A stretch of DNA of 49,713 nucleotides from Gammaproteobacteria bacterium. GTDB lineage: Bacteria; Pseudomonadota; Gammaproteobacteria; SG8-11. Positions 1 through 49,713 of this stretch are shown here, in pieces. The stretch covers positions 66,036 to 115,748 of the forward strand of contig JAHECY010000003.1 in the NCBI GenBank assembly GCA_024641505.1, read 5' to 3'. Within the stretch, counting starts at the first letter, position 1. The number at the start of each line of letters is the position of its first letter. A program made the translations under genes and the position numbers. The notes beneath the pieces were generated by a model. It saw only the letters and a program-made list of their open reading frames with translations. It had not been told where the DNA came from and did not search any database.

Positions 1-297
1 AGCGAATACCACCGTAAGCGTGACGGACATGGGCAGGCCGACCCCGCCGAAATGGTACATGCTCACATAGATCCAGGGCACGCCCGCGCCGAACAAACCA
101 ACACCGAACCAATACCCGTGCAGAAAGCGGTTACCCGGCGTACCGGGCAGCAACGACCAAAACAACCAACCCAGACCTAGCAAGGCCAGGGGGTAGATGC
201 CAAACGGCGCGAACGCCAGCGGCATGCATGCCCCCGCGCACACATTCAGACCGTACCGTCCATATCGGTGCCGGAGCAAGGTAGCGAACGGGATCAC
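1..297 (-). CDS. lnt: Apolipoprotein N-acyltransferase, N-terminal part (cut by window edge)
   Basis: Lnt transfers the third acyl chain to the N-terminal cysteine of lipoproteins at the periplasmic face of the inner membrane. Only the first ~99 residues lie in the window. They are hydrophobic and carry the family's early motif PLAFAPFGIYPL, followed by a GVGLFGAGVPWIYVS segment typical of the Lnt membrane domain; the carbon-nitrogen hydrolase domain lies beyond base 1. The start is taken as GTG at 297, which shares GTGA with the stop codon of the upstream corC-type gene, so the two are probably translationally coupled. An internal ATG just before PLAFAPFG would be too short. Gene order corC-lnt is conserved in Gammaproteobacteria. 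Confidence 0.85.
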   Translation of the reverse strand, partial: MIPFATLLRHRYGRYGLNVCAGACMPLAFAPFGIYPLALLGLGWLFWSLLPGTPGNRFLHGYWFGVGLFGAGVPWIYVSMYHFGGVGLPMSVTLTVVFA

Positions 298-1181
298 TGT
301 AAGGATGGCTTACTCTTCTTGAGTAGAGTGACTTGCAGCAAGTGTACGCGACGATTATCCGCGCGCAATACCTTAAATCGCAGATCTTCAATATCTATAC
401 TTTCGCCGCGCTTGGGCAGGCGCCCGAACTGCCGCATCACCAGGCCGCCGATGGTATCGAATTCCTGATCACTGAATTGCGTGGTGAATTGCTCGTTAAA
501 GTCTTCGATAGGGGTCAACGCCTTGACGATGAATGTGGTATCGGTGTGCTTGACAATGAAGATATCATCATCGAAATCATGTTCATCCTCGATTTCACCG
601 ACGATTTGCTCAAGCACATCCTCAATCGTCACCAAACCGGAGACGCCGCCATACTCATCGACGACGATCGCCATATGGTTACGGTTGGCGCGAAAATCCT
701 TCAACAAAACGTTTAACCGCTTGCTTTCCGGAATAAACACCGCTGGCCGCAGCACCTCCCGCAAATCAAAAGCGCTACCGCCATCAAGTCGCGCGAAATA
801 GCCCAGCAAATCCTTGGCCAGCAATATCCCCAGCACTTCATCTTTATTGTCGCCGATCACGGGAAACCGCGAATGGGCGGTTTGCAGCACCATCGGCAGA
901 AATTCTTCAGGTTTCAGCGAGCCCTCAACCACCGCCATCTGGGAACGGGGAATCATGATTTCCCGCACCTGCATTTCCGAAACCTGCAACACGCCCTCGA
1001 TCATGGACAGCGCGTCGGTGTCGATCAACTCCCGTTCCACGGCGTCACGCAGAATAGAGACCAACTGCTCGCGGTCTGTAGGCTCACGCAGCAAAGCGTC
1101 GCTCAGTCGCTCCAGCCAGGTGCGTACGGGTTTGTTTTCAGTATTAGGAGCTAAGGCATTACTGGGAGGTTCGTCGTTCAT
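294..1181 (-). CDS. corC: CorC/YbeX-type CBS-domain protein
   Basis: 295 residues, the usual size for the cytosolic CorC/YbeX family, which is linked to magnesium/cobalt efflux and, in the ybeZ-ybeY context, to ribosome and envelope physiology. A short N-terminal helical segment (residues ~20-60) is followed by IMIPRSQMAVVEG, the characteristic entry to the first CBS domain (~70-130). A second CBS domain with the signature VDEYGGVSGLVTIEDVLEQI (~165-195) and a C-terminal CorC_HlyC domain (~210-290, FDTIGGLVMRQFGRLP) follow. No membrane segment is visible. It sits 14 bases after ybeY and overlaps lnt by four bases. Its precise function in this organism is inferred from the family. Confidence 0.9.
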   Translation of the reverse strand: MNDEPPSNALAPNTENKPVRTWLERLSDALLREPTDREQLVSILRDAVERELIDTDALSMIEGVLQVSEMQVREIMIPRSQMAVVEGSLKPEEFLPMVLQTAHSRFPVIGDNKDEVLGILLAKDLLGYFARLDGGSAFDLREVLRPAVFIPESKRLNVLLKDFRANRNHMAIVVDEYGGVSGLVTIEDVLEQIVGEIEDEHDFDDDIFIVKHTDTTFIVKALTPIEDFNEQFTTQFSDQEFDTIGGLVMRQFGRLPKRGESIDIEDLRFKVLRADNRRVHLLQVTLLKKSKPSLQ

Positions 1182-1195
1182 GGTTGACTTTCAGG

Positions 1196-1675
1196 TTAGT
1201 TATCGGAATACGGATTTTCAAATCCCAGAGTGGCAAGGATGCGTGCTTCCAGGGCTTCCATGGCTTCGGCCTCGACATCGGTCTGGTGATCATAGCCTTG
1301 CAGGTGCAAACAGCCATGCACTACCATGTGAGCCCAATGAGAAAAAAGCGTCTTGTGTTGCACTTCGGCTTCCCGGGCCACGACCGGCGCGCAGATCACC
1401 AGATCACCGAGCAATGCGCTGTCGATGCCGGCCGGGACCTCAAAAGGAAAAGACAAAATATTGGTGGCGCCCGCGCGCCCACGATAAGTGAAATTCAGCT
1501 GCGCACTCTCGTCCTCATCCACAATCCGCACAGTCACCTCCACGGGGCCGGACAATTCCTGCAACGCGGCGCAGGCCCATTGCCGCAACCGTCCTTCATC
1601 GGGCAGCGGAACGGGCGCCGGCACACTGGCAACGGCCCATTGCACATCCAAATCCAGAGCCAGCGCAGGGGCCAT
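1196..1675 (-). CDS. ybeY: Endoribonuclease YbeY (16S rRNA maturation)
   Basis: YbeY is a zinc-dependent single-strand endoribonuclease acting in 16S rRNA 3'-end maturation and 70S quality control. The family signature HMVVHGCLHLQGYDH supplies the three zinc-ligand histidines, and the N-terminal core shows LNFTYRGRAGATNILSFPF. With the ATG at 1675 the protein is 159 residues, matching the usual ~155. This start lies 7 bases after the phoH stop, and its N-terminus (MAPALALDLDV) aligns with known starts. Upstream in-frame ATGs at 1699 and 1708 would overlap phoH and give unusual extensions. It belongs to the miaB-phoH-ybeY-corC-lnt operon. Confidence 0.93.
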   Translation of the reverse strand: MAPALALDLDVQWAVASVPAPVPLPDEGRLRQWACAALQELSGPVEVTVRIVDEDESAQLNFTYRGRAGATNILSFPFEVPAGIDSALLGDLVICAPVVAREAEVQHKTLFSHWAHMVVHGCLHLQGYDHQTDVEAEAMEALEARILATLGFENPYSDN

Positions 1676-1682
1676 CAACGTC

Positions 1683-2699
1683 TCAGCTTTTGTGTTCATA
1701 TTGTTCATAGGCGGCGACGATTTTTTGCACCAGCGAATGGCGCACGACGTCCTTGCTGTCAAAAAAATTAAAACTGATCCCTTCCACGCCCTTGAGCACC
1801 TCATGCACGTGCATTAATCCCGAATGCGTGCCCTTGGGCAGGTCAATCTGGGTAACGTCACCGGTTATCACCGCCCGGGAACCGAAGCCGATACGCGTCA
1901 GGAACATTTTCATCTGTTCCATGGTGGTATTCTGCGCTTCGTCGAGAATAATGAACGACTCGTTCAAGGTGCGGCCGCGCATGAAGGCCAGCGGTGCGAC
2001 TTCGATAACATGGCGCTCCATCAGTTTTTCTACATTGCCGAAACCAAACATTTCGTACAATGCATCATACAGGGGACGCAAATAAGGATCGACCTTCTGC
2101 GCCATGTCGCCGGGCAAAAATCCTAACTTCTCGCCGGCTTCCACCGCCGGACGCACCAACACCAAACGACTCACTTCGCCTTGCTCCAGGGCTTCAACGG
2201 CGCGGGCCACGGCAAGATAGGTTTTGCCGGTGCCGGCCGGCCCGACGGCGAAGTTAATATCATGCAGCTTGATATTGCGCAGATAACTTTTCTGATTAGC
2301 GCCGCGCCCCTTGATATAGCCGCGCTGCACCTTGATTTCATCGCTGATGGACGATTCCGGGGTGCCGTTGGCGGCAGCTAGTGCACTATCACTGGCATCG
2401 ATACGGGCCTCCTGCATCATTAGATGCAATGTTTCGGGTGTAATGGGATTTTCATGGGCATACTGGAACAAACGCACCAGCAATTCGGACGCGATGGCAA
2501 CGGCGGCTTTACTGCCGCTGACCCGTAGAGCATTGCCCCGCACGCCCACTTGTACATTGAGCTGGCGTTCGATCTGCCGGAGATTCTGGTCGAACTGACC
2601 GCACAGATTGGCCAGATGCTGGTTGTCACGGGGATCCAGTGCCAGTTCATTGACGACTGGTCCGGCACCGCGCACGCGCTTCAGAGGCGAGGTTTTCAA
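1683..2699 (-). CDS. phoH: PhoH-like ATPase (YbeZ)
   Basis: 338-residue cytosolic ATPase of the PhoH/YbeZ family, usually the partner of YbeY in RNA metabolism. The Walker A motif GPAGTGKT is at residues 153-160 and Walker [12 protein letters not shown] at ~250, followed by the family block [19 protein letters not shown]. An N-terminal KH-like RNA-binding region (~35-75) is also evident. Its start codon shares ATGA with the miaB stop at 2696-2699, indicating translational coupling. The gene order is the same as in Escherichia coli. Function as an RNA-associated NTPase is family knowledge; no specific substrate can be read here. Confidence 0.92.
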
Positions 2700-4048
2700 G
2701 CAGCGCTACCCGCTCCACCCGGCGGTGCGCTGATCACGCCACGCAGGGAGTTTGGTAGTGCCTCGGTTATCTGTACTGCAACAAAGTTTCCAATCAACTC
2801 GCGGTTCCCGTTGAAGTTGACTATACGGTTATTATCGGTCCGGCCCCGCAATTGTTTAGGGTCACGCCGGGAGGGGCCCTCAACCAGCACTTTCTGTACG
2901 GACCCTACCATATTATTACCAATATCATGTGACATATCTTCAATGCGCCGCTGCAATTTTTCAAGACGTTGTTTTTTGAGGTTCAAAGGCACATTGTCTT
3001 CCAGGGCAGCCGCCGGGGTGCCCGGACGGGAGCTGAAAATAAAGCTGTAGGAATGATCAAATCCCAGGTCTTCGATCAGGCGCATGGTGGCCTGGAAATC
3101 CTGCTCCGTTTCTCCGGGAAAGCCGATAATAAAATCCGATGACAGGCAAAGGTCGGGACGGGCCGCCCGCAAGCGGCGCACGATGGACTTATATTCCAAT
3201 ACCGTATGGCCGCGCTTCATCATGGCCAAGACCCGGTCAGAACCGCTTTGTACTGGCAGATGCAGGTGACTGACCAGTTCGGGCACGTCCTGATACACCT
3301 GGATCAAGCTGTCAGACATTTCCAGGGGATGCGAGGTGGTATAGCGAATGCGCTCAATGCCCTCAATTGCCGCCACATACCGGATCAATAACGCCAAATC
3401 GGCAGTATCACCGTCGGCCATGGCACCCCGGTAGGCATTTACGTTCTGCCCCAGAAGATTCACTTCCTTCACACCCTGGCGCGCCAGCTGCACAACCTCA
3501 CTAATCACATCGTCAAAAGGACGGCTGACTTCTTCACCCCGAGTATAAGGAACCACGCAAAATGTGCAGTATTTTGAGCAGCCTTCCATGATAGAAACAT
3601 AAGCCGATGGGCCATCCGCGCGCGGCGCCGGCAAACAATCGAATTTTTCAATTTCCGGGAAGCTGATGTCCACCTGGGGCCGACGATCCGCCGTGACCCG
3701 ATGGAGCATTTCAGGGAGCCGGTGCAGGGTCTGGGGGCCAAATACCATGTCCACATAAGGCGCCCGCACTCGGATTTGCTCCCCCTCCTGGCTGGCCACA
3801 CAGCCGCCCACGCCGATTACCAGCTCCGGTCTGAGATCCTTGAATTCGCGCCACTGGCCCAACAGAGAAAACACCTTTTCCTGGGCTTTTTCCCTGATCG
3901 AGCAAGTATTCAGCAGCAGCACGTCGGCCAGCTCCGGTGCGTGCGTCAATTCCAATCCATGGCTGGCCGCCAGTACATCCACCATCTTGGCGGAATCGTA
4001 CTCATTCATCTGGCAACCAAACGTCTTAATAAATACCTTTTTCGGCAC
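2696..4048 (-). CDS. miaB: tRNA-2-methylthio-N6-dimethylallyladenosine synthase MiaB
   Basis: 450 residues, normal for MiaB. This radical-SAM enzyme adds the methylthio group to i6A37 of tRNAs reading UNN codons. Three N-terminal cysteines ([22 protein letters not shown]) bind the auxiliary [4Fe-4S] cluster. The radical-SAM cluster motif is C-x3-C-x2-C in [17 protein letters not shown] (~155-170). GQNVNAYRG and the [13 protein letters not shown] block confirm MiaB rather than RimO. A C-terminal TRAM domain covers ~380-445. It is the first gene of the five-gene operon; the ~190 bases upstream hold no gene and should contain the promoter. Confidence 0.95.
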
Positions 4049-4132
4049 AGGTTATTTTACGGTAAAGAGGGCGGATAACTTACTATTTTTCGACTAAAAA
4101 GTGAAGAGACCTGAAGAATCGCGCATGCCACG

Positions 4133-4154
4133 TAGCGGTCCGCTCCGACCGCTA
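4133..4154. other. Inverted repeat in the miaB-amt intergenic region
   Basis: Perfect 8-bp arms TAGCGGTC/GACCGCTA around a 6-base loop. No U-tract follows on either strand, so terminator function is uncertain. It lies upstream of miaB on the minus strand and downstream of amt. Confidence 0.35.
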
Positions 4155-4211
4155 ACAATCCACACCCGGAACCCCGGGGTACGACGAGACCGGGCAACCG
4201 GCAAGTCGCAA

Positions 4212-4232
4212 GGCGCGCCCACCGGGCGCGCC
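4212..4232 (-). terminator. GC-rich hairpin downstream of amt
   Basis: A perfect 9-bp stem (GGCGCGCCC/GGGCGCGCC) with a 3-base loop begins 8 bases after the amt stop codon on the minus strand. Only a weak T-containing tail (TTGCGACTT) follows, so this is either a poor intrinsic terminator or an mRNA 3'-end stabiliser. Confidence 0.5.
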
Positions 4233-4239
4233 CATGCTC

Positions 4240-5439
4240 CTATTTGAGATCGTAATTCGGCACACTGGAAATTTTGTGAATGCTGAGGTCAGCGCCGTTG
4301 TACTCCTCTTCCTGCGTCAATCGGATGCCGATTACGGATTTTATGGTCCCGTAAACGATCAAACCACCGGCCGTGGCAACCACCACACCGAGCAGGGTTC
4401 CGATCAACTGGGACAGGAAACTGATACCGCCGACGCCCCCTAGAGCTTCCAGGCCAAAAATTCCCGCCGCGATACCGCCCCAAGCCCCACACAGTCCATG
4501 CAAGGGCCAAACGCCCAACACATCGTCGATCTTCCATTTGTTCTGGGTCAGGGTAAACATCCAGACGAACATAGCGCCGGCAATGATGCCCGTCACCAAT
4601 GCACCCAAAGGGTGCATTACGTCGGATCCCGCGCAAATCGCCACCAATCCCGCGAGAGGGCCGTTGTGTACAAATCCCGGGTCATTCTTACCCACGACCA
4701 ACGCCGCGAGGATGCCACCTACCATCGCCATTAAAGAATTCAGCGCCACCAACCCACTGACCGCCTCAATCGTTTGTGCAGACATGACATTGAACCCGAA
4801 CCATCCGACACTGAGTATCCAGGCACCTAACGCCAGGAACGGCACGCTGGACGGGGGGTGGGCGGAAATCATCCCGTCTTTGTGGTAACGGCCATGACGC
4901 GCACCGAGCAATATCACCGCACCCAAGGCAATCCATCCCCCCATGGCATGCACCACCACGGAACCGGCGAAATCGTGGAATGACGCACCGAAACTGGCTT
5001 TTAGCCAGTCCTGGAAACCAAAATTGCCGTTCCAGGCAATGCCTTCAAAAAAGGGGTAGATCAAAGCCACCAGTAACGCGGTAGCCAACAGCTGGGGATA
5101 AAACCGGGCGCGTTCCGCGATGCCACCAGAGACAATGGCGGGAATGGCGCCAGCGAATGTTAACAGGAAAAAGAACTTCACCAACTCATAGCCGTTTTTT
5201 TCCGCGAGGGTCTGCGCGCCCGAAAAAAAATCGATGCCATAAGCAACAGAATAACCAACAAAAAAATACATCACCGTGGACATGGCAAAATCACAAATGA
5301 TCTTCACCAAGGCATTGACCTGATTTTTCTGCCGTACCGTTCCCACCTCTAGAAATGCGAAGCCCGCGTGCATCGCCAATACCATGATGGCTCCCAGCAA
5401 GATGAACAGCACGTTCGACCCCGATTGAAACGCGTCCAT
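4240..5439 (-). CDS. amt: Ammonium transporter (Amt family)
   Basis: 399 residues and about 11 hydrophobic helices, an Amt/MEP/Rh channel-like transporter of the inner membrane. Both pore histidines of the twin-His site are present, in DFAGSVVVHAMGG and WPLHGLCGAWGG, and the conserved AERARFYPQL loop is visible. Unlike E. coli AmtB there is no long N-terminal signal peptide. A strong Shine-Dalgarno GGAGG lies 6 bases before the ATG. No glnK (PII) gene adjoins it, although amtB-glnK pairing is common. It is transcribed alone from a sigma-54-type promoter with an upstream NtrC-like site (5476-5570), so nitrogen-starvation control is likely. Confidence 0.93.
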   Translation of the reverse strand: MDAFQSGSNVLFILLGAIMVLAMHAGFAFLEVGTVRQKNQVNALVKIICDFAMSTVMYFFVGYSVAYGIDFFSGAQTLAEKNGYELVKFFFLLTFAGAIPAIVSGGIAERARFYPQLLATALLVALIYPFFEGIAWNGNFGFQDWLKASFGASFHDFAGSVVVHAMGGWIALGAVILLGARHGRYHKDGMISAHPPSSVPFLALGAWILSVGWFGFNVMSAQTIEAVSGLVALNSLMAMVGGILAALVVGKNDPGFVHNGPLAGLVAICAGSDVMHPLGALVTGIIAGAMFVWMFTLTQNKWKIDDVLGVWPLHGLCGAWGGIAAGIFGLEALGGVGGISFLSQLIGTLLGVVVATAGGLIVYGTIKSVIGIRLTQEEEYNGADLSIHKISSVPNYDLK

Positions 5440-5475
5440 TTTGATCCTCCCAATTATCGTTATGGCCGTCCATAG

Positions 5476-5491
5476 AGCAATAATTGCACCA
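5476..5491 (-). promoter_or_regulatory. Sigma-54 (-24/-12) promoter of amt
   Basis: Read on the minus strand the site is TGGTGCAATTATTGCT. It fits the relaxed RpoN consensus TGGYRYR-N4-TTGCW, with the essential GG and GC separated by exactly 10 bases. The -12 element predicts a start near 5465 and a ~26-base leader carrying the GGAGG ribosome-binding site of amt. A 17-base dyad TGCAC-N7-GTGCC at 5485-5501 overlaps the -24 box and resembles an NtrC half-palindrome. Sequence match only. Confidence 0.7.
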
Positions 5492-5553
5492 GCTTAGTGC
5501 CCTTGATATCTTATTGAATTTACAGGCCATCAGAACCAAGGGTCACGGGCGCG

Positions 5554-5570
5554 CGCGCCATCATGGTGCA
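5554..5570. promoter_or_regulatory. NtrC-like enhancer upstream of amt
   Basis: The 17-mer CGCGCCATCATGGTGCA matches the NtrC dyad TGCACCA-N3-TGGTGCA at 12 of 14 defined positions. Its centre is ~97 bases upstream of the predicted amt start, close to the classical -108 position at glnA. A weaker match (9 of 14, 5585-5601) lies 31 bases further up, about three helical turns away. Confidence 0.55.
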
Positions 5571-5639
5571 CGACCGTACTCCCACGCACCAGAAGCTGGC
5601 AGTCATCAGGATGCGGCAATACCCGGAACGGGTCGACGA

Positions 5640-6950
5640 TCACTTGCCGTGGGTGATCTTGGGCCAGTAGCGCTCAAAGTTAAAATCAGGGCTGTGGGAA
5701 TCCACATGGCACTGAGCACACATCTGCTGCGGCGCCCAACCCTTATTGCCAAGGGGCTGGGTGCCCCCGGCCGCCACATGCGCCTGACCGGCGCCATGGC
5801 AATTCTCGCATTGGACGTTGACCAGGTTACCGGACATGGCCAGGTCGATAAAACCACCATCTCGCTCAAATCCCACCGTGTGGCACTTTATGCAATCAGG
5901 ATCAAAAGATTTTCCCACGGCCTCCAGGTCGCCAAAGGCCTTGGCGTGCTCACTGCCCAGCCAAATCTGGTGCGCACTCTGATGACACTGGGCGCAGACA
6001 TCAGCACCCGCATAGGGACTATCGCCGGAGCGCAGCGCTTTTCGGATCGCGGAGCGTTTCAAGTACTCTTCCTTGACACGGCTGTTGTACTCATCGTACC
6101 AGGCGGACAGATACGCTGCGTCCGGCACCGATTTCGGCAGAGGAATAACCTCATGCTTGAAGGTCTTGATATGGTTGCCTGCAAGCTCCAGATCCACCCG
6201 TCCCAGACGCATGCCGCGGGACCCGGGTTGTAACACCAGCGTGCCGCCAAGTTGTTGCGGTTCACCATAGACTTCATGGGCGGATTGAATCAACAACACA
6301 TCCACATCAGTCAACGGCAGAATATTCTTGATTTGCTCCAGCGGATAGGCGGTACTCAGCAGGGTAACGCGTCCGGCGGATTTCGCGGCTTTGAGGCTCT
6401 CCAGCAATCCATGGGTATCGGCACTCACCTTGGCCGCAGTGGCTTGCATTTTGGCGGCTGGATCCTGCTCCGGGTCCAGCCAGCTAAAGAACTCCAGCAA
6501 GACGCCGGCGCGTTCGATGATACGCGCCTTGGCGAACTCACCGGCTTGCCAATTGCTGGCCACCCAGGGCAACGGCACCGCGCTGATAAACTGGGTTCCG
6601 AACGCCACATCCTGCCACTGCACAGCAACGGCGTCGTAATTCATGGTGGCCAACCCCTTGAGCAAATATTCGCTGCGCAGGCGATCCTGGGTCGACTCAT
6701 GGGCGACCAGGCCGCCCGTGGAAATCACCACCAGTGCCGTATTATCTTGGCGCAAACTCGCCAACTGAGTGGCACGCCGTTTCACCCCGCCAAAGTCACC
6801 ACCTTCACTGCAACCACAGGGCTCCAATTCTCCATTCATATTGCCGGAGTAGATCAGCGTCACATGCTGTGCGCCACTCCGGGGCTGCGAACTCACGCAG
6901 GCAGCCAGGAGCAATAGCAATACCGCGAACACACTACGAGTAAGATTCAT
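5640..6950 (-). CDS. Tetraheme c-type cytochrome lipoprotein with degenerate 5'-nucleotidase-like domain
   Basis: 436 residues. The start at 6950 is chosen because it directly opens a lipoprotein signal (MNLTRSVF, lipobox LLAAC, Cys18) and lies 2 bases after the preceding stop. Residues ~30-280 resemble the 5'-nucleotidase/UshA metallophosphatase fold, but the usual metal-binding TNDxHG is replaced by YSGNMNGEL and GGDxx by TGGLV. An added CGC motif (residues 45-47) is present. Residues ~310-436 form a cytochrome c554-type domain with four haem sites CxxCH at ~319, 353, 381 and 411, plus extra histidines. It is probably anchored to a membrane facing the periplasm and carries electrons. The substrate is unknown. 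Confidence 0.8.
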   Translation of the reverse strand: MNLTRSVFAVLLLLLAACVSSQPRSGAQHVTLIYSGNMNGELEPCGCSEGGDFGGVKRRATQLASLRQDNTALVVISTGGLVAHESTQDRLRSEYLLKGLATMNYDAVAVQWQDVAFGTQFISAVPLPWVASNWQAGEFAKARIIERAGVLLEFFSWLDPEQDPAAKMQATAAKVSADTHGLLESLKAAKSAGRVTLLSTAYPLEQIKNILPLTDVDVLLIQSAHEVYGEPQQLGGTLVLQPGSRGMRLGRVDLELAGNHIKTFKHEVIPLPKSVPDAAYLSAWYDEYNSRVKEEYLKRSAIRKALRSGDSPYAGADVCAQCHQSAHQIWLGSEHAKAFGDLEAVGKSFDPDCIKCHTVGFERDGGFIDLAMSGNLVNVQCENCHGAGQAHVAAGGTQPLGNKGWAPQQMCAQCHVDSHSPDFNFERYWPKITHGK

Positions 6951-6952
6951 GC

Positions 6953-7642
6953 TTAATGCACACCCATCCAATATCTGGCCTTGGTGTCATCCACCGGAAA
7001 ACCGTTCAGGCCTTCCAGGTAAGAACGCACCATGGCTTGCCGCGCCTTGGGATGACCCTGACGCGCCGCTTTCTCGATCCAGATCATGCCCTGCTCGGGG
7101 TCCTTGTTAATACCGCGTCCCGCCAGATACAGCAGACCCAGATTCAATTGCGCATTGCTCGCACCCTGCTGAGCCGCATGCCGCAACCAATATACCGCAG
7201 CACTTTCATCCCGCTGCACACCATCGCCTTCCAGATAAACCATGCCCAGATTCTCTTGTGCTTTGGGCAATCCCTGTTCCGCGGCTTGCAACAACCAGTG
7301 TGCACCCTCCGCCGGGTCTCGACTCACCCCCAAACCAAACCGGTACATAATCCCGAGGCTGTTCTGCGCCAGTGCGTGCCCCCGTTGCGCCGCCCGCCGG
7401 TACCATTGCAGGGCCACGGCATCGTCTTTTTGCACACCCAAACCGTGCCGGTACATCACGCCCAATTTACGCTCCGCTTCCGCATTGCCGGCCTCCGCCA
7501 ACGGTAACAACAAACGCAGTGCGCTTGCATAGTCCTTGCGGTTATAGGCGTCCAACCCCGGATCCAGAGTACTGGTGCCATGGGACGTTAGCATAAAGAG
7601 AACCACCGCCACCAGAATAAACAGGGTAATGCGCTTGGTCAT
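6953..7642 (-). CDS. Sel1-repeat (TPR-like) exported protein
   Basis: 229 residues. A hydrophobic N-terminus (residues 5-20, LFILVAVVLFML) acts as a signal peptide or anchor. It is followed by about five tandem Sel1-like repeats of ~36 residues with the usual A-x-x-x-LG-x-x-Y-x-x-G-x-G-V signature (for example LGVMYRHGLGV, LGIMYRFGLGV, LGMVYLEGDGV). Such solenoids scaffold protein-protein contacts. It sits between the DUF4389 gene (4-base gap) and the tetraheme lipoprotein (2-base gap), so a role in assembling or partnering that cytochrome is plausible but not shown by the sequence. Confidence 0.85.
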   Translation of the reverse strand: MTKRITLFILVAVVLFMLTSHGTSTLDPGLDAYNRKDYASALRLLLPLAEAGNAEAERKLGVMYRHGLGVQKDDAVALQWYRRAAQRGHALAQNSLGIMYRFGLGVSRDPAEGAHWLLQAAEQGLPKAQENLGMVYLEGDGVQRDESAAVYWLRHAAQQGASNAQLNLGLLYLAGRGINKDPEQGMIWIEKAARQGHPKARQAMVRSYLEGLNGFPVDDTKARYWMGVH

Positions 7643-7646
7643 GGCG

Positions 7647-8081
7647 TTAGCTCACCGACGGATCATCCTTGGGCTGGGCATTGCCGGTCGCGGCCGAGTC
7701 TTTGGGCGCGGACTTTGGCGCTGCTTTTTTCTTGGCGGCGGGTTTTTTCCTGACCGGCGCGTTGCCGGCATTACCGGTCGTGTCGGATTCGCCGCCACCC
7801 TCTTGACCATGCCCCGGCCATTCACTGAAGGGGAACGGCTTTTCATCCGTATTGAAAGTGAGATAGAGGATCACGGTTTGTACATACAGGGCGAGACTCG
7901 CACCGAAGTCCAACAGGCGTTCGTTGACATGCCGGGTGAGCAACACATGGCCGAACTGGAACAACACCACGAAACCGGTAATGACTTTGGCCAAACCCAA
8001 CACTATCGCAAACAGCAGAATAAACAGTCCCCGAATCCAAGTATTGGTATTCTTTACATTCTCTTTTATATCAGCATCCAT
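7647..8081 (-). CDS. DUF4389 membrane protein
   Basis: 144 residues with the ATG at 8081, which has a GGAG Shine-Dalgarno ~8 bases upstream. Two hydrophobic segments (around residues 18-42 and 62-78) match the DUF4389 family of small inner-membrane proteins (GLAKVITGFVVLFQFGHVLLT, then VQTVILYLTFNTDEKPFPF). The last ~50 residues are a low-complexity Lys/Ala/Pro tail, probably cytoplasmic. It opens the operon that continues into the Sel1 and tetraheme lipoprotein genes. No function is established for the family. Confidence 0.75.
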   Translation of the reverse strand: MDADIKENVKNTNTWIRGLFILLFAIVLGLAKVITGFVVLFQFGHVLLTRHVNERLLDFGASLALYVQTVILYLTFNTDEKPFPFSEWPGHGQEGGGESDTTGNAGNAPVRKKPAAKKKAAPKSAPKDSAATGNAQPKDDPSVS

Positions 8082-8413
8082 CCAAGACTCTCCAATAAAA
8101 CGGCACCCCCACCAGGCGCATCCGACAATTACCCATCCAGGATTATACACTTGTAAAATTTTTATGCGTTACCCGAGGTACGCGATTCCTGGCCCGAAAT
8201 ATGAATTACCACCAACAAATGTATCATTTCGGTGCCAGGAAACAAGATATCGTGGGAATTATCCTGGGAGCCGATCAAACCCAATTTGCGTCATCGAATC
8301 GACACGATCCACATTGCTTTAGCTACGAGAAATTTGCGCGGGCCGGAACCGGACTTATACCGCGAACGGTACTACATTTATCAACCCGACCATGATGCGT
8401 TCATGAGGTTACT
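8082..8413. other. Intergenic region between divergent DUF4389 and glgP genes
   Basis: About 330 bases that should hold divergent promoters. I see no convincing sigma-70 box pair, hairpin or RNA gene. A 64-codon open frame at 8201-8395 has no ribosome-binding site and no recognisable content. Confidence 0.4.
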
Positions 8414-10921
8414 ATGCTTCCAGAATCCACTTCACCAATCTCCGTCAACATCGACACCATTCCCGATGAAAATCTGGGCATGGACCGGGAATCCATCAAA
8501 AAGTCCCTGGTAAAACGTTTAACCTACAGTGTTGGCAAGGATAACTACACGGCGACGCTGCGCGATTGGTTGCACGCCTTGATGTACGTGGTGCGCGATC
8601 GCCTGATTGAACGCTGGATGGGCACCATGCGGCATTATTATCGGGTAGACACAAAACGCGTGTACTACCTTTCCCTTGAGTTTCTGATTGGCCGCACCTT
8701 GCTCAACAGCGTTATCAATATGGGCTTCTATGAAGAATGCCGTGCAGCGCTGGCGGACTTCGACATCAATATGGAGCACCTGTGCGAACTCGAATTTGAT
8801 GCCGCACTGGGTAACGGAGGCTTGGGTCGGCTGGCAGCCTGTTTCCTGGACTCCATGGCCACCTTGCAGCTGGCGGGTTATGGCTATGGCATCCGTTACG
8901 AATACGGCATGTTTCGCCAGGAAATCGAGCATGGCAACCAGGTCGAGCACCCCGACAACTGGCTGCGCTATAACAATCTCTGGGAATTTCCCCGCCCGGA
9001 AGTGTTATATCCGGTAAAGTTTTATGGCCATGTCGTCAGCTTTCAGGATGAACAGGGCGCCTTGCGCCACCAGTGGTGCGACACCGCGGATGTCATGGCC
9101 ATGGCTTATGACACACCTATCCCCGGATACCAAAATGCCACGGTCAATAATATGCGTTTGTGGTCGGCGAAAGCCACCCGCGACTTCGATCTGCAATATT
9201 TCAATGAAGGAAATTACATCAAGGCCGTTGAGGCCAAGAACCAGACCGAAAACCTGTCAAAAGTATTGTATCCGGACGACACCACGCAGATGGGGCGCAC
9301 CCTGCGGCTGAAACAGCAGTACTTTTTCGTCAGCGCCTCGCTCCAGGACATCCTGTTTCGCTTTTGCAAGCAACACGGTAATTTCGATCAGTTGCCGGAT
9401 AAAGTGGCAATTCAGCTCAACGATACCCACCCGGCTATTGCCATTCCGGAATTAATGCATATCCTGATTGATAAACACGGCGTGCATTGGGATCATGCCT
9501 GGCACCTCACGCGCCAGGTATTTTCCTACACCAATCATACGTTGCTACCGGAGGCACTGGAGTCCTGGCCGGTGCATTTGCTGGAAACCCTGCTGCCGCG
9601 TCATATGCAATTGATCTATGAAATCAATCATTGGCTGATGAAGGAAGTGATGCACTGGCGCCCCGGTGACACTCACCTGCTGCGCCGCATGTCCATTATC
9701 AGCGAAGACGGTATCCGTAGCGTGCGCATGGCCCATTTGGCGATCACCGGCAGCCATAAGGTCAATGGCGTGGCGGCATTGCACACCCAGCTCATGTGCG
9801 ACACGATCTTTTCTGACTTCAACACCATGACACCGGAAAAATTCGTCAATATCACCAACGGCATTACCCCGCGTCGCTGGCTGAAGCTGGCCAACCCCAA
9901 TCTTGCGCAATTGATCAATAAAACCATCAGCAGCCAGCGCGACTATTCCTGGGTGCGCAATCTCGGGGAGCTCGAGCATTTGACTAAATTCGCGAATGAC
10001 GACGGATTTCAACAGGAATTTCAGGCCGTCAAGTTCGCCAACAAAACCCGGCTCGCGCACTTAATCCGGGAACGCATCAACATCAATATCGATCCGGCAA
10101 GCCTGTTCGATGTGCACGTAAAACGTATTCACGAATACAAGCGCCAGCTGATGAATGTGTTGCACGCCATCTCCCTGTATAATCGCATTCGCGACCAACA
10201 CACCGATATCACACCACGCACCGTGATTTTCAGCGGCAAAGCGGCGCCCGGCTATTACCTGGCGAAACTCATCATCAAGCTGATCAACGACGTAGCGGAT
10301 GTCGTCAACCATGACCCGAATGTGCGCGACTTGCTTAAAATCGCCTTCATCCCAAACTACGACGTATCCACCGCCATCTCCATCATTCCCGCCGCCGATC
10401 TTTCGGAACAGATATCCACTGCCGGCATGGAAGCGTCCGGCACCGGCAATATGAAACTGGCATTGAATGGCGCCCTGACCATAGGCACCCTGGACGGCGC
10501 CAATATCGAGATCCGGGATGCCGTCGGCGCCGATCACTTCTTTCTGTTTGGACTCACCGCCCAGGAAGTCGCGGAACACAAAGCCAATTACTATCGGCCA
10601 CGTGATTACTACGAATCCGACGATGAATTGCGTCGCGTTATCGACATGCTGAGCAGCGGCTACTTCTCACCCGACGACCCGCAACGCTTCATGCCGATCA
10701 TCGACGCCTTGCTGAACCATGGCGATCGCTACATGGTGCTGGCGGACTATCGCTCCTATATTGACACCCAACGCCGGGTGGACGCGCTCTACACGCAACC
10801 CAAAGCCTGGGTACAAAGCGCCATCATCAATGTCGCCAACATGGGTTATTTCTCCACAGATCGCACCATCAGCGAATATGCCAAGAAAGTTTGGCACATC
10901 AATCAGGTGCATTGTGAGTAA
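8414..10921 (+). CDS. glgP: Glycogen/starch/alpha-glucan phosphorylase
   Basis: 835 residues, full length for GT35 phosphorylases, which release glucose-1-phosphate from the non-reducing ends of alpha-1,4-glucans. Visible are the N-terminal YYLSLEFLIGRTL and DAALGNGGLGRLAACFLDS blocks, the mid-protein QLNDTHPAIAIPELM, and the pyridoxal-phosphate site EASGTGNMKLALNGAL, in which Lys binds the cofactor. GAGG lies 5 bases before the ATG. No other glg gene is in the window, so it stands apart from a glycogen synthesis operon. Its end overlaps the start of the next gene by 8 bases. Confidence 0.95.
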   Translation: MLPESTSPISVNIDTIPDENLGMDRESIKKSLVKRLTYSVGKDNYTATLRDWLHALMYVVRDRLIERWMGTMRHYYRVDTKRVYYLSLEFLIGRTLLNSVINMGFYEECRAALADFDINMEHLCELEFDAALGNGGLGRLAACFLDSMATLQLAGYGYGIRYEYGMFRQEIEHGNQVEHPDNWLRYNNLWEFPRPEVLYPVKFYGHVVSFQDEQGALRHQWCDTADVMAMAYDTPIPGYQNATVNNMRLWSAKATRDFDLQYFNEGNYIKAVEAKNQTENLSKVLYPDDTTQMGRTLRLKQQYFFVSASLQDILFRFCKQHGNFDQLPDKVAIQLNDTHPAIAIPELMHILIDKHGVHWDHAWHLTRQVFSYTNHTLLPEALESWPVHLLETLLPRHMQLIYEINHWLMKEVMHWRPGDTHLLRRMSIISEDGIRSVRMAHLAITGSHKVNGVAALHTQLMCDTIFSDFNTMTPEKFVNITNGITPRRWLKLANPNLAQLINKTISSQRDYSWVRNLGELEHLTKFANDDGFQQEFQAVKFANKTRLAHLIRERININIDPASLFDVHVKRIHEYKRQLMNVLHAISLYNRIRDQHTDITPRTVIFSGKAAPGYYLAKLIIKLINDVADVVNHDPNVRDLLKIAFIPNYDVSTAISIIPAADLSEQISTAGMEASGTGNMKLALNGALTIGTLDGANIEIRDAVGADHFFLFGLTAQEVAEHKANYYRPRDYYESDDELRRVIDMLSSGYFSPDDPQRFMPIIDALLNHGDRYMVLADYRSYIDTQRRVDALYTQPKAWVQSAIINVANMGYFSTDRTISEYAKKVWHINQVHCE

Positions 10922-11594
10922 GTTAAACGGCTTATCTGTAGTTGGCGCCATCGGTATGGTAACGCTGGCGCTGGCGACACCCGCCCAGGCCTTGAGCATC
11001 AATAAACAGGACAGTCGTTTCGCCTTGTTCCTGGAGCGGCAGGAAGTTGCCCTGCACTACGATACGCAGACTTTCGTCACTGATATTGAATCGCTATATA
11101 TAATGTTTGCTGAACCGATGGTTGGCGGCGGTTTGATGGGCATGAATCTGGGACAACTGGGCGTCACCCAAAATGACAATCCCGACACGCGCGGCGTAAG
11201 CGCGGCCGGCTACCGCCTGGGACTATGGATGGAACGCGAAATTCCCGCCAAGGCACTGTTCCAAATAAGACCTCGGGTTTATGTCGACTATGGCCGCGCC
11301 CAGGGCGGTGACGCCACCAATGGCGAAATCGCGTACAACTGGCGGGAATACGGTGTCATTGCCATGCTGCAAGTCAACTTCAGCAATATCACGATAGGCG
11401 CCGGCCCCGTCTATGACGTGCTCAGCGGACAACAGAAAATCGGCAGCGCCACCGGCCGCGATTTCAACGCCAAGCAACAGCAGGATTGGGTCGGCACACT
11501 CAGGTTTCTGGTCAGCGCCAACGGCTATGTGGGCATCGATGCTGCGGGCGGCGACAATCGCAAATTCGGCATTTACTTCGAAAGGAAGTACTGA
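10914..11594 (+). CDS. Putative outer-membrane beta-barrel protein
   Basis: 226 residues from a GTG at 10914, overlapping the glgP stop by 8 bases. This start gives a clean signal peptide (VSKLNGLSVVG.., cleavage after ATPAQA). The mature part has alternating polar/hydrophobic stretches with many Gly and aromatic residues and ends in ..IYFERKY, the terminal aromatic typical of outer-membrane barrels. It resembles YfaZ-type small barrels only loosely, so I do not assign a family. The overlap suggests co-translation with glycogen phosphorylase, which is an odd partnership. Confidence 0.65.
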   Translation: MSKLNGLSVVGAIGMVTLALATPAQALSINKQDSRFALFLERQEVALHYDTQTFVTDIESLYIMFAEPMVGGGLMGMNLGQLGVTQNDNPDTRGVSAAGYRLGLWMEREIPAKALFQIRPRVYVDYGRAQGGDATNGEIAYNWREYGVIAMLQVNFSNITIGAGPVYDVLSGQQKIGSATGRDFNAKQQQDWVGTLRFLVSANGYVGIDAAGGDNRKFGIYFERKY

Positions 11595-11598
11595 GCGG

Positions 11599-11618
11599 CT
11601 GCCCGCCACAGCGGGCAG
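11599..11618. terminator. Hairpin between convergent genes
   Basis: A perfect 8-bp stem CTGCCCGC/GCGGGCAG with loop CACA begins 5 bases after the stop of the barrel-like gene and before the stop of the convergent rsd-like gene. It has no T-tract on either side. It probably acts as a bidirectional 3'-end structure. Confidence 0.45.
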
Positions 11619-11627
11619 GACCAAGAA

Positions 11628-12077
11628 TCAGTTGCGACCACGCGTCAGTATGGAGATCAGACGATCTTCCAGTTCGATACGATCCGCCAGCATTTCACCC
11701 AGCGACGACAGGTCACGCTCCAACTGCAGCAGGTCGGTGCAATGATCTTCACAATCGTACTTGTCGTTGAAATCCAGAATACGCTGGGTAATGGTAACGA
11801 TCCGGGGATAAATAGACTCGGCGACATCAAGTACCGGCTTGCGCCGTTCCTTGCGTTCGTCGATATAGCGATACAACTGGAAATGCGCGCTCGCCGTATA
11901 ATCGATCAGTGACTCACAAAATTCCTGTAGTAAATTCTGTGTTTTACGATTGGGTTTAAATGGTTTGCATGATGCCAGCTGCGTTAACTTGGACAAGGTA
12001 TTGGTCCGCGAAAACACCAGATTACGGATTTGCTCATGCGAATCAACACGTCGTTCTTGCGTCGTACTGGTTGCCAT
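11628..12077 (-). CDS. rsd: Rsd/AlgQ-family regulator of sigma-70
   Basis: 149 residues with the ATG at 12077; an upstream in-frame extension to 12152 has no family counterpart. The blocks LLQEFCESLIDYTASAHF and DLSSLGEMLADRIELEDRLI match Rsd/AlgQ, all-helical proteins that sequester the housekeeping sigma factor in stationary phase. The N-terminus (THR/SER-rich, then SRTNTLSKLTQLASCKPF) is more divergent than the core. It lies alone on the minus strand, convergent with the barrel-like gene. Assignment rests on core similarity. Confidence 0.75.
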   Translation of the reverse strand: MATSTTQERRVDSHEQIRNLVFSRTNTLSKLTQLASCKPFKPNRKTQNLLQEFCESLIDYTASAHFQLYRYIDERKERRKPVLDVAESIYPRIVTITQRILDFNDKYDCEDHCTDLLQLERDLSSLGEMLADRIELEDRLISILTRGRN

Positions 12078-12582
12078 AGATAACAAAGCCCCTGTGTGGT
12101 TGTATAGTTTAACTTTAATTATCAATAAAGCAAAGGTATTTCGACAATCCAAGCCCGGTCGATTGGCTCCTGAATTTTTAATCCACCAAACAATGCCTTG
12201 TCAATGAATTTGATGAATTCACCACATCGGCAACCCACCTGCCACGGCAATGCCGCACCGTGTCCAAACCGAGGGATAGTCTTATGGTCAGCGAACGCCA
12301 TGTCGCCGTGCATATCAACAGCCCGTCGGATAGTATGGAGGGGCGCCGCGCGACGCATAATACCAGGTGTTGCCAAGCCGCCGTTACAAATTGTCAGAAA
12401 AAATGTACTGCACCTTCTTTGCCAGAATTCCCATGCAAACTACTTACTTGTGCACCGGACACCAAGATCCAGGCCAGCCCCGGCAACGCGCACTAATCAG
12501 GGAAATGAACACTGCTCGCGCTGATACATGGAACTCACCTGGCCTGCAATCTTGCGCAGTCACGCTTGACGCCGACGGTAAC
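12078..12582. other. 500-base region without a convincing gene
   Basis: It lies between the rsd-like start and the stop of the TerB-like gene. Several 80-110-codon frames exist on both strands but show no ribosome-binding sites, domains or coherent composition. It should include the rsd promoter (the AT-rich part at 12095-12145). No RNA gene was recognised. Confidence 0.4.
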
Positions 12583-13032
12583 TCAGTCAGCGGCCTGCGC
12601 CCGATGTTTGGCCTGAATAAAATCCACATGCGAGATATACAGGAGGTCCGCGACTTTACGAATCAGGTGCTCTTCGTACTTGTCCAGATGGTGATCGGCA
12701 AAGGCCACATGCCACATCATCTCGACAAGCCGCGTCTTTTGCTCATAGGAAAAGCGTTGGTTGATAAGGCTGGTAAACTCATGATAGCTGACGGCATTGT
12801 GTACCTCCTGCTCCGCCGCGGCCAGCAAGTCGCCGGCAACGTCGGGCGCCAAACCGAACTTTTCCTGCACCAGCCTGGCAACGGCATCAAGCTCAGCGCC
12901 CTGCACCTTAAAGTCCATACGCGCCACCTCATACAACAGGGCCGCACAAGCCAGGCGCAGGCCATGCTCGTCATGCTCAGAGGCCGCCGGCAACATATTG
13001 GCTTCGAAAAATTTTCTGATCGCTTCTATCAT
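12583..13032 (-). CDS. TerB-like (tellurite-resistance B family) cytosolic protein
   Basis: 149 residues from ATG 13032 (GGGGATG just upstream). It is mainly helical with the family pattern of two acidic helical hairpins: LACAALLYEVARMDFKVQGAE and MMWHVAFADHHLDKYEEHLI. Asp/Glu residues at the repeat ends match the metal-binding acidic positions of TerB/DUF533-type folds. It stands alone, divergent from the DsrE-like gene. Tellurite resistance should not be assumed, because stand-alone TerB proteins of this class have no assigned role. Confidence 0.75.
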   Translation of the reverse strand: MIEAIRKFFEANMLPAASEHDEHGLRLACAALLYEVARMDFKVQGAELDAVARLVQEKFGLAPDVAGDLLAAAEQEVHNAVSYHEFTSLINQRFSYEQKTRLVEMMWHVAFADHHLDKYEEHLIRKVADLLYISHVDFIQAKHRAQAAD

Positions 13033-13103
13033 CGCATCCCCAAAAAAGATCCAATCTACCGCCAACACCCTAATGGAAACGCCAGGAGGATGTGTAACAA
13101 TCA

Positions 13104-13646
13104 GTGCTCGGCTGGATCAAAAAGATCCGGCACGCAACAAAAGACAGCACTGTGACCCTGACCCGTATTGCAACCCTCTTTCTGGCTACCTTCCTGCTGC
13201 AGAACGGCGCCCACGCTGCGGACCCGGAGCTGAAAATTGCCACACTCCTCGGTCAGGCGACGCCACCCGCCGGGGTGGTCTTCGAAGTCGCGTCAGGCAG
13301 GGAAAACGCGCTGCAATGGGCTTTACCCCTGATCCAGGACTATACACGCCGCTTGCGGGGACGGTTTCCGGATCTCGATATCGCGGTGGTATCCCACGGC
13401 AAGGAGGAATTTTCCCTGCTCGACGCCAACCGTGACAAATACCAGGAGGTACACAAAGCGGTCGTGCAACTCACCAGCGACGCCAAGGTGCCCATACACG
13501 TGTGCGGCACCCATGCCGCATGGTATGACAAAAGCGCGGAGGATTTCCCCGACTATATCGATGTGGCGCCGGTGGGTCCGACCCAGATCCGCGACTATCA
13601 GAACCTGGGTTACACCTTGATCACTCTGAAGCAACCCAAGAACTGA
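13104..13646 (+). CDS. Exported DsrE-like protein
   Basis: 180 residues from GTG 13104, with GGAGGA 13 bases upstream. A start at GTG 13152 would give a shorter signal sequence (VTLTRIATLFLATFLL..GAHA). Either way it carries a Sec signal ending near AHA|ADPE. The mature domain has the DsrE/DsrF-like fold pattern: an N-terminal strand FEVASGR, the IAVVSHGKEEFSLL block, and VPIHVCGTHAAW with the single conserved cysteine. Periplasmic DsrE homologues are often linked to sulfur metabolism, but nothing else here confirms this. It is divergent from the terB-like gene across ~70 bases. Confidence 0.75.
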   Translation: MLGWIKKIRHATKDSTVTLTRIATLFLATFLLQNGAHAADPELKIATLLGQATPPAGVVFEVASGRENALQWALPLIQDYTRRLRGRFPDLDIAVVSHGKEEFSLLDANRDKYQEVHKAVVQLTSDAKVPIHVCGTHAAWYDKSAEDFPDYIDVAPVGPTQIRDYQNLGYTLITLKQPKN

Positions 13647-13682
13647 CGCGCGGCAGCGCACGTCAATCACGTGACAGGGACA

Positions 13683-14894
13683 TCAATACAGCGTCACGGG
13701 CAACGCCAATTCCTTGACCCCGCCCAACCAGGTATGTCGGGACACTTTTACCGTCACGACATCACCGGGCTTTTTCTCCAACAAACTGAATTTGATATCA
13801 GTCATGTCACCGGTGGCATGGTCATCGACAGCGGTGATCGTGTCGTCCTCCTTGATCCCGGCAAGGCCGGCGGGACTGTCTTCGGCCATGCCGCTGATAC
13901 GCACCACACCCGGCACACTGGTGTCCAGCACCACCCCTAAACGCCCTGCCGGTGGCAGCCCCGCGGGACGTGGCAACAGGATGAAATCCGCCAGTTCCGG
14001 CCGCGGTTCATGGGTAACGTCGTTAAGTATGATGGCCGCGGCCACCGGCACCCGTCGTTGTACGCGCTGCGGTATACCGTAGCCGTAGACCAAATGACCG
14101 CCACCGGCAAGCACCACCAGGCGCGTGTCGGCATGTTGTTGCAGGTAGTCGGCAGTGCGTTGGGCCATGGCTTCATCCCGCACCAATTGCACTTCCACAA
14201 AACGCTCGAATACTTGCCCGTGCACCGAAGGATGCAGCTGAAAAATCGCTTGCAGCAGTTCTCGATAGTCCTTATTAGAGCGATCAATCTCCGCTGGCAC
14301 CTGAGTTCGCTCCTGCGGATCCAAACCTTCGATTCCCGACATACCAATTTTCTGTCGCAGCTCTTCCGTGATATCCAGCGCGATCACGGGAACATGATTG
14401 ACCCGCGCGAACTCCAATATCGGACGATAATTTCGGTAATCGATGCGCCAGCGGTCATAGTATTCCGTATCGCGCAGGAACGTCTTTTCGTCGATGCTAC
14501 CGGCGATATAATCATCCAGCACCCGCTGAAAGGGTTGCTGAAACATCTCCATGCCAATCGCCAGGTGCGGATTTGCCTCATACATTTGCTTGATCACCGC
14601 AAGCTGATTGAGGTGGTGGTCAAAGCGGTCATGCGTTTCCCCCACATAAACCACGCGTTGCGGCTGCAATTGCCGCAACACGCCATCCAAGGTGACCATT
14701 TTCTTCAAATCTATCGTGTACGGAGGCTCATAGTGCTCAGGATCCGCCGGCTCCCACAGTTGCGCCACGTTCAAACTGGTCATCGCCCGCGGATCGTACC
14801 CCCGATGTGCGGTACCCTGGCAGGCAGACAGCCCCACCACCATCAACACCACCAGAATTTGATAAATCGTTCGCCCGGTACGCATAAAAGTCAT
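13683..14894 (-). CDS. ChaN-family lipoprotein with C-terminal PDZ domain
   Basis: 403 residues. The lipoprotein signal peptide has lipobox VGLSAC (Cys25). Residues ~75-300 form a ChaN domain, a family binding haem at a membrane-facing dimer site in Campylobacter ChaN. Family motifs are VYVGETHDRFDHHLNQL, IGMEMFQQ, and VVLAGGGHLVYGYGIP near the end of the domain. A PDZ domain follows (~315-400, GVVRISGMAEDSPAGLAGIKEDD). It is the last gene of a three-gene minus-strand operon with a small lipoprotein (1 base away) and a second ChaN protein. The role is inferred: surface haem/iron handling or envelope quality control. Confidence 0.85.
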   Translation of the reverse strand: MTFMRTGRTIYQILVVLMVVGLSACQGTAHRGYDPRAMTSLNVAQLWEPADPEHYEPPYTIDLKKMVTLDGVLRQLQPQRVVYVGETHDRFDHHLNQLAVIKQMYEANPHLAIGMEMFQQPFQRVLDDYIAGSIDEKTFLRDTEYYDRWRIDYRNYRPILEFARVNHVPVIALDITEELRQKIGMSGIEGLDPQERTQVPAEIDRSNKDYRELLQAIFQLHPSVHGQVFERFVEVQLVRDEAMAQRTADYLQQHADTRLVVLAGGGHLVYGYGIPQRVQRRVPVAAAIILNDVTHEPRPELADFILLPRPAGLPPAGRLGVVLDTSVPGVVRISGMAEDSPAGLAGIKEDDTITAVDDHATGDMTDIKFSLLEKKPGDVVTVKVSRHTWLGGVKELALPVTLY

Positions 14895-14895
14895 A

Positions 14896-15309
14896 TCACA
14901 ACCCCTTCGCCTTTATTTGATGACCCACCAGTTTTATATCGGGACTGTCATTGGGATTGACGAAAGTCAGGATTTCCCAGGCATTGCCCTGCTCGTAAAC
15001 CGTCTGATATTCGAAAATATAGAAGCGACCGCTGTACCGGGTATCATAATGATCCTTGCGCAGATGATGCTCCTTCATGTCTCCCAACTTTTGGTGGATC
15101 TTCTGCAAGTATTGCCACCATTCGTCCCGTGAGTGTATCGCAAAAAATTGCTCGTCATAGAGCGCCAACGCTGCCGCGCGATCACCGCTGGCAATGGCAT
15201 CGAACAGTTTGTTGCCCACGACTTGCACCTGATCCAGGGACGGCCCCTGATCGCAGGCGGAACCTAACAAGGCAGAACCCACCACCAAAACGCTAATCAA
15301 CGTTCTCAT
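14896..15309 (-). CDS. Small lipoprotein, NTF2-like/DUF4864-type
   Basis: 137 residues from ATG 15309, chosen because it opens a lipoprotein signal with lipobox LLGSAC at Cys19; an in-frame TTG at 15333 and a GTG would only lengthen it. The mature part has the shape of small SnoaL/NTF2-like periplasmic proteins: a long first helix (VGNKLFDAIASGDRAAALALY) and later strands ending in a GHQIKAKGL tail. It lies between two ChaN genes. No enzymatic residues can be named; a ligand- or protein-binding accessory is the best guess. Confidence 0.65.
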   Translation of the reverse strand: MRTLISVLVVGSALLGSACDQGPSLDQVQVVGNKLFDAIASGDRAAALALYDEQFFAIHSRDEWWQYLQKIHQKLGDMKEHHLRKDHYDTRYSGRFYIFEYQTVYEQGNAWEILTFVNPNDSPDIKLVGHQIKAKGL

Positions 15310-15383
15310 TACCACTGCATGTAATTTCACCAACCCCCCGTTAACTCGTTATCTCTGCCACCACTGCGCCAAGCCGCCGGTCA

Positions 15384-16337
15384 TCACCGAGTTCGATAAT
15401 CCAGTCCATAAATAGCATCCGCATACCCCGGATTGATACCGGCGCAGTCGAGATGCGCATCCCAGGGTACGATAACGCTGACCTGCGTCACTCCCAATTG
15501 CGCCAGTTGATAGGGTACGCCACCGCCATCGATCATATGCCAACTGCCCATGAATGCGATGACCCCAAGCTCAGGGTGGCGCTGCCGGGCCTGCGCTATG
15601 GATTGCGCCATGACGCTGTCCCATACCAACTGGCCCTGCACAAACCTCAAGAATCGTTGTTTACGTTCGCCATCCTCTGGTTGCGCGCCCGGCGGCACAT
15701 GTCCAAGAAAACTGCTGGCCAACAGGCGCAGATATTCCCGGGACGGCGGCGCCGGTGGCAGCAGTCCCTGACGCAACGCCGGGGGCGTTTGCTCCCAACC
15801 ATCAGTACGTACCCGCGCCACCAGGTCCGCTTCGGCATTCAGTGCCAGCATGCCCGCCGCCCGCAGGCGAGCATGCTCCATCAAAGGATAATAGTAATCG
15901 AAATCGAAGCCCCAAACCGAATCCCATTGCAGATCCTGTTTCAAATTTTGTTTGCCCTCGTGCCCGAGGAACCAGCGGTCGAGGGACTCCTGCCGGGACC
16001 GGGGCAGCATTTCAAATCCCACAGCAAAGCGCGGCGGTTGATCGCCGGCATCCAGCAGGGTCTTCAGTATCCGTAGTTGCCACAGGTGATGCGCGTTGTT
16101 GTCATGATGCTCACCGATTAAAATCACCGGCTTGTTGCGTAAACTGACCAACCAATCATCACCGGGCACGGACTCTCCGTGGGGCGGCAGATACCACCGG
16201 TCGCCGACCGTGCACTCCCCGGCAACAACCGTTACACACGCCGCCAACAAAATGGCGAGCAACACGCTGGCCGATCCAAATCCTGTGATTGGAGCCTTCT
16301 TGCCAGAACCTGGCATTTTCGGGTGTGGACACGGCAC
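15384..16337 (-). CDS. ChaN-family putative haem-binding protein (second copy)
   Basis: 317 residues from GTG 16337, with a G-rich Shine-Dalgarno ~10 bases upstream; ATG 16316 is the alternative. The hydrophobic N-terminus contains LLAAC, a possible lipobox. Key ChaN blocks are VILIGEHHDNNAHHLWQL, VGFEMLPRSRQ, WGFDFDYYYPLMEHAR, and IAFMGSWHMIDGGGVP. It lacks the PDZ domain of its neighbour at 13683-14894 and is clearly divergent from it, so the two are paralogues with split roles rather than a recent duplication. It heads the operon. Confidence 0.82.
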   Translation of the reverse strand: MPCPHPKMPGSGKKAPITGFGSASVLLAILLAACVTVVAGECTVGDRWYLPPHGESVPGDDWLVSLRNKPVILIGEHHDNNAHHLWQLRILKTLLDAGDQPPRFAVGFEMLPRSRQESLDRWFLGHEGKQNLKQDLQWDSVWGFDFDYYYPLMEHARLRAAGMLALNAEADLVARVRTDGWEQTPPALRQGLLPPAPPSREYLRLLASSFLGHVPPGAQPEDGERKQRFLRFVQGQLVWDSVMAQSIAQARQRHPELGVIAFMGSWHMIDGGGVPYQLAQLGVTQVSVIVPWDAHLDCAGINPGYADAIYGLDYRTR

Positions 16338-16427
16338 CGGAATCTGACCCCCCTGATTAAAGTAAGTTAAGGTTTAGTCGAAAAAAATAGAACTGCTGTC
16401 AATATCAGGGAATTATCCATATCATTT

Positions 16428-18038
16428 ATGGGACTATCAACCGCCAAACGCAAAGACATCGAACTGCCACCGGCGCCGGAACTCCCATCGGCCAAGGGCA
16501 AAGGCTCCAACGCGCCCCCCGATGATGTGCCGGTGCTGGCTGATGCTCTGCCGATCACCGGCGGGAGCCAGTTATTCCTGTTTCCCGCCTTGCAACAAAG
16601 ACTCATCACCCTGGTGCATATGGTGGACCAGGGCAAGTCAATTATCCTGGTGATCGGCGATTTCGGCAGCGGCAAATCCACGCTGGCGGAACATTGCGAA
16701 CGCGAGTCCTGGCGCGATAAAGTGCTGGTGCACATCAATGCCGTGCAAGACTTTACCGTACGCGATCTGATCAAGGCCGTGGCTTGCGCCACCGGCGCCA
16801 ACAAACCGAATATCACATTCCAGGCGCTATGCAAACACTTGACCGATCAAAGTGAAACATTAAACCATCTGCTGGTGATTGATGACGCCCACAACCTCTC
16901 CCAGGACAACTTGCGGGCGATACTCTGTCTGAAAAAAATTCTCACCCCCAAAAGCGCGAAGTTCGGTATCGTGCTTTTCAGTGAACCGGATATCAAACAA
17001 TCACTGATTCACAATTCGCTCCTCGGTTACACTGACGGTTGGGCGACTTTCATCTACCTGCCGCGCCTGAACGAGCAGGATGTATCGTTTTATGTCGAAG
17101 ACCGCATGATCCAATGCGGTTTCAAGTTGCGCAAACCGCACGGCAAACATCTCAAGGCGATGCATCAGGCCTCAGGAGGCCTGCCGATGCGCATCAATGA
17201 AATCCTGGCGCGCGAAGCACTCGATCACAAAGATCCGTCAATACTGCATGGCGTATTCGGCTCCACCCGGCGCACGTTGTTGTTGCTGGGATTGCTGGCC
17301 ACAGTAGCCGCATTCTACCAACATTGGCCGGATCTCAGCAGGTCCCTGACCCACTTCCTGGGGATCGACCTGCTGCAGCCGCAGCATCCCGTCACCAAAC
17401 CCAGCACCACGATCGAGCTGCCGCCATCGGCACACAGCCGGCGGCAATCCGTGCCACCGCAAACACTCGATGGAACCCTGAGCATCCAACCGAATTCTTC
17501 TGCGCCCACCCAAACCGAGCTGGACGCCGCACACATGGCAGTCGTGGCTACTCAAGATGAGAGCAGTACGCCAACCATCCCGGTGAATGCCGTCACCGAA
17601 TTGATATTCACGCCGGAGACCATGCCGGCCGCGGACCAAGCTGACCCGGTGGCAACCCACACTCAAACACAGACGGTCAACGCGCCAGGTCCAAAGCCCA
17701 CCGCCACGTTAGCACCGCGGCAAGTGTTGGACAACTTGTCCGGCAATGCCTGGCTACGGTCCCAAAATGCGCAGGCCTATACTATCCAGCTGTTCGGTTC
17801 TTACAACGAGCAAGCCTTGCTGCAATTATTGAAAAAGAAAAATGTGGGCGACAGTGTCGCCTATTTACGCCTGGTGGTGAATGATTATGAGTGGCACATT
17901 CTCATTCAAGGCATTTATCCCTCAAGCATGGAAGCGGAACACGCCCTGGCAAACTTGCCCGCGCACCTGAAGAAAGCCCATCCCTGGGTACGGAGCATCG
18001 GATCGTTGCAGGCGTTATTGAACAAACCGTCAAGCTGA
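16428..18038 (+). CDS. damX: DamX-like protein: AAA ATPase, membrane segment, SPOR domain
   Basis: 536 residues. Residues ~45-270 form an ExeA/GspA-type AAA ATPase with Walker A GDFGSGKST (77-85) and Walker B LLVIDDAH. A single transmembrane helix follows (~283-300, TLLLLGLLATVAAFY), then a Pro/Thr/Ala-rich periplasmic linker. A C-terminal SPOR domain (~455-530, AYTIQLFGSYNEQALLQLL) binds denuded septal peptidoglycan. This is the DamX architecture, a late divisome component. Unlike the enteric locus it is not beside aroKB or dam. Its stop overlaps the stop of the convergent reductase gene by 9 bases. Confidence 0.82.
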   Translation: MGLSTAKRKDIELPPAPELPSAKGKGSNAPPDDVPVLADALPITGGSQLFLFPALQQRLITLVHMVDQGKSIILVIGDFGSGKSTLAEHCERESWRDKVLVHINAVQDFTVRDLIKAVACATGANKPNITFQALCKHLTDQSETLNHLLVIDDAHNLSQDNLRAILCLKKILTPKSAKFGIVLFSEPDIKQSLIHNSLLGYTDGWATFIYLPRLNEQDVSFYVEDRMIQCGFKLRKPHGKHLKAMHQASGGLPMRINEILAREALDHKDPSILHGVFGSTRRTLLLLGLLATVAAFYQHWPDLSRSLTHFLGIDLLQPQHPVTKPSTTIELPPSAHSRRQSVPPQTLDGTLSIQPNSSAPTQTELDAAHMAVVATQDESSTPTIPVNAVTELIFTPETMPAADQADPVATHTQTQTVNAPGPKPTATLAPRQVLDNLSGNAWLRSQNAQAYTIQLFGSYNEQALLQLLKKKNVGDSVAYLRLVVNDYEWHILIQGIYPSSMEAEHALANLPAHLKKAHPWVRSIGSLQALLNKPSS

Positions 18039-19229
18039 CGCCAGCGCCTTCAGCAGCGCGGCCTTCTCGGTCAACGCGCTGCCCCCTAAGGCAAAACCAA
18101 GCAGCTTCCCGTCCGCATCCATGGACAGCGCCTTTACACCACCTTCCATTTCCGTAACTTGCCATGATCCCGCCAGACCCGGGTCTGGCGGCACCACTAT
18201 TACCGGATAACTGGGCGTTTTCAGCACAATGGGCATCGTCGGATAGGCCACCGGCGCGGGCGTGCCCGCCAAATTCTTGGCCAGGGCTCGGGCACAATGC
18301 ATCAAGGGCATCACAAAGGGTTGGACCACACCCGCGACTTCCGCACAATCTCCCAGCGCATACACCCGGGCGTCGCTGGTACGTAACCAAGCGTCCGTAA
18401 CGATTCCGCGATTGACATGCAATCCTGCCGCCTGGGCCAGGGCCACCCGGGGACGTAAACCCGTCGCCGACAAAACCAGGTCAACCGGGAGTTGCTGTCG
18501 CGCCCCGGCAGCATGCTCCAGGGTCACCAGCAACTTACCCTCCTGGCGCAACACTTCCCGAGCCGCCCAGCCGGCGTACCAGCCAATACCGATATCCTGT
18601 AACGCCGCCACCAACTGCCGGCCCAACGACTCAGGTACGAATCGGCTCAGCGCATACGGCGCGGGGTCCGCAACGCTAACCTCATAGCCGGCCAGACGCA
18701 AATCATTGGCGAATTCACAACCCACAAACCCGGCGCCCAACACGAGCACCGAACGCGCCTGCTCGAGTGCCGCGCGCAAGCGTCGATAGTCCTGCAGATC
18801 GTTTACGGCGTATACCCCACCGGCACCATCTCCGGCCAGCGGTAAGCTTACCGCATCAGCGCCCAGCGCCAGCACCAACTGTCCGTAGCCGAGACGGCAC
18901 TCCACACCATCGTCACGCAGCAGCGTGAGTTCCGCACGCTCGGGATGCAGCGCCGTCACCCGCGCCTGAGTCAGAATCGTGGCCTGCAGTTGTTCCGCCA
19001 TCTGGGCGGCGGAAAAGGTCGCGAGTTGCTGGGGAGATTTCCTGGCGGTCAGCGCATTAGACAGCATCGGCTTGGAATAGAAGCTGCCATCATCGACACT
19101 GATAATGGTCAGGGCCTGGTCAGGAACGAGTTTGCGCCATTCCCGAGCCACGGTATAACCCGCCAGCCCGGTGCCCACAATCACCAGTGGTGTGACCGCG
19201 GCGTCCCCCGGATACTCTTGCTCCGCCAT
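18030..19229 (-). CDS. Rubredoxin-NAD(P)+ reductase
   Basis: 399 residues from ATG 19229, 4 bases after the rubredoxin stop; an upstream in-frame ATG at 19250 lies inside rubredoxin. Two dinucleotide folds are visible: FAD site VIVGTGLAGYTVAREWRK near the N-terminus and NAD(P) site VLVLGAGFVGCEFANDL (~150). The C-terminal FAD contact is ARVYALGDCAEV. It lacks the redox-active CxxC of disulfide reductases. Together with the adjacent rubredoxin it forms an electron-transfer pair from NAD(P)H, as used by alkane hydroxylases or for oxygen/peroxide detoxification. No terminal oxidase partner is nearby. Confidence 0.88.
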   Translation of the reverse strand: MAEQEYPGDAAVTPLVIVGTGLAGYTVAREWRKLVPDQALTIISVDDGSFYSKPMLSNALTARKSPQQLATFSAAQMAEQLQATILTQARVTALHPERAELTLLRDDGVECRLGYGQLVLALGADAVSLPLAGDGAGGVYAVNDLQDYRRLRAALEQARSVLVLGAGFVGCEFANDLRLAGYEVSVADPAPYALSRFVPESLGRQLVAALQDIGIGWYAGWAAREVLRQEGKLLVTLEHAAGARQQLPVDLVLSATGLRPRVALAQAAGLHVNRGIVTDAWLRTSDARVYALGDCAEVAGVVQPFVMPLMHCARALAKNLAGTPAPVAYPTMPIVLKTPSYPVIVVPPDPGLAGSWQVTEMEGGVKALSMDADGKLLGFALGGSALTEKAALLKALASA

Positions 19230-19233
19230 GGAT

Positions 19234-19404
19234 TCAGCCTGCCATTTCAATCATTTCAAAATCGATCTTGCCAACGCCACAGTCTGGGCATAACCAGTCG
19301 TCGGGAATATCCTCCCAGCGTGTTCCCGGCGCGATACCTTCTTCAGGAGCTCCCTGGGCTTCATCATAAACATAACCACAAATCAAACACTGCCATTTTT
19401 TCAT
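19234..19404 (-). CDS. Rubredoxin
   Basis: 56-residue electron carrier. The single iron is held by four cysteines in CLICGY (residues 6-9) and CPDCGV (residues 39-42). The classic rubredoxin middle, [15 protein letters not shown], is intact. The ATG at 19404 starts [15 protein letters not shown]. It lies 4 bases upstream of the reductase start and is certainly co-transcribed with it. Confidence 0.95.
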
Positions 19405-19704
19405 GCAACAAACACCTTCTTAACAACGTTTAATAAATGCACGCCACCAGTTTATCAAAGCACCTTCCCAACGACCGAATATTTATCTATATTTGGCCCT
19501 GCAGCGATCACTGCGCGCCAGTCCCCAGTGTCGACCGCAATGGGACACGAAATCGCCAGCATGAGCCCATAAAGGCGATATCAAGCGCCAAGTTTATCAG
19601 TTTATGTTAAAACGAAACACCTAAAACGGATTGATTCTTGCTAGGCCACTGCGTATGCTGACAGAGTGGCGGCCATCAAGAGTGACTGCGCCAGAAGGAA
19701 GATC
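19405..19704. other. Intergenic region between rubredoxin and bactofilin genes
   Basis: 300 bases upstream of two divergent genes, expected to hold both promoters. No RNA gene, strong hairpin or repeat was found. AT-rich stretches at 19425-19440 and 19590-19625 are candidate promoter areas. Confidence 0.35.
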
Positions 19705-20124
19705 ATGAAAAACTTTATGACTGTGACTCAGGACACCATCATCTCCGGTGCTTTCAAAAGCAAAGGCAACGTGCGTTTCGAAGGTCGCCTGGAAGGCGGC
19801 GGGGAAGTGGAAGGCTTGTTGCTGATCGCAGTCTCCGCCAAATGGAAAGGCAATATCGTGGCGGATATCGTCATCGTCGAAGGCAGTATCCGAGGCGAGG
19901 TCGTCGCCCGGGACAAGCTCATCGTGCTCAATGGCGCGATTATCGTCGGCAACCTGTACAGCCCCAATATTCAGATACACCCCGGCGCTCGAATCACCGG
20001 CGGTATGCAGATGAACATGACACCGCCCGCTGCACTGCTCGCCAGCCCCGCCCGCTATCGCCCATTACCTGTAAAACGCGCCGCTGCCCAATTGGCACTT
20101 TCCAAAGTCGCGGGCGGTCAATAA
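19705..20124 (+). CDS. Bactofilin (polymer-forming cytoskeletal protein)
   Basis: 139 residues from ATG 19705, preceded by AGAAGGAAG. Residues ~10-100 form the DUF583/bactofilin beta-helix with its typical hydrophobic/Gly periodicity: TIISGAFKSKGNVRFEGRLEG, VEGSIRGEVVARDKLIV, GAIIVGNLYSP. The ends are short and basic/Pro-rich. Bactofilins polymerise without nucleotide and position cell-wall enzymes. The monofunctional transglycosylase gene is two genes away. It ends 3 bases from the convergent methyltransferase stop. Confidence 0.93.
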   Translation: MKNFMTVTQDTIISGAFKSKGNVRFEGRLEGGGEVEGLLLIAVSAKWKGNIVADIVIVEGSIRGEVVARDKLIVLNGAIIVGNLYSPNIQIHPGARITGGMQMNMTPPAALLASPARYRPLPVKRAAAQLALSKVAGGQ

Positions 20125-20127
20125 CCG

Positions 20128-20745
20128 TTACCCCATGCGGCGCGCCAACAGCCGCACCACGGCCGCTTTGCCACTGTGGTAGGGTCCTTCGCTCAACTCC
20201 GTCTCGGCGTCTTCCAGCATTAGCATCTCAGCCTCCCGGAAGTCCTGCGCCAGCATATCTTGTGCATAGAGCAACGCCGCCGCCGGGGGTCCGCCACTGT
20301 GATATCGCTGCTGATATTCCAGTTGTTCAAGGCGAAAAGCTTCCATGATGACCACCCCCCCGGGTTTGCAGGCGGCGAGCATGGACTGATGCATGCGCGC
20401 ACGCTGCTCCGGCGAAAAGTGGACAAAAATCGCCACCACAGCATCAAATTGCTCGCGCGGCCAATCCCAGGTAAACAAATCGACGCAAAACGTGGCAATC
20501 GACACGCCCCGCATCTCAGCCAATGCGCGCGCGCGGTCCAGCCCCGTTTGCGCATAGTCCACCGACAGCACATCGAGACCGTGTTGCGCCAGCCACACGC
20601 CATTGCGCCCTTGACCATCACCGACGGCCAGCACCCTCATGCCCGGTTGCAAGTACCGCGTCTGGCCGGTTAGAAATACATTAGGTTGCTCACCGTAGGC
20701 CAGCGCGTCCTCACCGTAACGTTGCTCCCAAAACTCTCGCATCAT
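20128..20745 (-). CDS. Class I SAM-dependent methyltransferase (TehB-like)
   Basis: 205 residues. The SAM-binding motif I is MRVLAVGDGQGRNGVWLA (~35-53), with an acidic residue ending strand 2 (VLSVDYAQTGL). Motif IV is FDAVVAIFVHFSPEQRARM and motif VI GGVVIMEAFRLEQL. The N-terminus FWEQRYGEDALAYGEQPN resembles the TehB/thiopurine-methyltransferase-like group. The substrate cannot be determined from the sequence. It is divergent from mtgA across ~150 bases. Confidence 0.85.
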   Translation of the reverse strand: MMREFWEQRYGEDALAYGEQPNVFLTGQTRYLQPGMRVLAVGDGQGRNGVWLAQHGLDVLSVDYAQTGLDRARALAEMRGVSIATFCVDLFTWDWPREQFDAVVAIFVHFSPEQRARMHQSMLAACKPGGVVIMEAFRLEQLEYQQRYHSGGPPAAALLYAQDMLAQDFREAEMLMLEDAETELSEGPYHSGKAAVVRLLARRMG

Positions 20746-20892
20746 ATTATGTTACCCAATCACCGCATCGGAAGTGTCGTTGACACCCAGGAAACCTGTG
20801 TCATCAGCGGGGAGCCCCCCATATTTAAGAACAAGCCCCAACTGGCCGCTGATAGTAGTGGTCCGCAACCCCTCGACATCAATACAACAGGA

Positions 20893-21675
20893 ATGTTACG
20901 GAAAATGGCTTTCTGGCGATCTTTTCGCCCTCTTTACACCGACACCAACAGTCGCCGCGGTCGATTGCAAACCCTGGCGCGCTGGGGTGTCCGTATAGTT
21001 TATACACTTGTCGCGGTGGAATGTGGATATATTGCAGGCCTGTTACCCGATTGGGAGCAATTTCTCCATGGCCCGGTCCAAAAATCCAGCTTTATACAGC
21101 ACTATGAATATGAACAGTCCCAGCACCGTGACTGGCCGCGACTGCAATGGTACCCGATCGAACTGCAACAAATTCCCAAGCATGTCATCCGGGCAGTGAT
21201 CGTAGCCGAAGATTCCCGCTTTTTCGAGCACCAGGGATTTGATCAAACGGCATTCATGGATGCCATGGAATTCAACCTGTCTCAGGGGCGCGTGATTTAT
21301 GGCGCCAGCACCATTTCCCAGCAGACCATTAAAAACTATTTGCTGTCCCCCTCCCGCAATCCGCTGCGTAAATTACATGAAGCCATACTCACCTATGCCA
21401 TGGAACAAAATGTCGGGAAAAAACGCATCATGGAAATCTACCTGAATATTGCGGAGTTTGGCCGTGGCATCTACGGTGTCGAGGCTGCGGCGCGTCACTA
21501 TTGGGGTAAATCCGCACATCAACTTTCCCTGGAAGAGGCCATCGATCTGGCCGCCACCCTGCCGGGACCGGTAACCAACAACCCAGACACGCGCAGCCGG
21601 TTTTTTCGGCGACACCGGGAGAAAATTCGACGCCACCTGAGCCGGGACACCGTGGCTAAGCTTTCTCCCGGTTAA
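20893..21675 (+). CDS. mtgA: Monofunctional biosynthetic peptidoglycan transglycosylase
   Basis: 260 residues from ATG 20893; in-frame starts upstream reach into the divergent methyltransferase gene and extend beyond the family size. One N-terminal membrane helix (~35-52, VRIVYTLVAVECGYIAGLL) is followed by a GT51 domain. The catalytic glutamate is in VIVAEDSRFFEHQGFD, and GASTISQQTIKNYLL, KKRIMEIYLNIAEFGRGIYG and YWGKSAHQLSLEEA follow. No transpeptidase domain is present, which defines MtgA. It polymerises lipid II glycan strands at the periplasmic face. Confidence 0.93.
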   Translation: MLRKMAFWRSFRPLYTDTNSRRGRLQTLARWGVRIVYTLVAVECGYIAGLLPDWEQFLHGPVQKSSFIQHYEYEQSQHRDWPRLQWYPIELQQIPKHVIRAVIVAEDSRFFEHQGFDQTAFMDAMEFNLSQGRVIYGASTISQQTIKNYLLSPSRNPLRKLHEAILTYAMEQNVGKKRIMEIYLNIAEFGRGIYGVEAAARHYWGKSAHQLSLEEAIDLAATLPGPVTNNPDTRSRFFRRHREKIRRHLSRDTVAKLSPG

Positions 21676-21727
21676 CATTTCGACCTGAGTCCATTACACT
21701 TCACCGCACCATTACACACGTATCAGC

Positions 21728-22072
21728 ATGGATCTGTTTTCACACCTCACCCAGTTCGACTACCATCACACCCTGGAAGATACTCCCGGAGTCGCCTTGG
21801 TGTTGTTCACCAGCCGAAGCTGCCCATCCTGCCGCGCCTGGCGCAAGACACTGGCGGGATATCGCGCGCGCAACCCGGAGCTCATCATATTTGAAGTGGA
21901 CTGCGAACAGGAGTTGGCCCTGGTACGCGAATTCGAGGTTTTTCATTTGCCGGCGCTATTTCTCTATCGTGACGGGAACTTCCACCGGAAACTGCAATGC
22001 GCCGCCGACCTGGCAAGCTTGAAAGCCTGTATCACCGACGCCCTGGGCCAGCATCCGGAAGAATCCCCCTGA
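21728..22072 (+). CDS. Thioredoxin-like protein
   Basis: 114 residues, a compact thioredoxin fold without signal peptide. The active-site motif is CPSC in LFTSRSCPSCRAWRK (~31-37), and the cis-proline segment is FHLPALFLYRDG. CPSC is atypical compared with the CGPC of general thioredoxins and suggests a specialised thiol-disulfide or redox-relay role. It lies 50 bases after mtgA on the same strand and may be co-transcribed. Confidence 0.88.
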   Translation: MDLFSHLTQFDYHHTLEDTPGVALVLFTSRSCPSCRAWRKTLAGYRARNPELIIFEVDCEQELALVREFEVFHLPALFLYRDGNFHRKLQCAADLASLKACITDALGQHPEESP

Positions 22073-22095
22073 AGCCGCCATGCCAGCCCGCTACC

Positions 22096-22728
22096 TTACC
22101 CGGTGGCGTACGGGGCGCTGAGCAGACCGGCCGCGACCTGCAGCGCGTATTCCAAACGCTCCAGCGCGATCTCATGCTGCCGGTGACGCCAATGCCGGAA
22201 AATGGCCTCAATGAAAATCCGCCGCTGTTCGGCGTCCGCCAGCCGGACATCGCTGATCGCAGGCAATGACGACGGCACCACCCCGCTGCGCAATAAAAAC
22301 CCCGGTCCAGAGCCGGCCCCGACGGTGGCCATACCCGATACAGCAGGCGACGACTCCCACGATGGTCGCCACAATTGCGCATCGTCGATGGCACAGCTGG
22401 GAGAACGACTCTTGAGGATGAGACCATCAATTTGCGGCAAGACGGCCTGGAACCTCCGGCACGCGTCTTGAAGCCGGGCACTGACGTCTTGAGTCCCGGA
22501 CACCGTTACCAGGCGCACAACGGAGCCTGTGTCCTGCAATTGCACGGCCGGTCGCGGCGCACCCAGACCCGCCTCCAATTCCGGACACAGGGGCCACGAC
22601 GGCAACCGCGCCGCCAGAACCCCGGCGATAAAATAGTGATACTTGTGCCCGCCGTCATAGCGCACCGGGTGACCCAACAAGCAGCGGCTGATGGCGAGGC
22701 GGGGCAAATGTGCATCGTTTAGCGTCAA
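22096..22728 (-). CDS. DUF523-family protein (TudS-like putative Fe-S enzyme)
   Basis: 210 residues. The start is TTG at 22728, with AGAGG 6-7 bases upstream. Family blocks are LAISRCLLGHPVRYDGGHK, LCPELEAGLGAPRPAVQL and GLILKSRSPSCAID, each carrying one of the three conserved cysteines. In the related thiouracil desulfurase TudS these hold a [4Fe-4S] cluster. The C-terminal ~50 residues are an additional helical region. The physiological substrate is unknown. It is convergent with the thioredoxin-like gene (23-base gap). Confidence 0.82.
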   Translation of the reverse strand: MTLNDAHLPRLAISRCLLGHPVRYDGGHKYHYFIAGVLAARLPSWPLCPELEAGLGAPRPAVQLQDTGSVVRLVTVSGTQDVSARLQDACRRFQAVLPQIDGLILKSRSPSCAIDDAQLWRPSWESSPAVSGMATVGAGSGPGFLLRSGVVPSSLPAISDVRLADAEQRRIFIEAIFRHWRHRQHEIALERLEYALQVAAGLLSAPYATG

Positions 22729-22851
22729 TGAAACCTCTTTGGGGGATCATGGAGCATTGATAATCTGGGCAATGTTGATTAAAGTTTACAGTCGGAGCGG
22801 CTCGCTGCCGTTTCCATAGACCATCACCCCGTTGTCATGAAGGATTACCGA

Positions 22852-22956
22852 ATGGAACAAGCTCTACTCTATATGGTCACTATCGTCGCCATCATTGGCT
22901 TCGTCGGCGGCATCACCGTCATCGTGGATATCTATCGCGAGCGGGAAAACAACTGA
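22852..22956 (+). CDS. 34-residue single-pass membrane peptide
   Basis: A small frame, MEQALLYMVTIVAIIGF.., with one transmembrane helix (~residues 5-25) and a charged C-terminus IYRERENN. The Shine-Dalgarno AAGGA sits 7 bases before the ATG at 22852; an in-frame ATG at 22837 lacks one. Hydrophobicity and the charged tail make it look like a genuine small membrane protein. No homologue is recognised. It stands alone between the DUF523 and YfcE-like genes. Confidence 0.6.
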   Translation: MEQALLYMVTIVAIIGFVGGITVIVDIYRERENN

Positions 22957-23006
22957 TAGCCTCGTTGGTAATCCCCAGACATTCCCTGGAACATACTTGC
23001 CCGTCG

Positions 23007-23561
23007 TTATGCAACGACCTGTATCTGGTCGGGAAACTTATAGGTGTCAAAATGCCAGCGATCGTGTGCGGCGTGCAACACCAGACAACTGGCACCGCCG
23101 TGATTGCGCGTGAATCCGGCCGCTCCGGGATTGACAATCCAGGGCTCCGCGGACTGATCAATCAACAGCTTGTGCGTGTGCCCATAGACGACAATGCGTG
23201 CGTCAGCATGGGTGGCGCGCAAAGACTCGTGACTGGGCTGGTGGGCGCCATGACGATGGCCGTGCTCCACGACCAGCAGCCCCGAGGGTAACTTCACACT
23301 TAACGTGTCGGCCAGGTCGTCGAGTATGGCATGCTCCGATGCGCACCATAACGCGGCACGATCGTTATTGCCGCGCACCGCATAGACCTGGCTGCCCGTT
23401 GCCTGTAGCGCAGCGAGTACTTGCGCGCCGCAGATATCACCGGCATGGATCACCAGGTCGCATCCGGCGACCACGTCCAAAACGGGTGGCGCAATCTGAC
23501 CGTGGGTATCGGAAATTATGGCAATGCTGACGGCGGATTGGCCATGCTCATATACGTACAT
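23007..23561 (-). CDS. YfcE/MJ0936-type metallophosphoesterase
   Basis: 184 residues. All metal-binding motifs of the calcineurin-like YfcE family are present in order: IISDTHGQ, DLVIHAGDI, VRGNNDR, HGHRHG and YGHTHK, followed by the family-typical NPGAAG. YfcE-type enzymes hydrolyse phosphodiesters in vitro with two metal ions; the natural substrate here is unknown. It is cytosolic, with no signal peptide. The first ~12 residues before VSIAIISD are a short extension and the start could lie later. Confidence 0.88.
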   Translation of the reverse strand: MYVYEHGQSAVSIAIISDTHGQIAPPVLDVVAGCDLVIHAGDICGAQVLAALQATGSQVYAVRGNNDRAALWCASEHAILDDLADTLSVKLPSGLLVVEHGHRHGAHQPSHESLRATHADARIVVYGHTHKLLIDQSAEPWIVNPGAAGFTRNHGGASCLVLHAAHDRWHFDTYKFPDQIQVVA

Positions 23562-23673
23562 CTGATTCGCTGTTCCTGGTAAAAAAGGGCGTCATTATAG
23601 GTTAAATTGCTTAGATTTACACCAACCAATCTCGACCGCCGTCATTCGACCCGTGCACCGCTACCCGCCACCG

Positions 23674-23700
23674 GCTCCATGAAATGACGCAAAATGGAGC
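23674..23700. repeat. Inverted repeat upstream of the GGDEF-EAL gene
   Basis: Arms GCTCCAT (23674-23680) and ATGGAGC (23694-23700), 7 bp perfect, are separated by 13 bases. It lies in the 280-base intergenic region between divergent yfcE-like and GGDEF-EAL genes, so an operator role is possible but untested. Confidence 0.3.
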
Positions 23701-23842
23701 ACTCGAAAACCTTGTTTTTCAAAGCACCGGCCAATGATTCTCTTTCGTAGCAACTAACACTTTCTGAAATAACAAAAACTTATATGGATGGATGCTCATC
23801 TTTTTAGCAATTGGAATGGATGCCGACAAAAAGGACTTCTCA

Positions 23843-26071
23843 ATGATTTTCCAATTCGGTATCGTGATGCTCTCATCCCCAGACACGCCACTAACGACCA
23901 TGCAAGAACAAATCTCTGGCGTCGACAAACTCGAACATGAAATCATCCACAACCTGCGCGATGGTCTTATTGTTTGCGATAGCATGGCGATAATCAGAGA
24001 AATAAATCCGGCGATTGAACGCCTGTTCGGCTATAGCAGCAAAGAAATTCTGGGCGCGGATATCGGTACCTTGCTTCCGGATCTGTCGCTCGCCAACTAT
24101 CGGCTTGAAAGCTCCGTATTCATGCGCTGCACGGGCATTCGTAACAACAATGACCCGTTTATCGTCGAACTGAATTTGACGGCGGTGAACATCGGCCTGA
24201 ATAGTTATTTCACCCTTGAGTTACGTGATATCTCCAATACCACACGCATCCAGGAATCGGTGTGGTCCGTGGCCCAGGAACTGGAGCAACGGGTCAATTT
24301 GCGCACCCAGGAACTGGTGCAATCCAATCAGGAATTGCGTCACCAGATTTCCGAGCGTCAAGCCATGCAAAAGGCGCTGCAGGAAAGCGAGCAACGTCTG
24401 CGCAGCGTGGTGACCAACGCACCGGTCATTCTCTTCGCCGTGGATCGCGCAGGTTGTTTCACTTTCGCCGAGGGTCGCGGCCTGGAACGCCTGGCCGTGC
24501 GCCCCGGTGACCTGGTCGGGCAATCGCTATTCAAACTATTGCGGAACCGGCCCCGTTTCAAGAAGGATTTCGCGCGCATTCTTGACGGTGAGCAAGTGAC
24601 CTCCATGATCGAGATCAACGATCTGATTTTTGAGTGCCGCTATTCGATCGTCAAAGATGCGCGACAGGAAGTGGTTGGTGTAATCGGCGTCGCCACGGAC
24701 ATCACCGAACGCAAACGGGCGGAAGAACGGCTGCTGCAACTGGCGAATTATGACAGCCTCACGAGCTTGCCCAATCGCACACTGTTCCATGATCGTCTGA
24801 CCCATGCCCTGGCCAAGGCTCGACGTCAACGCGGGCAGGTCGCCCTGCTGTTTCTGGACCTTGATCGTTTCAAAATGATCAACGACAGTCTCGGTCACCA
24901 TGCCGGCGACGAACTGCTCAAGGCCGTCGCCCAGCGCCTGCAACAAAATGCACGCAAAGGCGATACCGTTGCCCGTCTGGGCGGTGATGAATTTACCGTG
25001 ATCCTGGAAGAACTCACCCATCACGAAGACGCCACCACCGTGGCCCGCAAGATTCAGGACGTCATGAATCGACCGTTTCATATCGATGGCCACGAAATGT
25101 TCGTCACCACCAGCCTGGGAATCGCCATTTTTCCGCAGGACGGCGCGGATATCGAGGAACTGCTGAAAAACGCCGACACCGCCATGTACCGTGCCAAGGA
25201 ACAGGGACGCAACAACTACCGTTTCTACACAGCGGACATGAATGCCAAAGCGGTGGAACATCTGATCATGGAAAACCGCATCCGGCACGCATTACAGCGT
25301 AACGAGTTTATTTTATATTACCAGCCGCAAATTGATTTGCATCGTCGGGAAATCACCGGGCTCGAAGCGCTGATACGCTGGCATCACCCGGATCTTGGCC
25401 TGCTGTATCCGAACCAGTTCCTGCCGCTGGCGGAAGATACCGGCTTTATCACCGCCATCGGCGATTGGGTGCTGCACAAAGCCTGCTGGCAGGCGGCGCA
25501 GTGGCAACGTGCCGGAATGGCACCGCTGCGTATTGCGGTCAATCTGTCACCGCTGCAGTTCACGCAACCGGCACTGGTGGATAGCGTCGCCGCGGCGCTG
25601 AAAAACTCGGGACTTGACCCCGGCAATCTGGAACTTGAGATCACTGAAAACTTTCTGGTTGACAATGTCGATAACGCGATCGTGACCCTGCGTAAACTCC
25701 ATGAATTAGGCGTGCAGCTGGCCATTGACGATTTCGGCACCGGCTATTCCTCGCTGAGCTACCTGAAAAAGTTCCCGTTGAATTCCTTGAAGATCGACCG
25801 TTCCTTCGTGCGCGACATCTCCACCGACGAGGGCGATGCCGCCATCGCGGAAGCCATCATCGCCCTGGCACAGACCCTGCGCCTGCGCGTCATGGCGGAA
25901 GGCGTGGAAACCGAGGAACAACTCCATTTTCTGCGCAATCGGGGCTGTGATCAGGCCCAGGGATTCCTCATCGGCGAACCCCTGCCGCCGGAACAAGTGC
26001 CGGCCTGGTGCCTGGACACCGGCACCTATCGAGCGATCTTCGAACAGGAAATGTTCTGGCCTATCTCCTGA
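23843..26071 (+). CDS. PAS-PAS-GGDEF-EAL bifunctional c-di-GMP signalling protein
   Basis: 742 residues from ATG 23843 (AAGGA 8 bases upstream); in-frame ATGs at 23792 and 23816 are possible. Two PAS domains (~30-140, ~190-300) flank a coiled coil. The GGDEF domain has an intact LGGDEF and the inhibitory I-site RKGD five residues before it, so cyclase activity with feedback inhibition is expected. The EAL domain retains LEALIRW, AIDDFGTGYSS, LKIDRSF and AEGVETEEQL, so phosphodiesterase activity is also expected. No membrane segment is visible. Input signal and net direction are unknown. Confidence 0.92.
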   Translation: MIFQFGIVMLSSPDTPLTTMQEQISGVDKLEHEIIHNLRDGLIVCDSMAIIREINPAIERLFGYSSKEILGADIGTLLPDLSLANYRLESSVFMRCTGIRNNNDPFIVELNLTAVNIGLNSYFTLELRDISNTTRIQESVWSVAQELEQRVNLRTQELVQSNQELRHQISERQAMQKALQESEQRLRSVVTNAPVILFAVDRAGCFTFAEGRGLERLAVRPGDLVGQSLFKLLRNRPRFKKDFARILDGEQVTSMIEINDLIFECRYSIVKDARQEVVGVIGVATDITERKRAEERLLQLANYDSLTSLPNRTLFHDRLTHALAKARRQRGQVALLFLDLDRFKMINDSLGHHAGDELLKAVAQRLQQNARKGDTVARLGGDEFTVILEELTHHEDATTVARKIQDVMNRPFHIDGHEMFVTTSLGIAIFPQDGADIEELLKNADTAMYRAKEQGRNNYRFYTADMNAKAVEHLIMENRIRHALQRNEFILYYQPQIDLHRREITGLEALIRWHHPDLGLLYPNQFLPLAEDTGFITAIGDWVLHKACWQAAQWQRAGMAPLRIAVNLSPLQFTQPALVDSVAAALKNSGLDPGNLELEITENFLVDNVDNAIVTLRKLHELGVQLAIDDFGTGYSSLSYLKKFPLNSLKIDRSFVRDISTDEGDAAIAEAIIALAQTLRLRVMAEGVETEEQLHFLRNRGCDQAQGFLIGEPLPPEQVPAWCLDTGTYRAIFEQEMFWPIS

Positions 26072-26292
26072 GTCCGGCAACGCACCCTGACCCCACCGGC
26101 ACGGCACTTCGGTTCTGTGATAGCCGTCACAACCTCGGCGATTGATATTCAATATCCTACGCCGATAACTATTCTATTGATTAACCGCACGGGGATTCAC
26201 CTGAATAAATAGTCGGGAATGATTGGCAGGAATAGCCGATGTTCCCCCATGGATGTTTCAGGACCGGTCCCCGTCACCGGCAGGATGAAACA

Positions 26293-28062
26293 ATGGGCGC
26301 TGCAAAAAAATTGACCGCAAAGCGAGTCGACGCAAAACTATTGAGTCGATATCTTCCATTTCAATCCATTGAACTGGAGGACTTAAAGGCGCTGGCGAGC
26401 AAATGTCAGTTAGTCAGTTTTCCTTCTAACCGCGTGTTGTTCCGACGCGGAGATAACGATCGACGCACCTATTTTCTGGTCACGGGTGAAATTGAAATTT
26501 CATCGCGACAAATCGGCATGTTACGCCTGAAAGCGGGGACTGAAGCGGCGCGCGACGCCATCGCCGATGTGATTCCGCGGCGCGTGGAAATGCGCACCAC
26601 CCAACCCTCCACCTTCCTGGTGATCGACCGGCATTTGCTGGAAGTCATGATGGACAGCGACCTGCTAGCAAACTACCAAGTGTCCGAAATGGAAACCGAG
26701 GACAGCAATGACTGGATGACACAATTTCTCGGCTCCCTCAACACGCGCAAGGTTCCACCCCAAAACATTCAGGCCTTGCTGCTTCGTATGAAAGAATTGA
26801 TCGTACGCCCCGGCCAAATCATCGTACGCCAAAACGAAACAGACAGTTACTACTACATCATCAAGGAAGGACGCTGCGCCGTTACCCGCCATACCAGCGA
26901 ACTCGGCGAAGTCACCCTGGCAGAACTCGGTGTCGGGACCGGGTTCGGTGAGGAAGCCATCATCACCAATGGCAAACGCAACGCCACGGTGACCATGCAA
27001 GAAGCGGGCGTTATCATGCGCCTGACCAGGGACGATTTCCTGAAACTGTTGGTACGCCCGGTGGTGGACCTGGTAACTTATCCCGAGGCTGAGGAGCTGA
27101 TCACCAATGGCGGACGCTTTATCGACGTGCGCAGCCATGCCGACCGGCACGACTACCTGGAAGGCGCAATCCTGGCTCCCATGGTGGAATTACGTGAGCG
27201 TGTAAAAAAATTCTCCCCCACCACGACCTATATCGTATTCTGCGGTAACGGCCAACTCAGCGCCGCCGCCGCCTTCCTGCTGGCTCAGCACGGCCATGAA
27301 GCCTACGTATTAATGGGCGGCATCGAAAGAGTACCCCCTAACGCCAAGTTATTGCAGAGAGTGCGCCTGGGATCGGAACCGGAAACCGCGACGATCATGG
27401 ATTTTCCGGCAGCCGATGCTCTTGCAGCGGCGCCCGAACCCGACCCGCGTACCATACTAAAGAAAATCGCCCTTTCCGCCGATACTGATAGTGGTGTGGA
27501 TGCCCAGGACTATCTGGATCAGTTCGTGGGTCTCGCCCATGAGTTCAGCTTGCTGCGGCAGGATGTGACGCGCAACCAGCAGGAAATCGCGTGGTTGATG
27601 GAACGATCCCAGACCGAGGCGGACGGAGTTGTCGCACAGACGCCCACACCACCGGCCGTGCTGCGTAGCGATCTTCGGGAAGTGCCACCGGCAACGCCCA
27701 GCGATCTGGCATTGCAGCTGCGCACCACCACGGCTCAACTGAATGATTTACAAGAAAAATATTTAGGGCTGCAAGCGGACGTCAGGCGCCTCACACAAGT
27801 GCTGGCGACATTCACCCAAGCCCAGGGCAGCACGCACCCACGCACCGCCGCGGGCAACGCGGATATTTTACACATGGCGACAGGCACGGATTCTGCTAAT
27901 CGTGAAGACGACACCTATATGGAAGCCGTTCGGTCCTGGACCACTGAATTGGAACGTCAGTTGACCAAGACTGACGCCCTGAATGTTAAATCGAAGCCAG
28001 GACCGTCAACCGAGGCGCAGTCACAACATGTCCAAAGACGATTCACCAAAAAACAGCCTTAA
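26293..28062 (+). CDS. Double cNMP-binding / rhodanese / coiled-coil protein
   Basis: 589 residues from ATG 26293 (AGGA upstream); an in-frame ATG at 26239 is weaker. The order is a Crp-type domain 1 (~20-125) that lacks the phosphate-binding cassette, a Crp-type domain 2 (~145-265) with a good cassette GFGEEAI..KRNAT, and a rhodanese domain (~265-350) with active loop FCGNGQLS (Cys ~317) and trailing LMGGIERV. A Pro/Ala-rich linker and a C-terminal coiled coil (~430-530) follow. No DNA-binding helix-turn-helix is seen, so it is not a CRP-type regulator. It overlaps the next gene by 35 bases, so the products probably work together. Role unknown. Confidence 0.8.
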   Translation: MGAAKKLTAKRVDAKLLSRYLPFQSIELEDLKALASKCQLVSFPSNRVLFRRGDNDRRTYFLVTGEIEISSRQIGMLRLKAGTEAARDAIADVIPRRVEMRTTQPSTFLVIDRHLLEVMMDSDLLANYQVSEMETEDSNDWMTQFLGSLNTRKVPPQNIQALLLRMKELIVRPGQIIVRQNETDSYYYIIKEGRCAVTRHTSELGEVTLAELGVGTGFGEEAIITNGKRNATVTMQEAGVIMRLTRDDFLKLLVRPVVDLVTYPEAEELITNGGRFIDVRSHADRHDYLEGAILAPMVELRERVKKFSPTTTYIVFCGNGQLSAAAAFLLAQHGHEAYVLMGGIERVPPNAKLLQRVRLGSEPETATIMDFPAADALAAAPEPDPRTILKKIALSADTDSGVDAQDYLDQFVGLAHEFSLLRQDVTRNQQEIAWLMERSQTEADGVVAQTPTPPAVLRSDLREVPPATPSDLALQLRTTTAQLNDLQEKYLGLQADVRRLTQVLATFTQAQGSTHPRTAAGNADILHMATGTDSANREDDTYMEAVRSWTTELERQLTKTDALNVKSKPGPSTEAQSQHVQRRFTKKQP

Positions 28063-28888
28063 TGCCGACGAAGAAGAGCTGAGGAAAACTCAGCAGGACA
28101 TCATGCGCCTCAAGAAAAAGCTTGAAGCGCAACGCAAGGCTACTGAGCTGAAACAGCAGGAAATCGCCCAGAACAAGTCCCCCGCCAAAAACAGCAAGGA
28201 TTTGACGCAGAACGTCTATAACTCGGAATTCTACGCCGAACAGGGCAAGGCTGATTCGACGCCGCGCGCACCGTCCAAAGCAGGCAAAAAAGCCAAGGGT
28301 TTTATCTCGGGTGAAAATGCCTGGGAAGCCGCCTTGGATCCCGAGACCGAGGATGAACTGGAATCTCTGTTCAGCAATCGCGGCAAAGCCCAGACGCGTC
28401 CGGATTCAGCAGATTACACGACACCGCAAACGCCGGCGCCTACCGGCAACTCCACCGCGCCGCGCCCTAATAATGCGCCCGTAGATTCCGGCAAGTTCAG
28501 AATCCCGATCAACGATACGCCCGTCTCGGACCGTAATCGTGCGGTATTCGAAGCCCGCCCCATGAATCGCCAGGAACCGGGACCAACCGACAGCCGCAGC
28601 AACTTGCGCGCACGACCCGATCTGCAACGCAGGAAATGGCTGGGATTACTGATCAAGCTTGGCGTGATCCTTGGAGGCGGCATGTTGGTGTTGACACTGA
28701 TCGGAAGCCTGGGTATCTACATGGGCTGGCACAACAAACTACCTTTGAGCACAGAGCTGAAACAGACGCTTAGCGCCGCCAGAGACGAGGTATTAGGTAA
28801 GGAGCAGCCGGCGCCGGTCAAGGGGAAGGCCACCACCGCCAAGCCGCCATCAAAAATATTAAAGACACGACCGATTCCTAAAGAATAA
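28028..28888 (+). CDS. Coiled-coil, single-membrane-segment protein of unknown function
   Basis: 286 residues from ATG 28028, starting inside the preceding gene. Residues ~14-48 form a strongly charged coiled coil (EELRKTQQDIMRLKKKLEAQ). A disordered Pro/Asn/Ser-rich region follows (~50-200), containing GFISGENAWEAALDPETEDE. A single transmembrane helix is at ~206-232 (LLIKLGVILGGGMLVLTLI), and a short basic tail is likely periplasmic. No family is recognised. Topology and overlap suggest that it tethers the cNMP/rhodanese protein to the inner membrane through coiled-coil contact; this is inference. Confidence 0.65.
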   Translation: MSKDDSPKNSLNADEEELRKTQQDIMRLKKKLEAQRKATELKQQEIAQNKSPAKNSKDLTQNVYNSEFYAEQGKADSTPRAPSKAGKKAKGFISGENAWEAALDPETEDELESLFSNRGKAQTRPDSADYTTPQTPAPTGNSTAPRPNNAPVDSGKFRIPINDTPVSDRNRAVFEARPMNRQEPGPTDSRSNLRARPDLQRRKWLGLLIKLGVILGGGMLVLTLIGSLGIYMGWHNKLPLSTELKQTLSAARDEVLGKEQPAPVKGKATTAKPPSKILKTRPIPKE

Positions 28889-28893
28889 TGGTT

Positions 28894-28911
28894 ACGGGTG
28901 CATTTACCCGT
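28894..28911. terminator. Hairpin between convergent genes
   Basis: A 6-bp stem ACGGGT/ACCCGT with loop GCATTT lies in the 27-base gap between the coiled-coil gene and the convergent diguanylate cyclase gene. It has no T-tract; a modest bidirectional terminator at best. Confidence 0.4.
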
Positions 28912-28915
28912 CACC

Positions 28916-30493
28916 TCAACCTTGACGATCCCGGCGCTGGCCAAAGACATCCCCCTCACCATAAACCTGCACCTGATTGCGACCATGCTCCTTGGCATGG
29001 TACAAGGCCTGATCCGCCCTGGACAGCAACCTGGGCAGCGCGGTTTCTTCAGAATCGTCAGGACTGGAAAAGCTGACGCCACAACTCACCGTCAAAAGTA
29101 TGGTACATCCCTTATAAACGATTCTGGCGTCTTTGGTCGCAGCACGCACTTTCTCCGCCATGGCAACGGCATCCGCCGGTTCCGAGCTGATGCTTAATAC
29201 CAGGAACTCTTCCCCGCCGACACGATATAAAAAGTCATTGGATCGGGATTGTTGTTTTAAAAGTTTGGAAAACTGAATCAGACATTGATCTCCGGCCAGA
29301 TGCCCATACTGGTCATTGATCTGCTTGAAATAGTCCAGATCACAAAGGATCACCGACAGCACGCGCCAATCGCGCAGTGACTGGGCGCGTAACTTGGGAA
29401 AGATCTCCTGCAGATGGCGCCGATTGTACAGTCCAGTAAGACTGTCGGAAATCGCAGACTCTTCCAGCTGCTTGTGAATGCCGTCGATTTCAACCTGTTT
29501 GCTGCGCAGGGCATGCACCATGTCGGCGAATTTATTGGCCAGCAGCTCAATCTCATTCTGCGCATGGGACTTTTTCACCACCGGCATATCACCCTGGGTT
29601 ATTCTTTCGATCATTACCATAAGATCAACCAGAGGCCGGCTGAAGTTACGGAAGATCATGTAACCCATCCAGAGCATGGCGCCAGACCCGAAGAGCAACA
29701 CCAGCAGCGATACCCGCGTGTATTGATTCAGATTGCTTACCAGCTTGGTTTCGGAAACGCCAAACCATAATTGCGGCAGGTTTTCATCAAGCGTCGGCAA
29801 GGCAATAGGAAATACCCGGTAGATATCGCCATTCATCAAAGTGCGCTGATCCGTGATTTGAAACAGATCGCCCGCCTGATCATCGAGACTGCTGGCCAGA
29901 ACCTTGCCGTCACGCACGATAAATACTTGCCCGCCACTGTTCCGGCCTTTGTCGTTCAACCAGGTCTTGTTAAGACGGTGGCTCATCGCCACCACTCCAA
30001 GCTTGTCGCCCCGGTATGAAATAGGCACCACCGCCACCACTTCCAGACTGTCACCGGTTTGGCGGTAGTAAACACGTTCCAGAATGCTATTCCCCTGTTG
30101 CTGCACCCAACGCGCGAGATCCGCCTCGCCTCCGATCAGCAACTCCCCCTTGGCGCCGAGTATGACCGCGCTGTCCACCGGTAACCAACCATAAAGCTTC
30201 TCATAGAGCTTGCGCAGCGGCTCCTTTTCAGCACCTACGCGGTATACGATAAACAGGTATTCCTGAACCCTCAGGTCGTCGCTGACGATCCCGGCGTAAC
30301 GCAGCAGCTCATTGCGCTCATATTGTAATTGACTCTCCAACAACTGACCGGTGCGCGTGACATGCACATCAGCTTCGTTAATAATGACACTCCGGGAATA
30401 TAGGTAAGAATAAAGCAGGATCGCGCACAGAAACACCATCAGTAAAGCGCTATAGGCAATCAGCTTGGAACGATAAGTTTTAAGTATCATCAT
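28916..30493 (-). CDS. Membrane sensor diguanylate cyclase (sensor-HAMP-GGDEF)
   Basis: 525 residues. Transmembrane helix 1 (~12-33), a ~220-residue periplasmic sensor of the double-Cache style, transmembrane helix 2 (~258-285), a HAMP linker (FSRPLVDLMVMIERITQGDMP) and a GGDEF domain are in order. The catalytic motif is RVGGEEF, with I-site RSND five residues before it; ILCDLDYFKQINDQYGH precedes. It should therefore make c-di-GMP in response to a periplasmic ligand. It lies 15 bases after a PstS-like binding-protein gene, a frequent pairing in which the binding protein may present or sense the ligand. Confidence 0.9.
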   Translation of the reverse strand: MMILKTYRSKLIAYSALLMVFLCAILLYSYLYSRSVIINEADVHVTRTGQLLESQLQYERNELLRYAGIVSDDLRVQEYLFIVYRVGAEKEPLRKLYEKLYGWLPVDSAVILGAKGELLIGGEADLARWVQQQGNSILERVYYRQTGDSLEVVAVVPISYRGDKLGVVAMSHRLNKTWLNDKGRNSGGQVFIVRDGKVLASSLDDQAGDLFQITDQRTLMNGDIYRVFPIALPTLDENLPQLWFGVSETKLVSNLNQYTRVSLLVLLFGSGAMLWMGYMIFRNFSRPLVDLMVMIERITQGDMPVVKKSHAQNEIELLANKFADMVHALRSKQVEIDGIHKQLEESAISDSLTGLYNRRHLQEIFPKLRAQSLRDWRVLSVILCDLDYFKQINDQYGHLAGDQCLIQFSKLLKQQSRSNDFLYRVGGEEFLVLSISSEPADAVAMAEKVRAATKDARIVYKGCTILLTVSCGVSFSSPDDSEETALPRLLSRADQALYHAKEHGRNQVQVYGEGDVFGQRRDRQG

Positions 30494-30508
30494 TGCCGTA
30501 ACGGGTCA

Positions 30509-31393
30509 TCACATATCTTCCTGCCGATTCAAGGGTAACAATTCGTAGCGCTGCGCCACGCCCCGGAATGCTGGACCGACCTGCACTTCGCGAATAATTT
30601 TCAAAATGTCAGCGGAGGGCTTCTGCACCGTTACCGCGGATAACGGCCGGTAGAATGGATAACTCTTGTTGCGTAAATTCGCCGCAGTGGCATCGATGCC
30701 GTCTATGCTTACCGGCTGTACCTTCAATCCGGGCTGACGCACCCAGGTGGACCCGGTGTGCCCGATGGCTCCCTCAAAGTCGGTAATACGCGCCACCATC
30801 TCATCGGAACTCTGCACATTCAGGCGTTCCGCGCGAAAATCATTCTTGTCCGGCAAGATGGTTTTCCAATGGCCGGGACGTTCCTTGCAATGCAAGCGTG
30901 TCACCACGACAATCGACTGATCCTTCCCCCCCACGGCTTTCCAATTGGTGATTTCACCTCGAAAAATCGCCCGCACCTGCTGCAAGGAGAGATTCCTGAC
31001 CGGATTGGCTTCGTTCACCATGATCACGATCGGTTCCATCGCCAGGGGATACACCACCAGATCTTCCTTTTTCTGTTCCTCCGGGCTCAACGGGCAGCAC
31101 AGAAACCCGAACGTCGGATTTTCCGGCGTGTACTGTTTGGCCATCTTGATACCGGCATTGCACCCCTGACCCAGCATCGAGTCCTTGCCATAAACCGTGA
31201 TCTCCCGGCCTACGACCTTCTCCAGATCCGGCTTGAGGCTTTCAAAGATGGTCCACGCGAAATGCGCTCCCGCGCCGGTAATAACGCTCGCGGGGGGCTC
31301 GTCAGCCGACACCGGAGATATCGCGATATTTGCCGCGCAAAGGACTGCCGCCAACAACAGTCCACGTTGAATTGGATGACTGAGTACCCACAT
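30509..31393 (-). CDS. PstS-like periplasmic substrate-binding protein
   Basis: 294 residues from ATG 31393; a GTG 12 bases upstream is in frame. A Sec signal peptide (GLLLAAVLCAANIAISPVSA) precedes a PBP-like fold. Recognisable blocks are ITGAGAHFAWTIFESLKPDLEK, the family hinge QQVRAIFRGEITNWKAVGGKDQ, and SDEMVARITDFEGAIGHTG. It is related to phosphate/oxyanion-binding PstS-type proteins but has unusual cysteines (QGCNAG, GFLCCPLSPEEQ, RLHCKERPG). No transport genes are adjacent. It is co-directional with the sensor cyclase gene 15 bases downstream, suggesting a sensory rather than transport role. Confidence 0.78.
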   Translation of the reverse strand: MWVLSHPIQRGLLLAAVLCAANIAISPVSADEPPASVITGAGAHFAWTIFESLKPDLEKVVGREITVYGKDSMLGQGCNAGIKMAKQYTPENPTFGFLCCPLSPEEQKKEDLVVYPLAMEPIVIMVNEANPVRNLSLQQVRAIFRGEITNWKAVGGKDQSIVVVTRLHCKERPGHWKTILPDKNDFRAERLNVQSSDEMVARITDFEGAIGHTGSTWVRQPGLKVQPVSIDGIDATAANLRNKSYPFYRPLSAVTVQKPSADILKIIREVQVGPAFRGVAQRYELLPLNRQEDM

Positions 31394-31532
31394 AATTATT
31401 ACCACTCAACTAATACGTTAAAGGTCCGGCAAATTCCCGAAGCTTACCGACATTCCACTGATTAGTTAGCGTGATTTAACAAAATATCTTTAATCCCCAG
31501 GACCCGAGGCCAGCCCTACAAAAACACAATAA

Positions 31533-32303
31533 TTACTTAGAAATCAAAGAGAAATGCCGACATACCGGACACTCGGGGTCTTTTTTTAATCGTAACCTGC
31601 GCCATTCCGTATGGAGCGCATCCACCACCAGCAACTGCCCCTCCAGGGTGGTACCGATGCCTGCAATGACTTTCAGCGCTTCCAGGGCTTGCAGACTGCC
31701 TATCACCCCCACCAAAGGAGCGATGATACCGTTCTCCGCGCAAGTGCCCGGTAACTCCGTGTCATCGCCATACAGACATCGATAGCAAGGACTTTCTGGA
31801 CGGTGGCCGGCAAAGACCCCAAGCTGACCTTCGAAGCGAATAGCCGCCCCGGATATCAGAGGCTTCCCCGCTTCAACACAACATTGGTTCACCAGAAATC
31901 GGGTGGCGAAATTATCACAGGCGTCGACCACCGCATCGACCTGCCGCACCTGCGCCAACAGTTCCTCCGGTGACAACCGTGTCGCTAACGGGGTAACCTG
32001 GACCCCGGGATTCAACGCCTGCAGGGTATCGCGGGCGGAGGCAACCTTGGTCCTGCCGATATCCTGCATCCCATGGGCAATTTGACGCTGCAAATTGGAC
32101 AAATCAACCCGGTCAAAATCCACCAATATCAGATGACCGACGCCGGCCGCGCCCAAATACATGGCGCAGACGCTACCCAACCCCCCCATACCGATGATCA
32201 GTACCCGGGATGCGAGTATTTTTTCCTGTGCTGCCACGTCCCACTGCGGCAACATGATTTGCCGGCTATAACGCAGTAATTGCTCGTCATCCAGGTCTAT
32301 CAT
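31533..32303 (-). CDS. moeB: MoeB/ThiF/HesA-type adenylyltransferase
   Basis: 256 residues, normal for MoeB. It adenylates the C-terminal glycine of a ubiquitin-like sulfur carrier (MoaD or ThiS). The E1-like nucleotide site is LIIGMGGLGSVCAMYLGAAG and the conserved arginine finger is in RQIMLPQWDVAAQEK. NLQRQIAH and DACDNFATRFLVN follow. Two CxxC pairs, CYRC (~172) and CPVC near the C-terminus, make the structural zinc site. No rhodanese domain is fused. It is the last gene of the hemA-prfA-prmC cluster, as in many proteobacteria. MoeB and ThiF cannot be separated from sequence alone. Confidence 0.85.
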   Translation of the reverse strand: MIDLDDEQLLRYSRQIMLPQWDVAAQEKILASRVLIIGMGGLGSVCAMYLGAAGVGHLILVDFDRVDLSNLQRQIAHGMQDIGRTKVASARDTLQALNPGVQVTPLATRLSPEELLAQVRQVDAVVDACDNFATRFLVNQCCVEAGKPLISGAAIRFEGQLGVFAGHRPESPCYRCLYGDDTELPGTCAENGIIAPLVGVIGSLQALEALKVIAGIGTTLEGQLLVVDALHTEWRRLRLKKDPECPVCRHFSLISK

Positions 32304-32348
32304 TTCCGGGGCTCATAAATATGAGGGCGCCTACCTGCGGCAAATTGT

Positions 32349-32759
32349 TCAGGAATAGCGGCGCCAGAATTCCGGGCGGTCATCGCGACACCCGTGACGC
32401 AGTCGATTGTAACGATTGATGAAAACCTCCCGGGTCGTCGCATTGTTCTGTGAATCACAACCAAGATTGGCAAGCACGGTTTCTTCCGCATAATAAATCA
32501 GTGCGCGCCGCATTTTGTTTAATAAGTTATTTTCCAGATGAAACCCAAGCTCCATCAGTGCGTCTTCAATGATTTTCAAGGTAATACACGTCAAATCATA
32601 GCTGACGGTAATAGTCACCGCGCCGGTGACAGTCACACCATTGACGCCCTCGATGTCGCTCAACAACTGGTGCGCGAACTGGCACTGGTCCGGTTCCGGG
32701 TGCAGCGCCACAAAGCTGATTTCCCGGTGGCGCAGATATTCTTGCGGATCGATATCCAT
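32349..32759 (-). CDS. Conserved-type hypothetical protein with HMA-like N-terminal half
   Basis: 136 residues. Residues ~12-75 have the pattern of a ferredoxin-like, heavy-metal-associated fold: two helices and strands around EGVNGVTVTGAVTITVSYDLTC, ending in IIEDALMELGFHL. The usual metal-binding CxxC is absent. The C-terminal part contains NKMRRALIYYAEETVLANLGCDSQ and a basic YNRLRHGCRDD tail. It lies between prmC and moeB, 45 bases before moeB. Function unknown; a sulfur- or cofactor-related accessory is only a positional guess. Confidence 0.65.
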   Translation of the reverse strand: MDIDPQEYLRHREISFVALHPEPDQCQFAHQLLSDIEGVNGVTVTGAVTITVSYDLTCITLKIIEDALMELGFHLENNLLNKMRRALIYYAEETVLANLGCDSQNNATTREVFINRYNRLRHGCRDDRPEFWRRYS

Positions 32760-32984
32760 AAGCCCATCGTAGCCGGAGTTTCACCGGATAAAAAGGGGAT
32801 ACCCGTAAATAGTCGAGCGGCGGGGTTCAGGGCACCGGATTCCCGGCCAGTTCCCAACGATAAACGGCATTTTTTCTGGCGTCGGACCAACGCCAAGATT
32901 AAACATGAAAAACACACCAAGATAATGGAGTTATTTGCCCGTCAGACTTGCGCCGTGGCACGCGCTTGTATTTGTTGATGAAGA

Positions 32985-33833
32985 CTAGACTGGACAACGT
33001 CCTGCGCTGAGGCGCACATGCCCATCGAGATCCACATACTGATCCACCGTAACGAATCCGGCGGCCTCCATTAATTGCCGGACCGCCGCACCCTGATCGT
33101 AACCATGCTCCATCAGCAGCCAGCCACCAGGTTCCAGATACGCGGAGGCATTGCCGGCGATATAGGCCAACGCGCTCAGACCATCCGGTCCGGCACTCAA
33201 TGCCAGGCGTGGCTCAAAGCGCAGATCACCCCGGTTGAGGTGCGGGTCCTGTTCCGCCACATAGGGCGGATTGCTGACGATCATGTGAAACCGGCGACCG
33301 GCAACCGGCTCAAACCAATGCCCGAGCTGAAAGTCAACATTGGTCAGGCCATGATCAACACCATTTTGCCGGGCCACCACGAGTGCGTCGATCGACAAAT
33401 CCACCGCCGTAATCTGACTGTCGACGTGGTGCCGAGCCAGCGCCAGCGCGATGGCGCCGGAGCCGGTACCCAAATCCAGAATCCGGGGTAAGCCGATGCC
33501 GGCAAGGCGCACCAATGCCTGCTCCACCAGTAACTCCGTTTCCGGCCGGGGAATTAAGGTCGCGGGCGTTACCTTCAGCGCCAGGGACCAGAATTCCCGT
33601 GCGCCAGTGAGGTAAGCAACAGGCTCTCCCACCAGACGCCGCGCCAGCAGCATCGCGAATTTTTGCTGTTGCTCAGGTGTGGCCAGACGTTCCGGCCAGG
33701 TACGCAGGTAACTCCGTGGTTTGCCCAAGGCGTGAGCCAGTAAAATTTCACCATCGGCGGAGGGCGTGTCCGACCGAGCCTGCAGGTTTTTGACCGCATT
33801 CTGCAGCAGACTGCTGATCGTCGCCGGCTCCAT
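32985..33833 (-). CDS. prmC: Peptide chain release factor N5-glutamine methyltransferase
   Basis: 282 residues. PrmC methylates the glutamine of the GGQ motif in RF1 and RF2. The catalytic motif NPPYV is in VSNPPYVAEQDPHL. SAM motif I is RILDLGTGSGAIALALAR, and the N-terminal release-factor-binding helical bundle precedes it with GEPVAYLTGAREFWSLALKV and TLIPRPETELLVEQAL. Its start lies 3 bases after the prfA stop, and both are clearly co-transcribed with hemA. Confidence 0.95.
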   Translation of the reverse strand: MEPATISSLLQNAVKNLQARSDTPSADGEILLAHALGKPRSYLRTWPERLATPEQQQKFAMLLARRLVGEPVAYLTGAREFWSLALKVTPATLIPRPETELLVEQALVRLAGIGLPRILDLGTGSGAIALALARHHVDSQITAVDLSIDALVVARQNGVDHGLTNVDFQLGHWFEPVAGRRFHMIVSNPPYVAEQDPHLNRGDLRFEPRLALSAGPDGLSALAYIAGNASAYLEPGGWLLMEHGYDQGAAVRQLMEAAGFVTVDQYVDLDGHVRLSAGRCPV

Positions 33834-33836
33834 CGC

Positions 33837-34919
33837 TCAGTTCCCGATTGCCGCCAGCTGATCCGCCTGGTACTCACTCTGCAGGGCATCGATCAAGGGC
33901 GCCAGCTCACCCTGCATTATCGCTTCAAGCTTATATAAAGTGAGATTGATGCGGTGATCGGTGACCCGCCCCTGGGGGAAGTTGTAGGTGCGGATACGCT
34001 CGGAACGGTCGCCGCTGCCTACCTGCAAGCGCCGCGATGCCGCGATCTCGCTTTGCTGTTTTTCCTGTTCCATCATCAGCAATTTGGACTGCAGCAGAGA
34101 CATCGCGCGCGCCCGATTCTTGTGCTGGGAGCGCTCATCCTGACATTCCACCACGATACCACTGGGTAAGTGGGTCAATCGGATAGCGGAGTCGGTCTTG
34201 TTGACATGCTGGCCGCCGGCACCGGATGCCCGATAGGTATCAACGCGCAGATCCGCGGCATTGATCGCCACAGCGTCCACCTCTTCCACTTCCGGCAATA
34301 CCGCCACGGTGCACGCGGAAGTATGGATACGCCCCTGGGACTCGGTCGTCGGCACGCGTTGCACCCGATGGCCACCCGATTCAAATTTAAATGCGGAGTA
34401 AACACCTTGCCCCACCAGGCGCGCGACAATTTCCTTGTACCCGCCGTGTTCACCGGCGCTTTCACTGACCACTTCCACTTTCCAGCCACGCTGTTCCGCA
34501 TAGCGCGCATACATGCGAAACAGATCGCCGGCGAACAACGCTGCTTCATCACCGCCGGTACCGGCACGCACTTCCAGAAAAATATTCTTGTCATCATTGG
34601 GGTCCCGGGGCAGCAGGAGTTTCTGCATTTCCAGGGCCAGTTGCGCACTGCGTTGCTGCGCCCCGGTCAGCTCGTCCTCCGCCAGAGCGCGCATCTCCGG
34701 ATCCCGATCCTCCAGCATTAATTGCGCGGCGGCGATATCGTCCTGAGCCTTGCGATACCGTTGATAGCACGCCACCACCGGATCCAACTGGGCGTACTCC
34801 TGGGACAGGGCCCGAAAACGATTCTGATTGCCGATAACTTCCGGCTCCGCCAACAGAGCATTGACTTCCTCCAAGCGCTCGGCGGTCGCTTCGAGCTTGC
34901 GCAGAATAGAGGGATTCAC
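33837..34919 (-). CDS. prfA: Peptide chain release factor 1
   Basis: 360 residues from GTG 34919, 4 bases after the hemA stop; upstream in-frame starts lie inside hemA. RF1 terminates at UAA and UAG. The GGQ loop is [19 protein letters not shown] and the stop-codon recognition region reads [16 protein letters not shown] (the PxT-type motif of RF1). [20 protein letters not shown] and [22 protein letters not shown] are family blocks. The GTG start and tight spacing indicate translational coupling to hemA. Confidence 0.96.
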
Positions 34920-34923
34920 GGGA

Positions 34924-36186
34924 CTACAGGTCAGCGTCTTTGAGATTAAAGAGTTCGCGCGCCGCGTCCACGATGTCCATGCGGCCATCGTAACCCGCTT
35001 GCTTTAAACGCGCGCTGGGATTGTGTAACAGTTTATTAGTGAGATTTCGGGTCAATTGCTGCAATACCGCTTCCGCATCGCCGCCGTTGGCCAGCAGCAA
35101 TCGGGCTTTTTCCAACTCCGCCTGCGCCATGTGCTCGGCCCGTTCGCGCACGTTGCGAATCGTGGAGACCGCGTTAAGGGAACGTAACCAGCCCATGAAG
35201 TGGGTCACCTGGGTATCGATAATTTCTTCCGCCTGCTTGGCCGCTTCCTGGCGTGAACGCAGACCTTCATCGATGATTTCCTGCATATTATCCACCGTAT
35301 AGAGGTAGACATCCTCCAGCTCATCGACCTCCGGCTCGATATCGCGCGGCACGGCGATGTCCACCATCAGCATGGGCCGGTGTTTGCGTGCCTTGATGGC
35401 GCTTTCCACCGCGCCTTTGCCCAGGATCGGCAGGGTACTGGCGGTGGAGGAAATCACGATATCGGCTTCCGCCAGGTGATGGGGCATATCCGTCAACCCC
35501 ACCGCGTAGGCATGAAATTCATTGGCCAGTTGCTGCGCCCGCGCCAGGGTGCGGTTGGCGATGATCATGCGGCCGATGCCATTTTCGTGGAGATGGCGCG
35601 CCGCCAGTTCGATGGTTTCACCGGCCCCGATCAGCAGGGCGGTATGGGATTGCAGATTACTGAAGATCTGTCGCGCCAGATTGACGGCGGCAAACGCGAC
35701 CGATACCGGACTGGCGCCGATCTGGGTGTCGGTACGTACCTGCTTCGCCACGGAAAAGGTGTGCTGGAACAGGCGCCCGAGCAATTTGCCCACCGTGCCG
35801 GCCTCGTTGGCCACGGAAAACGCCTGTTTCATCTGGCCCAGGATCTGCGGCTCGCCCAGCACCATGGAATCCAAACCGCTGGCCACGCGCAACATATGCC
35901 GCACCGCCATCTGGTCGGGATGAGAATAAACGTACGGCATCAGCTCTTCGGTTTTCAACGCGTGAAACTGCTGCATCCAGTCGATGATGATGCGGTCGTC
36001 GGGCACCACCAGTCCGCAATACAATTCCGTGCGATTGCATGTAGAAAGAATCGCCGCTTCCGTCACGTTAGGACGGGCCGCCAGATCCTGTAAGGCCTGA
36101 TTCAGATTGTCCGGATTAAACGACACTCGTTCCCGAACATTCACCGGAGCAGTCTTGTGATTGATGCCTAGCGCCAGTAACGACAT
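34924..36186 (-). CDS. hemA: Glutamyl-tRNA reductase
   Basis: 420 residues from ATG 36186 with AGGGA 6 bases upstream; this start gives the family N-terminus [15 protein letters not shown]. HemA makes glutamate-1-semialdehyde from Glu-tRNA, the first step of C5-pathway haem synthesis. The catalytic cysteine is in [14 protein letters not shown]. The [16 protein letters not shown] block, the NADPH fold [16 protein letters not shown], and the C-terminal dimerisation helix are all present. It begins the hemA-prfA-prmC operon. A -10 box TATAAT (36307-36312, minus) suits its promoter. Confidence 0.96.
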
Positions 36187-36306
36187 GTAATCCCTGGTAT
36201 AAAAAATGTAATGCGGCAACCCGCCGAAGGTGCTCTTTGTAGCCTATTTCGGCCGCGAACTCCATCTTACTTAATTCTGTTACGCCCCGGACGCCAAGGG
36301 ACGAAT

Positions 36307-36312
36307 ATTATA
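36307..36312 (-). promoter_or_regulatory. Candidate sigma-70 -10 box for hemA
   Basis: A perfect TATAAT on the minus strand has only a weak -35 (TGGAAG) 17 bases upstream. It predicts a start near 36300 and a leader of ~115 bases before the hemA ATG. Confidence 0.4.
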
Positions 36313-36620
36313 GTAGATTGAAGCATACACTTCCATGACGGGTCTAACGAATAATTCTCTTTAAAAACAAACAAATAACTTCAAAATGAAGTGCCGGCCG
36401 TTATAAAGTAGGCGCTTGAGGATGAAAATCCAAGGAAAAACTGGTAAGAAAGAGCAAGCAACACTGTTATTTGCCCCCGTGGTGCCCCGGGGCCATTATC
36501 AACATAGACTGTACCACTTAATGGGAACTCAGCCTTCAATTGAACTCAGTCCCGCTATCGGATACTAATAGCTCTGGCCGGATATCCGTTACAGTATCTA
36601 CAACCTATCGTCAGATTGAC

Positions 36621-36639
36621 AGCCGAATAGCGGCTTTTT
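36621..36639 (+). terminator. Terminator-like hairpin immediately before the TPR-lipoprotein start
   Basis: The stem AGCCG/CGGCT (5 bp, loop AATAG) is followed by a run of T, ending 11 bases before the ATG and abutting the GGAAGG ribosome-binding site. The stem is short, so it could be a weak attenuator or the 3' end of a leader RNA. Confidence 0.4.
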
Positions 36640-36649
36640 GGAAGGTGTT

Positions 36650-38380
36650 ATGAACATGCGCTATCTACACGTAATAATTTTAGTCGCCATGGCGGCTTAC
36701 CTGGGCGCTTGTACCGCCTCGCCCCCGCAGCCCGATACTGGCAAACCGCAGCCCGCGCAGAGCCGTGGCCCAACCCAACAACACCCCTTCGAGTCCCAGG
36801 ACCAGAAACTCTTCTACGAGCTGTTGGTCGCGGAAATGGCCTGGAAGCGCGAAGACAGCACTACGGCGATCGCTTATTACCTGGAAGCTGCAAAAACTAC
36901 CGGCAGCCCTGAATTGGCGGAGCGCGCCACACGCATGGCGGAATTTGCCCAAGCCAACGAACAAGCCATGACCGCCGCCCAATTATGGACCGAACTGGCA
37001 CCCGACTCCAGCGAGGCACACCAGTTCCTGGGTACGCTTTACGTGCGCGCCAGTCGTGCCGAGGACGCGCTGGCACAGTATCGTCGCGTGGTCACACTGG
37101 AAAAACAAGATGAAACCCAGGCCTACATCCGCATCAGCTCCCAGCTGAGCAAGGAAAGCAACCAGGAAGGCGTGCTCAAGGTACTGGACCTGTTGATCAG
37201 CGAAGAGACGTCAAACCCCTTTGCGTTCTTTTCCTATGCCCATGTAGCGGCCCGATTCAACCGCCTGCCGCTGGCCCTGACCCAAATCGACAAAGCCCTG
37301 GCGATCAAGCCCGACTGGTCGGAAGCGGTGATCCTCAAGTCCCGCATTCAGCAGATGAACAAGGACATCGACGGCGCGGTAACTACCTTCAAGACCGCGC
37401 TTGACGGCCCACTGAAATCCAATACCAGCCTGCGCATGGCCCTGGGACGTTTGTTCATGGATGTCAAACGCCTGGAGGAAGCCCGTGAACAATACGTAAT
37501 CCTGGCCCAACAGGATGCGACCAACATGGATGTAATCTACGCCGCCGCCCTGCTTTCCCTGCAAGTCGAAAAATATAAAGAAGCGCGCGAATATCTGCTG
37601 AAAATGATCAAAGCCAAGGCGCGGGATGACGAAGCCCGTTTTTATCTGGGCCAGATCGAGGAGAAAGTCAACAACCCCGCGGGCGCCATAAAATATTATC
37701 GTGACGTGGACGCCGGCGAATATTATCTCACCGCGCAAATGCGTATCGGTGCGTTGCTGGCGCGACAAGGCAAAACGGAAGAAGCGTTGAAACAGGTGCG
37801 CCGCATCCCGACGGAAACCGAACAGGAGCGCATCCAGCTGTTTCTTCTGGAAGGCGATATCATGGCGGAAGCCGGACGTTTTCCGGAAGCTTTCGATATC
37901 TACGACCAGGCACTGCGGGACCTGCCCGACAACAGCAACCTGTTATATGCCCGGGCCATTGCCGCGGAGAAACTCGATCGTCTGGACGTCGTGGAACATG
38001 ATTTGCGCAAGATCATCGCTCAGGACCCCAACAATGTGCAGGCCCTGAACGCGCTGGGATATACGCTGGCTGACCGCACCACCCGTTATGACGAAGCCCT
38101 GGAGTTCATCAAGCGCGCCCTGGCGCTGGAACCCAAAGATGCCGCCATCATCGACAGCATGGGCTGGATTCATTACCGCATGGGCCGCAACCAGGAAGCG
38201 TTGAACTATTTGAAGGAAGCCATCGCACTGATGGGAGACGCGGAAATTGCCGCGCATCTCGGCGAGGTGTTATGGGTGTCCGGCAACAAGCAGGAAGCCG
38301 TCAAGGTCTGGAACCGGGCGTTGCGCGACACCCCGGAAAACAAGCAGATTATGGAAGTGATGCGGCGCTTTGGTCTGTGA
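36650..38380 (+). CDS. Tetratricopeptide-repeat lipoprotein
   Basis: 576 residues from ATG 36650 (GGAAGG upstream); an in-frame TTG at 36638 is less likely. The lipoprotein signal has lipobox YLGAC. The mature protein is a long TPR solenoid of about 12-14 repeats with W/L-G-Y-A-P signatures, for example PEAFDIYDQALRDLPDNSNL and NVQALNALGYTLADRTTRYD. It probably scaffolds outer-membrane protein interactions. The position immediately upstream of lolB-ispE is conserved in many Gammaproteobacteria. Its stop overlaps the lolB start by four bases (GTGA). Confidence 0.88.
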   Translation: MNMRYLHVIILVAMAAYLGACTASPPQPDTGKPQPAQSRGPTQQHPFESQDQKLFYELLVAEMAWKREDSTTAIAYYLEAAKTTGSPELAERATRMAEFAQANEQAMTAAQLWTELAPDSSEAHQFLGTLYVRASRAEDALAQYRRVVTLEKQDETQAYIRISSQLSKESNQEGVLKVLDLLISEETSNPFAFFSYAHVAARFNRLPLALTQIDKALAIKPDWSEAVILKSRIQQMNKDIDGAVTTFKTALDGPLKSNTSLRMALGRLFMDVKRLEEAREQYVILAQQDATNMDVIYAAALLSLQVEKYKEAREYLLKMIKAKARDDEARFYLGQIEEKVNNPAGAIKYYRDVDAGEYYLTAQMRIGALLARQGKTEEALKQVRRIPTETEQERIQLFLLEGDIMAEAGRFPEAFDIYDQALRDLPDNSNLLYARAIAAEKLDRLDVVEHDLRKIIAQDPNNVQALNALGYTLADRTTRYDEALEFIKRALALEPKDAAIIDSMGWIHYRMGRNQEALNYLKEAIALMGDAEIAAHLGEVLWVSGNKQEAVKVWNRALRDTPENKQIMEVMRRFGL

Positions 38381-39003
38381 TACGCCGCATCCTGGCCTGC
38401 ACATGCCTGTGGTATGCCGGTTGCACTTCACTGCCCACCTTACCGCCGCCGGATCCCGCGGCGCAAACCGCCTGGGAACGCCACCGACAAGCGCTCACCG
38501 GCCTCACCACCTGGCAATTGCAGGGCCGGTTTGCCCTGCATTCCGATACCACCCATTGGACCGGCACCCTGACCTGGCATCAATATCCTGATGGTTACCG
38601 CGTACAATTGTCCTCCCCCTTGGGACAGGGGCTCATCGCTCTGCACAGCGGCCCTGCCGGCGCTGAACTGATCACGGCGACCGGCCAGAACTACTATGAC
38701 GACGATGCCGAATCCCTGTTCGCGCACACCATCGGTTGGGACTTGCCACTGGATTCCCTGGGAATGTGGATTACCGGTCAACCCGCGCAACGCGGCGACT
38801 ACCGTTATGGTTTGACGACCCAGGGCCAACTGGCAATCCTGTATCAGGACCGTTGGCAGGCGCGATATCTGAGCTATTTTGACGACGCGCGGCCACCGCT
38901 GCCACGTAAACTCAACCTGGAAGGGCGCGATCTGCGCCTGAAAGTTGTTGTCGATACCTGGACCGTACCGGATAATATCTCTTCCGCGAACCCCACACCC
39001 TGA
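38377..39003 (+). CDS. lolB: Outer-membrane lipoprotein insertion factor LolB
   Basis: 208 residues from GTG 38377, which shares GTGA with the upstream stop. The short signal VIRRILACTCLWYAGC gives a lipobox ending at Cys16. LolB takes lipoproteins from LolA and inserts them into the outer membrane. The family profile is seen in LTTWQLQGRFALH, the GTLTWHQYPDGYRVQLSSPLG strand pair, and the later LPRKLNLEGRDLRLKVVVD. It has no Trp/Leu loop that I can place with certainty. Followed by ispE after 12 bases. Confidence 0.9.
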   Translation: MIRRILACTCLWYAGCTSLPTLPPPDPAAQTAWERHRQALTGLTTWQLQGRFALHSDTTHWTGTLTWHQYPDGYRVQLSSPLGQGLIALHSGPAGAELITATGQNYYDDDAESLFAHTIGWDLPLDSLGMWITGQPAQRGDYRYGLTTQGQLAILYQDRWQARYLSYFDDARPPLPRKLNLEGRDLRLKVVVDTWTVPDNISSANPTP

Positions 39004-39015
39004 GCCGCCCGCTCC

Positions 39016-39879
39016 ATGAACACAACGTCAAATCCGTGGCCAGCCCCGGCGAAACTCAATCTGCTGCTCAATATCACTGGACGCCGCGCGGATGGATACC
39101 ATGAACTACAAACGGTATTCCAGTTTTTAGATATCGGCGATGAATTGCGGATCGAGGTCAACACCACCGGTATCCTGCACCGGGCCTATGACTTGCCCGG
39201 CGTGACCCCGGAGCAGGACCTGGTGATGCGGGCCGCGCAACTGTTGCGACAGGAAACCGGTTGCCGCCTGGGCGCGACCATCGATCTGGCCAAGCAGCTG
39301 CCCATGGGCGGCGGCCTGGGCGGCGGCAGCTCCGACGCCGCCACGGTGCTGGTGGCACTGAACTGCCTGTGGCAGTTGCATTTGCCGGAATCAACATTGT
39401 GCCGCCTGGGGCTGACGCTGGGGGCCGATGTACCCGTGTTCGTCCACGGACAGGCGACCTGGGCCGAGGGTGTCGGCGAACAATTTACCGATATCACGCT
39501 CCCGGAACCGTGGTTTGTGGTCCTGCAACCGGCGGTGGCGGTGGCCACGGGTAAAATATTTTCAGCCCCGGAATTGACACGCAATGCTCCGGCCCTCAAA
39601 ATACGCGATTTCCTTGGGGGGCGAGTCTTTAACCTTTGCGAGCCTGTGGTTCGGGCCCAGTATCCCGAGGTAGACCTGGCCATGGTATGGCTGGCACAAT
39701 ACTGCCCCGCCCGGTTAACCGGCACGGGTGCCTGTGTCTTTGCGGAAGTCGCGAGCGCGGCCCAAGGGCGCGCGATCGTGGCACAGATGCCTCCGCCCTG
39801 GCGGGGATTCGTTGCCAAGGGCATGAACCGTTCCCCCTTGCAGGCCCGTCTGGAAGACTGCCGCCGGGAACAGAAGTAA
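39016..39879 (+). CDS. ispE: 4-diphosphocytidyl-2-C-methyl-D-erythritol kinase
   Basis: 287 residues. A GHMP-family kinase of the MEP isoprenoid pathway. The substrate-binding PAPAKLNLLLNITGRRADGYHEL is at the N-terminus. The ATP loop is LPMGGGLGGGSSDAATVLVAL (residues ~95-115), LGADVPVFVHGQATWAEGVGE follows, and the third GHMP motif is ARLTGTGACVFAEV. Standard length. It belongs to the conserved lolB-ispE-prs-rplY-pth-ychF order, and a tRNA-Gln gene starts 9 bases after its stop. Confidence 0.95.
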   Translation: MNTTSNPWPAPAKLNLLLNITGRRADGYHELQTVFQFLDIGDELRIEVNTTGILHRAYDLPGVTPEQDLVMRAAQLLRQETGCRLGATIDLAKQLPMGGGLGGGSSDAATVLVALNCLWQLHLPESTLCRLGLTLGADVPVFVHGQATWAEGVGEQFTDITLPEPWFVVLQPAVAVATGKIFSAPELTRNAPALKIRDFLGGRVFNLCEPVVRAQYPEVDLAMVWLAQYCPARLTGTGACVFAEVASAAQGRAIVAQMPPPWRGFVAKGMNRSPLQARLEDCRREQK

Positions 39880-39888
39880 TACATCAAA

Positions 39889-39963
39889 TGGGGTGTCGCC
39901 AAGCGGTAAGGCACAGGGTTTTGATCCCTGCATACCCAGGTTCGAATCCTGGCACCCCAGCCA
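39889..39963 (+). tRNA. tRNA-Gln (anticodon TTG)
   Basis: 75 bases with the 3' CCA encoded. The acceptor stem TGGGGTG/CACCCCA is complete, the anticodon arm CAGGG-TTTTGAT-CCCTG carries TTG, and the T-arm is CCAGG-TTCGAAT-CCTGG. The U1-A72 pair and position between ispE and prs are typical for tRNA-Gln in this class. Confidence 0.97.
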
Positions 39964-40095
39964 TATTGATAGAGTAACAGTAAAGGATTACAGGCGGTCG
40001 CGACTCTTAAAGACCCCCTGACAAGCGGCGAGCGACACAAGCGCAAGCCAGAAACTCAGATTGTACACAGTGGCTTAATTAGCTCTGAGGATCAT

Positions 40096-41052
40096 GTGTC
40101 TGACAGTAGCCGGATAATGCTGTTTAGCGGCAACGCCAATGTTCCGTTGGCCCATGCCGTCGCCCGTTACCTGGGGCTCGCCCCGGGCAGTGCGATAGTG
40201 GACAAGTTCAGTGACGGGGAAGTCATGGTGGAGATCATGGAAAATGTCCGGGGTCGGGACGTTTTCATTATTCAACCCACCAGCCAACCGACCAACGACC
40301 ATCTGATGGAATTGATGGTAATGATCGATGCGGTGCGACGCGCATCGTCCTACCGGATCACGGCGGTAATACCCTATTTCGGGTACTCCCGTCAGGATCG
40401 GCGCCCCCGCTCCGCGCGGGTACCGATTACGTCCAAGGTAGTGGCCGACATGGTGGCCGGCGTGGGCGCGAATCGGATCATTACCGTGGATCTGCATGCC
40501 GACCAGATCCAGGGCTTCTTTAACGTGCCCGTCGACAATATTTATGCGTCTCCCATATTGCTGGGCGACATTTGGAAACAGGAATATTCCGACCTGATCG
40601 TGGTGTCTCCCGATGTCGGCGGCGTGGTCAGGGCCCGGGCGCTGGCAAAACGCCTGGACGACGCGGAACTGGCGATCATCGACAAACGCCGCCCACGCCC
40701 CAACGAGGCGCGGGTGATGAACATCATCGGCGATGTGGAAGGCCGGACCTGCGTCATGATCGATGACCTGGTGGATACCGCCGGCACCCTGTGCAAAGCG
40801 GCAACGGCGCTCAAGGAACATGGCGCGAAGAAGGTGGTGGCCTATATCACCCATCCGGTGCTGTCAGGCAATGCGGTACACAATATCGAGACGTCCCAAT
40901 TGGATGAATTGGTGGTTACCGACACCATTCCCCTGGGACGGGAAGCGGCGGCATGCACCCGCATTCGGCAACTGAGTATCGCCGAACTGCTGGGGGAGAC
41001 CATCCGCAGGGTGAGTAACGAGGAATCGGTCAGTTCGTTATTTATGGATTAG
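40096..41052 (+). CDS. prs: Ribose-phosphate pyrophosphokinase
   Basis: 318 residues from GTG 40096 with GAGG 6 bases upstream; the overlapping ATG at 40094 is out of frame. Prs makes PRPP from ribose-5-phosphate and ATP. Family blocks are [40 protein letters not shown], and the PRPP-binding motif [17 protein letters not shown]; the catalytic flexible-loop region around [12 protein letters not shown] is intact. Standard length. Confidence 0.96.
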
Positions 41053-41085
41053 TGGTTAAATGTTGGAAGTATTTGGAGAAAGATT

Positions 41086-41733
41086 ATGAGTTCAGTTGAT
41101 TTTATGGTGGAAGCCGAAGCCTACACAAGCAAGGGCACGAGCGCCGCACGGCGTATGCGTCGGACCGGCCGCGTCCCCGGCATCATCTATGGCGGCGGCA
41201 AAGAGCCACAGAGCTTCTCCGTGGATCACGATCAGTTCATGCACAAGCTGGAGCATGAAGCGTTTTATTCGCACATTCTTACCGTCAAGATCGGTAATGA
41301 CAACCAGCAGGTGGTATTGCGCGATCTGCAACGGCACCCGGCCAAGCCCAAGCTCGTGCACATCGACTTCCAGCGCGTCAGCGCTTCGGAAAAAATCCAC
41401 GTGCAGGTGCCCTTGCATTTCATTGGCGAAGCCGCCGCACCAGGCGTACGCATCGGTGGCGGATTGATATCGCACCTGATGTCCAGCGTGGATGTGCGCT
41501 GCTTGCCGAAGGATTTGCCGGAATTCATTGAAGTGGATTTGTCCAATCTGGAACTGAACCAGTCGGTGCATTTATCCGATCTCAAGCTGTCAGCCAACGT
41601 TGAACTCGTTGAGCTGAGCCATGGAACAGACCACGACCTGCCGGTGGCCAGCATTCACAGCCGCGGCGGTCCAGCCGCTGAAGGTGAAACTGAAGCCGCT
41701 CCGGCAAGCAGCACACCGGGCGCCGCCAGCTGA
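41086..41733 (+). CDS. rplY: 50S ribosomal protein L25 (CTC/TL5 type)
   Basis: 215 residues, the long CTC/TL5 form with an N-terminal 5S-rRNA-binding domain and a C-terminal beta domain. The N-terminal signature SARRMRRTGRVPGIIYGGGK is clear. LRDLQRHPAKPKLVHIDFQRV and FIEVDLSNLELNQSVHLSDL mark the second domain. The C-terminal tail is Ala/Glu/Ser-rich and disordered. GGAGA sits 8 bases before the ATG. 33 bases follow prs. Confidence 0.94.
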   Translation: MSSVDFMVEAEAYTSKGTSAARRMRRTGRVPGIIYGGGKEPQSFSVDHDQFMHKLEHEAFYSHILTVKIGNDNQQVVLRDLQRHPAKPKLVHIDFQRVSASEKIHVQVPLHFIGEAAAPGVRIGGGLISHLMSSVDVRCLPKDLPEFIEVDLSNLELNQSVHLSDLKLSANVELVELSHGTDHDLPVASIHSRGGPAAEGETEAAPASSTPGAAS

Positions 41734-41771
41734 TCGCGCTGCGCCCCGAATCGTGACTGAACGCACCGCCA

Positions 41772-42371
41772 TTGTCAGCTATCGAGCTCATCGTCGGGCT
41801 GGGTAATCCCGGCCCCCAATACGAAGCCACGCGTCACAATGTCGGTTTCTGGTTTATCGAGGCCCTGGCGCAATCCCAGGGCCGCGGCTTGAAACTGGAA
41901 AACAAGTTTCACGGTGAAGTAACGCGGTCGCGGGTCGGAAGCCATGAATGCTGGCTCCTGAAACCCAATACCTACATGAATCGCAGCGGCCAGGCGGTAA
42001 GCGCCTTGGCCGGCTTCTATAAAATCCCCTTGGACAAAATTCTGGTGGTACATGACGAGCTGGACATTCCACCCGGCTCGGTACGTCTCAAACAGGGCGG
42101 TGGCCATGGGGGTCATAACGGCCTGCGCGATATTATCGCCCAGGGCGGAGGCAACAATTTCTGGCGCCTGCGCATCGGTATTGGCCATCCCGGCCATGCC
42201 AGCGAGGTCACCAACTATGTGCTGGGCAAAGCGCCCGGCGTGGAGCAACAGCTGGCGCGGGACATTATCGAGGCTTGCCTGCGATCTCTGCCGGAAATGC
42301 TCGAAGGTCAATGGCAAAAAGCCATGAACCACTTACACAGTCTCAAATCAAAAACACCTGATCAAGGGTAA
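41772..42371 (+). CDS. pth: Peptidyl-tRNA hydrolase
   Basis: 199 residues. The only fitting start is TTG at 41772 (LSAIELIVGLGNPGPQY), with no obvious Shine-Dalgarno, suggesting low or coupled translation. The catalytic histidine is in ATRHNVGFWFIEAL; substrate-binding asparagines are in LLKPNTYMNRSG and GGHGGHNGLRDI. VHDELDIPPGSVRLKQGGG is the family core. Pth rescues peptidyl-tRNAs released prematurely. ychF follows after 6 bases. Confidence 0.94.
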   Translation: MSAIELIVGLGNPGPQYEATRHNVGFWFIEALAQSQGRGLKLENKFHGEVTRSRVGSHECWLLKPNTYMNRSGQAVSALAGFYKIPLDKILVVHDELDIPPGSVRLKQGGGHGGHNGLRDIIAQGGGNNFWRLRIGIGHPGHASEVTNYVLGKAPGVEQQLARDIIEACLRSLPEMLEGQWQKAMNHLHSLKSKTPDQG

Positions 42372-42377
42372 ACAGTC

Positions 42378-43469
42378 ATGGGAATCAAATGCGGTATCGT
42401 CGGCCTGCCCAATGTGGGCAAGTCCACTCTGTTCAATGCGCTGACCAAGGCCGGCATCCAGGCGGAAAACTATCCGTTTTGCACCATAGAGCCGAACGTA
42501 GGCGTGGTGCCGATGCCGGACCCGCGCCTTGATGCCATTGCCGCCATCGTCAAGCCCCAGAAAACGATTCCCACCACCATGGAATTCGTCGATATCGCCG
42601 GCCTGGTGGCGGGCGCCTCCAAAGGCGAAGGCCTGGGCAATCAATTTCTTGCCCATATCCGGGAGACCGATGCTATCGCCCAGGTGGTGCGCTGTTTTGA
42701 GGACAACAATATCGTGCATGTCGCCGGACGCGTGGACCCGACCAACGACATCGAGGTAATCAATACCGAGCTGGCACTGGCGGACCTGGAGTCGGTGGAC
42801 AAGGCTTTGCATCGGGCGAGCAAGGCCGCGAAGACCGCGGACAAGAAAGCCCTGGCATTCAAAGCGCTGCTGGAACAGGTGCGCGACCATCTCGATACCA
42901 GCGCGCCGGTGCGCAGCATGCGTCTGGATGACGAGCAGCGGCTGCAACTGCGGGATCTGCATTTGCTGACAATCAAACCCACCATGTTTATCGCCAATGT
43001 CGCGGACACCGGCTTTGAAAACAATCCACACCTGGATAAGGTACGCGCCATCGCGGCGGCGGAAGGCGCCACGGTGATACCGGTGTGCGCGGCCATCGAA
43101 TCCGAACTGGTGGAAATGGATCTGCAGGAGCAGACCATGTTCCTGGCGGACATGGGACTGAAGGAACCGGGCCTGAACCGTATTATTCGCGCCGGCTACT
43201 CACTGCTGGGACTACAGACTTATTTCACCGCCGGCGAAAAGGAAGTACGCGCCTGGACGGTCAAGGTGGGCGCGTTCGCACCACAGGCGGCAGCGGTGAT
43301 TCATACGGATTTCGAAAAAGGGTTTATTCGCGCCGAAGTTATCGGTTACGGCGACTTTATTGCCTGCAAGGGCGAGCAGGGCGCCAAGGATGCGGGCAAG
43401 TGGCGCCTGGAAGGCAAGGACTACCCGGTCAAGGACGGCGATATCGTACACTTCCGCTTTAACGTGTAG
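42378..43469 (+). CDS. ychF: Redox-regulated ATPase YchF
   Basis: 363 residues. An Obg-family P-loop protein that prefers ATP and associates with ribosomes. The G1 motif is [15 protein letters not shown], the switch region [20 protein letters not shown], and the C-terminal TGS-like domain contains [21 protein letters not shown] and [12 protein letters not shown]. Its stop codon lies inside the first unit of an 84-bp tandem repeat; the terminator hairpin begins immediately after the stop. pth-ychF order is conserved. Confidence 0.96.
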
Positions 43470-43494
43470 GGTGCTATTACGCACCGATTTTTTT
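43470..43494 (+). terminator. ychF intrinsic terminator (repeat unit 1)
   Basis: Hairpin GGTGC-TATTAC-GCACC followed by GA and seven T, starting directly after the ychF stop codon. Confidence 0.7.
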
Positions 43495-43553
43495 ACGGCC
43501 AGAACGAAACATGGCTGCGCCGGAGAAAATACAACTTCCGCTTTAAGGCGTAG

Positions 43554-43578
43554 GGTGTGTATTACGCACCGATTTTTT
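43554..43578 (+). terminator. Second terminator copy (repeat unit 2)
   Basis: Stem GGTGTG/CGCACC (one G-T wobble), loop TATTA, then GA and six T. A tandem copy of the first terminator 84 bases downstream. Confidence 0.6.
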
Positions 43579-43637
43579 GCGGCCAGAACGAAACATGGCT
43601 GCGCCGGAGAAAACACAACTTCCCCTTTAAGGCGTAG

Positions 43638-43663
43638 GGTGCGTATTACGCACCGTCTCTTTT
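43638..43663 (+). terminator. Third terminator-like copy (repeat unit 3)
   Basis: Perfect 6-bp stem GGTGCG/CGCACC, loop TATTA, followed by GTCTCTTTT, a weaker U-tract. The repeat ends here. Confidence 0.5.
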
Positions 43664-43745
43664 AAAATGGGAACGAAGTCAACCCTGGCGAACCCACCTA
43701 CTCCAAGAATCACGCCACGGCACACAGTTCTTCAGAAGAGCATCC

Positions 43746-46700
43746 TCAGTTCGTGGCCGCAAATTGATAATCCGCGCCCAGCATCAAACGCAACACCGAG
43801 TCCTGCCATTGAAACACAGGCTGTGCGTCGTTGGTGCGCGTAGCCGCGGCATATTGCCGCCACAACTCACGCGCGGCATCCCGACCACCATCCGCCACCA
43901 TTGCCGCCACCGTGGCGATCAGCACATAGGTCAACTGCTTTTGCGAATACGTCATATTGCCTAGCAGTATGTCCTTCCCCTGGCGCGCTACCGTCGCAGT
44001 ATCGGCAGTGGCGATGGCGTACAACAGGCCGAGCCAGGCCAGATGCTGCTCCTGAAAATCCTGGCAGGGCTGCTCCAGCGCATGGGCCAGCATGCGCACC
44101 AGCGCCGGCGGACTGGCCTGGGGTAACACGCCCAACGCGATATTGTTGAACATGACATCGACCCAATAACTCGCCTCGCCGGGCACCTGGCACCCCGCCA
44201 ACATGCTGTTAACCATGGACGCATAGGCCGACAGATCGGGTCTAAGCCCAACCGCATCGGCGCCGGTCATCTGCGCGGCCAGATCGTCGGCGGTGGCCGT
44301 CAGTTCGGTAACGCGCAAATAAGGAAAGATCGTCACCGGATCGACCGCGTTATCCGCGTGCCGGGCCAGCAGATTAAAAATCGGCACTGGGAAATAGCGC
44401 AGCCCGGGAATTTCACCGACCCCGGCGCGCAAGAACCGGGCTTTTAACGCATGCAAATCGACATAGGGATAATAGTCGCCGTTGGCAGGCACCGCGTAGG
44501 AATCAAACAACGCATGCAGCGAGTTCCGGTTACCGATCACGCGCAGGTTGAAATCACGCATATTGTGAATGCCGATACTGGCCAATTCCGCGCGCACGCC
44601 CGCATCCTCAAACAGGCGCTCGCGCGCCGGCGCGAAACTGCCCGTTTGCCGAGCCAGCAACAACATGTCACTGTCATTGGGCGTAATCACCACATAATCG
44701 CTGAACACGGTGTCCAGCGCACGTACCACCGACACCAGCACCTCGATATTGGTTTCATAAAGCTGCAACCATTGCACAAATACGCCATCGGAGCTGAGAT
44801 GGCGTGTAACATGCCGATAAAACTCCGTGGTGAACAGGCCGGCGACGCCGCTTACCCAGGGATTGGAAGGTTCCGAAAGGATGAGGTCATACTGTTTCTG
44901 ATAGGTTGAAAAAAACGTCTTGGCGTCATCGATGTAGATATGGCTGCGCGGGTCATTATATGCCCGCGCCACCCGGAACATGAATTGACGGGCGCCGGTG
45001 ATCATGGCTTGCTCGATTTCCACGGTATCCACCGCCTGCAAGGTGCTCGCCGCCAGTAACGCATGGGTACTCAGTCCCGACCCGAAACCAATGGCCGCCG
45101 CCTGACGCGGCGGCTCCATAAAAGCCAGGGGCGCCAGCGCCGCCAACACCATGGTCGGTTCGTCGCCGGAGTATATAGGCTCGTCACCGCTGTAGATACT
45201 GGCGTCCACTTTGCCGTTGGTGCGGATACCGACCAGATGTTGCTTATCCTTAATCACATCGATCGTGGCGGTCTTGCCGTCCTGGTGATAAACGTGCGTG
45301 TAGTCTTCCGGGTTCATCATGATGCCACCGCGGTACACGCCCGATAACATCTTATTGAGATCCAGTTGCGCACCCGCGGCGATCACGGCGAACAGCACCC
45401 ACGCCGCCGTCAGCGCCCGCCAGGGCAGCGGTTGCCGCGCCACGACCTGCAGGTAGCCCCATAACGCTCCCCCCAGCATGACATCGATGGCGGCACCCAC
45501 TACCAGCAGACCTTTGAGGCCGAACACCGGGAAACCAATATGCACCGCGAAGAACACGCCGATGATCGCGCCCAGGGTATTGAACGCATAAACACTGCCG
45601 ATGGCCTTCTCACCGACACCTCTGGCAAGCAACGCGAAAGTAATGAGCGGCAGGGTCATGCCGGCGCAGATGGTCGCGGGCAGCATCACCAATAACGCCA
45701 GCCCATGGCTGACCGCCTGAAACTGAAAATATCCCGCAGCATCTTTTCCCACTGCCTGCATCAGCCAGCGCATGACATCAAAGGTCTGGTTGTAACTGAG
45801 CAGCGTCGTTATCGCCAGCAACCCCATCACCACCTGTACCCATGCCAGGAAACCGAGGATATTCGCGATCGCTTGCACACGGCGCCGAATCCACCAGCCG
45901 CCGAGCGCCAGACCGAGTATAAACGCGCTGAGCATCAGCTCGAACGAATGGGTGGCGCCACCCATGACCAGGCTGAGCATGCGTATCCACACCACCTCGT
46001 AAATAAACGAGGCGGCGCCGGTACCCAGCGCCACCAGCAGCAGCAATCGAAAATAACCGCGGTCGGAAGGTTCCATCGCCGGCTTTTCAGCCGCCACCGC
46101 TGCCGCTTCATGACCGCCGGTGTGGCGCTGCAAGTACCAGGCGGCCAAAGCCACGGCAATATTCAGCAGTCCCGCGCTGCGCAGGGTACCGGGCAGACCG
46201 AACCAATCCAACAGCAGGAATCCGGAAACCAATACGCCAACGGCGGCGCCGATGCTATTACTGAAATACAAGGTGGCAATCACGCGCCCGGAAGCATCGG
46301 GAAAGCGTCGAATCACGCCGGCGCTCATCATCGGAAAGGTCATGCCCAATAATACCGACTGGGGCAATATCAGCAGGGCGCTGACGGACCATTTGAATAT
46401 GGTAATGGGTAATGGCGCTCCCAGCGCCGGAATCAACACATCGTAGGATAGGGCCAGCCCGCTGGCGAACACCTCATGGAATGCAAAGGCAAGCAAGCCG
46501 ATGACGCCCTCAACCAGCGCATAACCCAGAATCAGATTACGCCAACGCTTGCCGTAACGCGCGCACACCCAGGAGCCCAACGCCATACCGCCCATGAAGA
46601 TGGCCAGCACCAGCGTCTGGGCATAGGCCGCATGCCCGAGAAACAATTTTAAGTAATGGGTCCAGATGGATTCATAGATCAATCCCGCAAACCCGGAGAT

Positions 46701-46763
46701 TGTAAACAAACAGAAAAAAACCAGAGGTGTAGTGGCAAATCTTTGTAACAACCGCTGATTCAT
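43746..46763 (-). CDS. Fused MFS-like membrane / spermidine-synthase-like protein
   Basis: 1005 residues from ATG 46763 with GAGG 7-8 bases upstream; a longer frame to 46859 is not supported. Residues ~15-490 form about 14 hydrophobic helices of the fused MFS/spermidine synthase type (ISGFAGLIYESIWTHYLKL, repeated as SFIYEVVWIRMLSLVMGG). Residues ~500-760 are a spermidine-synthase-like Rossmann domain with GFGSGLSTHALL, VEIEQAMI and LILSEPSNPWVSGVAGLF. The C-terminal ~240 residues are helical and unassigned. A heptapeptide IYSGDEP is duplicated in tandem. Substrate unknown; aminopropyl transfer should not be assumed. Confidence 0.82.
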   Translation of the reverse strand: MNQRLLQRFATTPLVFFCLFTISGFAGLIYESIWTHYLKLFLGHAAYAQTLVLAIFMGGMALGSWVCARYGKRWRNLILGYALVEGVIGLLAFAFHEVFASGLALSYDVLIPALGAPLPITIFKWSVSALLILPQSVLLGMTFPMMSAGVIRRFPDASGRVIATLYFSNSIGAAVGVLVSGFLLLDWFGLPGTLRSAGLLNIAVALAAWYLQRHTGGHEAAAVAAEKPAMEPSDRGYFRLLLLVALGTGAASFIYEVVWIRMLSLVMGGATHSFELMLSAFILGLALGGWWIRRRVQAIANILGFLAWVQVVMGLLAITTLLSYNQTFDVMRWLMQAVGKDAAGYFQFQAVSHGLALLVMLPATICAGMTLPLITFALLARGVGEKAIGSVYAFNTLGAIIGVFFAVHIGFPVFGLKGLLVVGAAIDVMLGGALWGYLQVVARQPLPWRALTAAWVLFAVIAAGAQLDLNKMLSGVYRGGIMMNPEDYTHVYHQDGKTATIDVIKDKQHLVGIRTNGKVDASIYSGDEPIYSGDEPTMVLAALAPLAFMEPPRQAAAIGFGSGLSTHALLAASTLQAVDTVEIEQAMITGARQFMFRVARAYNDPRSHIYIDDAKTFFSTYQKQYDLILSEPSNPWVSGVAGLFTTEFYRHVTRHLSSDGVFVQWLQLYETNIEVLVSVVRALDTVFSDYVVITPNDSDMLLLARQTGSFAPARERLFEDAGVRAELASIGIHNMRDFNLRVIGNRNSLHALFDSYAVPANGDYYPYVDLHALKARFLRAGVGEIPGLRYFPVPIFNLLARHADNAVDPVTIFPYLRVTELTATADDLAAQMTGADAVGLRPDLSAYASMVNSMLAGCQVPGEASYWVDVMFNNIALGVLPQASPPALVRMLAHALEQPCQDFQEQHLAWLGLLYAIATADTATVARQGKDILLGNMTYSQKQLTYVLIATVAAMVADGGRDAARELWRQYAAATRTNDAQPVFQWQDSVLRLMLGADYQFAATN
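45156..45197 (-). repeat. Tandem 21-bp coding repeat encoding IYSGDEP twice
   Basis: Units 45156-45176 and 45177-45197 differ at 6 of 21 bases, yet both encode IYSGDEP. All differences are synonymous (CCG/CCT, GAA/GAG, GGC/GGT, TCC/AGC, ATA/ATC). Confidence 0.85.
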
Positions 46764-47094
46764 CCTGTGACCTCGACGACGCGCTGTGGAATCCTGGTGG
46801 GCATTGTACTCGAAATAGCCAGCCGAGGAAAAAACCCATGACCGGTGCCGCGCCCGCAACCCGCTACCTCAACGCAGGGCAGGTCGTCACCTGACACACG
46901 TCACACCCCATAGCCCCCGCTGCATCGACCATCGCGCGCGATCATGCACCACACAAAGCCGACAGCGGATGCGACTAACGCAAAAAGTCCAGGCTGGCGG
47001 CGCGCGAATCTCACGCGCCTGTGGAAAAATCTGCTACTCTTGTTACTTCCTTAGCATCGTAACGTGCGTTGGCCCAGGGGGCGGGAGGTAACTC
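46764..47094. other. Intergenic region between divergent membrane-protein genes
   Basis: 331 bases expected to hold divergent promoters. I see a possible extended -10 TGCTACTCT near 47030 for the plus-strand gene, but no good -35. No RNA gene or repeat was found. Confidence 0.35.
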
Positions 47095-47802
47095 ATGATC
47101 CAGGATCGATTTGGCAAAACCTTGTTTGTGCTTGGCGCATTGATCATGATACTGGCCGTAACACTGGGCACCACCATCGACGATACCGCCAATACCATGG
47201 GTCTCGAAGCCATCAAGAAAAGCGATTCCGGCCTGCTGGTGTTGCTCATGGTGTTCGCCTTCGGCTTCCCCCTGGGAATCGTGCTGCTAGCCGTCGGCGC
47301 CGTGATGATCGGCGGCAAACTTTTCTCCCGTTATACCAACTTGCTCGTTGGTGCGGGCATCCTCATCAGTCTGGTGGTGCTGGTACCGATGGTGTTCAGC
47401 AGAGACATGAGCGCCACCTACTTTGGCGCCGGCGGCGTCACGATCCTCGCCCTGGTGGTGCTCTCCGCCTGGTATTGGAGCCAATACCGCCTTAATCTGA
47501 TCGAAAAAGACCGCAACGTTCTCGACATCAAAGGCATCGGCTATCTGTGCTTCGCCTTGGCCGCCTGGAATCTTTGCGGCTTCGCCGGCTTGCCGAGTTT
47601 CGCCTTGTATCCCGAGAAAATGCTGGAGTTTGGGGCGCGACCCTTTGCCATTGGCCAATTGAAGGCCATTATGGCCTACCTGGTCCTGGGCTGGGCCGCC
47701 ACGGCTTATGGCTACTTTCGCGCCGCGGCGCAGGTGCGGGAAATTTCCCACCGTCGATCCGGCGCCTTCGACCAGAAAACGCTGACCCGACGCCCGGGCT
47801 AG
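47095..47802 (+). CDS. Multi-pass membrane protein of unknown function
   Basis: 235 residues with an excellent ribosome-binding site GGGAGG 6-7 bases before the ATG. About six hydrophobic segments are visible (~10-26, 46-72, 80-100, 108-126, 146-166, 185-207), with a soluble basic C-terminus. Features include SRDMSATYFGAGGVT and EKDRNVLDIKGIGYLCFALAAWNLCGFAGLP. I do not recognise a family. It stands alone, co-directional with the MarR gene 270 bases downstream; nothing suggests coupling. Confidence 0.75.
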   Translation: MIQDRFGKTLFVLGALIMILAVTLGTTIDDTANTMGLEAIKKSDSGLLVLLMVFAFGFPLGIVLLAVGAVMIGGKLFSRYTNLLVGAGILISLVVLVPMVFSRDMSATYFGAGGVTILALVVLSAWYWSQYRLNLIEKDRNVLDIKGIGYLCFALAAWNLCGFAGLPSFALYPEKMLEFGARPFAIGQLKAIMAYLVLGWAATAYGYFRAAAQVREISHRRSGAFDQKTLTRRPG

Positions 47803-48046
47803 ATTCACCGCAGAACGGTACCCCCCAAGGACTGCGGCAACCACGGCGTGGACCCTCAACACGGATTGCTCACCTCGTCACCAGGGATCAGGCGTATTCA
47901 GGATGTTCCAGGATCTATCGAACCCACGCGCTGAGATTCGGCGCTAGCAGCAAGCCCCCTCTACCGGCATTGGCACATCTTGGCGAGGCCAGCGTGCCCG
48001 TACACGATTCCGGTCGCCAGGATAATAGTCCACCACATTGACTTAT

Positions 48047-48056
48047 TAGTATACTA
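48047..48056. promoter_or_regulatory. Candidate MarR operator
   Basis: The perfect palindrome TAGTATACTA (within TTAGTATACTAG, 48046-48057) lies 4 bases downstream of a TTGACT -35-like box (48038-48043) and 17 bases before the marR-type ATG. MarR-family sites are often of this TTAG-N4-CTAA type, and self-repression is common. Sequence match only. Confidence 0.5.
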
Positions 48057-48073
48057 GGTTGACTATATTACCC

Positions 48074-48511
48074 ATGGACTGGCAACAACAACCCACCGGG
48101 CGTCTGATGATCTTGGCGTTTCGTCAATTTGAAGAGCAGTTGCTGCGGGAACTGCGCGCGCGCGGTTTTAAGGACATTACCCTGTCACATCTGAATGTGA
48201 TGCGCCACCTCGACCCCGCAGGTTTGAATCTCGTGCAATTGGCCGAAGATGCCGGATTATCCAAGCAAGCTATCAGCAAAATCATCGGCGACCTGGCACG
48301 GCGGGCCTATGTCAGCATGGCGCCGGATCCCGCCGACGGGCGGGCCAAGCGGGTACACTACCAGCCCCGGGGGAAAGAACTGGTGGCGGCGGCGATTAGC
48401 ATCGTTAAAGCCATTGAAAAAACCTACCTTGATGCCCTGGGGGATGACTACCACGGCTTACGTCGGGCATTGAACCGAATTTATCACCTCCATGGAGATC
48501 AATTCCTATGA
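48074..48511 (+). CDS. MarR-family transcriptional regulator
   Basis: 145 residues from ATG 48074; an in-frame TTG at 48059 would overlap the presumed operator. The winged helix-turn-helix is clear: LVQLAEDAGLSKQAISKIIGDLA (~58-80) with the wing DPADGRAKRVHYQPRGKEL. The helices at both ends form the dimer interface. Its stop overlaps the start of the DUF4336 gene (ATGA), so the two form one operon, probably controlled by this protein. No ligand can be inferred. Confidence 0.88.
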   Translation: MDWQQQPTGRLMILAFRQFEEQLLRELRARGFKDITLSHLNVMRHLDPAGLNLVQLAEDAGLSKQAISKIIGDLARRAYVSMAPDPADGRAKRVHYQPRGKELVAAAISIVKAIEKTYLDALGDDYHGLRRALNRIYHLHGDQFL

Positions 48512-49191
48512 ACAGGCTCCAGACTTTTGGCCCGGGCATCTGGACCGTCGCCGCGCCATTCACGGCGCTGGGCATGGATTTTCGCAACCACATGACCGTG
48601 GTGGCGCTGCCCGACGGCAATCTCTGGCTGCACTCGGTAATCCCGCTGACGCCGGAGTTGGAGCAGGAAATTCGCGCCCTCGGTAACGTTGGCCACATCG
48701 TGGTGCCCAATACCACCCACAATTTGTTCACCGAGCGCTGGCGCACGGCGTGGCCGCAAGCCAAGCTTTATGCGCCGCCGGCGGCAAAGCGCGTGACACC
48801 GGACCTCCCTTTATCGGAAGCCTCCTTACCGGCCTGTCAGGCGGCATGGAAAAACGATATTTCACCGCTTGCCGTCACGGGCATGGCTTACCTTAACGAA
48901 TACGTGTTCATACACCATCCCAGTCGCACCCTGATCCTGACCGATTTAGCCTTCAATTTCGGCGCGGAGACCGCGGGCCGGACCCGTTTCGCCCTCAAGC
49001 TCTATGGAGCTTACGGCCACCTGGGACCATCACGCTTGATCCGATTACTGATTCGGGATAAACGCGCATTCAGTACCTCTTTGGAGCGAATCCTGGCCCT
49101 GGACTTTGATCGGATCATCATGTCCCACGGAATCCCGCTACTCCAGGACGCAAAGCAGCGATTTAGCGCCGCATTTGCCCGCTATTGCTGA
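48508..49191 (+). CDS. DUF4336 family protein (metallo-beta-lactamase-like)
   Basis: 227 residues starting in the ATGA shared with marR. Typical DUF4336 blocks are PFTALGMDFRNHMTVVALPDGNLWLHSVIPLT at the N-terminus, HIVVPNTTHNLF, and a later HHPSRTLILTDLAFNF. The C-terminal IIMSHGIPLL provides another histidine. The fold is distantly related to metallo-beta-lactamases, but the canonical HxHxDH motif is not present in normal form, so catalysis is uncertain. Function unknown. Confidence 0.82.
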   Translation: MNRLQTFGPGIWTVAAPFTALGMDFRNHMTVVALPDGNLWLHSVIPLTPELEQEIRALGNVGHIVVPNTTHNLFTERWRTAWPQAKLYAPPAAKRVTPDLPLSEASLPACQAAWKNDISPLAVTGMAYLNEYVFIHHPSRTLILTDLAFNFGAETAGRTRFALKLYGAYGHLGPSRLIRLLIRDKRAFSTSLERILALDFDRIIMSHGIPLLQDAKQRFSAAFARYC

Positions 49192-49465
49192 TTCCGGCGG
49201 GATGAAAGTGCCCGAAAACACCCGAAAAAGCATCTTAGCGAGCCTTTTTTATGTCAAAAATCGGTAATAATCAGCAATTGTGGGTTCTTTTTCCAGAAAT
49301 TGTCGATATTTTAACCAATACCGAAATTCTTACGCGGACTTTCTCCCACAACCGCTTACACCGGCCTTTGCATACCCTAATCCGACGGCCCCGGCGTCTG
49401 AACTAGACACATCACCCTCAAGCTTATACAATCTCGCCTCCCTTCATTCCGGGGAAATTCTTTGC

Positions 49466-49542
49466 GGCTACGTAGCTCAGCTGGTTAGAGCACAACACTC
49501 ATAATGTTGGGGTCGGTGGTTCGAATCCACCCGTAGCCACCA
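49466..49542 (+). tRNA. tRNA-Met (anticodon CAT, elongator type)
   Basis: 77 bases including encoded CCA. Acceptor stem GGCTACG/CGTAGCC. The anticodon arm CAACA-CTCATAA-TGTTG carries CAT, and the T-arm is GGTGG-TTCGAAT-CCACC. The G1-C72 pair and the absence of the three G-C pairs in the anticodon stem mark it as elongator, not initiator; CAT could also be modified to lysidine-Ile, but the body looks like Met. Confidence 0.93.
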
Positions 49543-49713
49543 TATTCTTACGAACCCCCCAGTCCAGCAAAGTACCGGCTTCCTAAGACGGAACCACCGA
49601 CGCTCTATGACTTGGGGTCGGGGTGGGTCGAAAACCTTCCCTGGTTTTCGCCCTTCGGGCCGCCTCCGGCCGACCCGATTCGCTCCCGGCGAATCGGTCG
49701 AATCCACCCGTAG
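49521..49713 (+). repeat. 16-bp repeat of the tRNA-Met 3' end, 177 bp apart
   Basis: TCGAATCCACCCGTAG occurs in the tRNA (49521-49536) and again at 49698-49713, exactly at the window edge, so the second copy may extend further. The preceding bases differ. Confidence 0.8.
49629..49700. repeat. Cluster of four consecutive hairpins after tRNA-Met
   Basis: In order: CGAAAACC/GGTTTTCG (8 bp, 49629-49650), GCCC-TTC-GGGC (49650-49660), GGCCG-CCTC-CGGCC (49658-49671), and GATTCGC-TCCCG-GCGAATC (49677-49695), the last extensible by CGACC/GGTCG with one bulge to ~49700. It is either a REP-like/BIME element or a structured transcript tail. Confidence 0.6.

Follow-up and report, generated by a model that had tools for sequence, protein, structure and literature searches.

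Bacterial cAMP has been studied mainly through Crp-type transcription factors. In Pycsar systems, a receptor with a cyclic nucleotide-binding domain (cNBD) is paired with a class III-type cyclase (PMC11224242). The combination of a cNBD with a rhodanese domain occupies one table line, with bacterial proteins entered under 'Other_bacterial', in the part of Kannan et al. (2007; PMC2246266) that concerns it. That part assigns these proteins no function, membrane-anchored branch, split form or cyclase linkage. A search of the open-access literature returned one passing mention, and no named family or study of the whole architecture. Similarly, no NCBIfam family scored above its cutoff for either protein described below, or for the longer homologues scanned.

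Here we describe two overlapping genes, A and B, in a gammaproteobacterial stretch of DNA of 49,713 nucleotides (hereafter the window). The features are listed in Table 1. An earlier sequence-only reading had described a 589-residue A protein with two cNBDs, a phosphate cassette in the second of these only and the rhodanese loop CGNGQLS, followed after a 35-base overlap by a B protein with a single transmembrane (TM) helix. This layout is borne out by Pfam, AlphaFold2 and hydropathy. The open reading frame of gene A spans 26239-28062. The start was placed at 26293 because AGGATGA lies just upstream and the same first residue is found in G001, a genome of the same genus.

Table 1. Features of the A/B locus and its flanking genes, in window coordinates.
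Feature	Position	Strand	Remarks
PAS-GGDEF-EAL gene, upstream	23792..26071	+	Syntenic in G001, G003, G004
Gene A, tandem cNBD - rhodanese - C-terminal helices	26293..28062	+	589 aa; Pfam, AlphaFold2, start as in G001
cNBD1 (residues about 14-130), degenerate phosphate cassette	26332..26682	+	Pfam, alignment, AlphaFold2
cNBD2 (residues about 141-257), canonical cassette	26713..27063	+	Pfam, alignment, AlphaFold2
Phosphate-binding cassette FGEEAIITNGKRNATV of cNBD2 (residues 218-233)	26944..26991	+	FGE and Arg present
Rhodanese domain (residues about 259-347)	27067..27333	+	Pfam PF00581, 5e-9; AlphaFold2 pLDDT about 88-97
Rhodanese Cys317, loop CGNGQLS	27241..27243	+	Cys conserved: 32/33 and 65/69 relatives
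C-terminal helical region of A, presumed coiled coil	27502..27990	+	AlphaFold2 helices 404-448, 469-512, 516-566
Gene B, helix - linker - single TM - short periplasmic tail	28028..28888	+	286 aa; homologous to fused C-termini
A/B overlap, 35 nt exactly	28028..28062	+	Includes ACCAAAAAACA
N-terminal charged helix of B, presumed coiled coil	28061..28165	+	Aligns with end of fused coiled coil (RLKKKLEAQRKATELKQQE)
FISGENAWEAAL motif of B	28301..28336	+	Counterpart GWISDALLWETTLG / GWISDSILWETTIG in fused relatives
Single TM helix of B (residues about 205-234)	28640..28729	+	Hydropathy 2.33 (best 19-residue mean)
HAMP-GGDEF gene, convergent, downstream	28916..30493	-	Syntenic in G001, G003, G004

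In Pfam scans, A matched cNMP_binding in two stretches (4.4e-25; PF00027, 87.9 bits against a curated cutoff of 27.5) and Rhodanese (5e-9; PF00581, 37.0 bits, cutoff 22.2), with the active-site Cys present. An AlphaFold2 model was built on a 69-sequence alignment, and gave block pLDDT values of about 88-98 for both cNBDs and the rhodanese domain. The long helices modelled after residue 404 are likely to form a coiled coil. This helical region has 33% identity to its counterpart in G001 and is much shorter than in the fused relatives described below.

The best structural and sequence matches of A are to PKA-R and PKG. Foldseek placed the tandem cNBDs of PKG/PKA-R at the top (E about 1e-17), and A likewise has two cNBDs in series. 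Conversely, Pfam detected no kinase or dimerisation/docking domain in A. Furthermore, cNBD1 has lost FGE, and a rhodanese domain, coiled coil and TM follow the cNBDs. With Crp/Fnr proteins A shares the cNBD fold and cassette. However, no helix-turn-helix DNA-binding domain was detected by the Pfam scan of A; the rhodanese domain and helices are in that place. By domain content, A is not a transcription factor.

Conservation was counted in 33 family members collected without motif bias. These counts are used here because alignment A2 was biased; its search required FGEEAL. The sequence-only reading had taken loss of cassette residues, or of the rhodanese Cys, in close relatives to speak against it. 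In cNBD2, F218, G219 and R229 are present in 33/33 members and E220 in 31/33, having been lost in two distant short-type proteins. For the rhodanese domain D278, R280 and Cys317 are each kept in at least 32 of the 33. L049 (G000:C176), a short paralogue in the same genome as the window, has lost the Cys and kept the cNBD2 cassette. The stretch of cNBD1 aligned to the cassette is EAARDAIADVIPRRVE, where FGE is missing and the Arg is kept. Across the family, FGE is absent from cNBD1, the position of the ribose-binding Glu is often R or K, and PR is mostly retained. Hence, cNBD1 looks like a conserved pseudo-site. The rhodanese domain may be either a sulfur-binding or a protein-binding module.

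Of 369 genomes sampled from the class, 169 carry the cNBD-cNBD-rhodanese core (E<=1e-20). In a phylum-wide draw it was found in 14 of 200 genomes, nine of these also being Gammaproteobacteria. GTDB yielded at least 546 relatives, of which 80 were kept, mostly titled as gammaproteobacterial MAGs. Two builds were apparent. Short members are soluble and of about 355 aa. Long members, of roughly 900-1900 aa, consist of the core, a long coiled coil, one TM near the C-terminus and a low-complexity tail; some end in a C-terminal FGE-sulfatase domain. A tree built from 110 cores unites the long TM proteins that lack FGE in a single group of 30 rows (SH-aLRT 99). The family is common but unstudied, and combines a near-invariant cyclic-nucleotide pocket with the lack of a DNA-binding domain. 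One branch of it is membrane-tethered, and its genes are linked to a single kind of adenylate cyclase.

This cyclase carries an FHA domain and is of class III. Downstream sequence of 4 kb or more was available for 15 long-type loci, and 13 of these have the FHA-cyclase gene 1.5-5.6 kb downstream, on the opposite strand. It was near none of 42 comparable short-type loci, one of which has a CHASE2 cyclase. The FHA cyclase is rare in the class (14/369 genomes); all 14 of these genomes also carry the cNBD-rhodanese family, compared with 169/369 overall. The long gene and the FHA cyclase also occur together in an isolate, Thiohalophilus thiocyanatoxydans (L112). At the window locus the cyclase is not linked. 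Its orthologue in the same genome (47% identity) sits on contig C166. The closest PDB entries are adenylate cyclases such as CyaB, and the protein has the metal Asp pair, an adenine-type Lys and the sequence VNLAFRLES. Seven class III cyclase matches, and none of class I, were found in this genome. The near-invariant cNBD2 cassette, the FHA-adenylate cyclase linkage in relatives and the cyclase content of the genome together make cAMP the likeliest ligand of cNBD2, as a best guess. The cassette and the linkage also favour the cyclic-nucleotide role proposed in the sequence-only reading. DUF2914, NERD and 138-aa proteins are conserved, with the FHA-adenylate cyclase, downstream of long-type genes (L073:10619-13241 and equivalents).

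The genes that flank A/B in the window concern a different nucleotide. Three signalling genes within 5 kb had been proposed; the PAS-GGDEF-EAL and HAMP-GGDEF genes are clear, and candidates for a third encode a PBP_like_2 protein and a metallophosphatase. Like Clp-type Crp proteins, the head of A could sense c-di-GMP rather than cAMP, and so work with the GGDEF-EAL and GGDEF enzymes encoded on either side, whose genes keep their synteny in four genomes of the family. However, the cassette is the standard one for cyclic mononucleotides, and is the same as in relatives with a conserved adenylate cyclase neighbour. In addition, the c-di-GMP neighbours are conserved in family f1 and were not beside the homologues examined from other families. 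Because their conservation is confined in this way, they tell little about the ligand. We consider sensing of c-di-GMP by A to be unlikely.

The relation between A and B is clarified by other genera. In G003, from another genus of the same taxonomic family, the syntenic gene is a single ORF of 1301 aa, in the order cNBD-cNBD-rhodanese-coiled coil-TM-tail. Its neighbours are PAS-GGDEF-EAL on one side and the convergent HAMP-GGDEF on the other, as for A and B in the window. In G004, from a third genus, the two halves lie at separate contig ends, the N-terminal one next to PAS-GGDEF-EAL and the C-terminal one next to HAMP-GGDEF. This gene is presumably the fused form, interrupted by the contig break. 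B aligns lengthwise with the C-termini from G003 and G004, through the helix KLEAQRKA, QNVY, the FISGENAWEAAL motif (GWISDALLWETTLG), AVFEAR (SVFEAR) and the TM. A profile of the fused C-terminus, made from G003 and G004 only and excluding B, matched the window B at E=4.8e-6 and the G001 B at 1.4e-4. Among the remaining ORFs of these loci and 500 shuffled sequences, the best decoy scored 0.54. In the core tree, the window pair is inside the long-TM clade (SH-aLRT 99) and beside the fused proteins of the family (90, an open fork). A alone does not have the coiled coil and single C-terminal TM of the one-chain proteins; A and B have them jointly.

Taken together, the syntenic one-chain gene, the profile match to B and the position in the tree indicate a gene fission at the level of the genus. 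Fission is the simplest direction since, on the tree, the split forms are nested among fused ones. The split form is carried by two genomes only, those of the window and G001. By the Rosetta-stone argument, the fused homologues are a strong reason to infer that A and B associate. The membrane-tethered unit of the sequence-only reading is supported by the one-chain gene of the two other genera. Homologues without the second gene, which that reading had held to count against a pair, do exist. Most belong to the separate soluble branch of ~355 aa, and the true orthologues carry the B sequence in-chain.

In G001, A and B are also separate, with an overlap much like that of the window and with both reading frames, which differ, retained. 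Identity between the window and G001 is 56% for A and 52% for B. The corresponding pN values are 0.29 and 0.34, and the pS values 0.70 and 0.69, with synonymous change near saturation. By this measure, both genes are under purifying selection. The pair is not due to chance, since both genes are conserved in G001 with synonymous change far in excess of amino-acid change. At the C-terminal end of A the residues QRRFTKKQ, including ACCAAAAAACA, are identical; the ends of A then differ. Differences within the overlap are silent in the A frame (AGA/AGG, TTC/TTT, CAG/CAA) and alter residues in the B frame (D/G, S/L, S/N). The TM of B has 6 K/R in the 15 residues before it and 2 in the 15 after. Because of this Arg/Lys-rich N-terminal flank, B is predicted to be N-in, C-out. 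Rfam gave no match near the A/B locus, and promoter and terminator counts there were no better than for shuffles.

The split could be real and the halves no longer cooperate, with B a membrane protein in its own right that only shares a transcript with A. Such an outcome would suit the different frames of A and B and the poorly conserved coiled-coil part of A. Conversely, the overlap and both frames have been kept in G001, with QRRFTKKQ identical, and selection is purifying on both genes. We therefore give an independent B little probability. It is less probable still, and by some distance, that A and B are in part still produced as a single chain, through frameshifting or slippage on the conserved ACCAAAAAACA of the overlap. 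Both species have the same A6 run with the same flanks, and a +1 shift at this point would fuse A to B. However, passing from A to B requires a +1 or -2 shift, whereas slippage is normally by -1; a run of six A is short for it, and B has its own ATG upstream. Pycsar receptors (PycTIR, PycTM) resemble A in being cNBD receptors with a class III-type cyclase partner, but here there is no toxic effector domain and the cyclase resembles adenylate cyclases. A Pycsar-like antiphage effector, formed by a cNMP-binding domain and a membrane part, is hardly credible: weak domain-level PADLOC matches pair A with PycTIR and the FHA cyclase with PycC, but those in A are confined to the cNBD part, there is no TIR or PycTM match, B and a long-type homologue gave no PADLOC match, synteny in the family is vertical and the cyclase has adenine-type residues.

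We consider it probable that A and B derive from a single ancestral bitopic membrane protein, of which each is now one half, and that A is a cyclic-nucleotide sensor tethered by B. The ancestral protein would have been split into overlapping genes within the genus of the window. B would hold the pair at the inner membrane, by means of a cytoplasmic coiled-coil contact to A, one TM helix and a short outside tail. A would be the cytoplasmic sensor head. Its cNBD2 may bind a cyclic mononucleotide, most likely cAMP from a class III cyclase, for example the FHA-adenylate cyclase of the genome. The pseudo-site in cNBD1 could relay the ligand-driven change, which would then reach the membrane and beyond by way of the coiled coil. 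The rhodanese domain, with its reactive Cys, might provide a second, persulfide-type input or an output surface. Tethering and a nucleotide role are retained from the sequence-only interpretation; for coupling to sulfur or redox signals, the conserved rhodanese Cys is the one point in favour. Several observations count against the bitopic sensor. The FHA cyclase is unlinked at the window locus, where two c-di-GMP genes are found instead, and the coiled coil of A is short as well as poorly conserved. To these are added the Cys loss in L049, the loss of E220, the contig break in G004 and the small number of split genomes (two). The fused relatives are a ready test of the role of the split pair.

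A lead to the output comes from the long type. Directly upstream of many long-type genes (L073, L075, L076, L084, L141 and others) is a TPR-TPR-ExbB-ExbD-ExbD-TonB cluster. In the part of PMC3169522 that sets out the AglRQS/Glt core complex of Gammaproteobacteria, the composition is the same; a cNBD protein is not among the components given there. In the window the cluster is unlinked, and the genome has two ExbB+TonB clusters, on other contigs. We regard the cluster as a lead, not as evidence for the window locus. No match to the DUF2914, NERD and 138-aa proteins or the ExbB/ExbD/TonB set of long-type relatives was found within the window, where their beta-barrel companion had only a negligible match. 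The 138-aa companion was not found in family f1 genomes. A broader proposal is speculative, and in its entirety rather unlikely. The family may represent a cAMP receptor, widespread in Gammaproteobacteria and distinct from the transcription factors, in which a PKA-R-like tandem cNBD and a persulfide-reactive rhodanese, anchored at the inner membrane, let an FHA-adenylate cyclase control an AglRQS/Glt-type envelope machine, with a split version in the genus of the window.

Other features of the family, and of the window, were observed. A motif between the coiled coil and TM of long-type proteins, GRIILEGEEDIFIFKEP, is strongly conserved (L112 residues about 815-837 and equivalents); its D, F, F and P are invariant in 16 long-type proteins. 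The AlphaFold2 model of the one-chain L112 protein (mean pLDDT 67, pTM 0.32) is too poor beyond the head to inform on docking or the TM; at most it points to a short beta element in the DIFIF motif. The FGE-sulfatase domain follows the TM in L042, L043, L046, L111 and L121, a branch of the long type. Given this location, the enzyme-like domain would be periplasmic. Another long-type gene, at L072:6968-11164, is broken into ORFs of 481 and 856 aa with a stop between them, by either a real split or an assembly error. Short soluble members, L067, L085 and L143 among them, have glnK/amtB, aroE or PilZ-holB as neighbours. Elsewhere in the window, positions 43749-46859 of the minus strand encode a 1037-aa protein that is unassigned except for a spermine-synthase domain at residues 577-721.
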